Part shown: one piece after another, positions 1 to 42,491 of the stretch
Numbering within the stretch: position 1 is the stretch's first letter
How the letters are laid out: each line of letters begins with the position of its first letter
Origin: a virus
IMG/VR virus record: IMGVR_UViG_3300036826_000109
Location: 1-42,491 of that record
Length of the DNA stretch: 42,491 nt
Direction: 5' to 3' (one strand)
The notes under the pieces: model-generated
The model's database searches: none
Told to the model about the DNA's origin: nothing
The model's input: the letters and a program-made list of their open reading frames with translations, nothing else
Program-made: the position numbers and the translations under genes

Positions 1-185
1 AAAGAGTGTGCTGGTGTGGGTGAGGTTGACGGGGGCGCGTGGGAGCGTACGTTGAGGGGCGGGGGTGGGGGATGGGGAGGAACCGCAAGGACGGGGCGGG
101 GTGGATGGCGCAGCCGGGGCCGGTGGGACCGGTGGGGCACGCGTGAGCGGGGGGCGGAACGGGCGACGGAGAAGTGCGGGCAGGT
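1..185. other. Left end, no firm gene
   Basis: G-rich stretch. A short open frame from about 39 to 146 ends in a collagen-like GPVGPVG tail, and a 17-codon GTG frame follows at 143-196. Neither has a convincing ribosome binding site or recognisable family. If the genome is circular, this could be the end of the non-coding segment that begins after the DUF5681 gene at the right end. Confidence 0.3.
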
Positions 186-1514
186 ATGGCGCGTAAGGTC
201 AAGAGCACGGACGCGGCGGCGGTGATTCGGGACGCGATCGTGGCGGCGGAGATCGCGCAAGGGTACACGCAGCAGGCGACGAAGGCGATCGGGGAGTCGA
301 TCGGGCGGCAAGAGGACGCGTTACAGATCATTGAGCAGCAGCCGCCGTCGTCAGCGGTGGTGGTGGGGCCGGGGGATTCGTTGGAGTCGGTGTTGGCGGG
401 GTTGAGTGGCGGGGAAACGGTGGTGGTGTCGGGGGAGGTGCGGACGGTGTGTGATCTCGTGATCGCGAAACCGGTGACGCTGTCGCTCGCGGCGGTGACG
501 GGGACGATCGACGTGCAAGTGCCGGATGTGAAGTTGCTCGGGTGCTCGGTCGTGGGGAACCAGCCGAATAGTGCGTTGGTCGCGACGGGCGATCGGTTGG
601 AGATGCGTGGATGCCGGTTGGTGGGGTCGCTCCAGGGGCAGCATCGGGGCGTGTGGGTCCGGTCGCAGGACGTGAAAATTCTCGACAGTGACATTACGAA
701 CATTCAGAAAGGGGACGGGCAGGAGACGCAGGCGATTGCCGGGTGGAGTGGGGTGAAGCGGTTGCTGGTGCGGGGGTGCGTGCTGGAAGCGGCGTCGGTG
801 AATCTGCATATTGGGGGGACCGATCCGGCGAGTGAGAGTGACATTCCGGAAGACGTGACGGTGGTGCAGAACTACTTCTATAAGCGCCAGCAGTGGTGGG
901 GGTGGTCGAACGTCAAGAACTTGTTTGAATTGAAGAATGTCAAGAAGGCGCTCGTGGAAGGCAACCGGTTTGAGTTTGCCTGGGTGGAGGGGCAGGCGGG
1001 GTATGCAATTGTGCTGAATGTCCGGAATCAGGAAGGCGGGGCTCCCTATTCCACGATTGAAGACGTGACGATTCGGAACAATTCGATCCAGTACACGGCG
1101 GGCGGGGTGAATCTCCTGGGCCGGGACTACACGCATCCGTCGCAGACCATGAAGCGGGTGCTGATTGAAGGGAATGTCTTTGAGCACATTGAACCCCGGT
1201 GGGGGGCGAACCAACGGTGTATCCTGATGGCGCACGGCGGGGAGGATGTCACGATTCGCGGCAACCAGTTTTCGGGGAGTGAGATCAATAGCTTCCTGAC
1301 GTTTGACGCGGAACCGTGGGTGAATTTCTGCTTTGAGGACAACACGGTGCCGGAAGGCTACTACGGGATCAAGTCGGATGATTGTGCCCTGGGGACACCG
1401 ACCTTGGAGAAGTACGCGCCGGGCTATGTGTGGAACGGGAACACGGTGGTGCGGTCGGTCGCGGCGAATACCATTCCGTATCCGCCGGGCACGACGATTC
1501 ACCATGCCGAGTGA
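186..1514 (+). CDS. Right-handed beta-helix protein, tailspike/pectate-lyase-like fold
   Basis: About 442 residues. From roughly residue 80 to the end there are regular turns of the type V/I-x-G/D-N-x-F (for example VEGNRFEF, IRNNSIQY, IEGNVFEH, IRGNQFSG, WNGNTVV), the signature of parallel right-handed beta-helix proteins such as pectate lyases and phage tailspikes. The N-terminal about 60 residues are polar and probably helical. No catalytic residues can be assigned by eye. A role in binding or cleaving host surface glycan is inferred from the fold. It lies upstream of the terminase, not with the other tail genes at 13-24 kb. The start at MARKVKS was chosen over GTG at 174, where the GGAG would be too close; GGAG at 168 is rather far from this ATG, so the start is uncertain. 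Confidence 0.7.
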   Translation: MARKVKSTDAAAVIRDAIVAAEIAQGYTQQATKAIGESIGRQEDALQIIEQQPPSSAVVVGPGDSLESVLAGLSGGETVVVSGEVRTVCDLVIAKPVTLSLAAVTGTIDVQVPDVKLLGCSVVGNQPNSALVATGDRLEMRGCRLVGSLQGQHRGVWVRSQDVKILDSDITNIQKGDGQETQAIAGWSGVKRLLVRGCVLEAASVNLHIGGTDPASESDIPEDVTVVQNYFYKRQQWWGWSNVKNLFELKNVKKALVEGNRFEFAWVEGQAGYAIVLNVRNQEGGAPYSTIEDVTIRNNSIQYTAGGVNLLGRDYTHPSQTMKRVLIEGNVFEHIEPRWGANQRCILMAHGGEDVTIRGNQFSGSEINSFLTFDAEPWVNFCFEDNTVPEGYYGIKSDDCALGTPTLEKYAPGYVWNGNTVVRSVAANTIPYPPGTTIHHAE

Positions 1515-1683
1515 TCAGGAACGGATCGCGACACTGGAACAACAGGTCTCGGCGCTGCGCGTGGCGCTCGTGACGGCGCTTGCCTGGATCATGCAGTCGG
1601 CCAACAGTCCCCTGTCGCAGAGTGAAGTGGAACAGTTAATCAGAATGGCGGATGTGGGATGGCTACACTCAGACCGGAGCTAG
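1504..1683 (+). CDS. Small coiled-coil protein
   Basis: 59 residues starting MPSDQERIATLEQQ. The first 25 residues show a heptad pattern (I, L, V, L), followed by a hydrophobic segment with a tryptophan (VALVTALAWIM) and an acidic tail. It overlaps the end of the beta-helix gene by 11 bases and the next gene by about 25, as expected for translationally coupled phage genes. The hydrophobic middle might be a short membrane-associated helix. No family is recognised. Confidence 0.5.
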   Translation: MPSDQERIATLEQQVSALRVALVTALAWIMQSANSPLSQSEVEQLIRMADVGWLHSDRS

Positions 1684-2324
1684 ACGCGAAGACCTTGCCA
1701 GTGCGAATGCGGCGTCTTCCCTTAGACGAGCGCGGCTATCCGGTGCCGTGGTTCGTGCAGTGGATTGACGGACGGCCGGAATTTCGGGCCATGAGTCGGG
1801 AGAAGTGGGTGAAGGCGGTCCACGAACGCCGCTGTTGGGTGTGCGGGGATTACCTGGGCGCGTATCTCTCGTACGTGATTGGCCCCATGTGCGGGATCAA
1901 TCGGACGACGAGTGAGCCCGCCTGTCATAAAGAGTGCGCCGTGTGGTCGGCAAAGAATTGTCCCTTCCTCTCGCGGCCGACGATGGTCCGGCGCGAAGAC
2001 GCCTTCACCGACGGGCTGAAAGCGAACGTCGCGGGGATCATGCAGGAGCGGAATCCCGGTGTCACGTTGGTCTGGACAACCAAGACGTATGAGATTTTCA
2101 ACGACGGCAAGGGGAAGCCGTTGATTGCGATCGGGGAACCGGTCTCCTTGCTGTGGTTCTTTCAGGGTCGCACGGCGACGCGAGCGGAGATTATTGCGTC
2201 GGTCGAAAGCGGCTTTCCGGCGCTCTACGAGCTTGCGGAGAAGCAGGAAAAGGAAGACCGGGTACCGGCGCTTCGGGAGTTGGCGAAGGTGAAGGCGCGG
2301 TTTGAAGCGCTCTATCCGGCGTAG
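1659..2324 (+). CDS. Conserved phage hypothetical protein with Cys motif
   Basis: 221 residues. The N-terminal half has the pattern RRLPLDERGYPVPWFVQW, then WVCG, PMCGINR and CHKECAVW, giving cysteines and histidines that could bind zinc. The second half contains NPGVTLVWTTKTY and ends in a charged helix. I recall similar proteins next to terminases in other phage and metagenomic genomes, always without a function, so this is a recognised pattern and not a functional call. It lies in a tight rightward run with the following small genes, ending 8 bases before the next ATG. Confidence 0.6.
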   Translation: MATLRPELDAKTLPVRMRRLPLDERGYPVPWFVQWIDGRPEFRAMSREKWVKAVHERRCWVCGDYLGAYLSYVIGPMCGINRTTSEPACHKECAVWSAKNCPFLSRPTMVRREDAFTDGLKANVAGIMQERNPGVTLVWTTKTYEIFNDGKGKPLIAIGEPVSLLWFFQGRTATRAEIIASVESGFPALYELAEKQEKEDRVPALRELAKVKARFEALYPA

Positions 2325-2332
2325 GAGGCATC

Positions 2333-2569
2333 ATGAATGTCGATCTGGAATTGCACGATCTGAATGACGACGTGATCGGCGTGCTGCACTGGCCGGTGGA
2401 GCAAGAGAAGCCGCGTGTGCTGGTGGACGGCGAACGGGCGTTTCTGCAAGACCTACTGGACGAGACAGTCTATACGCAGGTGAGTCTGTTCACGCTGCCG
2501 CGTGGCGTCGTGGGCGTGGGGCCGAATACGAACATCGGCGGGCCGTTCATTGCGGGGCAGCCGACCTAG
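2333..2569 (+). CDS. Small hypothetical protein
   Basis: 78 residues. The start is well defined by TAGGAGG seven bases upstream of the ATG, overlapping the stop of the preceding gene. The N-terminal part is acidic and likely beta-rich; the C-terminus is glycine-rich (VVGVGPNTNIGGPFIAG). No family is recognised. It belongs to the pre-terminase cluster and is followed at once by the zinc-ribbon gene. Confidence 0.6.
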   Translation: MNVDLELHDLNDDVIGVLHWPVEQEKPRVLVDGERAFLQDLLDETVYTQVSLFTLPRGVVGVGPNTNIGGPFIAGQPT

Positions 2570-2570
2570 C

Positions 2571-2903
2571 ATGGCGAAGTCACCGTTGGGGCTCGCGATC
2601 CGCGAACGGATGGATCGGTGGGAAGATCAATATCCGAATGAGTTTCTGATTCAGCGGGTCATTCGCGAACTGGAACAGTTGCTCGACGCGCACGAAGGCG
2701 GCGGGGAAGCGGCTCCAGGGGCGACGGCTCCGGTGCCGCATCCAGACGAACAGTGGCGGTGCCGTCAGTGCGGGATTGTGATCGGCAAAGGGCAACTGAA
2801 ACCGTACGGCGGATGGGATTCGACGACGAAGGACTATCGCGGGGACATGGTGCAATGTCCCCGGTGCCGGACGATGCAGCCGTTAGACGTGGTGGCGTCG
2901 TGA
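2571..2903 (+). CDS. Small zinc-ribbon protein
   Basis: 110 residues. The N-terminal 40 residues form a charged helix (IRERMDRWEDQYPNEF), followed by a Pro/Ala linker and a C-terminal ribbon with CRQC (about residues 61-64) and CPRC (about 98-101), typical of a four-Cys zinc site. Its stop overlaps the next start as TGATG. A nucleic-acid or protein-binding adaptor role is only a guess from the ribbon. No specific family is recognised. Confidence 0.6.
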   Translation: MAKSPLGLAIRERMDRWEDQYPNEFLIQRVIRELEQLLDAHEGGGEAAPGATAPVPHPDEQWRCRQCGIVIGKGQLKPYGGWDSTTKDYRGDMVQCPRCRTMQPLDVVAS

Positions 2904-3139
2904 TGAGCGACCAGAACGCGGCCAACTATTCGGCGCTCGCGGATGAAATTCGTAAACTCCGTGAACAGGTCGCGGACTACGAACACAGTTTCCAGTTGTA
3001 TCATCAGGCGTCGATGGCGCTCATGCATGCCTACAAGCGGGCACATCCAGAGGTGCCGGACAACGTGTGGCCGGATGTGGGTCAGGTGAATCAGTGGGCG
3101 GCTGAGCAAATCGCGGCGAAAGAGAAGAAGATTCAGTAA
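2903..3139 (+). CDS. Small coiled-coil protein upstream of terminase
   Basis: 78 residues. Residues 8-40 (ALADEIRKLREQVADYEHSF) form a clear coiled coil, then a conserved-looking AHPEVPDNVWPDVGQV segment and a lysine-rich end. It starts inside the stop of the zinc-ribbon gene, so the two are coupled. Its place just before the large terminase would suit a packaging accessory protein, but it lacks a recognisable DNA-binding helix-turn-helix. The DUF5681 gene at 41683 is the better small-terminase candidate. Confidence 0.5.
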   Translation: MSDQNAANYSALADEIRKLREQVADYEHSFQLYHQASMALMHAYKRAHPEVPDNVWPDVGQVNQWAAEQIAAKEKKIQ

Positions 3140-3166
3140 CCCCAGGGCGACGGACCGTGGGGCCGC

Positions 3167-4663
3167 GTGCCGCGAGAGGCCGGACCGGAACGGGTCCGGA
3201 TGCAATGGAAGGGACCGATCTCGCTGTTCATGCGAGATACGACGCGCCTGATCGATCTGGAAGGCGCGATCCGGTCCGGTAAGACTACCGCCTGCCTGCA
3301 CAAAGTCTGCAAGTGGCTCGTCCAGTATCCGGGGATGCACGCGTATCTCTCCCGCTACACGGACGGCGACACCGATTCCAAGCTCAGACCGCCGTGGCGG
3401 GCTGTCTGCGCCATGAACAATCTGCCGATCAAGTGGAACGACGCGGAACAGTACGATGAACTGCCCAATAAAAGCCGGGCGTACATTTTCGGGCTGAAAG
3501 CGGCCGATCAAACGCTCCGGTACAGCAAGCTTCGTGGGCTGACGGTCGCGCTCATTTACAACGACCAGACCGAAGAACTTCCGCACGATCTGTTTCTGGA
3601 ACTGTGCTCGCGGCTCTCGCAACCGGGCTTCCCGCAACAGGCGATCTTTTCGCCCAATCCGTCCGCGTACAATCACTGGCTCTCGAAGGAATTTCCGGAG
3701 AACGGCTCGCCTGATCCGAATCGGAAGTACTACCGGCTGTCGATTTACGACAACGCGCACAATCTGAGTCCGGAAACGATCAAGGGCATTGAAGCCGCGT
3801 ATCCGGTGGGGCACGCGAAGTACCGGCCGATGGTGCTCGGGATGCGCGGGCTCAACGTCATTGGCGAGCCCGTCTATAAGAGCGCCTTCAACCGCGTCAA
3901 TCATGAAGTGCCGTTGTCCTATGTGCCGGGCTTGGCGCTCTGCGAAGCGATTGACTTCGGGAAGCATCATCCGTGCGTGGTGTGGGCGCAGTTTCCGATC
4001 GGCGGCGGCGTGCAAGTGCTCGGCGGGGTGCTCGGGCAGAATATGTGGCTCGAAGACTTCCTGCCGATCGTCCAGGCGTACCGGGCGGCGTGGTTTCCTC
4101 GCGTGACGACTCTGCTGACGTGCTGTGATCCCGCAGGGACGCACGATTCCGCGCAGGGGATTCGCCAGAATGCGCTGGAAGTGCTGCGGCGCTTCTATCC
4201 GGCGTCGCACCAGATTCATTACCGGGAAAACGCGAACGCCCCGGATGTGCGGGTGGCGATGGTCGAGCGGGTGGCGGGTCATATGCGGCGGCGCACGCCG
4301 TGGGGGGAAGCGTTTGCCGTGGACGGCACAATGGATGACCTGGGCCGGTACACGCGCTGGCTCCGGGTCAGCAAGGACGGGCCTGATCCGTTCACCTTCA
4401 TTGCCGACGCGTGCGAAGCCGGGTACGTGTGGGATGAGCATTACGTGTCGGTCGGGAGCAAACAAGTGCGGAAGCCGAAAAAAGACGGCTGGTACGAGCA
4501 CGGCATGAACTGTCTGGAATATCTGGAACTGAATTTCGGCGGCTCGCAGATGACCGAAGCGGAAGAAGAAGAACGCCAGCGGATGATCAAGGCGTCCACC
4601 GACGCGCTTCGGGCGGCGAATCAGCCGCGCTCGGTCGATAGCTCGGGCGGCTGGATGGCCTGA
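3167..4663 (+). CDS. terL: Terminase large subunit
   Basis: 498 residues: the ATPase and nuclease that pump and cut phage DNA at the portal. Walker A is GAIRSGKT at residues 33-40; a Walker B-like strand with catalytic acids is VALIYNDQTEE at about 128-138. The C-terminal nuclease domain shows AIDFG (about 262-266) and CCDPAGT (about 320-326), giving the expected metal-binding aspartates. Length fits a complete large subunit. The GTG start at 3167 has no strong Shine-Dalgarno sequence; an ATG at 3200 would shorten the protein by 11 residues without touching Walker A. Confidence 0.92.
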   Translation: MPREAGPERVRMQWKGPISLFMRDTTRLIDLEGAIRSGKTTACLHKVCKWLVQYPGMHAYLSRYTDGDTDSKLRPPWRAVCAMNNLPIKWNDAEQYDELPNKSRAYIFGLKAADQTLRYSKLRGLTVALIYNDQTEELPHDLFLELCSRLSQPGFPQQAIFSPNPSAYNHWLSKEFPENGSPDPNRKYYRLSIYDNAHNLSPETIKGIEAAYPVGHAKYRPMVLGMRGLNVIGEPVYKSAFNRVNHEVPLSYVPGLALCEAIDFGKHHPCVVWAQFPIGGGVQVLGGVLGQNMWLEDFLPIVQAYRAAWFPRVTTLLTCCDPAGTHDSAQGIRQNALEVLRRFYPASHQIHYRENANAPDVRVAMVERVAGHMRRRTPWGEAFAVDGTMDDLGRYTRWLRVSKDGPDPFTFIADACEAGYVWDEHYVSVGSKQVRKPKKDGWYEHGMNCLEYLELNFGGSQMTEAEEEERQRMIKASTDALRAANQPRSVDSSGGWMA

Positions 4664-4694
4664 AGGAGACCGACGCGCCGATTTTACGAACGGG

Positions 4695-4719
4695 CTCCCG
4701 GCTTTTCAAAGGCCGGGAG
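4695..4719 (+). terminator. Hairpin after terminase, possible terminator
   Basis: CTCCCGGC (4695-4702) pairs perfectly with GCCGGGAG (4712-4719), and TTT/AAA can extend the stem inside the loop. There is no T-run after it, so it may act as a Rho-dependent or processing hairpin. It separates the terminase gene from the oppositely oriented lipoprotein gene. Confidence 0.45.
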
Positions 4720-4724
4720 TCGTT

Positions 4725-4742
4725 CACTCCTGATGAGAGAGG
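4725..4742 (+). repeat. Left copy of inverted repeat flanking lipoprotein gene
   Basis: CACTCCTGATGAGAGAGG. Its reverse complement, less one C, occurs at 5217-5233. The two copies enclose the leftward lipoprotein gene but not its promoter. Part of this copy (CTGATGAG, 4730-4737) can also pair with CTCATCAG at 4758-4765, forming a local hairpin around a 13-base direct repeat (CCGACGCGCCGAT at 4670-4682 and 4743-4755). Confidence 0.7.
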
Positions 4743-4787
4743 CCGACGCGCCGATCGCTCATCAGTGTATATCGCAACGCGGGGGAA

Positions 4788-5207
4788 TCAACAGCGCACG
4801 TCGGTCCACGTCGGGAACAGTTGATAGGCTTTGGTCTTGGTGTTAATCGCCGGGCTGATGACACTCAACGCGGTCAGCGGGACAATTTCTTGCGGCCGAA
4901 TTGTGCGCCCGCTCAACCCGCCCGTCGCGCCCATCTGCACATCCGCGCCCACTTGCGCGCCGCCTGTGGCCGCATCGTAAAAGCGTACGACCACGGTCGT
5001 ATTGGCCGCGCAGCCGGGGCCGACGTTCTGAATGCTCGCGCTGAACAAACAGTCACCAAGAATGGTGCAATTGGTGAAGCTTCCTTGACCGGTCAGCACC
5101 AGGGACGCGGCGGGAATGGGGGGTGGCGTGGGCGCGGCGGGATTCTTTCCGCTACACGCGCTTGCCATGAGCACAACTGTCACAACACACAGGATTCGCG
5201 TTCGCAT
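4788..5207 (-). CDS. Exported lipoprotein, probable moron
   Basis: 139 residues. The N-terminus is a lipoprotein signal: MRTR, a hydrophobic stretch and the lipobox MASAC with Cys18. A Pro-rich spacer follows, then a beta-rich domain (VVVRFYDAATG, IRPQEIVPLTAL) resembling FxLYD/CARDB-type Ig-like folds of bacterial lipoproteins. Four further cysteines could form disulfides. It is alone on the minus strand between late genes, with its own -10 at 5252-5257 and an AGAGG ribosome site, the usual arrangement of a moron expressed from the prophage. By analogy with phage lipoproteins it could block superinfection at the envelope or alter the host surface; this is inference. Confidence 0.75.
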   Translation of the reverse strand: MRTRILCVVTVVLMASACSGKNPAAPTPPPIPAASLVLTGQGSFTNCTILGDCLFSASIQNVGPGCAANTTVVVRFYDAATGGAQVGADVQMGATGGLSGRTIRPQEIVPLTALSVISPAINTKTKAYQLFPTWTDVRC

Positions 5208-5216
5208 CTTCGTAGT

Positions 5217-5233
5217 CCTCTCTCATCAGAGTG
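5217..5233 (-). repeat. Right copy of inverted repeat flanking lipoprotein gene
   Basis: Read on the minus strand this is CACTCTGATGAGAGAGG, matching the left copy at 4725-4742 except for one missing C. It lies between the lipoprotein start codon and its -10 element and overlaps the ribosome binding site. Confidence 0.7.
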
Positions 5234-5251
5234 GTTAGGGCGTAGCAGATC

Positions 5252-5273
5252 ATTGTAGCCTAGCTAGCTCAGC
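5252..5273 (-). promoter_or_regulatory. Promoter for lipoprotein gene
   Basis: On the minus strand a good -10 TACAAT (5252-5257) is preceded about 16 bases upstream by a poor -35 (GTCACG). The sequence between is a run of GCTAGCTAG. The good -10 and the isolated orientation support independent transcription of the lipoprotein gene. Confidence 0.5.
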
Positions 5274-5356
5274 CGTGACTAGCGGTTCGTCAAAAAGCGG
5301 TCCCTTCACGACGCCGTAAAGTTGAGATTCAGCGAAAACCGTGCTTGACTCGTCGC

Positions 5357-5524
5357 GTGCCAGCGGTCAGCAAGAACCAACGGATCGCGGCGGCGATTGC
5401 GGAGCATCATCCGGAGCAACTGTACAAGCGGAATCGCGGACTCCTGGGCATGTCGCTGAAGGATCTGCACCACTTCGCGTCCACCAAGAGCAAGGGATTG
5501 CCCCGCAAAGTCAGGAAGCGATGA
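5357..5524 (+). CDS. Small DUF3008-like protein
   Basis: 55 residues from a GTG start: VPAVSKNQRIAAAIAEHH, then LYKRNRGLLGMSLKDLHHF and a tail ASTKSKGLPRKVRKR. This matches the pattern I know for the DUF3008 family of small phage/bacterial proteins (start MPAVSKxQ, a middle helix, then DFASTxxKGLPxKV). Function is unknown. It is basic and soluble. Its stop overlaps the next start as ATGA. No clear Shine-Dalgarno precedes the GTG, so the start rests on the family pattern. Confidence 0.7.
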   Translation: MPAVSKNQRIAAAIAEHHPEQLYKRNRGLLGMSLKDLHHFASTKSKGLPRKVRKR

Positions 5525-5640
5525 CGATCGATGCCGCCTACGTGACGGTCGTGGTCGTCGTCGTGGTGCTGCTCGTCGCGTGGTTCGTGAGTCGATCGAA
5601 GCAACCGCCGAAAGGACCGACGCAACCAGAGCGCAAATAA
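5521..5640 (+). CDS. 39-residue single-span membrane protein
   Basis: A short N-terminus (MTIDAA) is followed by one strongly hydrophobic helix (YVTVVVVVVVLLVAWFV) and a positively charged, Pro-rich tail (SRSKQPPKGPTQPERK), predicting a cytoplasmic C-terminus. The start overlaps the DUF3008-like stop (ATGA) and has AGGAAG close upstream. It could be a holin-like or envelope-modifying protein next to the lipoprotein moron, but one helix alone does not show this. Confidence 0.5.
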   Translation: MTIDAAYVTVVVVVVVLLVAWFVSRSKQPPKGPTQPERK

Positions 5641-5726
5641 GTGTGCCGTCGCACTAGGGAGTGCAACCCGAAGCCGCGATCCCCGGTTGCGGTGTGTGAC
5701 GGTCAAATCCGGGGGCATGGAACGAG

Positions 5727-5775
5727 GGGCCATGAGATCGGCGTGTGATGGCACGCCGGTACCGTGGCCCTTTTT
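5727..5775 (+). terminator. Intrinsic terminator inside late region
   Basis: A nested hairpin: outer GGGCCA (5727-5732) with TGGCCC (5765-5770), inner CGGCGTG (5739-5745) with CACGCCG (5752-5758), followed directly by TTTTT. It would stop transcription from the DUF3008/membrane genes before the accessory and portal genes unless antiterminated. Confidence 0.75.
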
Positions 5776-5813
5776 CTATGCTCTCGGCTCTTTTTCGCTG
5801 GTGGAGACGATTC

Positions 5814-6212
5814 ATGGCCCGAACGTACAAGAAGCCGGATGGTGATCCCACGCCTGCGCCGTCGTCGGGTGCTCCCCCGCGCCGAATCGTCGGCACCACC
5901 TATAAGAAAGGTGGCACCGAACCGTATCCCGGTGCGGTGATTGGGCTCGGGCGGGCCTTTCCCGGCAGCGATAGCCCCTATGACGAGGTGAAGGGGTCCG
6001 TCGGCACGGGCGAATTTGAACTCGTCGTGCCGGACGGCGATTTTGACAATCTCCCCATCGTGATCTACACGGGGCCGCGTTTGTTCTATCTGACGGCGCA
6101 CGGCGGCACCGTCACGGATCTCTACGGGAAAGAGAACGGCCTGATCGCGCTCACGGTAGACGGGGACGGCACGATCCGGCTCTCGATCGAGATCCAGTCA
6201 AACCCTCGATAG
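5814..6212 (+). CDS. Accessory beta-rich domain, probably N-terminal half of the next gene
   Basis: 132 residues starting MARTYKKPDG, with GGAG seven bases before the ATG. After a Pro/Thr-rich head come PYPGAVIGLGRAF, GEFELVVPDGDFDN and DGTIRLSIEIQSNP, a strand-rich pattern like a carbohydrate-binding or Ig-like accessory domain. The frame stops at 6212, but the glycosidase-like sequence continues straight away in another frame with no start codon. The simplest reading is one gene broken by a single-base indel near 6195-6240. No specific family is recognised for this domain. Confidence 0.6.
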   Translation: MARTYKKPDGDPTPAPSSGAPPRRIVGTTYKKGGTEPYPGAVIGLGRAFPGSDSPYDEVKGSVGTGEFELVVPDGDFDNLPIVIYTGPRLFYLTAHGGTVTDLYGKENGLIALTVDGDGTIRLSIEIQSNPR

Positions 6213-6304
6213 CCCTTCGTCAAGGCGTCGTACGCGGCGAAGGGCGCAACTACATCGACGATACCGGCCAGTTCTATCCGCTTGGGTGCTCGCTGTTTTG
6301 GGCG

Positions 6305-7420
6305 GTGCGCGGGCTCCGCGAAGATCCGGACAAGCTCTGGAAAAACGTCGAATTTGCCGCGTCGCACGGCGTCAACTACTTCCGTGTCTTCATGCACTGC
6401 CTTTGGATTGACGCCGCGATCGATTCCACCTGGCCCGATTTCGTGCCGCTGGCGCAGACCCTCATGGATCGGTGTTACCACGAGTACGGCATTCGGATCG
6501 GCTGGACGCTCTATGGCGGCGGCACGGTCGATTTCGATCGGCTGGCAGTGACGGCGAACGAGGTCATTGCCGGGCGTGAGTCGATGGTGCAATCGGTGGA
6601 AATGGTCAATGAAGGCTTTTCGATCGGCGTGCCCTATGACACGCAAGTGGATCTGATGGGGAGCTTCGACGGGAAGCCGAATCTGCGCGCCTACTCGAAT
6701 CCAGGCGCGGATCAGACGCCAACGATGCTGATGCAGCCGCCCGCGACATGGTTGCCGCTGCACCTCGGCCGCGAGTATGGCGACGGTGGTTGGAAGGCGA
6801 TTCGTCAGCCGTGGGACTGGCGCGATAACCCGTTCCTCATGAACCATGACGAACCGATCGGGCCGGATTCGTCTGTGGCCTGGGAAACCGATCCGCTTCG
6901 GCAAGTCAGTCTGCGCGTCAACGGGATTTTATGCGGGCTCGGGGCGTACACGTATCACTCTGGCGCGGGCGTCTACGGGAAAACATCCGCCGATCCGCAC
7001 CATCGGCCCGATAACCTGTACGACGAGCCCAACGCGGACGCCATTCTGTCTGCGCTCCGGGGCGTCGATCAATGGTTGCCGCTGAACATGCACCAGGGCC
7101 AGTACTTCAACAGCCAATGGGCGGGAAGTCCGTGGGCTCCGGTCGCGTACTGGATGAGCGACAACAACAGCGGGCCGAATCGCCTGTACATCAATGATCA
7201 TGGCGACGGCACGGTGACGGGCTTCGCCTTCGGGATCGACACGTCGCACGGTCCGGCGTCGATTCTCAACCGGTACAACGTGGAAGTGGAGTTCATCGAT
7301 CCGATTCTCGGGCCGGTGGAACACCGATCGCTCAACGCCAACGTGCATTTCAACATCGAACCGCATTCCAGGGATGACCAGGGGCGCGGGGCGCTCATTC
7401 TGCAAGGCACGTATCGGTAA
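6305..7420 (+). CDS. Glycoside-hydrolase-like protein (TIM-barrel type)
   Basis: 371 residues from a GTG, but homologous-looking sequence (GRNYIDDTGQFYPLGCSLFW) runs upstream in the same frame to about 6213 with no usable start, so the true N-terminus is probably supplied by the preceding frame. The body resembles cellulase-type glycosidases: HGVNYFRVF, a strand ending SVEMVNEGF with a possible acid/base Glu, and LMNHDEPIG with a second acidic site. Family assignment is by pattern only. It lies directly before the portal gene and overlaps it (TAATG). It may degrade host or capsule glycan as a virion-associated or secreted enzyme. It is also the only lysis-like hydrolase candidate seen here. 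Confidence 0.5.
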   Translation: MRGLREDPDKLWKNVEFAASHGVNYFRVFMHCLWIDAAIDSTWPDFVPLAQTLMDRCYHEYGIRIGWTLYGGGTVDFDRLAVTANEVIAGRESMVQSVEMVNEGFSIGVPYDTQVDLMGSFDGKPNLRAYSNPGADQTPTMLMQPPATWLPLHLGREYGDGGWKAIRQPWDWRDNPFLMNHDEPIGPDSSVAWETDPLRQVSLRVNGILCGLGAYTYHSGAGVYGKTSADPHHRPDNLYDEPNADAILSALRGVDQWLPLNMHQGQYFNSQWAGSPWAPVAYWMSDNNSGPNRLYINDHGDGTVTGFAFGIDTSHGPASILNRYNVEVEFIDPILGPVEHRSLNANVHFNIEPHSRDDQGRGALILQGTYR

Positions 7421-9699
7421 TGCCGGACTATCCCCAGGTCGCGCAAGACACCAAGCCGGTGCCGCCGAAAAAGCGCTCGGAGCGTGACGACGACATTCTT
7501 GAGGAATCCCGCGATCGGTTCCACCTGACAGCGGACGCGGAACATGACTTGCGGGAACAAGGGCTCAAGGATGATGAGTTTCGCTCGGGGGACCATTGGC
7601 CGCAGGATATCAAGCAACGAAGGGACGCGGATGGCCGTCCCTGCCTCACCATTGACAAGCTCAGTCAACCGATCCGGCAGATCACGAACCGCGAGCGCCA
7701 GTCGCGGCCCGCGATTCAGATCAATCCGGTCAGCGGCGGGGCGGATCAAGAGACCGCTGAGATCGCGCAAGGGCTGATTCGCCAGATCGAGTCCGCGAGC
7801 TACGCGGACGTGGCCTACGATTGGGCCTTCGACGGCGCGGCGTCTCGCGGGTGGGGCTATTTCCGGGTTCTCACGGAGTACGAAGCGCCGGAGTCCTTCG
7901 ATCAAGTGCTCAAGATCGAATGGATTGAGAATCCGTACACCGTCTATCTCGATCCGACGGCGCGGCAGTGGAACGCCAGCGACGCCATGTGGGGCCATGT
8001 CGTGCAAGACTTGACGCCGGAGGAATTTGATCGGCGCTTCAAGAGCAAGGGCGAGAGCGCGAAGGGCTCCTTGCAGTTGTATTCCAGCCTGGGCGATCAA
8101 GCGCCGGATTGGTTCCCGAACGGCCAGATCCGGATCGCGGAATACTTCTACGTCGATTTCGAGGATTTTACACTTGTCCAGTTGAACAACGGTCAGGTGG
8201 TGGATCAATCGACGCTGCCGAAGCGCTTGCCGCGTGGGATCGCGGTGGTGCAGGAGCGGCAGAGTCAGAAGCGCACCGTGAAGTGGTGCTTGCATTCCGC
8301 CACGGCGATTCTCGAAAAACGCGTGTGGCCGGGCAAGTTCATTCCGATCGTGCGCGTCGAAGGCGAACGGCTGAACGTGGACGGCAAGCGGATTCTGCGC
8401 GGGCTCGTCCGGACGGCGCGGGACAGCCAGCGGATGTACGACTATTGGGTGAGTACGGCGACCGAAACGACGGCGCTCGCCCCGCGTGCCCCGTTCGTCA
8501 TGTATGAAGGGCAGGACGAAGGCTACGAAGCCATGTGGCAGCAGGCCAACGTCAAAACCTTCTCGGCGCTCAAAGTGCGGGCGACGACCAAAGCCACGGG
8601 CGGACAACTGCTACCCCTGCCGACACGGAACGCGATCGAACCGCCGATCCAAGCGATGATGGCGGGCGTCTCCCAGGCGGAACAGGATATTCGGTCGATT
8701 ACGGGCTTTTACGATGCGACCGATCCGCGTCGCGCCAATTCCGAACAGTCGGGCCGGGCCATTCTCAGCCGTCAGCAGCAGGGGCAAGAGACCAATTCCA
8801 ACTTCCTCGATAACCTGGGCCGGTCGATCCGCTACGTCGGGGAAATTCTCATGGATCTCCTGCCCAAGATTTATGACCGGCCGGGCCGGGTGATTCAAGT
8901 GCTGAGCATCGACGATGAAGTGAAGGAAGTCATGCTTGGGCAACCGTTCCGGCGCGGGCCGGAAGGACAAGCGCAAGCGAGCCCGGCTGAACAACCGCTC
9001 GTGAAGGGGCTCGATCAATTCTTCGATCTGAGCAAAGGGCGCTATTCGGTGACGGTGACGGTCGGTGCGCCGTACACGACCAGGCGGCAAGAGGCTGTGT
9101 CGTCCATGCTGGAACTGGTGCGGGCGGAACCGAATCTCGCACCGCTGATTTCTGACATTCTGGTTGAAAATATGGATTGGCCGGGTGCGCCGAAGCTCGC
9201 AGAACGACTGAAGAAGGCGCTGCCGCCCCAATTGCAAGAGGGGAACGACGCGAATGCCCAGGTTGCTCAATTACAGCAGCAATTACAGCAAATGGGCATG
9301 CAGCAACAGGCCATGACCGATCAGTTGAACAAGCAGACGGATATTCTGAAGTCCAACGCGCAAGAAAACGCGTCGAAAGAGCGGATCTCGCAGGAACAGA
9401 ACGCCAGCCGCGAGCGCATTGCCGCGATCCAGGCGCAAACACAGTTAGTGGTCGCGGCCGAAAAGCTTCAGGCCGATCAGAACATGGAAGGGCTGAAGCA
9501 ACAGTTGATTGCGGTCACGTCGATGCTGGAAGGGGCGCGGGCGGGCATGGATCAAGCGACCGATCTTGCCTTTGAGCACGAATCAGCGCAGAATGCCCAA
9601 GCACACGAGTTGGCGACGGGCGCGGCCGACGCCGCGTTGCAGCAGCGTCTACAGGAGTCACAAGAAGCCGCAGCAGCACAACAGCAACCAGAAGTGTAG
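7420..9699 (+). CDS. Portal protein, P22 type
   Basis: 759 residues, close to the P22 portal (725). The N-terminal region has the P22-portal pattern GDHWPQDIKQRRDADGRPCLT, then TNRERQSRP and AIQINPVSGG; the central body follows in the usual order. The last about 150 residues are Gln-rich and helical (QLQQQLQQMGMQQQ, then repeated ENASKERISQEQ units), like the portal barrel/coiled coil. It forms the dodecameric vertex through which terminase packages DNA and to which the gp4-like adaptor binds. It starts inside the stop of the upstream gene (TAATG) and is followed by a terminator. Confidence 0.9.
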   Translation: MPDYPQVAQDTKPVPPKKRSERDDDILEESRDRFHLTADAEHDLREQGLKDDEFRSGDHWPQDIKQRRDADGRPCLTIDKLSQPIRQITNRERQSRPAIQINPVSGGADQETAEIAQGLIRQIESASYADVAYDWAFDGAASRGWGYFRVLTEYEAPESFDQVLKIEWIENPYTVYLDPTARQWNASDAMWGHVVQDLTPEEFDRRFKSKGESAKGSLQLYSSLGDQAPDWFPNGQIRIAEYFYVDFEDFTLVQLNNGQVVDQSTLPKRLPRGIAVVQERQSQKRTVKWCLHSATAILEKRVWPGKFIPIVRVEGERLNVDGKRILRGLVRTARDSQRMYDYWVSTATETTALAPRAPFVMYEGQDEGYEAMWQQANVKTFSALKVRATTKATGGQLLPLPTRNAIEPPIQAMMAGVSQAEQDIRSITGFYDATDPRRANSEQSGRAILSRQQQGQETNSNFLDNLGRSIRYVGEILMDLLPKIYDRPGRVIQVLSIDDEVKEVMLGQPFRRGPEGQAQASPAEQPLVKGLDQFFDLSKGRYSVTVTVGAPYTTRRQEAVSSMLELVRAEPNLAPLISDILVENMDWPGAPKLAERLKKALPPQLQEGNDANAQVAQLQQQLQQMGMQQQAMTDQLNKQTDILKSNAQENASKERISQEQNASRERIAAIQAQTQLVVAAEKLQADQNMEGLKQQLIAVTSMLEGARAGMDQATDLAFEHESAQNAQAHELATGAADAALQQRLQESQEAAAAQQQPEV

Positions 9700-9746
9700 T
9701 CGCGGGTTGCACCTCGCGGCACGCTGAGATTCGGGGATCGCACCGG

Positions 9747-9795
9747 GGCGATCAATCTGCCAGTCAGGGGAATAGGCAGGTTGGTCGCCTTTTTT
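9747..9795 (+). terminator. Intrinsic terminator between portal and scaffold
   Basis: GGCGATCAATCTGCC (9747-9761) pairs along its length, with G-T wobbles, to GGCAGGTTGGTCGCC (9775-9789), followed by six T. The T-run ends five bases before the scaffold ATG, and the only purine-rich sequence near that ATG (GGCAGG) lies in the 3' arm. The hairpin may therefore control both transcription and ribosome access. Confidence 0.75.
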
Positions 9796-9800
9796 GTTTT

Positions 9801-10823
9801 ATGGGTTCCGACGAACAAGCCACGCCAGCGACACCGACACCGGCTCCGTCGAGCGGCGGTACCCCGTCGCCCCCGCCCCTTGACCAAGCGCCGCTGTCTG
9901 AGTTCATTGCGCGTCGGCAAGCCAAGCCCGAAGGGACGCAGCCGGAAGCCCCGTCGCCCCCGGTTGCCCCTTCGGGTCCGTCGGAACCGCCAGAAGGCGA
10001 ACCGCCCGAACCGCCCGAACCGATCGACGAACCCCCGGAAGATCGGCCCCCGGCTGATCTGACCAGACGGGCGCTCTATCGCGATCTCCGGAAGTTCAAG
10101 CAACAGGCACTCAGCCGTCAACAGCACATCCAATTCCTTGAGGAACGGATCGCGCAACTGACGACGGAGCGCCAGCAGCAAGCCCCGTCCCCGCCGATGC
10201 CCCCGGTGGCGTTTGAAGACGTACCGCCCGGCTCGCTCCAAGACTTCTACGACCAGGGCAAGACGTACGAAGATTGGAACGTCGCGACGATGCGGTACGT
10301 GGCGCGGCAGGAAGCGTTGAAGGAAAGCGCAGCCGTGCGTGCGGCAATGGAGGCGCAGGCACAGCAAGCCGCCTTCAATGCGGATCTGTCCGGTTATCCC
10401 GATCGCGTCGCGGCGGCGAAAACGAAACACGCCGATCTGGATGGCGTGCTCAGCAACGCGAGTGATATTCCTGTCTCGCCCATCATGCGAGACATTCTCG
10501 TGCGGCATCCGTCCGGCGTGGAAATGATGTATTGGCTCGGGACACATCCGGAGCAAGCCAACCAACTACACGCGCTCACGGAACGGTACGGACCGCAAGC
10601 GCGTCCGCTCGTCGAATCGCTGTTAGTAGAGACCATGCGACTGCGCGATGGTGGTACGAGCACCAACGGTGCCTCGGCAGTCGTCCACACCAGTCAGGCT
10701 CCAGCGCCAATTACACCGGTTGGTGGCGGGTCAACAACGTCGTCTACACCGCTCGACCAAGCCCCGCTCGGGGAATTTATCCGCCGACGGAATACAGACT
10801 TGGAGAAGCGGCGAAGCCGATGA
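9801..10823 (+). CDS. Scaffolding protein
   Basis: 340 residues directly upstream of the coat gene, the normal scaffold position. The first about 85 residues are Pro/Glu-rich and likely disordered; then a long coiled-coil helix (LYRDLRKFKQQALSRQQHI) and further charged helices. The peptide PLDQAPLSEFIARR (about residues 26-39) recurs near the C-terminus as PLDQAPLGEFIRRR. In P22 the scaffold C-terminus binds coat, so the duplicated motif may be a coat-binding element; that is inference. There is no obvious Shine-Dalgarno, because the terminator T-run sits against the ATG. Confidence 0.75.
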   Translation: MGSDEQATPATPTPAPSSGGTPSPPPLDQAPLSEFIARRQAKPEGTQPEAPSPPVAPSGPSEPPEGEPPEPPEPIDEPPEDRPPADLTRRALYRDLRKFKQQALSRQQHIQFLEERIAQLTTERQQQAPSPPMPPVAFEDVPPGSLQDFYDQGKTYEDWNVATMRYVARQEALKESAAVRAAMEAQAQQAAFNADLSGYPDRVAAAKTKHADLDGVLSNASDIPVSPIMRDILVRHPSGVEMMYWLGTHPEQANQLHALTERYGPQARPLVESLLVETMRLRDGGTSTNGASAVVHTSQAPAPITPVGGGSTTSSTPLDQAPLGEFIRRRNTDLEKRRSR

Positions 10824-10835
10824 GGTTAGCCGCCA

Positions 10836-12053
10836 ATGGCAAACGTCAACCTGACCATAGGAATGGTCACGCGGGAAGCCGCCCGCATTCTCGTGAACAG
10901 TCTCAAACTCGCCGGGCTCGTCAATCGCGACTATGACGATCAGTTCGCGAAGACGGGCGCAAAGATCGGCTCGGTCTGCAATGTCCGGATGCCGGTCAAG
11001 TACCTGCTCCGTCGTGGACAGGCGCTTCAGCCCCAGGCATCGATCGAAACCTACGTGCCGGTCCGGATCACGCAGCAGACCGGTGTGGATCTTCAGTTCT
11101 CGCTCGCGGAAATGGCGCTCGATCTGGACGACTACAGCAAGCGGTACATCCAGCCTGCCGTGGCGACCGTGGTCAACGACATTGATTACGCCGTCGGCCA
11201 ACTCTACAAGGACGTGTGGAACAGCGTCGGTACGCCGGGCACCGTCCCGTCGGCCCGTCTGACCTACCTGCAAGCAGCCGCGTTACTCGACAAGACGGCA
11301 ACGCCGCGTGACGGGCAGCGGTACATGGTGATTGGCGAAGACATGCATCCGGCCATCGCCAACACGGAAGCGCCGTTGTTCAATCCAGGGCAGACGATTT
11401 CGGCCATGTACAAGTCCGGCCTGATGGCGCAGAAGGCGCTCGGGTGGGACGAGTGGTACATGGATCAGAACATTGCCCGGCATACCGTGGGACCGCTCGG
11501 CGGCTCACCGGTTGTCGGCGCGGCCAACCAGACGGGCTCCACCCTGGCCGTGACCGGGTTCACGGCAGCGGCGGCGGCACGGCTGAACCAGGGCGACATC
11601 TTCACGATTGTCGGCGGGCCATTCGGCGTCAATCCGCAGTCGCGGCAGTCAACCGGCGCGTTGCAGCAATTCGTGGTGACGGCTCCGGTCGCGTCAGACG
11701 CGGCGGGCGCGGCGACGATTCCGATCGCGCCCCCGATTATCACGTCGGGACCGTACCAGACCGTCACGGCGTCGCCGGGCTCGGGCTCGGCGCTCACCGT
11801 CGTCGGCGCGGCGGGCACGCAGTCACCGCAGGGGCTTGGGTTCCATCCGGACGCGTTCACGCTCGTCATGGCGGATCTGGAAGAACCGCAGGGCGTGTGG
11901 ATGGCGTCACGCGTCAACGACAAGCAACTCGGGATTTCCATCCGCGTCGTCAAGGCGTACGACATTTTCACCGACAGCCAACCGGCGCGTCTCGACGTGC
12001 TGTGGGGTGTGAATACGCTCCGGCCGGAACTGGCCGTGCGGATTCAGAGCTAG
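10836..12053 (+). CDS. Major capsid protein, P22 coat type
   Basis: 405 residues (P22 coat is 430). The start MANVNLTIGMVTREAARILV, the segment VNRDYDDQFAKTGAKIG followed by RMPVKYLLRRG, and RYIQPAVATVVNDID fit the HK97-fold P22 coat family. A variable insertion-like region (about 215-320), rich in Gly, Ala and Thr, corresponds to where P22-type coats carry an Ig-like domain. GAGG precedes the ATG. It follows the scaffold gene by 12 bases. Confidence 0.9.
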   Translation: MANVNLTIGMVTREAARILVNSLKLAGLVNRDYDDQFAKTGAKIGSVCNVRMPVKYLLRRGQALQPQASIETYVPVRITQQTGVDLQFSLAEMALDLDDYSKRYIQPAVATVVNDIDYAVGQLYKDVWNSVGTPGTVPSARLTYLQAAALLDKTATPRDGQRYMVIGEDMHPAIANTEAPLFNPGQTISAMYKSGLMAQKALGWDEWYMDQNIARHTVGPLGGSPVVGAANQTGSTLAVTGFTAAAAARLNQGDIFTIVGGPFGVNPQSRQSTGALQQFVVTAPVASDAAGAATIPIAPPIITSGPYQTVTASPGSGSALTVVGAAGTQSPQGLGFHPDAFTLVMADLEEPQGVWMASRVNDKQLGISIRVVKAYDIFTDSQPARLDVLWGVNTLRPELAVRIQS

Positions 12054-12063
12054 GAGGGCTCAC

Positions 12064-12468
12064 ATGGCAGTCACGCTGAATCAGACAACGCTCGCGGCAG
12101 CGGTCGGAGCCAACGACGATCGGATCAATCTGGCGAGCGCGGGGACGGTGGCTCCGGGCCAGATGGTCTATATCGACCGTGAAGCCATGTTGCTCCTGGC
12201 GCTCATGGCGAATACGACGACGATCTTTTTCGTTCAGCGCGGGTATTCGGGGACAGCGGCCGTTCCGCATATCTCGGGCGCGAAGGTCTACACCGGACCG
12301 CAGAGCTACTTCTACATGACGAACCCGTCCGGCGCGGCGGTTGCGACCAATGAGGTGGCGTTACCGCACGTCAACGTGTTGTCAGGAGATGTGTTTGACA
12401 TCAACGCGGGGGCGTGGCGGCAAGTCGGGACGGGCGGCGTCGTCCAGGGCACCGCTGTCTGGCCGTAA
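12064..12468 (+). CDS. Small structural protein after coat, possible decoration protein
   Basis: 134 residues, strand-rich throughout (TLAAAVGANDDRINLASAG, GQMVYIDREAML, FFVQRGYSGTAA, WRQVGTGGVVQG). The TAGGAGGG site overlapping the coat stop gives it strong coupled translation. This position and an all-beta composition fit a capsid decoration or head-completion protein. I do not recognise a named family. Confidence 0.55.
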   Translation: MAVTLNQTTLAAAVGANDDRINLASAGTVAPGQMVYIDREAMLLLALMANTTTIFFVQRGYSGTAAVPHISGAKVYTGPQSYFYMTNPSGAAVATNEVALPHVNVLSGDVFDINAGAWRQVGTGGVVQGTAVWP

Positions 12469-12499
12469 GCGCGTTACGACAAAGAAGGAGAGAACAGAC

Positions 12500-12772
12500 A
12501 TGGCGGACACACCGACGCCGGGCCAGCATCCGTCTGCTCCGGCAGCAGCCAAGAACGACAAGGACAAGGCCGCGAAGGATGCGGAGAACTATCCCAAGAC
12601 GGTCTATCACAAGGACAGCAAGCCGGGCCGTTTGATTGCGAAGACGGTTCAGAACGCCGAAGAAGAAAAGGCGCTCGGCGGGGAGTGGGGCGACGTGAAA
12701 AGTCTCGGCTTTGCCACGGCTCCGGCTGAAGGGGAGAACGACGAAGACGACGACAAGCCGAAGAAGAAATAA
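12500..12772 (+). CDS. Small highly charged protein
   Basis: 90 residues. It starts with a Pro/Ala/Lys linker (KNDKDKAAKDAENYPKTVYH), has a short ordered core (LIAKTVQNAEEEKALGGEWG) and ends in the acidic-basic tail ENDEDDDKPKKK. GAAGGAGAG precedes the ATG. The core, with a conserved-looking Lys-Glu-Trp pattern, resembles small proteins found beside coat genes in related phages. Its function is unknown. Confidence 0.5.
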   Translation: MADTPTPGQHPSAPAAAKNDKDKAAKDAENYPKTVYHKDSKPGRLIAKTVQNAEEEKALGGEWGDVKSLGFATAPAEGENDEDDDKPKKK

Positions 12773-12774
12773 CT

Positions 12775-13005
12775 ATGGCGTTCAACAAGTGGGACACCGT
12801 GACGCCAAGCGATACGGCGGATCTTCTGCCGTTGCCTGAAGCCGTCTGGGTGGGGGGCGCGGGCAACCTTTCGACCATGCAGCAGGACGGAACGGTGTCG
12901 GTCTTGACGGCAGTCGCGGCGGGCACGCTCCTGCCGATTCAGCCGAAGCGCATTCGGGCGACGGGCACGACGGCAACCCTGCTCGTCGCCATGCGTACGG
13001 TGTAG
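12775..13005 (+). CDS. Spike-base-like small protein (Rcc01079 type)
   Basis: 76 residues with the pattern TPSDTADLLPLPEAVWVGGAGN, a DGT turn, then AVAAGTLLPIQPKRIRATGTTA. I recognise this as the short all-beta family annotated as spike base protein (RCAP_Rcc01079) in gene transfer agents and many phages. It is probably a minor virion protein of head or tail decoration. It begins three bases after the preceding stop and is followed by the gp4-like gene. Confidence 0.6.
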   Translation: MAFNKWDTVTPSDTADLLPLPEAVWVGGAGNLSTMQQDGTVSVLTAVAAGTLLPIQPKRIRATGTTATLLVAMRTV

Positions 13006-13014
13006 CGGTGCGGG

Positions 13015-13731
13015 ATGGCCGTCCATACCGCGCTCGACTGCATTACGGCCGCGCTCAAGCGGATCGGGGTCGTTAGCGGTATCCAGACGCCTAGCGCGGA
13101 TCTGGCGGCTGATGGGCTCGATCGCTTGTCGTCTCTGCTGGAAAGTTGGCTGACCGAATCGCTGATCGTTTACGCGCAACAGCGAGTTGTGCAGTCCATG
13201 ACGATTGGCAAAGCCCTGTACACGATTGGAACGGGCGGGGATATCGCCCAGGCTCGGCCGCTCTGGATTACCAACGCGGCGGTCACGATTCCAGGCTCGT
13301 CGCCTACGGATGAAATGCCACTGGAACCGCTGAACGACGATCAATGGGCCGCGACGAGCCCGAAGCTCCTGCAATCGACGCTGCCGGATCGGTACTACTA
13401 CAACGCGAATCATCCGCTCGGGGAGATATATCCCTGGCCGGTGGTGAACATCACAGGCGTCTCGCTCTGTTTGTACTTGCCGATCCAGTTGCCGACGACG
13501 TTAGCGCTGACGACGCTGATCGATCTGCCGCCTGGGTACTACCGGGCGATACGGGACAACCTGGCCGTGGAGCTTGCCCCGGAACTGGATCGGCAGATCG
13601 ATCCCAATCTCATGCAGTTGGCGATCGACGCGAAGTGGGCGATTAAGCGGCCGAATTTCCGGCCGTTGCTCATGCGCTCCGATCCGGCGCTCTTATCGCA
13701 CGGTGGCTATAACTGGCTGAGTGACGAGTAA
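13015..13731 (+). CDS. Tail accessory factor, P22 gp4-like head-to-tail adaptor
   Basis: 238 residues (P22 gp4 is 166). The N-terminus (DCITAALKRIGVVSGIQTPS, then LSSLLESWLTESLIVYAQQ) is the typical gp4 helical start; later LPPGYYRAIRDNLAVELAPEL matches the conserved helix of this family. Gp4-type proteins bind the portal after packaging and form the platform for the gp10-like tail factor encoded next. The stop overlaps the next start (TAATG). Confidence 0.85.
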   Translation: MAVHTALDCITAALKRIGVVSGIQTPSADLAADGLDRLSSLLESWLTESLIVYAQQRVVQSMTIGKALYTIGTGGDIAQARPLWITNAAVTIPGSSPTDEMPLEPLNDDQWAATSPKLLQSTLPDRYYYNANHPLGEIYPWPVVNITGVSLCLYLPIQLPTTLALTTLIDLPPGYYRAIRDNLAVELAPELDRQIDPNLMQLAIDAKWAIKRPNFRPLLMRSDPALLSHGGYNWLSDE

Positions 13732-15209
13732 TGGCGAGCATTCCGCTCATTGGGCCGACCTACGAGCTTCGCAACGTCAATCAGGACGCGCAACGGACCA
13801 TGAATTGGTATCCGCAGATTGACGAGACGCGACAGGGGGCCGCGCCGACGTCGTTTGTGCCAACGCCGGGTATGAAAGCGTGGGCGTCAACGCCTGGGCA
13901 AATTATCCGGCCGGGCGGATTGTGGAGTCAGGCGGGCCGGTTCATGGCCGTCGCGGGGGCGTTTCTGTTTGACATTCCGAGTACGGGCGGGGCCGGGCTA
14001 TTCAGGGCGTCGTTGTCGTCGGTGGACGGGCAAAGTCCCGTCTGGATGACGACGAACGGCGAAGCCGGGCACCAGTTGTATATCGCGCAACCATCATCGG
14101 GAGCCATTCTCGATCTGGCAACGTACGTTGCCAATAGTATTGGCGGAGGTTATCCGGCGAAGGTGCTCGGGAATACCTTCATGGATGGGTATTTCATTGC
14201 GTTTACGTCGGGCGGGTTTCAGATTTCTAAACTGGAAGACGGGTTGACATGGAGTGCGGCCGACAAAGCCTCACGCTCGGAAGGCTCCGATCCGGTCGTC
14301 GGTGGGATTCAGAATCACCGAGAAATCTGGCTCTTTGGGGAACTGACGACGGAGGTTTGGTACAACAACGGGGCCGCGTCGTTTCCCTTCGCGCCGGTTC
14401 CTGGCGTGTTTCTGGAAATGGGCTGTGCCGCTGCCTCTACGATTTGCCGCTTCGACAACGGCGTGATTTGGCTCGGCAACAATCGCGACGGGTCGCGGAT
14501 TGCGGTCGCGGCGGTCCAGTACGCGCCACAACGGATCAGCACGCACGCGATTGAACAAGCCTGGGCCACATATCCGCGTGTCGATGATGCGTACGCCTTC
14601 GTCTATCAGCAGGACGGGCATACCTTCTACCAGATCACGTTTCCGAGTGCGGGGCCGGTTGGTGGGCCGTATGGGACCGGGATCGGGGCGACATGGGTGT
14701 ACGACGTGAGTACGCGCATGTGGCACGAACGGGGATTCTGGAATACGACGCTGGCACGGTGGGAAGCACACCGGGCGGTCGCGCAAGCCTACGCCTTTGG
14801 AAAACAAGTCGTGGGCGATCGGCTGACATCGAATCTCTGCGACTGGACGATGAACGAATCGACTGATTTAACCGCGCCGATTCGTCGGATGCGTCGCACG
14901 GCACACCTGACACAAGAGCATCGGCGGACGTTCTTTTCGCACGCGGAAATTGCGCTCGCGACGGGCCTGGGGTTGTCTGTCGGTCAAGGCGTCAATCCTC
15001 AAGTGATGTTGCGGTGGAGTGACGACGGGGCGCATACGTGGTCGCCTGAATGGTGGGTGTCGGCCGGGCGTCAGGGGCAGTACGAATGGCGGGCGCTCTT
15101 TGACCGGCTCGGCTCGTCGCGAGACCGCGTGTTTGAAGTCACCGTTTCCGATCCGATTCCCTGGCGGATGATTGCGGCCTTTGTGAACGTGAGTGGAGGC
15201 ACGCACTAG
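13731..15209 (+). CDS. Packaged-DNA stabilisation protein, P22 gp10-like
   Basis: 492 residues (P22 gp10 is 472). The N-terminus PLIGPTYELRNVNQDAQRT followed by MNWYPQ is characteristic of the family, in which six copies close the portal channel below gp4. The body is beta-propeller-like with repeated short strands and Trp motifs (WLGNNRDGS, WVYDVSTRMWHERGFWN). Gene order portal, scaffold, coat, gp4, gp10 matches P22. It ends against the GTG start of the His-rich tail gene. Confidence 0.88.
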   Translation: MASIPLIGPTYELRNVNQDAQRTMNWYPQIDETRQGAAPTSFVPTPGMKAWASTPGQIIRPGGLWSQAGRFMAVAGAFLFDIPSTGGAGLFRASLSSVDGQSPVWMTTNGEAGHQLYIAQPSSGAILDLATYVANSIGGGYPAKVLGNTFMDGYFIAFTSGGFQISKLEDGLTWSAADKASRSEGSDPVVGGIQNHREIWLFGELTTEVWYNNGAASFPFAPVPGVFLEMGCAAASTICRFDNGVIWLGNNRDGSRIAVAAVQYAPQRISTHAIEQAWATYPRVDDAYAFVYQQDGHTFYQITFPSAGPVGGPYGTGIGATWVYDVSTRMWHERGFWNTTLARWEAHRAVAQAYAFGKQVVGDRLTSNLCDWTMNESTDLTAPIRRMRRTAHLTQEHRRTFFSHAEIALATGLGLSVGQGVNPQVMLRWSDDGAHTWSPEWWVSAGRQGQYEWRALFDRLGSSRDRVFEVTVSDPIPWRMIAAFVNVSGGTH

Positions 15210-16228
15210 TGCCGGGCCGGTCTGATTTCTACGTGGCGCGGCTCGGGCGGGCTCCTGGCGTCCGTGACGGGTTTGTCGGTGCGGATATGTCCGCGCCGTA
15301 CCTGCCGATTGAAGCGGCCGTCGTCAGCCTGAACAACGGGATTATCACGCGGCCGTGGCTCGATTGGTCAAACGGCGTGACAGGCGCGATTATCAGTCTG
15401 CAAACGGAACTGAGCCAGCAGCCGGGGACGCTTTCAGGGACGGTCGCGCAACAACCGACCGGGCTCGGGCCGTCCAATGCGGGCTTGCTCTACATGCTGA
15501 CCGACTACGGGCACATGATGCGGTGGACCGGTACCGTCTGGACGTTCGCACCGGGCGATATTGAAAACCAGTTCTTTGCGTACCGGGTGGCTCCGCCTGG
15601 GGTCGCGGGCTGGTGGCAGGAATGCGACGGCACTATCACCGATTACGTCGTCGCGGGCGCGGCGACAATCACAGTGGCGGGCTTCACGACGCCGAATCTG
15701 AAGACGCTCGGCACGTACCTGAAGTCAGGCGCGGCCTATACCGGGGCGGTGATTGCAGCGGTCGCGGCGGTGATTGCGGGCGCGACGGCGGCGGAAGCGG
15801 CCCATACACACGCGCAAGGGGCACATACGCACGGCTTCGGGCTGCCGTCCCATCAACACGGCTTCAATGCGGGCGTGCATAGTCACGGCTTCAACGCCGG
15901 GAGTCATAGCCACGGCTTTTCGGGGACGACGGGCACGCCCGATTTTATCGATCGTGCCGACTCGGGGACCGGCTTCTATGCAGGCACATCCGATCATCAC
16001 CACGGTTTTAGCGGGACGACGGGCGCGGCGGGTGTGAGTGGGACGACGGATGGCACCAATGTCGCGGGCGCGACGGATTTTAGCGGGGCGGCGGGTGGCT
16101 CAACGGATGGGGGGACGGGCGGCACCACTGGCGCGGGCTCGTCACACGCGCATGGGGTGGGCACGTTAGCGAACGATGCCAGTGCGGAGCCACGGCACAT
16201 GGATATGCGGGTGTACTTCCGGCGATGA
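15209..16228 (+). CDS. His-rich tail protein with collar-like domain
   Basis: 339 residues from a GTG. The middle has a collar-like segment (PPGVAGWWQECDGTITD, then TPNLKTLGTYLKSG) resembling phage tail-collar proteins. Then come repeated HxH motifs: HTHAQGAHTHGF, SHQHGFNAG, HSHGFNAG, HSHGFSGTTG, HHHGFSGTTG and SHAHG. In trimeric fibre tips such as T4 gp12 and gpV-like spikes, HxH residues coordinate metal ions, so a metal-stabilised trimeric fibre is likely by analogy. The end (MDMRVYFRR) is like other collar proteins. It follows the gp10-like gene, where P22 encodes tail parts. Confidence 0.7.
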   Translation: MPGRSDFYVARLGRAPGVRDGFVGADMSAPYLPIEAAVVSLNNGIITRPWLDWSNGVTGAIISLQTELSQQPGTLSGTVAQQPTGLGPSNAGLLYMLTDYGHMMRWTGTVWTFAPGDIENQFFAYRVAPPGVAGWWQECDGTITDYVVAGAATITVAGFTTPNLKTLGTYLKSGAAYTGAVIAAVAAVIAGATAAEAAHTHAQGAHTHGFGLPSHQHGFNAGVHSHGFNAGSHSHGFSGTTGTPDFIDRADSGTGFYAGTSDHHHGFSGTTGAAGVSGTTDGTNVAGATDFSGAAGGSTDGGTGGTTGAGSSHAHGVGTLANDASAEPRHMDMRVYFRR

Positions 16229-17214
16229 CGGTCAGAGTGGCGGAACTAGACGACGTGCCGCGTCTCGTAGACATGGGGCGGCGACAGATCGCGGCGACGT
16301 ATGGTGAGGCCGTGGCCGACAACCCCGCACACCTAACGGTATTGACGACACGCATGGTCAGCGATCCGACGTGTGCGGTCTTCGTCGCGGAACAGTACGG
16401 CACGGTCGTCGGGATGATTGGCGTGGTGAGTTTCGCGCACCACTTGTCAGGCGCGGCAATGGTGGGCGAAGTGGCGTGGTGGGTCGATCCGGAAGCGCGT
16501 GGCAGTGGCTTGGCGCTCTTGCGCCGGGCGGAACAGTGGGCGCGGGAACGAGGCGCGACGGCCATGCAAGTGGCGGCTCCTGGCGGCTCGGATGTGGGAC
16601 GCTTGTACGAACGGCGTGGCTATCGGCTAGTCGAAACGACGTATCAGCGGCCGGTGGCTCCGGTCTTTCGCGTGGAAGACAACGTACTGCCGGATTGGAG
16701 AGCGTACAGAGGCGCAATTTTGGCGCAACCGTTCGCGGACGTGGAGGCCGGTCCGGGTGTCGTGTTTCATGGGATCGGGGCCGTCGATGCTCAGGTGCCG
16801 GAGTGGATTCGTTCGCACTATCCCGCGTTGACGCCAACGATGACATTCGCTCGGCAGAGTCCGAAGGGTCAGATCGAACCGAATTTCATTCACACCGATC
16901 GGGACATGGGTGAGTGGACCGGGATTCTCTATCTCAATCCCGATCCGGTACCGGAGGACGGGACAACCTTCTGGCGACACCGGGCAACCGGGGCGATTGC
17001 CAGTACCGCGATGACACCGGCAGACATGGCGCTGGAAATGGACGCCTGGCGTGATCTCGATCAGTGGGAACCGTGGCACACGATCGCGGCTCGCCCGAAC
17101 CGGCTGGCGCTCTTTCCAGCCGGGTACTTTCATTCGCGGGCCTTGGCGGAGAACTACGGAACCGGCGAGACGGCGCGGCTTGTTCAGGTGGTCTTCGGAA
17201 CGGGGAGACTGTAA
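16225..17214 (+). CDS. GNAT acetyltransferase fused to 2OG-Fe(II) oxygenase-like domain
   Basis: 329 residues. Residues 1-145 form a GNAT fold: VRVAELDDVPRLVDM start, strand EVAWWVDPEARG, acetyl-CoA loop RGSGLALL (92-99) and the end motif RLYERRGYRLV. Residues 148-329 look like a 2-oxoglutarate/Fe(II) dioxygenase (DUF6445-type): HTD with H223 and D225, H303 in PAGYFHSR, and a possible 2OG-binding R318. All three metal ligands appear present, so the domain is probably active. It lies between tail and ejection genes and starts inside the previous stop. The substrate is unknown; modification of virion, host or cell-surface molecules are all possible. Confidence 0.7.
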   Translation: MTVRVAELDDVPRLVDMGRRQIAATYGEAVADNPAHLTVLTTRMVSDPTCAVFVAEQYGTVVGMIGVVSFAHHLSGAAMVGEVAWWVDPEARGSGLALLRRAEQWARERGATAMQVAAPGGSDVGRLYERRGYRLVETTYQRPVAPVFRVEDNVLPDWRAYRGAILAQPFADVEAGPGVVFHGIGAVDAQVPEWIRSHYPALTPTMTFARQSPKGQIEPNFIHTDRDMGEWTGILYLNPDPVPEDGTTFWRHRATGAIASTAMTPADMALEMDAWRDLDQWEPWHTIAARPNRLALFPAGYFHSRALAENYGTGETARLVQVVFGTGRL

Positions 17215-17823
17215 ATGGCTATCGCAACCGGCACGGCGCTCGCGCTCGGACTAGGGGCTGCATCAGCAGGGACGAGTCTGCTCGGAGCAAAAAAGGCTAG
17301 CACAGCGTCAAAGCAGGCCGCAGCGACGCAGCAGCAGGCGTCGCGGGACGCGCTGAACTACCTGACCGGCATTACGAATCAGATTACCGGGCAGTTTGGG
17401 CCGGGCAGTCCGTACGAAGCGCAGAATCGGGCGCTCTTTGCGCCGTACGTGCGGATGGGCACGGACAGTCTCAGCAATCTGTACAAGGGCATGGGCATGG
17501 GGCCCATGCCGAACTATCCGCCACAACAGATGCCGATGAACGTCGGCGGTGGACCGCCCCCTGGCGCGGGGCCGTGGGGTGGCGCGGTTGCGGGGGGCGC
17601 ACAGGTGGGACAGCGACTCATGCCGCGTCCGGTGGGTGCGCCGGTCCTGATGCCCGGCCGGGCGCTCGGGGGACCGGTGAACGTCAATCAGCCGTACGTG
17701 GTGGGCGAGCAGGGGCCGGAAGTCTTCGTACCGAATCAGTCCGGCATGATCGCGCCGAATCGTGCTCAACGGTTTTGGGGTACGAGTACGCCACTCAGCG
17801 GTCTCTACAACTTCAGGGTGTAG
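17215..17823 (+). CDS. Ejection-type virion protein with tape-measure-like C-terminal motif
   Basis: 202 residues. It begins with an Ala/Gly-rich hydrophobic segment (ALALGLGAASAGTSLLGAKK), then a Gln-rich helix (SKQAAATQQQASRD), as in the N-termini of podovirus internal/ejection proteins. After a Gly/Pro/Met-rich middle the C-terminus has GGPVNVNQPYVVGEQGPEVF and VPNQSGMIAPN, a motif I know from the ends of tape-measure proteins of long-tailed phages. The following gene is the main ejection protein, supporting a role in DNA delivery through the envelope. Confidence 0.55.
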   Translation: MAIATGTALALGLGAASAGTSLLGAKKASTASKQAAATQQQASRDALNYLTGITNQITGQFGPGSPYEAQNRALFAPYVRMGTDSLSNLYKGMGMGPMPNYPPQQMPMNVGGGPPPGAGPWGGAVAGGAQVGQRLMPRPVGAPVLMPGRALGGPVNVNQPYVVGEQGPEVFVPNQSGMIAPNRAQRFWGTSTPLSGLYNFRV

Positions 17824-17826
17824 GTC

Positions 17827-19029
17827 ATGGCGTCCGCTGATTACATTCGCCAACTCTATCAACAGTATCTCGGCCGTGATCCGTGGCCGGATGAAGTCCA
17901 GCATTGGGCGAGTCAACCGCTCGGCATGGGCCAGTTGCAGCAGATGTTTTACGACAGTCCGGAGGCGCAGCAGTACCGCGCTCGGGGTGTCCCGGCCGGT
18001 GCTGAACAGCAGCCGCAACAGCAGCAGCAAGCGGCGACGCCTGCCGGTCCGCAGGGCGGCAATTATCAAGGCTGGTTCAATTCGCTCGTGGCGGGCAAGC
18101 CGTTCAATCAGCAAACGATTCTCGATCTGGAACCGATCCTCAATCAGTACGGCGTGCAGTTGACGCCGCCCAACAGTCAGGGCGAGCGCACGAAGATCGG
18201 GATTCCCAACGGGCAGGGTGGCTACGATTGGGTGCGGGTCGGCTTCGGGGAAGGGCATCCAGTTTGGATACCGCAAGGGGGCGACACTCCGGCTCAGGGC
18301 GAGTACAACGCGCCGTTCACGGAACAGTTTTCGTACGCGGATTTCGCGCCGCCGGACGCGTTCAGCCGTCCGGAGTGGCAGGCACCTACGACGGTCGGAG
18401 ACTTCAACGATCCGGGCTACACGGCACGGATGAAGGCGGGTGAAGAAGCCTTACAACGCTCGGCGGCGGCGAAAGGCACGCTCTTGACCGGCGGCACGCT
18501 GAAAGACATTTCCGATTGGGCGTCCGACTACGCGAGTCAGGAGTACCAGGGCGCGTACAACCGGGCGTATCAGGACTACACGACGAACTATCAGAAAGCC
18601 TGGGACGAGTACAAGACCAATTACCAGAACAAATTCAATGAGTGGTCAGCCGGGTACGGGAAGGCGCTCGGGGAGTATCAGCAGCGGTACAACATTTACG
18701 ACGCGAACCAACGCAACCAGTACGATCGCATGTACCAACTCGCACAACTCGGGCTCAGCGCAGCCGGGCAGCAGGCCGGATACGGGACCGGCTACGCGTC
18801 AATTTACGGGAATGCGCTCGGGAACCTGGGGAGTGCCGGGGCCGGGCTGATTACCGGTGCGGGGAACGCAGGCGCGGCCGGGCAGGTCGGCAGTGCCAAC
18901 GCGTGGAATACGGCGCTCGGGAATGTCGGGAACTTGGCCGGGCTCTACGGCTCCATGTATGCGCTCGGGATGGGGAGGGGGCCAGTCAGTACGCCACCGT
19001 ATAGCAATCCGAATGGATGGTTTGCGTAA
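17827..19029 (+). CDS. DNA ejection (injection) protein with DUF4214-like head
   Basis: 400 residues. Residues 1-45 (YIRQLYQQYLGRDPWPDEVQ) resemble DUF4214. After a Gln-rich linker, the C-terminal half has DPGYTARMKAGEEALQRSAA, AKGTLLTGGTLKDISDWASD and YASQEYQGAYNRAYQDY, a pattern I recognise from putative injection proteins of P22-like and other podoviruses, then a Gly/Ala-rich tail (GNAGAAGQVGSANAW). Aromatic repeats (YTTNYQKAWDEYKTNYQNKF) suggest a long helix. It is encoded in the ejection-protein position between tail and fibre genes. Confidence 0.7.
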   Translation: MASADYIRQLYQQYLGRDPWPDEVQHWASQPLGMGQLQQMFYDSPEAQQYRARGVPAGAEQQPQQQQQAATPAGPQGGNYQGWFNSLVAGKPFNQQTILDLEPILNQYGVQLTPPNSQGERTKIGIPNGQGGYDWVRVGFGEGHPVWIPQGGDTPAQGEYNAPFTEQFSYADFAPPDAFSRPEWQAPTTVGDFNDPGYTARMKAGEEALQRSAAAKGTLLTGGTLKDISDWASDYASQEYQGAYNRAYQDYTTNYQKAWDEYKTNYQNKFNEWSAGYGKALGEYQQRYNIYDANQRNQYDRMYQLAQLGLSAAGQQAGYGTGYASIYGNALGNLGSAGAGLITGAGNAGAAGQVGSANAWNTALGNVGNLAGLYGSMYALGMGRGPVSTPPYSNPNGWFA

Positions 19030-20406
19030 ATGCCGATCGATCCATCGATTCCGCTCTCTGTTCGGATGCCGCAAGTCAACGATCCGGCTCAATCGTTGGC
19101 CCAGGTGTATGCGCTCCAGGGCGCGCAGCAGGAACAGCAGATCCGCCAGTTGCAAATGCAGGAGTACCAACGGCGGCAGGAGGATGCCGCTCGGAAGCTC
19201 GCGGTTGAACAGGAGATCGGTCACTCGTGGGGACCACTCACGGATGGCCTGACGCGTGAAGACGCGTTGAAGGGGCTGACTGATGATGCGCGCTTTGCCG
19301 TCATTCCGTATCTGGACGAGTACGACAAGCGGAAGGCGGATCTATCGAAGTCACACACAGAACTAACGGCACACAAGTACGCGTTGTGGAAGGCGCTCGC
19401 CCAGGGCGTGCAGGCGGCTCCGAGAACGGATGACGGGCATTACAACCCCGAAGGACTTCGCCGGGCCGTCTCAATGGCGAAGGACGCGGCGACGACGGAC
19501 GCGGAGAAAAAAGAGATCGACAATCTGTGGGGCATGATGGCGGGCAATTTCGGCCAGTCGGATGCGTTGGTCGATAGCTTGGCGAGCTACGGTGCGGATG
19601 ATGAGAAGGTCGTACCGGCTGGCGCGACACTGACACGTGGCGGGAAGCCGATCTATACGGCACCGTTCAAAGCGACGAATGACGTGGATACCGGCTCGTT
19701 TGAAGATTACGTAATTCGGTGGGCACGCGAGAACAACATTCCGACGAGTCAAGTCACCACGCAGCAGATCGCCAAGCTTCGCGAAGATTACCGGCTCGAT
19801 CAACGGCAACCAATCAACATTCATATGCCGGGTGGCGTCCTGACGCCCAATGCGGAAGCCGAATTGACGCGGCAGTTGGCTGGCGACTGGCGGAAGTTCT
19901 ACGCGCCGATCGCGGCGCTCGATCGTCAGGTGTCGCTCATGGATACCGGCATGGCGGCGGCACGGCGGGGCGATCTCGCACAAGGCGCACAACAAGTGCT
20001 TGTCACCTTCCAGAAGATCCTTGATCCGCCGTCTGTGGTCCGTGAATCGGAGTATGCGCGGAGCGCCGTCGGGCTGTCCGTGGTCGAACGAGCGAAAGGC
20101 CAACTCGAAGCATGGATGCAAGGTGGCGCGGGCGTGCCGCTCAGCGAACTCGAAAAGTTTGCGCGGTTGGCGCGGGAGTCGGCAGACGGACAACGGAACG
20201 TGATGAACACGCATGGCGAACATAAGCGAATTGAAGCGGTCGCGGACCGGTACAAGATTCCGAAGGAATTGGTGTTTGCGGGTCAATCTGAACCAGGGGC
20301 AACAGACAGTGAAGGGACCGTTAGAGCGCCAGCGCCGAAGACACCATCGGCGGCACCGGGCGGGCCGAATATTCCACGGGCACGGTCGTTCTATTACGGG
20401 AAGTAA
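19030..20406 (+). CDS. Internal virion / ejection protein
   Basis: 458 residues, mostly helical. The N-terminus (PLSVRMPQVNDPAQSLAQVY, then LQGAQQEQQIRQLQMQEYQ) is a Gln-rich coiled coil typical of podovirus internal virion proteins. A later region (ELTRQLAGDWRKFYAPIAAL, VLVTFQKILDPPSVVRESE, YARSAVGLSVVERAKGQLE) resembles helical repeats seen in large ejection proteins. There is no enzymatic motif. It is the second of three consecutive ejection-type genes, separated only by short or absent spacers. Confidence 0.6.
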   Translation: MPIDPSIPLSVRMPQVNDPAQSLAQVYALQGAQQEQQIRQLQMQEYQRRQEDAARKLAVEQEIGHSWGPLTDGLTREDALKGLTDDARFAVIPYLDEYDKRKADLSKSHTELTAHKYALWKALAQGVQAAPRTDDGHYNPEGLRRAVSMAKDAATTDAEKKEIDNLWGMMAGNFGQSDALVDSLASYGADDEKVVPAGATLTRGGKPIYTAPFKATNDVDTGSFEDYVIRWARENNIPTSQVTTQQIAKLREDYRLDQRQPINIHMPGGVLTPNAEAELTRQLAGDWRKFYAPIAALDRQVSLMDTGMAAARRGDLAQGAQQVLVTFQKILDPPSVVRESEYARSAVGLSVVERAKGQLEAWMQGGAGVPLSELEKFARLARESADGQRNVMNTHGEHKRIEAVADRYKIPKELVFAGQSEPGATDSEGTVRAPAPKTPSAAPGGPNIPRARSFYYGK

Positions 20407-22836
20407 ATGCCGCGTCAGATCACGGACCAAGAAAAGAGCGACCTTGAAGAAACGGTCGCGAAGTCGATCAAGCGGAAGCAGCCCGGCTTGAAGGTGGAAG
20501 ACTTCGATCGGATGTTCGCGTCGGAGTATGACCGGGCGTATGAGACGTTGCGGCAGTCGCCGGAACCGCTGAAAGAGAGTGCGCTTGAACGGATCGTGAA
20601 CCGGGTCGGGGCGAACCTTGCGGGCTTCGTGCAGATGCCGGTGACCGTGGCCCGGGCGGCGTTACCTGAAAAGGTCGTGGAGCTTGGCACCAAGGGGCTC
20701 GCCTATGCGACCGGGAACGATCCACAAGCCGCCTGGGAAGCGATGCAGACGAACGTCGGCAAGTTCGGGCCGGTCAACTTTCTCAAGGAGACGCACGAAG
20801 CGGCGGCTCAGCAGGCAGAGAAGGCGCGAGCGGCCTACCAGGGTGCGCGGACACCGTTCGGTGAAGGTGGGCTTGCCACGGCGCTTGAGATGGGCGGGCA
20901 CGGGGCAGCGGCGGCGATTCCCTTCTTCGGACCGTTCGCGGCCGACGTGGGCGAACGGCTGGCGAGCGGGGATATTGCCGGAGGCGTGACCGATATCGGG
21001 ATGACGTTCGGTGCACCGAAGCTCATAGAGAAGGCGCATCTGCCGCCGTTCAAGCCGACGACGCCGGAACTGCAAGCGGCGGTGACGTACGCGCAGAAGG
21101 AAGGCGTCCCGCTGACAGCCTCATCCGCCACGGGCAGTCCGGTTGTGCTGAAGCTTCAGCGACTCGCGGCCGGGTCAGTCTTCGGGGAAAGTGCGGCGAC
21201 GCCTGGGTTGCGGGCGGAACGGCAGGGGATGATGGATCTGAGTAAGCGGCTCGCGGAGAAAACAGGAGTCGGGCCGCAAACGCAATTAACAGCCGGTGAA
21301 GCGCAGATACGGGATGTCGTGGGAAAGCGCGACCTAGCGGCAGAAGCGGCCACTGAAAAGTACGGCGTCATGGAAACGGAGTTGGCGAAGCCGCAGTACA
21401 CGAAGACGGTGCCCACGGATACGCCGGAGTCGATTGCGGCAAAGGCGGAAGCGGTCCGGCGCAACTTCAAGAAGACGATCGGCTATGTGCCGCACGAGAG
21501 CGTGATCAACGAACTGAAACGGATGTGGGTTGAGCTTTATGAACTGCCGTATCAGGCAGGGAAGCTCGTCGAAGATCCGAAGACGGGGGAAAGCTATTAT
21601 GTCGGCCGGACGCCGGGCGCGAAGGTGATTGAAGACATAGCCGCGAAGTCTCCTGGCGGGAGTGAATCCATTCCGCGTCCGGCCGCGAAGGATGCGATCG
21701 TGCATGCGCTTGAGTCGGGCGATTTCTCGACCGACATTGCCAAGGGCGCGTTACGCGTCGCGGAAGCCCGGCTTGACGGGCGGTTCAAGACGCCGGGAAA
21801 CCCGCACGGCGTCAATCGCCCAGAGGTCGGAGAACCGTTCAAGGCGGAAGACGTGATCGGGCAGTTCCCGCAACAGAAGCCCGGCATGACAGAAATGCAG
21901 TTGCCGATCGACGTGGGCTTCTCGAAAGACTTTCTCCGGCCGTTCTATCAAGAGCAAATGCGGAAGTGGGACGCGACGAAAGGGCCACTGAATCCGGCAT
22001 TGGCCGCGCTCGGGGAACTACTGGACGGACCGAATTACGTCGCCTTCGCGGATCTGGAAAAGAACATTGGCACACTGAAGCGCTTCGCGGCGGGCAAGAA
22101 GGGCGATCTGATTTCCCCCCAACAGCGGGTCGCGCTGAAAACGCTGAGCACGCTTGAAGAAAACCTGAAGGGGACGGCAAAGGTCGAAGCGCCGGACGTG
22201 TATGACCCACTGATCGAAGCGAGACAATTCACGACGCGCAAGTTTGACTATGACAAGTTGCGAAAAGGGCTCGGCACGGAACCGGTCAAAGCCGTCCGGA
22301 AACTCATCCAAGAAGGCGACGCCAATATCGACTGGCTTCGGAAGATCCAGAAAGCGTCGCCGGATGTCGTCAAGGGGCCGTTAGCGCGGGCCGTGCTCGA
22401 CGACGTAACGCGGCGGGCGTCGCGGGGCAAGTGGCCGGAGTCACAAGGCGGATGGGCGAAGCTCGGAGATGAAACGAAAAAGATCCTCTATGGCACCGGG
22501 GAGTATCGGAAGAATCTGGAATTGGTCTATGGGCAACTGTGGCCGGAGGTGAACAAGAATCCGAATCCTAGCGGCTCGGGTGGCATGGTCGCGACGGGCG
22601 GGGAAGCGGTCTCGCTGATGACACGGTTCGGGCGACAGATTCTTACGTCCATGCTGATGATTCGTCCGATGGCGCGGCTCCTTCACTCTCCGGACGGCGC
22701 GAAGCTTCTGACCGATGGGCTCCGGATTCCGGGGACGGATAAAGCGTCGCTCGCGACATGGATGACGAAGGTGCAGAACCGGCTTCAGCAAGAACAGAAG
22801 GCGGACGAACAAGAACAAGCACAGGGGACACCGTAA
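20407..22836 (+). CDS. Large internal virion / ejection protein
   Basis: 809 residues, starting immediately after the preceding stop. The N-terminus is charged (MPRQITDQEKSDLEETVAKS); residues about 155-205 are Gly/Ala-rich and hydrophobic (GHGAAAAIPFFGPFAADVGE), possibly membrane-interacting. The rest is helical and charged, with PYQAGKLVEDPKTGESYYVG and KLRKGLGTEPVKAVRKLIQE. Size and place match the largest ejection protein of podoviruses, which enters the cell ahead of DNA. No lytic transglycosylase motif was found. The end is Gln/Glu-rich. Confidence 0.6.
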   Translation: MPRQITDQEKSDLEETVAKSIKRKQPGLKVEDFDRMFASEYDRAYETLRQSPEPLKESALERIVNRVGANLAGFVQMPVTVARAALPEKVVELGTKGLAYATGNDPQAAWEAMQTNVGKFGPVNFLKETHEAAAQQAEKARAAYQGARTPFGEGGLATALEMGGHGAAAAIPFFGPFAADVGERLASGDIAGGVTDIGMTFGAPKLIEKAHLPPFKPTTPELQAAVTYAQKEGVPLTASSATGSPVVLKLQRLAAGSVFGESAATPGLRAERQGMMDLSKRLAEKTGVGPQTQLTAGEAQIRDVVGKRDLAAEAATEKYGVMETELAKPQYTKTVPTDTPESIAAKAEAVRRNFKKTIGYVPHESVINELKRMWVELYELPYQAGKLVEDPKTGESYYVGRTPGAKVIEDIAAKSPGGSESIPRPAAKDAIVHALESGDFSTDIAKGALRVAEARLDGRFKTPGNPHGVNRPEVGEPFKAEDVIGQFPQQKPGMTEMQLPIDVGFSKDFLRPFYQEQMRKWDATKGPLNPALAALGELLDGPNYVAFADLEKNIGTLKRFAAGKKGDLISPQQRVALKTLSTLEENLKGTAKVEAPDVYDPLIEARQFTTRKFDYDKLRKGLGTEPVKAVRKLIQEGDANIDWLRKIQKASPDVVKGPLARAVLDDVTRRASRGKWPESQGGWAKLGDETKKILYGTGEYRKNLELVYGQLWPEVNKNPNPSGSGGMVATGGEAVSLMTRFGRQILTSMLMIRPMARLLHSPDGAKLLTDGLRIPGTDKASLATWMTKVQNRLQQEQKADEQEQAQGTP

Positions 22837-23937
22837 ATGGCTGCACCTGGGCAACTCTCACCGGTCGCGGTTCAGCAGTTTTTCGATAATAGCGGGCGTC
22901 CGCTCGCGGGCGGGTCGCTCTCGCTGTATCTCGCGGGCACGTCCACGCCGTCTCCGGCCTATGCCGATCGCAACCTGACGACGCCGCTCACGAATCCGAT
23001 CGTGCTGGATAGCGCGGGGCGTGCGCCGATGCTCTGGCTCGATCAGGTGGCGTACAAGCAAATCCTGAAAGACGCGCTCGGGGTGACGCTCTGGAGCGCG
23101 GACAACATTACGGCGGCGCTCGGCCAGCCGCTTCCTGGCGATGGCGTCATTGCGAACCTGAACGCGGACAAGCTCGATGGGATGGACTCGACGCGGTTCT
23201 ACCGCGCCATGATCACGAGTAACGCGGTCGGCACGCAACACAATTTCAACCCGGCTCCGGGGATCGTGCTCGGGCAGGACACCTACATTGCGCTCACGAA
23301 TTTAACAGCCTTGACCGTGACCGGCCTTCCGCAAGGCATCGCGGGCCAGCGGATCATGCTTCGGGCTACCAGTTCGGACGTGTTTCTGCCGCACAACAAT
23401 GCGGGCTCAACCTTCAAGTTCATCAATTCCGCGACGAGTGGCACGACGCCGATTTCTACCGGGGGATGGGCGGAATACACCTATCACGATCTTGGCGGCG
23501 GTACCGGTTCGTGGGTGATGACGGGCCACGAGCCGGGACAGTGGATTGCCGCACCGTATAACGCGGTGTATTTCAGTGGCAGCGGCAGTATGACGTGGGC
23601 CGTCTCAGCCGGGAATATGTCCACCTTTCGCTATCGGCTTCAGGCGAAAACGCTCTCGATCGTCGTGGACATTCAGGGGACGACGATTGGCGGCACGCCA
23701 AGTACCGATCTGTTGCTGTCGAATAACCTGTACGGGGGCTTCACTGGCGGGCCGGGGCCGACGATGTATGGTGGCCGGGTGGGTCGGTCCACGGACGGGG
23801 GCGGAGCGGTCGTGGAGTCAACCTTTGTGCTCGGGAGCAGTGCCGCGACGATCCGGATCGTCAAAACGTCATTCGCGGCGTGGACGGCTGGTGCGAATGC
23901 CTCTGTCTCAGGGTTCAGTACGTTTGAAGTGACCTAG
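22837..23937 (+). CDS. Tail fibre/tailspike with head-binding domain
   Basis: 366 residues. The first about 90 residues match the pattern of P22-tailspike-type head-binding domains: VQQFFDNSGRPLAGGSLSLY, TSTPSPAYADRNLTTPLTNP, IVLDSAGRAPMLWL, KDALGVTLWSADNI. The remainder is beta-rich with Gly/Ser-Thr turns and no obvious beta-helix, perhaps a jelly-roll receptor-binding tip. It ends the rightward late block and probably attaches to the tail machine as receptor-binding protein. Confidence 0.75.
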   Translation: MAAPGQLSPVAVQQFFDNSGRPLAGGSLSLYLAGTSTPSPAYADRNLTTPLTNPIVLDSAGRAPMLWLDQVAYKQILKDALGVTLWSADNITAALGQPLPGDGVIANLNADKLDGMDSTRFYRAMITSNAVGTQHNFNPAPGIVLGQDTYIALTNLTALTVTGLPQGIAGQRIMLRATSSDVFLPHNNAGSTFKFINSATSGTTPISTGGWAEYTYHDLGGGTGSWVMTGHEPGQWIAAPYNAVYFSGSGSMTWAVSAGNMSTFRYRLQAKTLSIVVDIQGTTIGGTPSTDLLLSNNLYGGFTGGPGPTMYGGRVGRSTDGGGAVVESTFVLGSSAATIRIVKTSFAAWTAGANASVSGFSTFEVT

Positions 23938-23959
23938 TGGGGGACAGGACGGCCATTTA

Positions 23960-24145
23960 GTGAAACTGCTTATCGGGCTCTTGATCGGCGCGTCGCTCGC
24001 CACGGCGGTCGCGGTGCGCGTGGCCGCACAGCCCGACCTGAAGGGCAGCGGGTTCCTGAGTGGGTGGAGTGTCGTCGTGCAGCGTCAGGTCGCCTGCTAC
24101 AACCCGCTCGTCAACGAGAAAGAGCGCACGGTGACGTGTCCTTAA
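23960..24145 (+). CDS. Small exported protein
   Basis: 61 residues from a GTG start: a signal peptide (MKLLIGLLIGASLATAVAVR), predicted cleavage near VAAQ, and a mature part of about 35 residues with two cysteines (VACYNP and TVTCP) that could form a disulfide. A purine-rich stretch precedes the start. It is the last rightward gene and its stop overlaps that of the converging gene. It may be a periplasmic moron or lysis-associated peptide. No family is recognised. Confidence 0.5.
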   Translation: MKLLIGLLIGASLATAVAVRVAAQPDLKGSGFLSGWSVVVQRQVACYNPLVNEKERTVTCP

Positions 24146-24354
24146 GACAAGCCGTATTTTTTCAGATAACGGGTCATCGCAGACCGGCTCGTCTTACCTC
24201 GACGGCCAATCGCACCGCACAAGACATGCTCCCGTGTGGCTATCTTCATAATGGCGGCATGTGCAGCCTCCACATATGGCTGTAAATCTTTGATCGATCC
24301 CCGGTCGGCTAAAACATTCACTTCAACGAAGATAGGATTTGGTTTTTGCTTCAT
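24142..24354 (-). CDS. Small hypothetical protein
   Basis: 70 residues starting MKQKPNPIFVEVN, with GGGAGAGGGA just upstream of the ATG. The second half is basic with IGRRGKTSRSAMTRYLKK, which could be a DNA- or RNA-binding surface. The start overlaps the end of the upstream leftward gene by four bases, so it is the last gene of this leftward run and converges on the exported-protein gene. No family is recognised. Confidence 0.5.
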   Translation of the reverse strand: MKQKPNPIFVEVNVLADRGSIKDLQPYVEAAHAAIMKIATREHVLCGAIGRRGKTSRSAMTRYLKKYGLS

Positions 24355-24677
24355 CGTCCCTCTCCCCCCTGATGTGCAGCAGCCGGTTCGTCGCAGTTCA
24401 GGCATTCGCCGTTGTGGTCGGGCCGATACTCGGGACAGCCCATTGCCCGGTCTTTCAACACGTCTTCGATCAGGGCGACGCGCCGGTCACAGAAGGCGAT
24501 CGACTGTGCAGGCTTTAGCGTCTTGCGGTCCATCAGCAGAGCGCGGCGAAGGGTGTGTAATTGCCGTCCGGACATGCCGCGATAGAGGTCCAGCAGTTCC
24601 GCGTCGGGCGTGTCGTCTACCGGCGCTCGGCACACGATAAAGCCGGGGTCAGGGTTCTTCAATGTCGCGATCGTCAC
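24351..24677 (-). CDS. Small hypothetical protein with FIVCRAP leader
   Basis: 108 residues from GTG 24677, the best of several weak starts (TTG at 24662 is another). The core GFIVCRAPVDDTPDAELLDL is followed by YRGMSGRQLHTLRRALLMDR and a Cys-containing end (MGCPEYRPDHNGECLNCDEP) that may bind zinc. The peptide GFIVCRAP is shared in frame with the gene at 25475-25750, from a 21/23 identical DNA segment. The function is unknown. Confidence 0.45.
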   Translation of the reverse strand: MTIATLKNPDPGFIVCRAPVDDTPDAELLDLYRGMSGRQLHTLRRALLMDRKTLKPAQSIAFCDRRVALIEDVLKDRAMGCPEYRPDHNGECLNCDEPAAAHQGGEGR

Positions 24678-24993
24678 TTTCGACTTCAGCGGTAATCTCG
24701 TCTTCGCATGACTGACAGAAGCGCTCGAAGACATGCGGCATGGGATCACCGCAACAGGAACAGCGTCCAAGGCCGATCCGTGCTGAATGTAATAGAAGCT
24801 CTCCGAGTGCCGCGCCGATTTCCTTGGGGGCGATCATGGCGACGGCTTTCAGCAGCAGTACCGCGTCGCCTGCGAGAACGGTATGCGGGGCATTCAACCG
24901 GACGAGTCGGGCGAAGCGGTCGCTTCTATGTAGAAGTACCTCACGACAAAATTCCAAGTGGGCTTGTTCGTCGCGATTCGGACGTGTAATCAT
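24649..24993 (-). CDS. Small Cys-motif protein
   Basis: 114 residues. A helical N-terminal two thirds (FCREVLLHRSDRFARLVRLN) is followed by CSCCGDPMPH and FCQSCEDE, a four-Cys zinc-binding pattern, and an acidic tail. The ATG overlaps, on the opposite strand, the ATG of the rightward frame at 24992 through the shared tetramer CATG. No Shine-Dalgarno is evident. The function is unknown. Confidence 0.5.
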   Translation of the reverse strand: MITRPNRDEQAHLEFCREVLLHRSDRFARLVRLNAPHTVLAGDAVLLLKAVAMIAPKEIGAALGELLLHSARIGLGRCSCCGDPMPHVFERFCQSCEDEITAEVESDDRDIEEP

Positions 24994-25268
24994 GGCAAAA
25001 CCGCCGCAACGGTATCAGAAGCGACCGACGCAGATCACGGCGCAAGAGTTTGACGCCAGCGATCCTGACTCACAGTGGCCCGACGGGCGTCGTGAAAGAC
25101 GCCAACGGTGATCCGGTCCTGCGCTACACGCTGCCTGACGGGACCGTGCAAGAGACGCCCGTAGCCGACAAGGACATGATCGTGACCGACACGCTGACGG
25201 GCTATATGTCGGTCTTCCCGCCTGCCGCGTTCAGTCAGTTGTACGAGCATTCGACGGCTCCGGGTTAA
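24992..25268 (+). pseudogene. Split small gene (frame break near 25050-25110)
   Basis: The first part reads MAKPPQRYQKRPTQITAQEF, then DASDPDSQWPDG, and runs to a stop at 25111. A second frame, offset by +1, reads VVKDANGDPVLRYTLPDGTV then DMIVTDTLTGYMSVFPPAAF and QLYE to 25268. Joined, they look like a common small phage protein (basic start KPxxYxKRP followed by a DG-DxxVTD domain ending in YE). I infer one gene with a single-base deletion or insertion, or a +1 frameshift. Its stop shares bases with that of the converging zinc-ribbon gene. Confidence 0.45.
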
Positions 25269-25444
25269 CTGTCGATCCCGTCAATCCACCAGACACGCTG
25301 ACACTCGGCGCACTTGTATTGATAGTCTTCGTATCCACCGTCGTGCGATTCCCATACTCGGTAATGGACGTGCGGCGACTGGCAATACCGGCAAGGCGTC
25401 TGCGACTCCTGCCAACCGGTAAAGTCGCCTTCGTCGTCGTCCAC
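25265..25444 (-). CDS. Small zinc-ribbon protein, possibly the end of a longer gene
   Basis: 59 residues if started at GTG 25444. It has a clean two-knuckle ribbon: PCRYCQSPHVHYRVWES, then YKCAECQRVWWIDGIDS. The same frame is open upstream only to an amber codon at 25475-25477 that ends the preceding gene, and the ten codons between (DNPCDAYTSH) also look coding. It is thus either a separate GTG-initiated gene with a poor ribosome site or the continuation of the upstream gene after a nonsense change. Confidence 0.5.
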   Translation of the reverse strand: MDDDEGDFTGWQESQTPCRYCQSPHVHYRVWESHDGGYEDYQYKCAECQRVWWIDGIDS

Positions 25445-25474
25445 ATGGCTCGTGTATGCGTCACAGGGGTTGTC

Positions 25475-25750
25475 CTAGTCTTCTCGTCCCTCAAGGATGG
25501 CGTCGAGTCGCCGCCGTGCTTCCGCTTTGTTCTCTGGCTTCATGGCGCAGTCGTAACAGATTTCGGCCTTCTCCCGGCCGTACGGTCGGAGTTCGTCCAC
25601 CGTGCCGCAATACGCACACTTGCCGTACGGTTCAGGGCCAGCGATCACGACGTACCGCTTGCCGCCAATGTAGACCGCTCTGGTCCATTTCCTAGTCGCG
25701 TCCTTCTCGTCTGAATCCTTCATAGGCGCTCGGCAGACGATAAATCCCAA
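25475..25750 (-). CDS. Zinc-binding small protein with FIVCRAP leader
   Basis: 91 residues from TTG 25750 (an ATG at 25723 would remove nine). It starts MGFIVCRAPMKDSDEKDATR; the core is RAVYIGGKRYVVIAGPEPY with CAYCG and ICYDCAMK, a four-Cys zinc site, and it ends in a charged helix. The longer start was chosen because the leader peptide is kept in frame in the gene at 24351-24677. The TAG stop is followed in frame by another zinc-ribbon sequence. The function is unknown. Confidence 0.5.
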   Translation of the reverse strand: MGFIVCRAPMKDSDEKDATRKWTRAVYIGGKRYVVIAGPEPYGKCAYCGTVDELRPYGREKAEICYDCAMKPENKAEARRRLDAILEGRED

Positions 25751-25780
25751 ATGGCTAAACCCCCGCGCAACGGTATTTCA

Positions 25781-25867
25781 CTAGCCCGGTCCACGTAACC
25801 CCACGGCGATAAAGAGCAACGCGCTAATTGCGAGGCCCGCGATGATGCCCAATACAAAGGGCGTCAC
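25781..25867 (-). CDS. Possible 28-residue membrane peptide
   Basis: GTG start, VTPFVLGIIAGLAISALLFIAVGL then RGPG: one clear transmembrane helix. Upstream in the same frame the sequence CCLTCPVKGIRKR continues to the helix, so the true start could be further up, overlapping the end of the next gene. AAAGGA lies about 12 bases before the GTG, rather far. The hydrophobic pattern is the main support. Confidence 0.35.
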   Translation of the reverse strand: MTPFVLGIIAGLAISALLFIAVGLRGPG

Positions 25868-25896
25868 TCGTTTGCGTATTCCTTTGACCGGGCACG

Positions 25897-26664
25897 TCAG
25901 GCAACAGCCTGTTTGTGCCGGAACGCGCCAGGCTCATACGCCTTCGCGAAGGTGTAACCGTCCCCCTGCTTACGAAGATAGCCGCGTCGAAATAGGGCAC
26001 CAATCGCGTGCATGATCGGCGCAACGTCGCGGGCTGAGACTGTCCGTTGCAATCGCGCTCGAATGTCGTTCTTTGTCAGCGTGACGCCATTCGTAAAGAG
26101 GCTCATGAGCGTCGTCGTGCGTTCGTGCGCTCGCGTGCGGGCGGCGCTCGCTCGACTGCGCTGGCGCGTGGGCGTCTGTTTGACCGGCTTTACCTCAGTG
26201 GCTCGCTTTGCCAGGCGACGACGCCAGGCCGATATGCCGTACTGCTTGCTCGTCAGTACGTACCGGCCGGTCTTGTCTCTTTTGACATAGCCATTGGCCC
26301 GCATGACGCCAAGAGCACGGCCAACATAGCTCAACGACAACCCGGTGTGTACGCAGATTTCTTCAACGGTCCGTGGTCGTTTCGCATCGATCCAGGCCAT
26401 TACGTCAGCCGCACGGTTCTTCTTGCTGGCTCGCCGTTGTCGTGGCGTCTTCGATGCGGCGGGCTCAATGGTGGCCGCTGGCAGCATGGCGCGACCGTGG
26501 CCGTTCTTCAGCGCTTCTTCGCGAATGACGGTCTTGAGCTTGCCGGGCAGGGCGAGCTTCGCTTGGCCGGTGACAAACTCCTGCACACAGTCAATCGTGG
26601 CGCGGATGCACTTGGCCCGGTGTTCGTACAGTTCGGCCAGACGAGTTAACTGATCGGTCGTCAT
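25897..26664 (-). CDS. Putative DNA-binding protein with two winged-helix-like regions
   Basis: 255 residues, basic. Residues about 87-135 (VMAWIDAKRPRTVEEICVHT, then LSLSYVGRALGVMRANGYV) and about 185-235 (MSLFTNGVTLTKNDIRARLQ, then IGALFRRGYLRKQGDGY) each read like a winged helix followed by a wing, separated by an Arg/Ala-rich linker. AAAGGA precedes the ATG. It is the second gene after the leftward repressor, so it could be a regulator of the lysogeny region. No named family is recognised. Confidence 0.5.
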   Translation of the reverse strand: MTTDQLTRLAELYEHRAKCIRATIDCVQEFVTGQAKLALPGKLKTVIREEALKNGHGRAMLPAATIEPAASKTPRQRRASKKNRAADVMAWIDAKRPRTVEEICVHTGLSLSYVGRALGVMRANGYVKRDKTGRYVLTSKQYGISAWRRRLAKRATEVKPVKQTPTRQRSRASAARTRAHERTTTLMSLFTNGVTLTKNDIRARLQRTVSARDVAPIMHAIGALFRRGYLRKQGDGYTFAKAYEPGAFRHKQAVA

Positions 26665-26674
26665 GCTGATCCTT

Positions 26675-27163
26675 TCACCCGTTCGCGGCGCGGTTCATGA
26701 ACCGGTCCACGCGGGTTTTGTGCGCCTGATTCCGGCGCTCGTGTTTCCGGGCCTTGCGTTCCTTGGCTTCGCGGGCCGCTTCAGCGTGCTCACGGTGCTT
26801 GATTGAATCGAACGTGACAACCTTCGGCATGTGCTTTTCCACCCAGGTCGCAAGCGGGCGCTCTCCACCGAGTCCCTTGGCTTCAAACGCGGCTCCCAGG
26901 ACCGCGAAACTGACGTTGCCGACGTGCGGCAGGGCAAAGGCTTCCGGTGAGATGGTGTCAAACACTTCGCGGAGGTTCTTCACTTTCAGGACATGATTCA
27001 ACGCATGGTCGAGATTGTTACAAGCGGTGAAGTTGAAGCATTCACACCGGGCAAGCTCGGCACGCGTGAACGAATCGGACCCGGCATGGAGAACGGGCGT
27101 CGCGATCCGCTGCCGGATTTTCTGTGCCGCGTAGTGTCCGATAATGTGTGGGCTCAGATCCAT
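26675..27163 (-). CDS. Hypothetical protein
   Basis: 162 residues starting MDLSPHIIGHYAAQKIRQRI; GGGAG precedes the ATG. A central region (NFTACNNLDHALNHVLKV) could be a helical core, and the C-terminus is a Lys/Arg/Glu-rich helix (EAAREAKERKARKHERRNQ). The start lies inside the end of the small frame upstream, and the next gene follows 11 bases downstream, so it belongs to the leftward run from the repressor. No family is recognised. Confidence 0.55.
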   Translation of the reverse strand: MDLSPHIIGHYAAQKIRQRIATPVLHAGSDSFTRAELARCECFNFTACNNLDHALNHVLKVKNLREVFDTISPEAFALPHVGNVSFAVLGAAFEAKGLGGERPLATWVEKHMPKVVTFDSIKHREHAEAAREAKERKARKHERRNQAHKTRVDRFMNRAANG

Positions 27164-27409
27164 GTAAAGCAATCTCCCTTGGGGGCAATGCGAATATTTT
27201 CCAGCGCTCGACCTTGGTAACAGTTCGCGTCAGCGGGCACGTCTATCTACTTGCCGCCGTGCGGCTAGGAATGTGACGAAATCCTCAAACCAAAGCGCAA
27301 CCAAATCTGACGACTCCACCAACCGACGGGCGTCAGCCTTTGTGTGATGTCGTTTCTTCCTCTGCGCTCTGCGTCGAGTCCATAACTTCTGGCTCCTTCG
27401 TTTCTCCAT
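27154..27409 (-). pseudogene. Small gene in pieces, or chain of tiny overlapping ORFs
   Basis: Three minus-strand frames join into one sensible protein. Frame A starts at ATG 27383 with a good AAGGAG (MDSTQSAEEETTSHKG). Frame B (27409-27230, 59 codons) supplies ADARRLVESSDLVALWFEDF then VTFLAARRQVD. Frame C (GTG 27240 to 27154) supplies VPADANCYQGRALENIRIAP then KGDCFTWI. The stop of C overlaps the start of the next gene. The composite resembles small phage proteins with an NCYxGRALE end. Either two indels broke it, or B and C are separate coupled ORFs. Confidence 0.4.
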
Positions 27410-27454
27410 TTCGGAAGCGAAAGCCGCCGACGAGTCCGGACACCGGATGTAGGT

Positions 27455-28060
27455 TTAGTCGTGTCGTCGTTCGCTTGTGTCAATGCCAAAGTGCTCAGCC
27501 AGCGATTCCAACAGTTGCGTCAGCAACCGCCGATCGCGTGGGCTGAATTTGTCGAACTGCGCGAGGAACACATTCATGTTCACTCGCGCCTTGTGGATCG
27601 CTTCCGACTCGTCAAGCAGTCGGGCGATTCGCTCTTGGATCGGCCGTGGAGCTTTCTTGAACCGATGCAAGATCAACAGTTCGTCAAACGAGACGGCTTC
27701 GGAGGATGGCGGGGCGGTGGGCGGGATGAAGGTACCACTTTCCGCGAATAACGCGTCGTACGTCGTGCCGAGTTCCAGGGCGATTGAATCGTAGTGTTCA
27801 CGGCGCGAGAGACGCGCTCCGCTCTCCATCGTGGAGATCGTGTTGATCGACACACCCCGGCCCTTCTCGCTCGTCCGCTTCGACAAGGCTTCTTGCGTGA
27901 TGCCTTGCATGTCGCGAAGTAAGCGAATGCGGCGACCGATGCGGAGTCGGTCGGCAAGCGTGAGGCGTGCGGTGTTGCGTTTACGCGGACTCGTGGGAAC
28001 GATTTTAGCGGAATCATACGGTTGTTGCGTGAGGGAGTGGACGCCTGCATGCACGCTCAT
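27455..28060 (-). CDS. CI-like repressor (XRE helix-turn-helix)
   Basis: 201 residues from ATG 28060. A basic N-terminal extension of about 35 residues is followed by an XRE-type helix-turn-helix (LRIGRRIRLLRDMQGITQEA, LSKRTSEKGRGVSINTISTM, ESGARLSRREHYDSIALELG). The C-terminal half (FDELLILHRFKKAPRPIQER, LLTQLLESLAEHFGI) is helical; no S24 peptidase Ser/Lys dyad is seen, so RecA-dependent self-cleavage is unlikely. It is divergent from the Cro-like gene across a control region with dyad sites, the classic lysogeny switch. No Shine-Dalgarno is evident, so the message may be leaderless. Confidence 0.7.
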   Translation of the reverse strand: MSVHAGVHSLTQQPYDSAKIVPTSPRKRNTARLTLADRLRIGRRIRLLRDMQGITQEALSKRTSEKGRGVSINTISTMESGARLSRREHYDSIALELGTTYDALFAESGTFIPPTAPPSSEAVSFDELLILHRFKKAPRPIQERIARLLDESEAIHKARVNMNVFLAQFDKFSPRDRRLLTQLLESLAEHFGIDTSERRHD

Positions 28061-28099
28061 AGGCAAGAAGGCCGCGCTGCTCCGGACTTATTTACAGCA

Positions 28100-28117
28100 T
28101 TTACCCGAAAAGGTAAA
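28100..28117. promoter_or_regulatory. Candidate repressor operator (dyad)
   Basis: TTTACC and GGTAAA form a perfect six-base dyad separated by CGAAAA. A further half site TTTACA lies at 28091. It sits between repressor start and Cro-like promoter, where a CI/Cro operator is expected. Which protein binds is inferred. Confidence 0.45.
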
Positions 28118-28232
28118 GTCAGGATATCACGAGGGGCCGACGTTTGAGTATGTGCGATCTGTAGACGATAGGAATCACAACATACCAGATATGGTGTGCT
28201 GACAAGAGAAGTCTACTAGGACGATTTTGGGG

Positions 28233-28261
28233 TTGACGCCAGGTTTGAAAGGATCTATTCT
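28233..28261 (+). promoter_or_regulatory. Rightward early promoter
   Basis: TTGACG (28233-28238), 17-base spacer, TATTCT (28256-28261). It matches the sigma70-type consensus 5/6 and 4/6 with ideal spacing, and drives the Cro-like gene and the recombination block. Confidence 0.65.
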
Positions 28262-28266
28262 CGCGC

Positions 28267-28296
28267 CTTCCAGTGCTGAAGGTCCCCCACTGGAAG
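28267..28296 (+). promoter_or_regulatory. Leader hairpin or operator upstream of Cro-like gene
   Basis: CTTCCAGTG (28267-28275) and CACTGGAAG (28288-28296) form a perfect nine-base inverted repeat with a 12-base loop, between the -10 element and the start codon. It could be an operator covering the transcription start or a leader RNA hairpin. There is no T-run, so it is not a plain terminator. Confidence 0.5.
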
Positions 28297-28321
28297 ATAT
28301 TCCGGAGCGGGTTATTGCGTT

Positions 28322-28660
28322 ATGGCTCAGGTCTCAGAGCCCAAACCGCAGTTCTTGCGGTTGAGCTTGCTGAGGGAGCTTAAGGGACTCTCCCAAGACC
28401 AATTAAGCGAAAAATCGACGGTTGAGCGCAAGTTGATCTCCGACATGGAGATCGGCAAACGCTCCTACTACACGGTCACGTATGGCGTCCTGGCTCGCCT
28501 GGCGCGAGCGCTCGGGGCACCGATGCAGACCGTGTTTCCTCTCTACAACATTCCTGGCGTCAAACGTCGGCGCGGCCGTCCCGGTGGCCGGATGAAGCGG
28601 CGACGCCGCGTGCCTTCCAAGCCTGAAGCTCAACCCGAAACCGTAGAGGTGGCGTCATGA
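28322..28660 (+). CDS. Cro-like XRE regulator
   Basis: 112 residues. The helix-turn-helix lies at about residues 12-65 (LRLSLLRELKGLSQDQLSEK, STVERKLISDMEIGKRSYYT, YGVLARLARALGAP), followed by a strongly basic region (KRRRGRPGGRMKRRRR) that is probably DNA-binding or disordered. It is divergent from the CI-like gene behind its own promoter and overlaps the next gene as ATGA. It probably represses or tunes the switch and early transcription. Confidence 0.7.
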   Translation: MAQVSEPKPQFLRLSLLRELKGLSQDQLSEKSTVERKLISDMEIGKRSYYTVTYGVLARLARALGAPMQTVFPLYNIPGVKRRRGRPGGRMKRRRRVPSKPEAQPETVEVAS

Positions 28661-29463
28661 CGCGTGCGACGGCTGATAACCCCATCTACGACGAAAAAGA
28701 AACCGCGTTGACCGTCCTGCCGGACGATGCGCCGGTGCCGGTCTTCTCCGGTCCGCAAATGGCTCAGGCGCTTCTTGCCTATCGCGATCTTCAGGCCGCG
28801 CTCGATCGCGCCATGCCCGAAGCGATCATCGAAGTCAAAGGCAAGCGCTTCCGAAAAAAGTCGTACTGGCGAGCGGTGGCGGTGGCGTTCAAGCTCGACG
28901 TGCAGACGATCGACGAGCGACGCGAAGTGGACGGGCTCTTTGAAGACGGGCACGAAAATTTTGGGTACGTGATTACGTGCCGGGCCACGGCTCCAAGCGG
29001 CCGGACCGTGACGGGCGACGGGGCGTGCTTCGCCGTGGACAAGGCGCGCAAGAGCGACACGAATCCCTGGCGGGCGCTGCCGGTCGAGGCCAGCGTGCAT
29101 AACGTCCGAGGGCACGCGAACACCCGCGCTTATAACCGGGCTGTTTCCAACCTTGTCGGTTTTGGCGAAGTGTCGGCCGATGAGCTTTCGGACGATGACG
29201 GCGACGATCGGCCGGTGCGTCCGGCGCGTGCGCCTGATCCCGTCCAGCCTGAGATCCCGTCCGAACGGCCGCGTAGTTCCCATACCGGTCCGTGCATTAC
29301 CGAACCACAGGCGCGGCGTCTCTTTGCGATTGCTCACGCGCATGGGTGGAAAAACGACAAAGAAGTGGAATCGTGGCTGAAGTCTCGGGGCTATCAGTCC
29401 GCGACTGAGATACCGCGATCGGCGTACGACGCGATTATTGAGGAAGTGTCCCAAGCCCGGTGA
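28657..29463 (+). CDS. Putative single-strand annealing protein (Rad52/RecT-like role)
   Basis: 268 residues. Residues 50-175 have the pattern GKRFRKKSYWRAVAVAFKLD, FGYVITCRATAPSGRTVTGD, GACFAVDKARKS and VRGHANTRAYNRAVSNLVGF followed by GEVSADEL, which I recall from a Rad52-like/annealing group in phage and microbial genomes. The C-terminus has an IT-EPQARRLFAIAHAHGWKN domain (a helix-hairpin-like module often attached to recombination proteins). The adjacent PD-(D/E)XK nuclease makes an annealing-exonuclease pair likely. The exact family is not certain. Confidence 0.6.
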   Translation: MTRATADNPIYDEKETALTVLPDDAPVPVFSGPQMAQALLAYRDLQAALDRAMPEAIIEVKGKRFRKKSYWRAVAVAFKLDVQTIDERREVDGLFEDGHENFGYVITCRATAPSGRTVTGDGACFAVDKARKSDTNPWRALPVEASVHNVRGHANTRAYNRAVSNLVGFGEVSADELSDDDGDDRPVRPARAPDPVQPEIPSERPRSSHTGPCITEPQARRLFAIAHAHGWKNDKEVESWLKSRGYQSATEIPRSAYDAIIEEVSQAR

Positions 29464-29469
29464 CCGACT

Positions 29470-30054
29470 ATGGCGCTCGTGCTCGACGCGCATGCCAACG
29501 TCTATCGCGATCCGGAGGGCACGCCGTACCTGCGCGTCACGCGGATTCTTCAGGACAACGGCTGCATTGACACGGCGCATTTCACCGAAGCCGATCGCGA
29601 GCGGGGCCGCGATGTCCATGAAGCCTGCCGGTTGTTCGATGACGGCGAACTAGCCTGGGAATCCCTGAGCCCGATCGTCCGGCCCTACGTCGAAGCGTAC
29701 CGGCGCTGGTGGGCGCTCGCGAAACCGGAATGGTTCTACGTAGAACACGTCGTCTTCGATCCGATTCGTGGCTATGCGGGCACGCTCGATCGGGCGGGTC
29801 TGATCGGCGGCAAGCGCTTCGTCGTTGATCTGAAGTCGGGAGAAATTCCCCCCACGGTCGGTCTGCAAACAGCGGCGTATCGCCGCTGTCTTCCTGATCA
29901 TTTCGAGTGGCAACGGGCCGTCCTGCAACTGAAGGGGGACGGCTCCTACCGGTTCGTCGGGCTCGACGATCCGCGTGACGAATGGGTGTGGCTGGCGGCG
30001 GTAACGGTGTCGTCATGGAAACAACGGAACCAACAAGCGACGCTCGCAGCCTGA
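29470..30054 (+). CDS. PD-(D/E)XK exonuclease (RecB/Cas4-like)
   Basis: 194 residues. The core order is intact: E92 in VEHVVFD, D107 in GYAGTLDRAG, D120 and K122 in FVVDLKSGE, and the Q133-T-A-A-Y137 motif (GLQTAAYRRC), which together form the RecB/Cas4-type nuclease site. The first 60 residues carry HTH-like helices that may contact DNA. It probably resects double-stranded ends so the upstream annealing protein can act, like lambda Exo with Beta. It starts seven bases after that gene. Confidence 0.75.
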   Translation: MALVLDAHANVYRDPEGTPYLRVTRILQDNGCIDTAHFTEADRERGRDVHEACRLFDDGELAWESLSPIVRPYVEAYRRWWALAKPEWFYVEHVVFDPIRGYAGTLDRAGLIGGKRFVVDLKSGEIPPTVGLQTAAYRRCLPDHFEWQRAVLQLKGDGSYRFVGLDDPRDEWVWLAAVTVSSWKQRNQQATLAA

Positions 30055-30734
30055 TCGTCGAAGAAGCGTTGTCGTGGCCGGACCGGGCACGCGGGGCGAC
30101 GATCGCCATTGTCGATCGGGTGTCGTACGTCAACGCGGCGGTGCTCGTCCAGAACATCAAGGAACTGCGCGACAAGATCGCGGAGACCTTCGATCCGCAT
30201 ATCGCTCGGGCGTTCCAGGCACACCGGGCGCTCGTGAAGGAAAAGCGCGACGCGGAAGCGCCCCTTGTCGAAGCGGAAGCGATTATCAAGACGGCGCTGG
30301 CCGTCTTCGACGCGCAACAGGAAACCATCCGGCAGGAGCAAGAGCGGAAGCTACGGGAAGCGGCCCGCAAGGACGCCGAAGCCCGCCAGTTGGCGGAAGC
30401 GGCGGCGCTGGAAGCGGAAGGGCGGGCGACGGGTGATCCCGCGCTCCTGGCCGAAGCGGAACGGCTCATCAGCGAACCAGTGTCCACCCCGGCCGTCTTC
30501 GTGCAACCGACAGTGCCGAAAGTCGCGGGGGTGAGTCACCGGACGACGTGGACGGCACGGGTGACCAACTTCGGGGCGCTGGTGGCGTGGGTCGCGAAGA
30601 ATCCCGATCACTTACACGTTCTAGAACCGAATCCTTCTGCGCTCAACGCGCTCGCTCGGGCCATGCAATCGCGGCTCCGGATTGATGGCGTGGTCGCGGA
30701 ATCCACCAACAGCGTAGCCGTGGGGCGGCGGTGA
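30015..30734 (+). CDS. Coiled-coil protein of the recombination module
   Basis: 239 residues from ATG 30015, overlapping the nuclease end by 40 bases. A long charged coiled coil spans about residues 38-150 (KELRDKIAETFDPHIARAFQ, then Lys/Glu/Ala-rich), and the C-terminal domain reads VSHRTTWTARVTNFGALVAW, LHVLEPNPSALNALARAMQ. I recall proteins of this type beside recombinases in many siphophages and podophages, without a proven function; a Gam-like or exonuclease-accessory role is possible. Confidence 0.55.
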   Translation: METTEPTSDARSLIVEEALSWPDRARGATIAIVDRVSYVNAAVLVQNIKELRDKIAETFDPHIARAFQAHRALVKEKRDAEAPLVEAEAIIKTALAVFDAQQETIRQEQERKLREAARKDAEARQLAEAAALEAEGRATGDPALLAEAERLISEPVSTPAVFVQPTVPKVAGVSHRTTWTARVTNFGALVAWVAKNPDHLHVLEPNPSALNALARAMQSRLRIDGVVAESTNSVAVGRR

Positions 30735-30737
30735 CTC

Positions 30738-31160
30738 GTGGACAAATACACCTCGTACGGGCGGACGGACGAAGGCAAGCTTTTGATTCAGGATTTTCCG
30801 GCGTGGGAACACGCGATTCAGGAATTTCACCGGGCCGACGTGACGGTGACGGTGCGGCGGCTGAGCGCTCGCCGGTCGGAGAAGCAGAACCGGTTTTATT
30901 TCGGCAAGTTGATCCGGCCCATTGCACAGCACACCGGGTCTGATCCGCAACAGATTCATCAGGCGATGAAGTTTCGGTTTCTGCCTCAACACGTCGCGCT
31001 GGAAGAAGGCAACGGGGAACTGCTTGAAGGGCTGGTGTACGGCGGCACCACCACCACGTTATCCCCGAAAGAATTTGCCGACTACTGCGATCGGATTCGT
31101 TTATGGGCGCTGGAATTTCTGGATCTCGACCTTGAACCGGTGGAACAGCAGCAGGAGTGA
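30738..31160 (+). CDS. NinB-like recombination protein
   Basis: 140 residues from a GTG. The pattern RRSEKQNRFYFGKLIRPIAQ, GSDPQQIHQAMKFRFLP and TTTLSPKEFADYCDRIRLWA matches the NinB/Orf family of lambda, which binds ssDNA and assists recombination. The lambda NinB has 146 residues, a good length match. It directly follows the coiled-coil gene in the same operon, strengthening a role in phage recombination. Confidence 0.7.
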   Translation: MDKYTSYGRTDEGKLLIQDFPAWEHAIQEFHRADVTVTVRRLSARRSEKQNRFYFGKLIRPIAQHTGSDPQQIHQAMKFRFLPQHVALEEGNGELLEGLVYGGTTTTLSPKEFADYCDRIRLWALEFLDLDLEPVEQQQE

Positions 31161-31164
31161 CGAC

Positions 31165-31347
31165 GTGCCGGTGATGATTGGCGGGGCGGGGCTCGTACTC
31201 CTGGCGGCGGCGATTGTCTTCCTGATCGAGTACGTGAAGCTCGATCGAGCGATCACGCGGCTGGATGCGTGGAGGCGCTTGCTGTATGGACGACGACGAT
31301 CGCGCCTTAGAGAGACTTGGGGAGCTATTCGGGGATCTCGATCGTGA
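31165..31347 (+). CDS. Small single-span membrane protein
   Basis: 60 residues from GTG 31165 with AGGAG eight bases upstream. A hydrophobic helix (GGAGLVLLAAAIVFLIEYV) is followed by a basic cytoplasmic tail rich in Arg (LDAWRRLLYGRRRSRLRETW). It overlaps the next gene by about 60 bases in another frame. Positive charges after the helix predict a cytoplasmic C-terminus. The function is unknown. Confidence 0.5.
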   Translation: MPVMIGGAGLVLLAAAIVFLIEYVKLDRAITRLDAWRRLLYGRRRSRLRETWGAIRGSRS

Positions 31348-31537
31348 CGACGATCCCCGGTTCGTCTGTGCCGTCTGTCGGCAGCCGTTTCCGCCGACGG
31401 ACATGAAACGGTCCGGCCACGGCCGCATGGTGTGTCTCGACTGCCTTGAGACGCCACGGGGCCGGGCAGAAATGAAAAGCCCGTTTGACTACATCGAAGA
31501 CACGTACGCCCCGCAATCACGACACCGACGACATTGA
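31286..31537 (+). CDS. Acidic zinc-knuckle protein
   Basis: 83 residues starting MDDDDRALERLGELFGDLD, with GGAGG ten bases before the ATG. A zinc site is formed by CAVCRQPFPPTDM and MVCLDCLE; the end is basic. The strongly acidic start and CxxC pairs suggest a small adaptor or nucleic-acid-mimic-type regulator, but nothing specific is recognised. Confidence 0.5.
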   Translation: MDDDDRALERLGELFGDLDRDDDPRFVCAVCRQPFPPTDMKRSGHGRMVCLDCLETPRGRAEMKSPFDYIEDTYAPQSRHRRH

Positions 31538-31562
31538 GTGCGTGGGCTCGTGGACAGAGCGC

Positions 31563-31715
31563 ATGGAGTTCACGACAACGAGTTACATCAGTTGGCGAGA
31601 CGGTACGAACACGATCACGGTCCGAGAAGGACCGCATTGCGTTGACTTTCGCTGGCCGTGGCTGAAGGAGCCACATCAACAGCGATTGCCATTTACGGTC
31701 GCGGAGAGCCTGTAA
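31563..31715 (+). CDS. Small hypothetical protein
   Basis: 50 residues from ATG 31563: MEFTTTSYISWRDGTNTITV, then CVDFRWPWLKEPHQQRLPFT. Beta-rich. The frame is open upstream (a GTG at 31542 would add seven residues, and an ATG at 31485 lies within the preceding gene). The ribosome site is weak. Included because the composition looks coding and it fills the gap after the zinc-knuckle gene. Confidence 0.35.
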   Translation: MEFTTTSYISWRDGTNTITVREGPHCVDFRWPWLKEPHQQRLPFTVAESL

Positions 31716-31923
31716 CGATCTCCGAGGGTCGCAGAGTCGCGCCGAAACTCTGAACCGGCCGGGAGATTCCCGGCATTCCAGGCTTGACCTGAAAACGTAC
31801 GGGGAAGTGCGCTGTCGGGCATCTTCGCGCCCCGTCCCGTCACCTGTCGTGGAAGGCAAGACGGCTGACTTTTTTCCATCACGCTCACGATCTCGCGCTC
31901 ACAAAAGAGCACGAGTGAACGTG

Positions 31924-32325
31924 ATGACGGGAAAAGATGCCCGAAGACTAATTAAAAGAGAACGCGAGTGCAACGTGGATGAGTACACGAGCACGCCGGA
32001 ATTTGAACAGTTCTGGAACGAGTACCCGAAGCACGCGGCGAAGCGCGATGCGTTGCTCGCATGGCATCAGATAGGCGACCTGACGCCGAAGCTCTTTCAG
32101 CAGATTATGTCGGGCTTGCGCTGGCAGAAGCACACCCCGCAATGGAGCGACCTGCAATTCGTACCGAATCCGGCGAAGTGGTTGCGGGGCGCTCGGTGGG
32201 AAGACGAGCCCTTTGAACCGCCGTCGAATGGGAACGGCAAGGCCATTTACGCGTTTGAGTGTCCCCACCGGCCGAAGTGTTTGGCGCGGCACGTTTGCGA
32301 TCTGCGGCTCAGGCTCGGGAAGTGA
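31924..32325 (+). CDS. Replisome-organiser-like protein (C-terminal DnaT/DnaD-type motif)
   Basis: 133 residues. The central part reads FEQFWNEYPKHAAKRDALLA, a W-containing helix region, then FVPNPAKWLRGARWEDEPFE: the FW..YP..K and P.P..WL....W.DE pattern occurs in the C-terminal domain of many phage replication-initiation proteins (DnaT/DnaD-like and lambda O-type replacements). The N-terminal winged helix usual for such proteins is absent or reduced to a short basic segment. It may bring host helicase to the origin. A 7-bp hairpin (31758-31774) lies upstream. Confidence 0.5.
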   Translation: MTGKDARRLIKRERECNVDEYTSTPEFEQFWNEYPKHAAKRDALLAWHQIGDLTPKLFQQIMSGLRWQKHTPQWSDLQFVPNPAKWLRGARWEDEPFEPPSNGNGKAIYAFECPHRPKCLARHVCDLRLRLGK

Positions 32326-32603
32326 AGACGAAGCGGAAGGGCACCAGGGCGGAACATCGGGCGGTCAAGATTCTGGAAGCGGCGGGGTATTGCTGCACGC
32401 GGGCGGGCGGGAGTCTCGGGCTCTTTGACGTGGTGGCGATCGGCGGGCTCGATATCCGGTTGATTCAGGTGAAGGCGGGCACGGCGCGGCTGTCAGCCAT
32501 TGAGCGGGAACAGATTCAGGCGTTGCGCGTGCCGATCAATGCCAGCAAGGAAGCGTGGCGCTTTCCTGATCGATGCCGGACGCCGTTGATTGAGCGGTTG
32601 TGA
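32322..32603 (+). CDS. Hjc/VRR-NUC-like PD-(D/E)XK nuclease
   Basis: 93 residues from a GTG sharing the stop of the preceding gene (GTGA). The motif order KGTRAEHRAVKILEAAGY, GGSLGLFDVVAIGG, IRLIQVKAG gives E11, D36, Q49 and K51, the catalytic layout of archaeal-type Holliday-junction resolvases and VRR-NUC nucleases. Small size fits the minimal resolvase fold. It probably resolves recombination or replication junctions. The ending (TPLIERL) resembles other phage members. Confidence 0.65.
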   Translation: MKTKRKGTRAEHRAVKILEAAGYCCTRAGGSLGLFDVVAIGGLDIRLIQVKAGTARLSAIEREQIQALRVPINASKEAWRFPDRCRTPLIERL

Positions 32604-32615
32604 AAGGGGGGCGAC

Positions 32616-32801
32616 ATGGTTGTTGTGCGGACGTTCGATCCGGCCTGTCAGGATTTGGCGGAACACTTTCTCTTGGACGAGCCGAATAACAAGGACTCGG
32701 CGGACATTCACGCTCAGCGGGTGCGCTCGTTGTCAGTGGCGATTCAGCAGGCGATCGAAGACTGGCACGAAGATCATCCGTATCCGAAGGAGGGCGCATG
32801 A
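32616..32801 (+). CDS. Small hypothetical protein
   Basis: 61 residues starting MVVVRTFDPACQDLAEHFLL, with GGGGGG five bases before the ATG. Predicted mostly helical; acidic end (DWHEDHPYPKEG). Its stop overlaps the next start. Short proteins of this type (AxxFL.DE...) are common among early phage genes, without assigned function. Confidence 0.5.
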   Translation: MVVVRTFDPACQDLAEHFLLDEPNNKDSADIHAQRVRSLSVAIQQAIEDWHEDHPYPKEGA

Positions 32802-33199
32802 GTCGCACGTTTATTCGGCACAAGGTCTACGGGTCGGTCTTCGTCGTGGAGGTTGATCCGTCGGGGGAAATTCTGGCAGCGGCGTCGATCACGGATGCCA
32901 CGGCCTGTCGGCACCGGCTCGGGGGCTATACGCTCGCGCTCGACGAAGCCGCGCATGTGATGAGCAACCTGAAAGATTTCGAGCCCTTTGAACCGGCCTG
33001 TACGGACGCGGCCCATCTGCTCGCGGACATTGGCGACGCGGAGCGGGAGTGCGACGAAGCGGAAACGACGTTCCAGGCGGCACATAGCGCGGCGAAGGCG
33101 GCGAAGGAACTATTTGAGACCAAGCAACAGGCGCTTCGGGCGCTCGTCCGGCAGGCGACACTTCCGGCGCGGCCGTTGCCGCTCTTTGACGAGGCGTGA
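32798..33199 (+). CDS. Hypothetical early protein with coiled coil
   Basis: 133 residues. Residues 1-45 are strand-rich (FVVEVDPSGEILAAASITDA), residues 75-115 form a coiled coil (ECDEAETTFQAAHSAAKAAK then ELFETKQQAL), and the end is PARPLPLFDEA, a short motif reminiscent of the QLxLF-type beta-clamp-binding peptides (LPLF). Clamp binding is speculative. It is coupled to its neighbours by four-base overlaps on both sides. Confidence 0.45.
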   Translation: MSRTFIRHKVYGSVFVVEVDPSGEILAAASITDATACRHRLGGYTLALDEAAHVMSNLKDFEPFEPACTDAAHLLADIGDAERECDEAETTFQAAHSAAKAAKELFETKQQALRALVRQATLPARPLPLFDEA

Positions 33200-33495
33200 G
33201 AGTGGTGCGACCGGAACCGTGGCATGTGCCGATCTATGGCACGCGCTTTTATCTACTCGTGGATGAGGTTACGGCGCGGGCGCTGGCAGCGGGCTGTGTG
33301 ACGGCCAGCCTACAGGTGCAGGCGCACCAGTTGTGTACCTTCATGCGCTTTGAAGAATCGGATCGTGAGGTGGACGATGCCGGGCGACGGGATGGTGACG
33401 CTGAACGCGGCGGAAATGCGACAAGGGCTGCTCTGCGGGGGCGAGCGGCAGATCGCAAATCTCATGCAAGGACGGCAGGATCGGTACGGGGCTGA
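33196..33495 (+). CDS. Small hypothetical protein, doubtful C-terminus
   Basis: 99 residues from a GTG overlapping the previous stop. The first about 55 residues (VPIYGTRFYLLVDEVTARAL, ASLQVQAHQLCTFMRFEES) look like a real early protein. The remaining about 40 (Arg/Gly/Ala-rich, DAGRRDGDAERGG) overlap the next gene for 119 bases and look like out-of-frame sequence, so an indel may have removed the original stop near 33370. No family is recognised. Confidence 0.35.
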   Translation: MRVVRPEPWHVPIYGTRFYLLVDEVTARALAAGCVTASLQVQAHQLCTFMRFEESDREVDDAGRRDGDAERGGNATRAALRGRAADRKSHARTAGSVRG

Positions 33496-33910
33496 TCCGG
33501 CGTCGGGCTGGAATCTGCACATCACCGGGGCGCTGGCGGAAGTGGCGGCGGCGAAGTATCTCGGGCGGCATTGGGAAGGCATGGGGGCGCTCGACAACTT
33601 CAAGGCGAGTGACGTGAAGGGCGTGGAAGTCCGATGGAGCGGTGTCCCGTATCTGATTCTGCATGAGCGGGACAAGGACGATCTGCCGTACCTGCTCGTG
33701 ACCGGCTTGGGGCCGTCGTTCACGCTGCGCGGCTGGAAGCTCGGGGCCGACGGCAAGGATCAACGCTATTGGGGCGATCCCTATAAGAAAAACCGTCCGG
33801 CCTTTTTCATTCCCGTCTCGGAGCTTGATTCGATGCGGTTGCTGACGACGTTTCTGAAGCTCGACGATGAATCGGACGCGAAGGCTCATGACCGTCCTGT
33901 GCTGCGGTGA
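33377..33910 (+). CDS. Putative PD-(D/E)XK-type nuclease of phage
   Basis: 177 residues from ATG 33377, chosen for the GAGG site (a TTG at 33350 is upstream). The pattern ITGALAEVAAAKYLG, SDVKGVEVRW, PYLILHERDKDDLPYLLVTG, RGWKLGA, YWGDPYKKNRPAFFIP is one I recall from small phage proteins that resemble restriction-endonuclease folds: E55, D79 and E84 before V-R86 in a core beta-sheet. The usual Lys is replaced by Arg86, so activity is not certain. It lies between small early genes and the SLOG protein. Confidence 0.5.
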   Translation: MPGDGMVTLNAAEMRQGLLCGGERQIANLMQGRQDRYGADPASGWNLHITGALAEVAAAKYLGRHWEGMGALDNFKASDVKGVEVRWSGVPYLILHERDKDDLPYLLVTGLGPSFTLRGWKLGADGKDQRYWGDPYKKNRPAFFIPVSELDSMRLLTTFLKLDDESDAKAHDRPVLR

Positions 33911-34277
33911 TCGGGAGTGGGCGTATGTCGGTGTGATCCGGCGCGTGCTGACGAGCCTGGGGCCGGGAACGATCGTCGTGCATGGCGGGATGCGGGGCGC
34001 GGATGCCATGTGTGCGCGTGTGGCGCGGTCTCTGGGCTATCAGGTGGTTGAGCACAAAGCCGACTGGCAGACGCACGGCAAGCGGGCGGGGCCGATTCGC
34101 AATCAAACGATGCTCGACCGGCATCCGGAGATTGCACGGGTGATTGCCTTTCATGATCGGCTGACCGAATCCAAGGGCACGGCAGACATGGTGCAGCGGG
34201 CGCGGCGGGCGAGCATTCCGGTCACGGTCGTTACGTCGGGGCACCTCTATGGGGCGCACACTCAAGATTTACGCTGA
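33888..34277 (+). CDS. DUF2493/YspA-like SLOG-domain protein
   Basis: 129 residues from ATG 33888, overlapping the previous gene by 23 bases. A Rossmann-like fold is shown by the start MTVLCCGDRE, the glycine loop HGGMRGADAMC (33-42) and AGPIRNQTML (67-76), typical of DUF2493/YspA in the SLOG superfamily, which binds nucleotide-derived ligands. It could sense or hydrolyse a nucleotide; SLOG proteins occur in both phage and anti-phage systems. Substrate and role here are unknown. Confidence 0.7.
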   Translation: MTVLCCGDREWAYVGVIRRVLTSLGPGTIVVHGGMRGADAMCARVARSLGYQVVEHKADWQTHGKRAGPIRNQTMLDRHPEIARVIAFHDRLTESKGTADMVQRARRASIPVTVVTSGHLYGAHTQDLR

Positions 34278-34494
34278 CAGCAAGGGGATGGGGCGGTGCC
34301 GGTCGTGCGGGGCCGACATTGAATGGGCGGAACTGACGAGCGGCAAGCGGATGCCGTTCAATCCGCCGATTGTGGCGACGCTGACGCAAGGCGATCTCCT
34401 GCGCGACGATCGGGTGATTGAAGTGATTGACACCGACATCACGCCGGTTCATTTCCAGACGTGCCCACAAGCCGACGACTGGCGACGCAAGTAA
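34249..34494 (+). CDS. Small zinc-knuckle protein
   Basis: 81 residues. The zinc site is formed by CRSCGADIEW near residue 17 and HFQTCPQADDW near the end; the middle is strand-rich (MPFNPPIVATL). The start lies inside the end of the SLOG gene. Proteins of this layout (CxxCxxxIxW...HFxTCP) are very common in phage early regions, with no known function. Confidence 0.55.
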   Translation: MGRTLKIYADSKGMGRCRSCGADIEWAELTSGKRMPFNPPIVATLTQGDLLRDDRVIEVIDTDITPVHFQTCPQADDWRRK

Positions 34495-34508
34495 AAAGGG
34501 GGCGGGGC

Positions 34509-34793
34509 ATGGCCGCGACGGAGACCAACGGCGATCGGTATTTCGATATTGAAGGGCTCGCGGAGTACAGCGGGCTGTCCGTGCGGACGCTGCGCCGGTA
34601 CATGGATGATCCGGTCAATCCCTTGCCCAATCATCATGTCGTCACGTCCACGAAAGGGCGCGGCCGGGTATTGATCGCGAAACGGGAGTTTGACGCCTGG
34701 GTGCATGCCTTTGGTCCGGCGAAGCGGCATCCGGCGAAGGCGGCGCTGGATGAGCGGGTCGCGGCGGCGGTCCGAAGTATCCGGGGGCGTTGA
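34509..34793 (+). CDS. Excisionase/MerR-like helix-turn-helix protein
   Basis: 94 residues with GGGGCGGGG just upstream of the ATG. The segment YFDIEGLAEYSGLSVRTLRR then YMDDP and KGRGRVLIAKREFDAWVHAF fits HTH_17/MerR-type excisionase domains. It sits one gene upstream of the promoter of the integrase cluster, so a recombination-directionality or regulatory role is likely. Confidence 0.6.
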   Translation: MAATETNGDRYFDIEGLAEYSGLSVRTLRRYMDDPVNPLPNHHVVTSTKGRGRVLIAKREFDAWVHAFGPAKRHPAKAALDERVAAAVRSIRGR

Positions 34794-34797
34794 TGTA

Positions 34798-34826
34798 AAT
34801 CCTGTGATTTGACAATCCCATGATTT
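34798..34826. promoter_or_regulatory. Tandem operator-like repeats at integrase promoter
   Basis: AATCCTGTGATTT (34798-34810) and AATCCCATGATTT (34814-34826) are 16 bases apart and share 11 of 13 bases; each carries an AATC...GATT dyad. The -35 element of the downstream promoter lies between and within them, so a bound protein would block or recruit RNA polymerase. Confidence 0.55.
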
Positions 34827-34837
34827 TGATATACGAT
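34809..34837 (+). promoter_or_regulatory. Promoter of the integrase gene cluster
   Basis: A consensus -35 TTGACA (34809-34814), a 17-base spacer and TACGAT (34832-34837, 4/6). It lies 20 bases before the first gene of the cluster and overlaps the tandem AATCC repeats. Confidence 0.7.
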
Positions 34838-34856
34838 CACCTGAGAGGTGCATCGT

Positions 34857-35240
34857 ATGGGCGACAAGACACAATTACCGACTGACCCGTTTTCGATTAA
34901 CTTTCGGGAGAAGTTGAATCACCCGGAAGTCGTCCGCGTGAACAGCACGATTAATCTGATTGATCTGTTGGGGCATACGGAGTCATGGATCATTGATACG
35001 CTGAGGGCTGACGGCCGCGAGGTCGTATTCCTTCAGCGGTCGTCGGCTGAGGAACCGTTGCGGCTGATGCTGCCGTCGGAAGTCTGCGCGGCGATTGCCA
35101 CTCAGCGGGACCGGATTACGACGCGGACGCGACGGCTAGTGGCGAAGCGCACGGTGGCGAATCGGCGGGCGCAAGGACTTCCCGTGGGGAATCCGGACGC
35201 GCTCCGGAAGGCGCGGAAGGCGCGACGGGTGGGGCGGTGA
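34857..35240 (+). CDS. Hypothetical regulator-like protein of the integrase operon
   Basis: 127 residues, starting at ATG 34857 behind GAGAGG; a GTG at 34848 is possible but lies in the ribosome site. The middle (VRVNSTINLIDLLGHTESWI, DTLRADGREVVFLQRSS) looks like a small folded domain and the C-terminus is very basic (RDRITTRTRRLVAKRTVANR). It could bind the operator repeats just upstream of its own gene, autoregulating; this is inference. It overlaps the next gene start (GTGA). Confidence 0.5.
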   Translation: MGDKTQLPTDPFSINFREKLNHPEVVRVNSTINLIDLLGHTESWIIDTLRADGREVVFLQRSSAEEPLRLMLPSEVCAAIATQRDRITTRTRRLVAKRTVANRRAQGLPVGNPDALRKARKARRVGR

Positions 35241-35446
35241 GGCGCGGCGGGTACGTGCGCGTGGTGGTGCCGCCGAAGCGCGGATACTCCAAGGCGTTCC
35301 GGCCGCACGGCGACACTGGGAAGAAGTACACGCTGGATGCGATCCCGGCCGGGCTCTGGCGTGAAGTGCAGGAGAAGTCGAAGCGGGAGGGCATTTCGAT
35401 TCGGGCGCTCCTTTTGACGTATCTCAAGGGGTGGGTGCAGTCATGA
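35237..35446 (+). CDS. Small basic protein, CopG-like
   Basis: 69 residues from a GTG. The basic start (VRVVVPPKRGYSKAFRPHGD) leads to LDAIPAGLWREVQEKSKREG then ISIRALLLTYLKGWV, a strand-helix-helix layout like ribbon-helix-helix proteins. It sits immediately before and overlaps (ATGA) the integrase, so it may regulate or assist integration, as small RHH-type excision/regulatory proteins do. Confidence 0.5.
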   Translation: MRRGGYVRVVVPPKRGYSKAFRPHGDTGKKYTLDAIPAGLWREVQEKSKREGISIRALLLTYLKGWVQS

Positions 35447-36666
35447 GCGGGCGACCACGAGGGACGACGTTACGCGTCAGTCAGTGCTCGCCGTCTGAGC
35501 GGGAGTGGCGCAAGCTCCAGTGGGGCGTGTTCTGGAATGTGTATGAGCCGGGCCGGATCGGTCGTCGGAAGCAAAAATCGGAATGGTTCGCGACACAGCA
35601 GGACGCCGAAGACTTCAAGGTGCGGATGCTGGCCGCGCTCGCTCAGCCGGATCTGATCCTGCCTGTCCGCGTGCAGCATTGGCGGGCGGATTCGGTGGGG
35701 GCGCTGGCCGTGGATTGGTTGGCGCATGTGGAAGGGCAGCGGGAAGCGGCGACGCATCACGGCTATCAGAACTGCGTCAGAAGCTATCTCGCGCCGAAGC
35801 CGGGGCACAAACGCTCTCCCGGCCTAGGCGATCTGATTGTCAGTGACGCGACACTGACGCCCAAAGTGGTCGCGGATTTTGAAACCGGCCTGTACAAAGC
35901 GGGCGTGAGTTTGAGTACCAGGCGGCGGGTGCATCGGGCGTTCAGTGCGTTTTGTAGCTATGCGGTGTTTGCCGGGAAACTCAACCATAACCCGTGTTAT
36001 TCGCTTGGCCGGATGCTTCGGAAACGCGGGGAGGAAGACAGCGAGCCGGAGCCGAATCCGTTCACGCCGGACGAGATCGCTCGGATCTTCGATCACATTG
36101 AAGCGTGTGAGGCTGACTGGCTTCCGTACTTTCAGTTCCTCTATGACGTGGGCGTGCGTCCTGGGGAAGCGGCGGCGCTCAAGTGGACGGCATTGGATTT
36201 TGATCGATTGAAGGTCAGGATCGAACTGAATTGGTCTCCGGCCGGGAAGACGGACAAGCCGCCGAAGACGCACGAGTGCCGGACGATCGACATGACGAGT
36301 CTGGTGGCGGAGCGGCTATTGCAGTGGCGACCGATTCAGCGGCAAGCGCTCTTGCGCCGGGTCATTCAGCAGAGCCCGTATGTGTTCACGAGCCGTCGGG
36401 GGACGCGGGCCTTTCAGGACAGTCATGTGCGGCTGGTGTTCGGCCGGGTGATGAAGGCGTGCGGCATCCAGGGGCACACGCTGTATGACTTTCGGGATAG
36501 CTTTGCCACGTCGCATCTGGTGGAGCATTGGGATCGCAAACTGGCGTGGGTGAGTCACCAACTCGGCCACAAGCATGTGTTGACGACGCAGCGTTTCTAC
36601 TACAAGTACCGGCCGACGACGGCCACCAAAGGGTTCGCGGACGAGATCCGCAATTGGGGGAAGTAG
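35443..36666 (+). CDS. int: Tyrosine recombinase integrase
   Basis: 407 residues. The N-terminal arm-binding-type region is followed by a SAM-like core-binding domain (about residues 85-185: ALAVDWLAHVEGQREAATHH, STRRRVHRAFSAF) and the catalytic domain: R239 in YDVGVRPGEAAALKW, R351 in LYDFRDSFATS, H376 in HQLGHKHVLTTQRF, nucleophile Y386 or Y387. The usual His three residues before the second Arg is Tyr348 here, a tolerated variation in the family. The start overlaps the preceding stop. The gene ends five bases from a tRNA-Thr gene, the usual layout for tRNA-targeting integrases. Confidence 0.9.
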   Translation: MSGRPRGTTLRVSQCSPSEREWRKLQWGVFWNVYEPGRIGRRKQKSEWFATQQDAEDFKVRMLAALAQPDLILPVRVQHWRADSVGALAVDWLAHVEGQREAATHHGYQNCVRSYLAPKPGHKRSPGLGDLIVSDATLTPKVVADFETGLYKAGVSLSTRRRVHRAFSAFCSYAVFAGKLNHNPCYSLGRMLRKRGEEDSEPEPNPFTPDEIARIFDHIEACEADWLPYFQFLYDVGVRPGEAAALKWTALDFDRLKVRIELNWSPAGKTDKPPKTHECRTIDMTSLVAERLLQWRPIQRQALLRRVIQQSPYVFTSRRGTRAFQDSHVRLVFGRVMKACGIQGHTLYDFRDSFATSHLVEHWDRKLAWVSHQLGHKHVLTTQRFYYKYRPTTATKGFADEIRNWGK

Positions 36667-36670
36667 GGGG

Positions 36671-36747
36671 TGGAGCCGACGATCGGAATCGAACCGATAA
36701 CCCCCGCATTACGAATGCGGTGCTCTGCCGGATTGAGCTACGTCGGC
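36671..36747 (-). tRNA. tRNA-Thr (anticodon CGU)
   Basis: A complete cloverleaf on the minus strand: acceptor GCCGACG/CGTCGGC, D-stem GCTC/GAGC, anticodon stem CCGCA/TGCGG with loop TTCGTAA (anticodon CGT, reads ACG), five-base variable loop, T-stem ATCGG/CCGAT with TTCGATT loop, discriminator T and encoded CCA. The 3' end points at the integrase stop. It may be a phage-carried tRNA or the attachment-site copy of the host gene. Confidence 0.9.
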
Positions 36748-36752
36748 CTGCC

Positions 36753-36897
36753 CGTAAGTGTGTGTCGATCGAAGTGCCAACTGGGATTGCTAACTGATTG
36801 CTTACTGAACCTCTTGGCATCCAACAGGGAAATCCGCTTACTGCCTGCCTGTCAATCACTTACAGACTTACGTAAAACGAATACGGACTGCTTACGA
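36753..36897. repeat. Cluster of CTTAC repeats, probable integrase arm sites
   Basis: The octamer R-CTTAC-N-N occurs at 36753-36760 (minus strand), 36800-36807, 36836-36843, 36858-36865, 36866-36873 and 36890-36897, with a variant GCTAACTG at 36789-36796. Two form an 11-base tandem (TTGCTAACTGA then TTGCTTACTGA, 36787-36808). The density beside int and tRNA suggests arm-type binding sites of attP. Confidence 0.55.
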
Positions 36898-36957
36898 AAA
36901 CCACGAGCGAGCGCGGATTCATTGGGTATTTTGCAAACCAGAAATACGTGACCGTCT

Positions 36958-37251
36958 ATGACGCTTCATGACGTGACTTCACTTAGCGGCGAGTTGGTTC
37001 CGACAATCCTGATGGCGATCGGCATCGTTCTGCCCGATGCTGACGGCGTGGTGGTTCGCCGGTTCGTCATGGCGTGCCGTCTCGCCCGGTGCGGCTACCG
37101 GCGCGTCCATGTCAGTTGCTACGGCCGCGATCTCGTGACGATCGAATGCGAGCGCTGCGGCTTGCCGCTCGTGATCCTGTATGAGCTTCGCCCGCTGCTC
37201 AACCGGGGGGCGTTTCAGGAAAATGCCATTCCAGAATTTCCGGCCGCGTAA
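36958..37251 (+). CDS. Small hypothetical protein
   Basis: 97 residues. The sequence MTLHDVTSLSGELVPTILMA, then VVVRRFVMACRLARCGYRRV and HVSCYGRDLVTIECERCGLP has a Cys pair (CERC) and mixed alpha/beta character. No good ribosome site precedes the ATG. Its last codons lie inside the first copy of a 60-base tandem repeat, so the C-terminus could be altered. Unrecognised. Confidence 0.4.
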   Translation: MTLHDVTSLSGELVPTILMAIGIVLPDADGVVVRRFVMACRLARCGYRRVHVSCYGRDLVTIECERCGLPLVILYELRPLLNRGAFQENAIPEFPAA

Positions 37252-37320
37252 CTAAAAAAGACCGGGGGGCCGTTCCGGAAAATCCGATCTGGAAATTTCA
37301 GGCGACGCTCCTAAAAAAAG
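37202..37320. repeat. Imperfect 60-base tandem duplication
   Basis: Copy one (37202-37260) and copy two (37261-37320) both begin ACCGGGGGGC, continue with a TTCxGGAAAAT segment and a GAATTT/AAATTT core, and end in CTAAAAAAAG or CTAAAAAAG. The identity is imperfect by eye. Copy one includes the end of the ORF at 36958-37251. Confidence 0.55.
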
Positions 37321-37432
37321 GCGTGGATTTTTCCCCCAGGGGCCGATCTGAATGGCCCCCCCCCGGCCGGGGGCTCGGGGCTCGGGCCGTCGGCACTGGC
37401 CGTGCAGATCGGCCGGGCCGGAGGGTACGCGG

Positions 37433-37570
37433 ATGCTGACGGTGACGCTTCTGCTTGTGCTCGCGGCGTTCGTGGTCGTCGTGGCGTCGGCGCTCGGCAA
37501 AGCGCCGTTGTGGGTGGCGGTGCTGCTGCTCGTCGTGGTGCACCTTGTCGGGCTCGTCCCGGTGCGGTGA
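37433..37570 (+). CDS. 45-residue two-span membrane protein
   Basis: Starts MLTVTLLLVLAAFVVVVASA, a short loop LGKAPL, then WVAVLLLVVVHLVGLVPVR: two transmembrane helices joined by a tight turn. GGAGGG lies ten bases before the ATG. This hairpin topology is shared by class II holins and by small toxins, but the position far from the late genes makes holin uncertain. Confidence 0.5.
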   Translation: MLTVTLLLVLAAFVVVVASALGKAPLWVAVLLLVVVHLVGLVPVR

Positions 37571-37574
37571 GCGG

Positions 37575-37608
37575 CGATCGGCGCGTCCCTTGTCGGATGC
37601 GCCGATCG
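37575..37608. terminator. Bidirectional hairpin between converging genes
   Basis: CGATCGGCGC (37575-37584) and GCGCCGATCG (37599-37608) form a perfect ten-base stem with a 14-base loop, between the rightward membrane gene and the end of the leftward operon. There is no T-run on either strand. Confidence 0.5.
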
Positions 37609-37645
37609 TGGTTCCTGGGGGCGTGTGGCGGGTTCTGCGAGGTGT

Positions 37646-37813
37646 CTACGTCTTCGGCCGTTCGTCGGCCTTGTTCATGTATACCTCGATCGCGGTGCCT
37701 AGCAGGTTCAATAGGAGACCGATCGCGAGGACGATTCCGATCGGCCACCAATAGGCGAAACCGATAAGGGTGAGGACGGTAAAGAAAATGGCTTGCATGA
37801 ATCGGGCGATCAT
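37646..37813 (-). CDS. 55-residue membrane protein
   Basis: Reads MIARFMQAIFFTVLTLIGFA, then YWWPIGIVLAIGLLLNLLGT and AIEVYMNKADERPKT: two hydrophobic segments with aromatic boundaries and a charged cytoplasmic-type tail. AGGA lies seven bases before the ATG. It is the last gene of the leftward operon, nine bases after the coiled-coil gene. The function is unknown. Confidence 0.55.
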   Translation of the reverse strand: MIARFMQAIFFTVLTLIGFAYWWPIGIVLAIGLLLNLLGTAIEVYMNKADERPKT

Positions 37814-37821
37814 AAGTGTTC

Positions 37822-38127
37822 CTACTGCTTTCCGTTGTCGCGTTCGTGACGGAGTTCGTTAATGGCTTGGGTTTGTTCCAGTACCAATCGTTCCAGGCGG
37901 TTGACCGTCTCGCGGAGGTCTTCCCGTTCTTCCTTGGCGTTGATAATGGCGTCGGTGGCGTCGATAAGCTTCTGACCGGCGCGTGTCTGTGCTTGCGATG
38001 CGCCGATCATGAGGTGCGAGGCTTCAGCGATGCGGTTGGAAGCTTCGACTAGTAGGCTGTTACTGTCCTGCATGTCGGCCACGGTCGCACGTAACAGTTG
38101 AAAGGCTTCGCGGTAGTAGTCGGCCAT
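37822..38127 (-). CDS. Coiled-coil protein
   Basis: 101 residues, helical throughout: FQLLRATVADMQDSNSLLVE, ASNRIAEASHLMIGASQAQT, KEEREDLRETVNRLERLVLE. Heptad leucines and alanines indicate a long dimeric coil. It starts on the last base of the upstream gene (TAATG-type overlap) and has GGAG upstream. The function is unknown. Confidence 0.55.
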   Translation of the reverse strand: MADYYREAFQLLRATVADMQDSNSLLVEASNRIAEASHLMIGASQAQTRAGQKLIDATDAIINAKEEREDLRETVNRLERLVLEQTQAINELRHERDNGKQ

Positions 38128-38306
38128 TACTCGGGTTTCTCCTTGCGTCGTAATACGCGGATGAGTCCATCCAAGTCGATACGGTCTCGGCCGTACAAGT
38201 TGAGGCAGAGCATGATTACTGCTTTCATCGTCCTGCCTTCGGCGGCTGCTCTGCTTTTGGCTAGTCTCCAGGTGCTTTCGTCTACGTCTTTCAACAGATA
38301 GTCCAT
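38127..38306 (-). CDS. Ribbon-helix-helix (CopG/Arc-like) protein
   Basis: 59 residues starting MDYLLKDVDESTWRLAKSRA, AAEGRTMKAVIMLCLNLYGR. The order strand, helix, turn with EGRTM, second helix is the Arc/CopG pattern seen in FitA-type antitoxins and phage regulators. The ATG overlaps the previous stop as TAATG, fixing this start. A role in regulating the leftward operon is plausible. No toxin partner is recognised next to it. Confidence 0.6.
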   Translation of the reverse strand: MDYLLKDVDESTWRLAKSRAAAEGRTMKAVIMLCLNLYGRDRIDLDGLIRVLRRKEKPE

Positions 38307-38431
38307 TACGGGCGGTCGTTCCTTTCCCGCGTCACGATCGCGACGAAGATCCAAAACACGATCATTCCAGGGATGGCGATCGGGAGTGGAGCGCTCGCGA
38401 GCGCGGACGCAAGTAACAGTATATATACCAT
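38306..38431 (-). CDS. 41-residue membrane protein
   Basis: MVYILLLASALASAPLPIAI, then PGMIVFWIFVAIVTRERNDR and P: two short hydrophobic segments broken by prolines, ending in a charged tail. AAGG lies eight bases before the ATG and the stop overlaps the RHH gene start. Topology and size resemble small phage inner-membrane proteins that act in exclusion or lysis, but the function is unknown. Confidence 0.5.
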   Translation of the reverse strand: MVYILLLASALASAPLPIAIPGMIVFWIFVAIVTRERNDRP

Positions 38432-38488
38432 GTAATTACCTTGGGGTTACTCCTTTCCTGATCGGCGTTCGGACCGATCGCGGGGGTT

Positions 38489-38515
38489 ACAGGACAAGCG
38501 CGGCGCTCGTCCTGT
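38489..38515. promoter_or_regulatory. Strong hairpin inside the leftward operon
   Basis: ACAGGACAAGCGC (38489-38501) and GCGCTCGTCCTGT (38503-38515) pair over 13 positions with one wobble, right after the stop of the 38523-38783 gene. No T-run follows. It may be an RNA-processing or polarity element. Confidence 0.5.
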
Positions 38516-38522
38516 CGTCACC

Positions 38523-38783
38523 CTACTTAATGAGTTTGAATGCGATACTCGCCATTCTCGGGATGCTGAATTGCAGATACCGGGCTTGGTTCTCGGGGCT
38601 CAGTGCGTCGAATACGGCGATGATGGCGGACGCGGTAAAGCCGTCTACCATCAAGCCGTCAATCTTGGCGTATTGTTTTTCGCTGACGATCCGACGGATC
38701 GCGGCGATCTTGTCGTCGGGCGTCGTCGTCTTGGTGACGCGGGTTCCTTCGCGTCGGGTGCGGGTCGGTTCTCGGTTGTCCAT
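38523..38783 (-). CDS. Conserved small phage protein
   Basis: 86 residues. The C-terminal two thirds (KIAAIRRIVSEKQYAKIDGL, MVDGFTASAIIAVFDALSPE, RYLQFSIPRMASIAFKLIK) match a pattern I know from small proteins beside DUF932-type genes in phages and plasmids. The N-terminus is basic and disordered (TRTRREGTRVTKTTTPD). GGAGA precedes the ATG. The function is unknown. Confidence 0.55.
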   Translation of the reverse strand: MDNREPTRTRREGTRVTKTTTPDDKIAAIRRIVSEKQYAKIDGLMVDGFTASAIIAVFDALSPENQARYLQFSIPRMASIAFKLIK

Positions 38784-38784
38784 G

Positions 38785-39156
38785 CTAGGCGGTCTCCGTT
38801 TCTGTCGTTGGTTGTTGGTCGGGATCGTGCGGGTTCGCGAAAGTGATGTAGTCGGATACTTTCGGGTGCGGGATGAGCGTCGGCGCGGGTCCGTCGTACT
38901 CCAGGGTCCATGTGTCGGTATTCCAGCGAGCGCCGACGAATCCGGGGAAAAGTTCCACGATTGCGGCTGGCGGGAAGGTGTGGAATTTTCGGCTGTCGTC
39001 GTAGCGGACGGTTCCGATTTCCGGCAGGATTTGACCTTGCCATACGTTCGTATTCCACGGTATGTGAGGGATACCGAAGTAGCGGACGCGGTAGCGTTCG
39101 CCCGCTACGTCGTAGTCCACCTCTCCGGCGTATGAGACTAAGAAACGGGGTTTCAT
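38785..39156 (-). CDS. Hypothetical protein of leftward operon
   Basis: 123 residues from ATG 39156 behind AAGGAG; longer frames upstream in the same phase overlap the next gene and are not needed. Beta-rich with many aromatics: MKPRFLVSYAGEVDYDVAGE, RYRVRYFGIPHIPWNTNVWQ, GQILPEIGTVRYDDSRKFHT. It may fold as a small beta-barrel. Unrecognised. Confidence 0.5.
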   Translation of the reverse strand: MKPRFLVSYAGEVDYDVAGERYRVRYFGIPHIPWNTNVWQGQILPEIGTVRYDDSRKFHTFPPAAIVELFPGFVGARWNTDTWTLEYDGPAPTLIPHPKVSDYITFANPHDPDQQPTTETETA

Positions 39157-39170
39157 GATGGCGGTCTCCT

Positions 39171-39572
39171 TCAAAATGGATCGGCTACGTAGTCGGGTAC
39201 GAGCGCGAACGGTGGCGGTGGTTGCGGTGTCGGCGTCGGGTGCGTGGGTACTTTGGTGCCGCCGTCGGGCGTCTCCTGGCGGGCGCTCGGTACGGCTGTC
39301 GGGCTGTCGGGCGTTTGCTCGCGGTCCAGGGCTTTGCGGGCCTTCAAGCTTGCGAGAATGGCAAGCCGTGCAGCGCTCAAGCGATCGACCGCGATCGGCA
39401 AAATGTCGTGAGCGGCGATGGCGATCGGGTACACATGATCGGCAAGCGCTAGGGCGTCGTCGTCCAGGGTGGCGGTAACGTTGGTCGCGAGCACGAACGC
39501 GAGCGCTCGCAAGCCGTACTGCTGGCGGGTTTCGTCGGGTCGTTGTGGGTCGAAGGTCGGCAGTCGGGTCAT
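39171..39572 (-). CDS. Hypothetical protein with Pro-rich tail
   Basis: 133 residues. A helical N-terminal two thirds (FDPQRPDETRQQYGLRALAF, VLATNVTATLDDDALALADH, ILPIAVDRLSAARLAILASL) is followed by a Pro/Thr-rich disordered end (PTHPTPTPQPPPPFALVPDY). The ATG directly follows the stop of the upstream gene. No family is recognised. Confidence 0.5.
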   Translation of the reverse strand: MTRLPTFDPQRPDETRQQYGLRALAFVLATNVTATLDDDALALADHVYPIAIAAHDILPIAVDRLSAARLAILASLKARKALDREQTPDSPTAVPSARQETPDGGTKVPTHPTPTPQPPPPFALVPDYVADPF

Positions 39573-39773
39573 TTAGTAGTTCTCCGGTTCCGGTTTGTCG
39601 TCCATGTGCTTTGTGAGTGGATGGTCGGCACACCACATCTCGTAGAAGCTCGTTCTTCGTTCGTTCTGGTGCTGCCGACAAGCGGCAGCGCGGATGTTGC
39701 CGTCTCGGTCTCGGATTCTCCAATCTGCGATTCTGTTGCAGAGGTCGCAAACGCTATCGATCTGCTGTGTCAT
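39573..39773 (-). CDS. Small Cys-motif protein
   Basis: 66 residues from ATG 39773, chosen because AAGGA lies nine bases upstream; longer ATG starts exist. Zinc site candidates are CDLCNRIADWR, ACRQHQNERR and MWCADH. The layout CxxC...CxxH with an Arg-rich middle looks like a small ribbon that binds nucleic acid or protein. The function is unknown. Confidence 0.5.
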   Translation of the reverse strand: MTQQIDSVCDLCNRIADWRIRDRDGNIRAAACRQHQNERRTSFYEMWCADHPLTKHMDDKPEPENY

Positions 39774-39822
39774 GAGTTTTGTTCCTTGTTCGGGTCGGGC
39801 CATGATCGGCCGTTCCACAAGT

Positions 39823-39847
39823 GACCGGACGCGTCCGGCGTCCGGTC
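39823..39847. promoter_or_regulatory. Perfect hairpin after DUF932 gene
   Basis: GACCGGACGC (39823-39832) and GCGTCCGGTC (39838-39847) form a perfect ten-base stem with a five-base loop. It lies between the DUF932 stop and the next gene of the leftward operon and may limit read-through; there is no T-run. Confidence 0.55.
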
Positions 39848-39866
39848 CTATGTGCAGCGGTCGAAG

Positions 39867-40859
39867 CTAGGCGGCGACTAACTGTTGCCGGATGATCTGT
39901 AGGGCGTTCAGTTTCACGGTCGCGAACGATCCGAAGATCGCGGATTCGTTGGCGCTCTGGCGGGCGCTGGCGCTTTTCGCTTCGGCCGGGCGAACGTGGT
40001 CGAAGTACTCCGTGACGGCGTTATAGGCTGCCCAGGCGGAGGCGGTACCGCTTGGCATGTCCTGATTAGCCATGTCTGCGCCACGTCCCGCGAAGACGAG
40101 CGCGGCGACCTGATCCCGGCGTCCGCGTAGGTGGGCGTTCGGCGCTTCTCCGGCGGGCGTCGGAAACACGGTTTCGATGTACTTCGCGATGTCTTGCGGC
40201 GTCATGGCTTGCCGTGCGAGGTCGCCGTACGTCTGTTTCGACGCGTGCAGGGCTTTCGTGAGGGAGTTCATGAGGCGCTTCGCTTCGTCCAGGCGCTTCG
40301 GGCTGCTGGACGTGTGGCGGATCCGAAGCATGGCCTGCCCGGATGCGGTCGCGGCGTTCAGGGTGTTTTGGCAAACCACGCGGATGGGCGTCAATTGCGT
40401 GACGTATGATTGCGTCCCGGTGTGCCCGGTCATGACGAGGGCGTAGCCGTTGATTTTGTCTCCGGCGATCGGTTCGATGGGTTCGGGCATCTTCGCGAGC
40501 ATCCACACGCGTTCGCCCTTGCCAAGCGCTCCGGCCGTTTCGATCGTGACGCCGAATTCGGCGCAGACGTCGTTCAGGATGCCGAACGCGTCGGCGTTCT
40601 GAAGGATCGTGTAGTCGGGGCCGACGGTGCCCAGGATCGCGTTGTCGAGATCGCGAACCGTGGCGAAGCGTTCGTCAAGCTTGCGGCCGTCGGCGAGGTA
40701 CAGCGCTTCGCGGCGGACCGTCCAGTCCAGGGTCGCGGCGGTGAGCGCGGTCTGTACGTCTACCGTGCCGCTGATGCGTTTCCCCAGACCATGCCAGGGT
40801 GACGCGTTCTGGTACATCATCGCGATGGAACCGTTAATCGTGGCTAAGTTGTGGGCCAT
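39867..40859 (-). CDS. DUF932 (TIGR03299-type) phage/plasmid protein
   Basis: 330 residues from ATG 40859, giving the typical start MAHNLATINGSIAMMYQNAS, then PWHGLGKRISGTVD. Other family marks are VGPDYTILQNADAFGILNDV, GYALVMTGHTGTQSYVTQLT, IRVVCQNTLNAA and TASAWAAYNAVTEYFDH. The family is frequent in phages, plasmids and ICEs, without an established biochemical role; it is often placed in early or accessory regions. It is the largest gene of the leftward operon and is preceded by a leader with three hairpins. Confidence 0.8.
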   Translation of the reverse strand: MAHNLATINGSIAMMYQNASPWHGLGKRISGTVDVQTALTAATLDWTVRREALYLADGRKLDERFATVRDLDNAILGTVGPDYTILQNADAFGILNDVCAEFGVTIETAGALGKGERVWMLAKMPEPIEPIAGDKINGYALVMTGHTGTQSYVTQLTPIRVVCQNTLNAATASGQAMLRIRHTSSSPKRLDEAKRLMNSLTKALHASKQTYGDLARQAMTPQDIAKYIETVFPTPAGEAPNAHLRGRRDQVAALVFAGRGADMANQDMPSGTASAWAAYNAVTEYFDHVRPAEAKSASARQSANESAIFGSFATVKLNALQIIRQQLVAA

Positions 40860-40892
40860 GTGTCTCTGCTCGTGTCTTTCTCTGTCGTGTCT

Positions 40893-41033
40893 CGCGAGCG
40901 GTATTGCTCGCGTGGAGTCGGCCGGTTCTGTCGGACGTTCCGAAAGGGCCACGGGGCAAGCCGTGGCCTCTCCGCAAAGCGCGACGCGGTTACCGATCGT
41001 TCGGGATGATCGTGCGGGGCATTACTTGCCCCG
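40893..41033 (-). promoter_or_regulatory. Leader of DUF932 gene with three hairpins
   Basis: Between the stop of the upstream gene and the DUF932 start lie perfect inverted repeats: GCGGGGC/GCCCCGC around 41014-41034 with the upstream stop codon in its loop, GGCCACGG/CCGTGGCC (40947-40968), and CGCGAGC/GCTCGCG (40893-40912). They could attenuate expression or process the message between two genes. Confidence 0.5.
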
Positions 41034-41318
41034 CTCCCTGGCTGCTGTCTTTGCGTCCTGCACGGCGCGGCGATCGCTCTCAATCGCGTCAACCATCCGA
41101 TCGATCGCGTCGCAGGCGGCGTCGAACGTCGCATACGAGCCGCAGTAATCGCCGTTGCCCCGTCCGTCGTCTTCATATACCGCAAAGCTCGGCGGCTCTC
41201 CAGGCTCGCCCTCGGCCGTCGCAAACGCGAACCAACCATGCGCGAATCCTTCAATCGCTCTGAAGTACCCGCTTACGTATCCCCCTCCGCTCTTTGGTCG
41301 TCTCACTGTCTGTCTCAT
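41022..41318 (-). CDS. Hypothetical protein, first of the leftward operon
   Basis: 98 residues from ATG 41318, chosen for AAGGAGAG six bases upstream; in-phase ATGs at 41351 and 41369 would extend it. The sequence VSGYFRAIEGFAHGWFAFAT, PSFAVYEDDGRGNGDYCGSY then FDAACDAIDRMVDAIESDRR is a beta-rich domain followed by a helix. It lies next to the operator-like repeats and probably is transcribed first. Unrecognised. Confidence 0.5.
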   Translation of the reverse strand: MRQTVRRPKSGGGYVSGYFRAIEGFAHGWFAFATAEGEPGEPPSFAVYEDDGRGNGDYCGSYATFDAACDAIDRMVDAIESDRRAVQDAKTAARERGK

Positions 41319-41379
41319 TGCTCTCTCCTTCGTCGGGCGGTCTGTCGTCATATGTGCGTGTCTCTCCATGTCTCTAAGC

Positions 41380-41413
41380 TTACCATGTGGTTATTTTGGT
41401 TAGCAAGTGGTAA
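41380..41413. promoter_or_regulatory. Operator-like cluster of TGGTWA motifs
   Basis: TTACCA at 41380-41385 (minus orientation), TGGTTA at 41388-41393 and 41397-41402, TGGTAA at 41408-41413. The outer two make an imperfect dyad (CTTACCA...TGGTAAG). This lies upstream of the leftward operon in an otherwise AT-rich stretch. No clear -35/-10 pair could be fixed. Confidence 0.45.
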
Positions 41414-41682
41414 GTTCACACGATTGCACTCTTTTTTTCGATGCGTGTTTTTCTTAAGCTTTTTGTCGTGTCGTCGCGATGATTGCCGTAAACTTGCGAG
41501 GACGTGAGACGGGCGGATAATCGGGGCTGCTCGCGTTCGTCGTTCCTGCGGCCGTCCAGGGCTCGCGAGCGGCGCTCTGATACAGTCGTGAGTCGTCGTC
41601 AGCGCTTCGGCCTGTTGTCGGGTTCTAGAGCTCGTTAAGGGGTTAGGGCTGCGTCGGTGCCGCTGAATGAGGTTTGTGGGGC
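41414..41682. other. Intergenic region between divergent operons
   Basis: About 270 bases without a convincing gene. The first 60 bases are AT-rich with T- and A-runs (near 41430-41465), contrasting with the GC-rich surroundings. It probably holds leftward and rightward promoters, but none could be fixed confidently. Confidence 0.4.
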
Positions 41683-42099
41683 ATGCCGTGGAAGCCGGGC
41701 CAGTCGGGTAATCCTGGCGGGAAGTCTACTCACCGGCCGCGCAATCAAGCGCTCAATATCATTCGGGAGTTTCAGCGACTCGGCGGTAAGAACGGGCGGA
41801 AGTACGCGCTACGCCTGCATGAGATCGCGATGTCGCCTAATTCGTCCGTTCAAGAGGCTGTAAAGGCGCTTGGGCTGATCCTGGCGTATATGTTCGGCCG
41901 TCCGTCTGAGCGAGTGGAGGTGAATGCTCAGGTGCGCTCGATGCCGCTGACGGTGATTCATGAGTTTTACGATCCCGCGTCCGGCGCTCTGCTCGATAGT
42001 GCCGAAGTCCAGCCGGTTGATCCCTTGCGGCTGGCGGCTGGCGGTCTGCCGGACGTGCAGCGCCCACCGGATAATCCGCCCGATACACTCTCCGAATGA
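41683..42099 (+). CDS. DUF5681 protein, candidate small terminase
   Basis: 138 residues from ATG 41683 behind GTGGGGC. The N-terminus MPWKPGQSGNPGGKSTHRPR is the DUF5681 signature, found at the start of many phage proteins near terminases. A helix-rich middle (ALNIIREFQRLGGKNGRKYA, QEAVKALGLILAYMFG) could bind DNA; the end is proline-rich and acidic. On a circular map it lies upstream of the large terminase with about 3.5 kb between. Small terminase is inferred from motif and position, not proven. Confidence 0.55.
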   Translation: MPWKPGQSGNPGGKSTHRPRNQALNIIREFQRLGGKNGRKYALRLHEIAMSPNSSVQEAVKALGLILAYMFGRPSERVEVNAQVRSMPLTVIHEFYDPASGALLDSAEVQPVDPLRLAAGGLPDVQRPPDNPPDTLSE

Positions 42100-42491
42100 C
42101 TTTCGCTTGTTCCACGGTTCAGGTTAGCAGGGTTTTCCACAGGCTAATCTAGGCACCAAGGTCTGATAATGCGCGTGGTGTTAACCTGAAGCGCTCAGCC
42201 TAGGGCACGATCGGATCGGCCGAAAAAGGGGGGTCGATCCGGGTGACTCCACCCCCGGTGCCCGTGTTCCTGTATACGTTAGGTCTCTGACTTCACGAGC
42301 GCAACGGAACCAAGCTCATCTCTAAAAAAAATAGAAGCAATAGAAAACGAAGCTCATCTGTAAGAGCTTTTATCTTCTCTCTCTCTCTGAAGAAACGCGT
42401 ACGTTCCGCGTGGAACAAGCTTCACAGAAAGAAGAAGAAGGGCGAGGTACGCGCTCGCTTCGCTCGCGTCGTCTTTATTCAGCGGCGCGAG
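42100..42491. other. Non-coding right end
   Basis: About 390 bases without a supported gene. It contains a DnaA-box-like TTTTCCACA (42133-42141), an inverted CAGGTTA/TAACCTG pair (42120-42126, 42182-42188), two copies of AAGCTCATCT 38 bases apart (42312-42321, 42350-42359), a CT microsatellite near 42374-42388 and a palindrome-rich end (CGCTCGCTTCGCTCGCG). Lying next to the candidate small terminase, it could be a packaging or replication site. Confidence 0.4.

Follow-up and report, generated by a model that had tools for sequence, protein, structure and literature searches.

The fusion gene and its neighbours

The window, by which we mean the whole stretch of 42,491 nucleotides analysed here, encodes the virion proteins of a P22-like, short-tailed phage: a P22-type coat protein (positions 10836–12053, + strand; Pfam P22_CoatProtein, 2.2e-33), a portal protein (phrog_156), a scaffold protein, an adaptor of the SU10/P22 type and a gp10-like tail hub. 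The gene for the last of these, a P22 gp10-like tail hub or head closure protein Hc3 (13731–15209, + strand; phrog_578, 5.5e-97), forms the upstream border of the slot studied here. It is followed by a gene (15209–16228, + strand) encoding a His-rich protein of 339 residues, which may be the tail needle judging from its location at the gp26 position. A Pfam search with this protein gave no match, and its match to phrog_4311 is weak (0.0043). It contains repeated HSHGF/HxH motifs, and a counterpart was present in just one other fetched locus (L037).

The following gene (16225–17214, + strand) starts with an ATG and encodes a single protein of 329 residues, hereafter the fusion protein. The upstream gene overlaps this ATG by four bases, and the next gene begins at position 17215, directly after the stop codon of the fusion gene, which is therefore probably part of one late operon. 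The product of the downstream gene (17215–17823, + strand) is probably an ejection protein, as it occupies the gp7 position; it has homologues in 86 loci and matches the DNA ejection profile phrog_598 weakly (0.016). Its N-terminus has the form M-[AS]-[IV]-x-T, which is conserved in most loci inspected. The gene located at positions 17827–19029 (+ strand) encodes a DNA ejection protein (phrog_598, 8.3e-11).

Further downstream, an integrase gene (35431–36666) adjoins a tRNA-Thr(CGT) gene (36671–36747) on the opposite strand; the phage is thus probably temperate, and its attachment site may be marked by this tRNA gene. A gene on the − strand (25897–26664) encodes a helix-turn-helix regulator, probably an ordinary one, with weak matches to PADLOC Csa3 and to MarR.

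The first part of the fusion protein, residues 1–146 (16225–16662, + strand), is a predicted GNAT acetyltransferase domain according to Pfam, phrog_1249, a structural model and Foldseek. Residues 1–142 match GNAT acetyltransferases in both the Pfam (Acetyltransf_1, E = 8.6e-11, 42.6 bits versus a curated cutoff of 20.7) and the PHROG profiles (phrog_1249, E = 2.8e-25). The acetyl-CoA pyrophosphate loop RGSGLALL comprises residues 92–99 (16498–16521, + strand), in which R92-G-S-G95-L-A97 corresponds to the motif [QR]-x-x-G-x-[GA]. Residue conservation was counted in alignments of 54 rows of relatives: R92 is present in 49 and G95 in 48 of them, and E82 and Y128 are also kept in most.

The second part, residues 147–329 (starting at about 148; 16663–17214, + strand), is a predicted 2OG-Fe(II) oxygenase domain of the DUF6445 type. 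The full-length protein scored just below the DUF6445 cutoff of 24 bits (23.6 bits, E = 5.5e-5), and the domain alone above it (25.9 bits, E = 1.1e-5). Moreover, DUF6445 was matched by the 2OG domains of all 54 relatives, and the profile phrog_1644 was also matched (E = 3.9e-17). The predicted iron-binding residues are H223 and D225, in the sequence H-T-D (16891–16899, + strand; each conserved in 54/54 relatives), and H303 (17131–17133, + strand; 52/54), and the 2OG-binding residue is R318 (17176–17178, + strand; 54/54). This conservation of active-site residues makes it likely that catalysis is under selection.

An AlphaFold model built from 58 related rows contains two confident domains (mean pLDDT 95.2), with the canonical GNAT order of strands and helices in residues 1–135 followed by a beta-rich second domain; according to the pTM of 0.73, the placement of the two domains relative to each other is less certain. 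Foldseek aligned the first half with solved GNATs, including 2eui (E = 2e-9), RimI (7n1l) and DpA, and the fusion protein with viral 2OG dioxygenases across about 205–218 alignment columns. Searches of PDB sequences with the 2OG half gave no significant match, a search of bacterial genomes with the 2OG alignment gave no relatives, and a defence-system search with the fusion protein gave no match.

Thus, the 329-residue frame combines a predicted GNAT with a predicted DUF6445 oxygenase, with conserved active-site residues in both. The first-pass annotation had proposed just this, namely two intact enzyme domains in one protein encoded within the virion gene cluster. The ORF, the profiles obtained for each half and the model all agree with it; the residues that it named in the acetyl-CoA loop, the iron-binding triad and R318 are exact. 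Neither of the two results that it had named as refuting this reading was obtained: the second half is beta-rich in the model, and the active-site residues are conserved among homologues. Both families are known, and the fusion protein is a new arrangement of them; no published example of a GNAT-2OG fusion was found in the literature searched.

Occupants of the slot between the hub and ejection genes

Viral contigs were searched with the 2OG and GNAT halves and then with local profiles, after which the loci were de-duplicated. Both enzymes were found in 48 distinct viral loci, fused in 12 (the window included) and encoded by separate adjacent genes in 36, frequencies that are not estimates of prevalence because the loci were chosen by similarity to GNAT or 2OG. 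The separate genes overlap by exactly four bases in 12 of the 36 loci, as in translational coupling. The position of the pair is between the gp10-like tail-hub and gp7-like ejection genes, and a hub gene and/or an ejection gene is nearby in all 48 loci. In 23 further loci, some of which end at a contig edge, the slot contains a GNAT gene only; a 2OG gene without GNAT was found in the slot of none of the surveyed loci. Several GNAT and 2OG ORFs appeared to have long N-terminal extensions, which we discounted as translations of the wrong frame in DNA rich in GC.

The pair is therefore common in this phage group. The arrangement had been described as unusual in the first-pass annotation; this is half right, given the 48 loci with the pair, and a GNAT beside internal-virion genes was already on record (PMC6775973). 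When the hub protein alone served as the query of a smaller search, about six of the 11 distinct loci that had enough sequence showed a GNAT match, weak in some, after the hub gene, and one of these six also contained a 2OG gene.

A total of 34 loci contain a 2OG gene only, and these lack homologues of the hub and ejection genes. Some of them have glycosyltransferase, tryptophan halogenase or tail-fibre/decoration genes in their vicinity; examples are the marine phage DUF6445 oxygenases at L062:6827-9963, near a tryptophan halogenase gene, and L075:6141-7489, adjoining a glycosyltransferase gene. These surroundings would fit an enzyme pair whose substrate is a metabolite or surface sugar, as would the presence of polyamine and aminoglycoside acetyltransferases among the nearest solved GNATs detected by Foldseek. 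We consider such a small-molecule or glycan activity improbable for the fusion protein, because the slot lacks sugar and metabolite genes and the neighbours are virion genes in 48 of 48 loci.

Besides, we read six named records that contain a related hub and were chosen regardless of GNAT. The slot proteins of Rhodoferax phage P26218, DSL-LC05, a Vibrio phage and ctn9Y15 are related to each other, as judged by alignment, and appear cupin-like by eye; that of the Rhodoferax phage has an extra C-terminal region with a weak match to SET (0.015, below the cutoff). The other two, PAE2 and PBR31, have short slot proteins that appear GNAT-like by eye, with a weak match to Acetyltransf_4 (0.027) for PAE2. 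The cupin-like protein, with its SET-like C-terminal region, occupies the same slot at L366:7747-8622 and in L372-L445. A scan gave 74 loci with relatives of this protein, accompanied by the hub in 66 and by an ejection homologue in 24. An NHS motif, typical of SET domains, is conserved in 64 of the 74, and neither GNAT nor 2OG was found in any of them. The labels cupin and SET are leads. The presence of such proteins instead of GNAT and 2OG in other phages points to exchangeable modification-type enzymes at this slot.

The fused loci also give information on how the fusion arose. One protein encoded in the same slot has the reverse order, 2OG-GNAT, in one frame (L038:6359-7648), and the order 2OG-then-GNAT is also present in the slot at L448:8241-9237, either fused or adjacent. 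Fusion hence arose more than once. In a quick tree built from the 2OG domains of the slot, that of the window falls into a supported group comprising six fused proteins; the tree requires three changes between the fused and separate states, with several forks weakly supported. It is possible that the fusions of the GNAT-2OG order had a single origin. That the two domains have been joined in either order argues strongly, if circumstantially, for a task shared by both activities.

The corresponding genes of P22 and T7

In P22, the gene order is 4-10-26-14-7-20-16, and the fusion gene sits in the place of gene 14, which is annotated as "head morphogenesis" or "virion stability factor". The equivalent spot in T7, where the order is 11-12-13-14-15-16, is that of gene 13. 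For decades, the annotations of the P22 and T7 genes of this slot have named assembly factors without giving a clear mechanism.

P22 gp14 (L173:5912-6367) belongs to DUF2824, as does the protein encoded at L175:3001-3453, and has no clear GNAT match by sequence; one member of the DUF2824 family reaches Acetyltransf_1 at 0.024. The topology of the P22 gp14 model (pLDDT 85) is that of a GNAT, and Foldseek matched the model to SpeG (E = 5.9e-9, probability 1.00, TM 0.78) as well as to other GNATs in the PDB; a GNAT fold is thus predicted. The DUF2824 profile did not match the fusion protein, hhalign of the GNAT family against P22 gp14 gave a probability of 2.9%, and profile-profile comparison of the GNAT family with T7 gp13 gave no link. 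The window GNAT is linked to P22 gp14 by fold and position, and to T7 gp13 by position. A true GNAT (phrog_1249, 1.5e-44) is present in the gene 13 spot of the T7-like phage YeP5, flanked by tail tube B on one side and an internal virion protein on the other. The authors of the cobavirus study equated the slot GNAT of SIO1-type phages with T7 gp13, for which a role in morphogenesis was suggested (PMC6775973).

The history of this slot favours an assembly role for the fusion protein. The first-pass annotation had also considered surface glycans or host targets on entry; we found no evidence supporting either. If the fusion protein travelled in the virion, it would be ejected with the DNA and act in the host at entry, and its gene does directly adjoin those of the ejection proteins. 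Nevertheless, the listed virion proteome of phiPsa17 contains the gp14–16 counterparts and lacks that of gp13, which occupies the T7 slot (PMC4517105), and no ejection or packaging signal was found in the fusion protein. A packaged effector therefore seems to us a poor prospect.

It is also conceivable that the GNAT fold mainly chaperones or scaffolds the ejection proteins, its chemistry being secondary or lost. The assembly-type annotations of P22 gp14 and T7 gp13 and the GNAT-fold model of the former agree with this, and so do the degenerate CoA loops of a few slot GNATs (L004, L033 and L035). Such scaffolding would not need R92, G95, E82 and Y128, which are mostly kept, or the near-invariant iron- and 2OG-binding residues, and we regard a mainly non-catalytic factor as distinctly unlikely.

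A putative role in virion assembly and comparison with known systems

We tentatively propose that the fusion protein is a two-step modification module that acts at the stage of assembly and serves the neighbouring virion proteins, namely the ejection proteins; of the readings considered we prefer this one, without placing it at better than even. It would work inside the infected cell while the late genes are expressed, rather than as a main part of the virion. There it would acetylate and hydroxylate a virion protein encoded nearby, with an ejection protein from the next genes as the most likely target. The modification may help this protein to fold, to stay soluble or to enter the procapsid. 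GNAT would be the core partner and the oxygenase an added step.

N-termini of the M-[AS]-[IV]-x-T type are of the kind used by N-alpha acetyltransferases, which makes the protein encoded by the gene at 17215 the first candidate substrate, although this choice is a guess. The proline, lysine and asparagine contents of the two downstream ejection proteins showed no dependence on the presence of 2OG in the locus. Small differences in the composition of hub and adaptor were set aside as a hint to the substrate, as they may reflect base composition or relatedness. Besides the equal contents in the two ejection proteins, several observations speak against the module: the degenerate CoA loops mentioned above, the negative or weak profile comparisons with P22 gp14 and T7 gp13, the presence of GNAT-like genes outside the slot, such as SP6 gene 28, and the action of the phage GNAT Rac on the host.

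The main rival to the assembly-stage module is a host target, in which case a late-made enzyme would modify host proteins, for instance transcription or translation factors, and merely sit in the late operon. There is a precedent for a phage GNAT acting on the host: Rac of LUZ19, whose gene lies immediately before the structural genes, changes the acetylation of host proteins and causes cleavage of RNAP alpha, and its CoA-pocket residues are required (PMC7552054). Rac, moreover, weakly matches phrog_1249 (4.9e-4). However, its gene precedes the portal gene and is not located between hub and ejection genes, and the tight, repeated position of the slot genes beside the ejection genes, together with the P22 gene 14 match, points to virion proteins. 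We therefore judge a host-directed enzyme to be unlikely, if less so than the alternatives discussed above.

The assembly-stage module can be extended to podoviruses at large, where the interval between hub and ejection genes may be a site at which protein-modifying enzymes replace one another as cassettes and bring about the chemical maturation of the ejection proteins. The cassettes would be GNAT, GNAT with 2OG (split or fused either way) and cupin-like with SET-like. P22 gp14 would then be an ancient member, as T7 gp13 might be too, and either may have decayed catalytically. This wider reading is speculative, and somewhat unlikely as it stands. What makes our results interesting is the slot more than the fusion: proteins with an acetyltransferase fold, or of other modification types, occur here time and again in podoviruses, beside the ejection machinery. 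The conserved acetyltransferase/hydroxylase pair and the predicted GNAT fold of P22 gp14 make post-translational modification of ejection proteins directly testable. Hydroxylation of a virion protein by a phage enzyme would, if true, be new to our knowledge.

Among known systems, Rac resembles the fusion protein in being a phage GNAT encoded next to structural genes, in this case of the phiKMV type, but it differs in family (mainly phrog_3986) and position and lacks a 2OG domain. The phrog_1249 GNATs of Pam1 (gp11), SP6 (gp28), SIO1 (gp26.2) and YeP5 belong to the same family as the window GNAT half by profile, and those of Pam1, SIO1 and YeP5 also adjoin tail and internal-virion genes; unlike the fusion protein, all four are single-domain proteins without a 2OG partner. 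The family of the 2OG half, DUF6445 (PF20043)/phrog_1644, has marine phage members that are located elsewhere and have no GNAT neighbour. T7 gp13 (Phage_T7_Gp13) occupies the same slot, between tail tube B and the internal core genes, but has no profile link to the fusion protein. P22 gp14 likewise shares the slot, from gp26/gp10 to gp7, and is GNAT-fold in its model, but it lacks a 2OG domain and a significant sequence link to the window GNAT.
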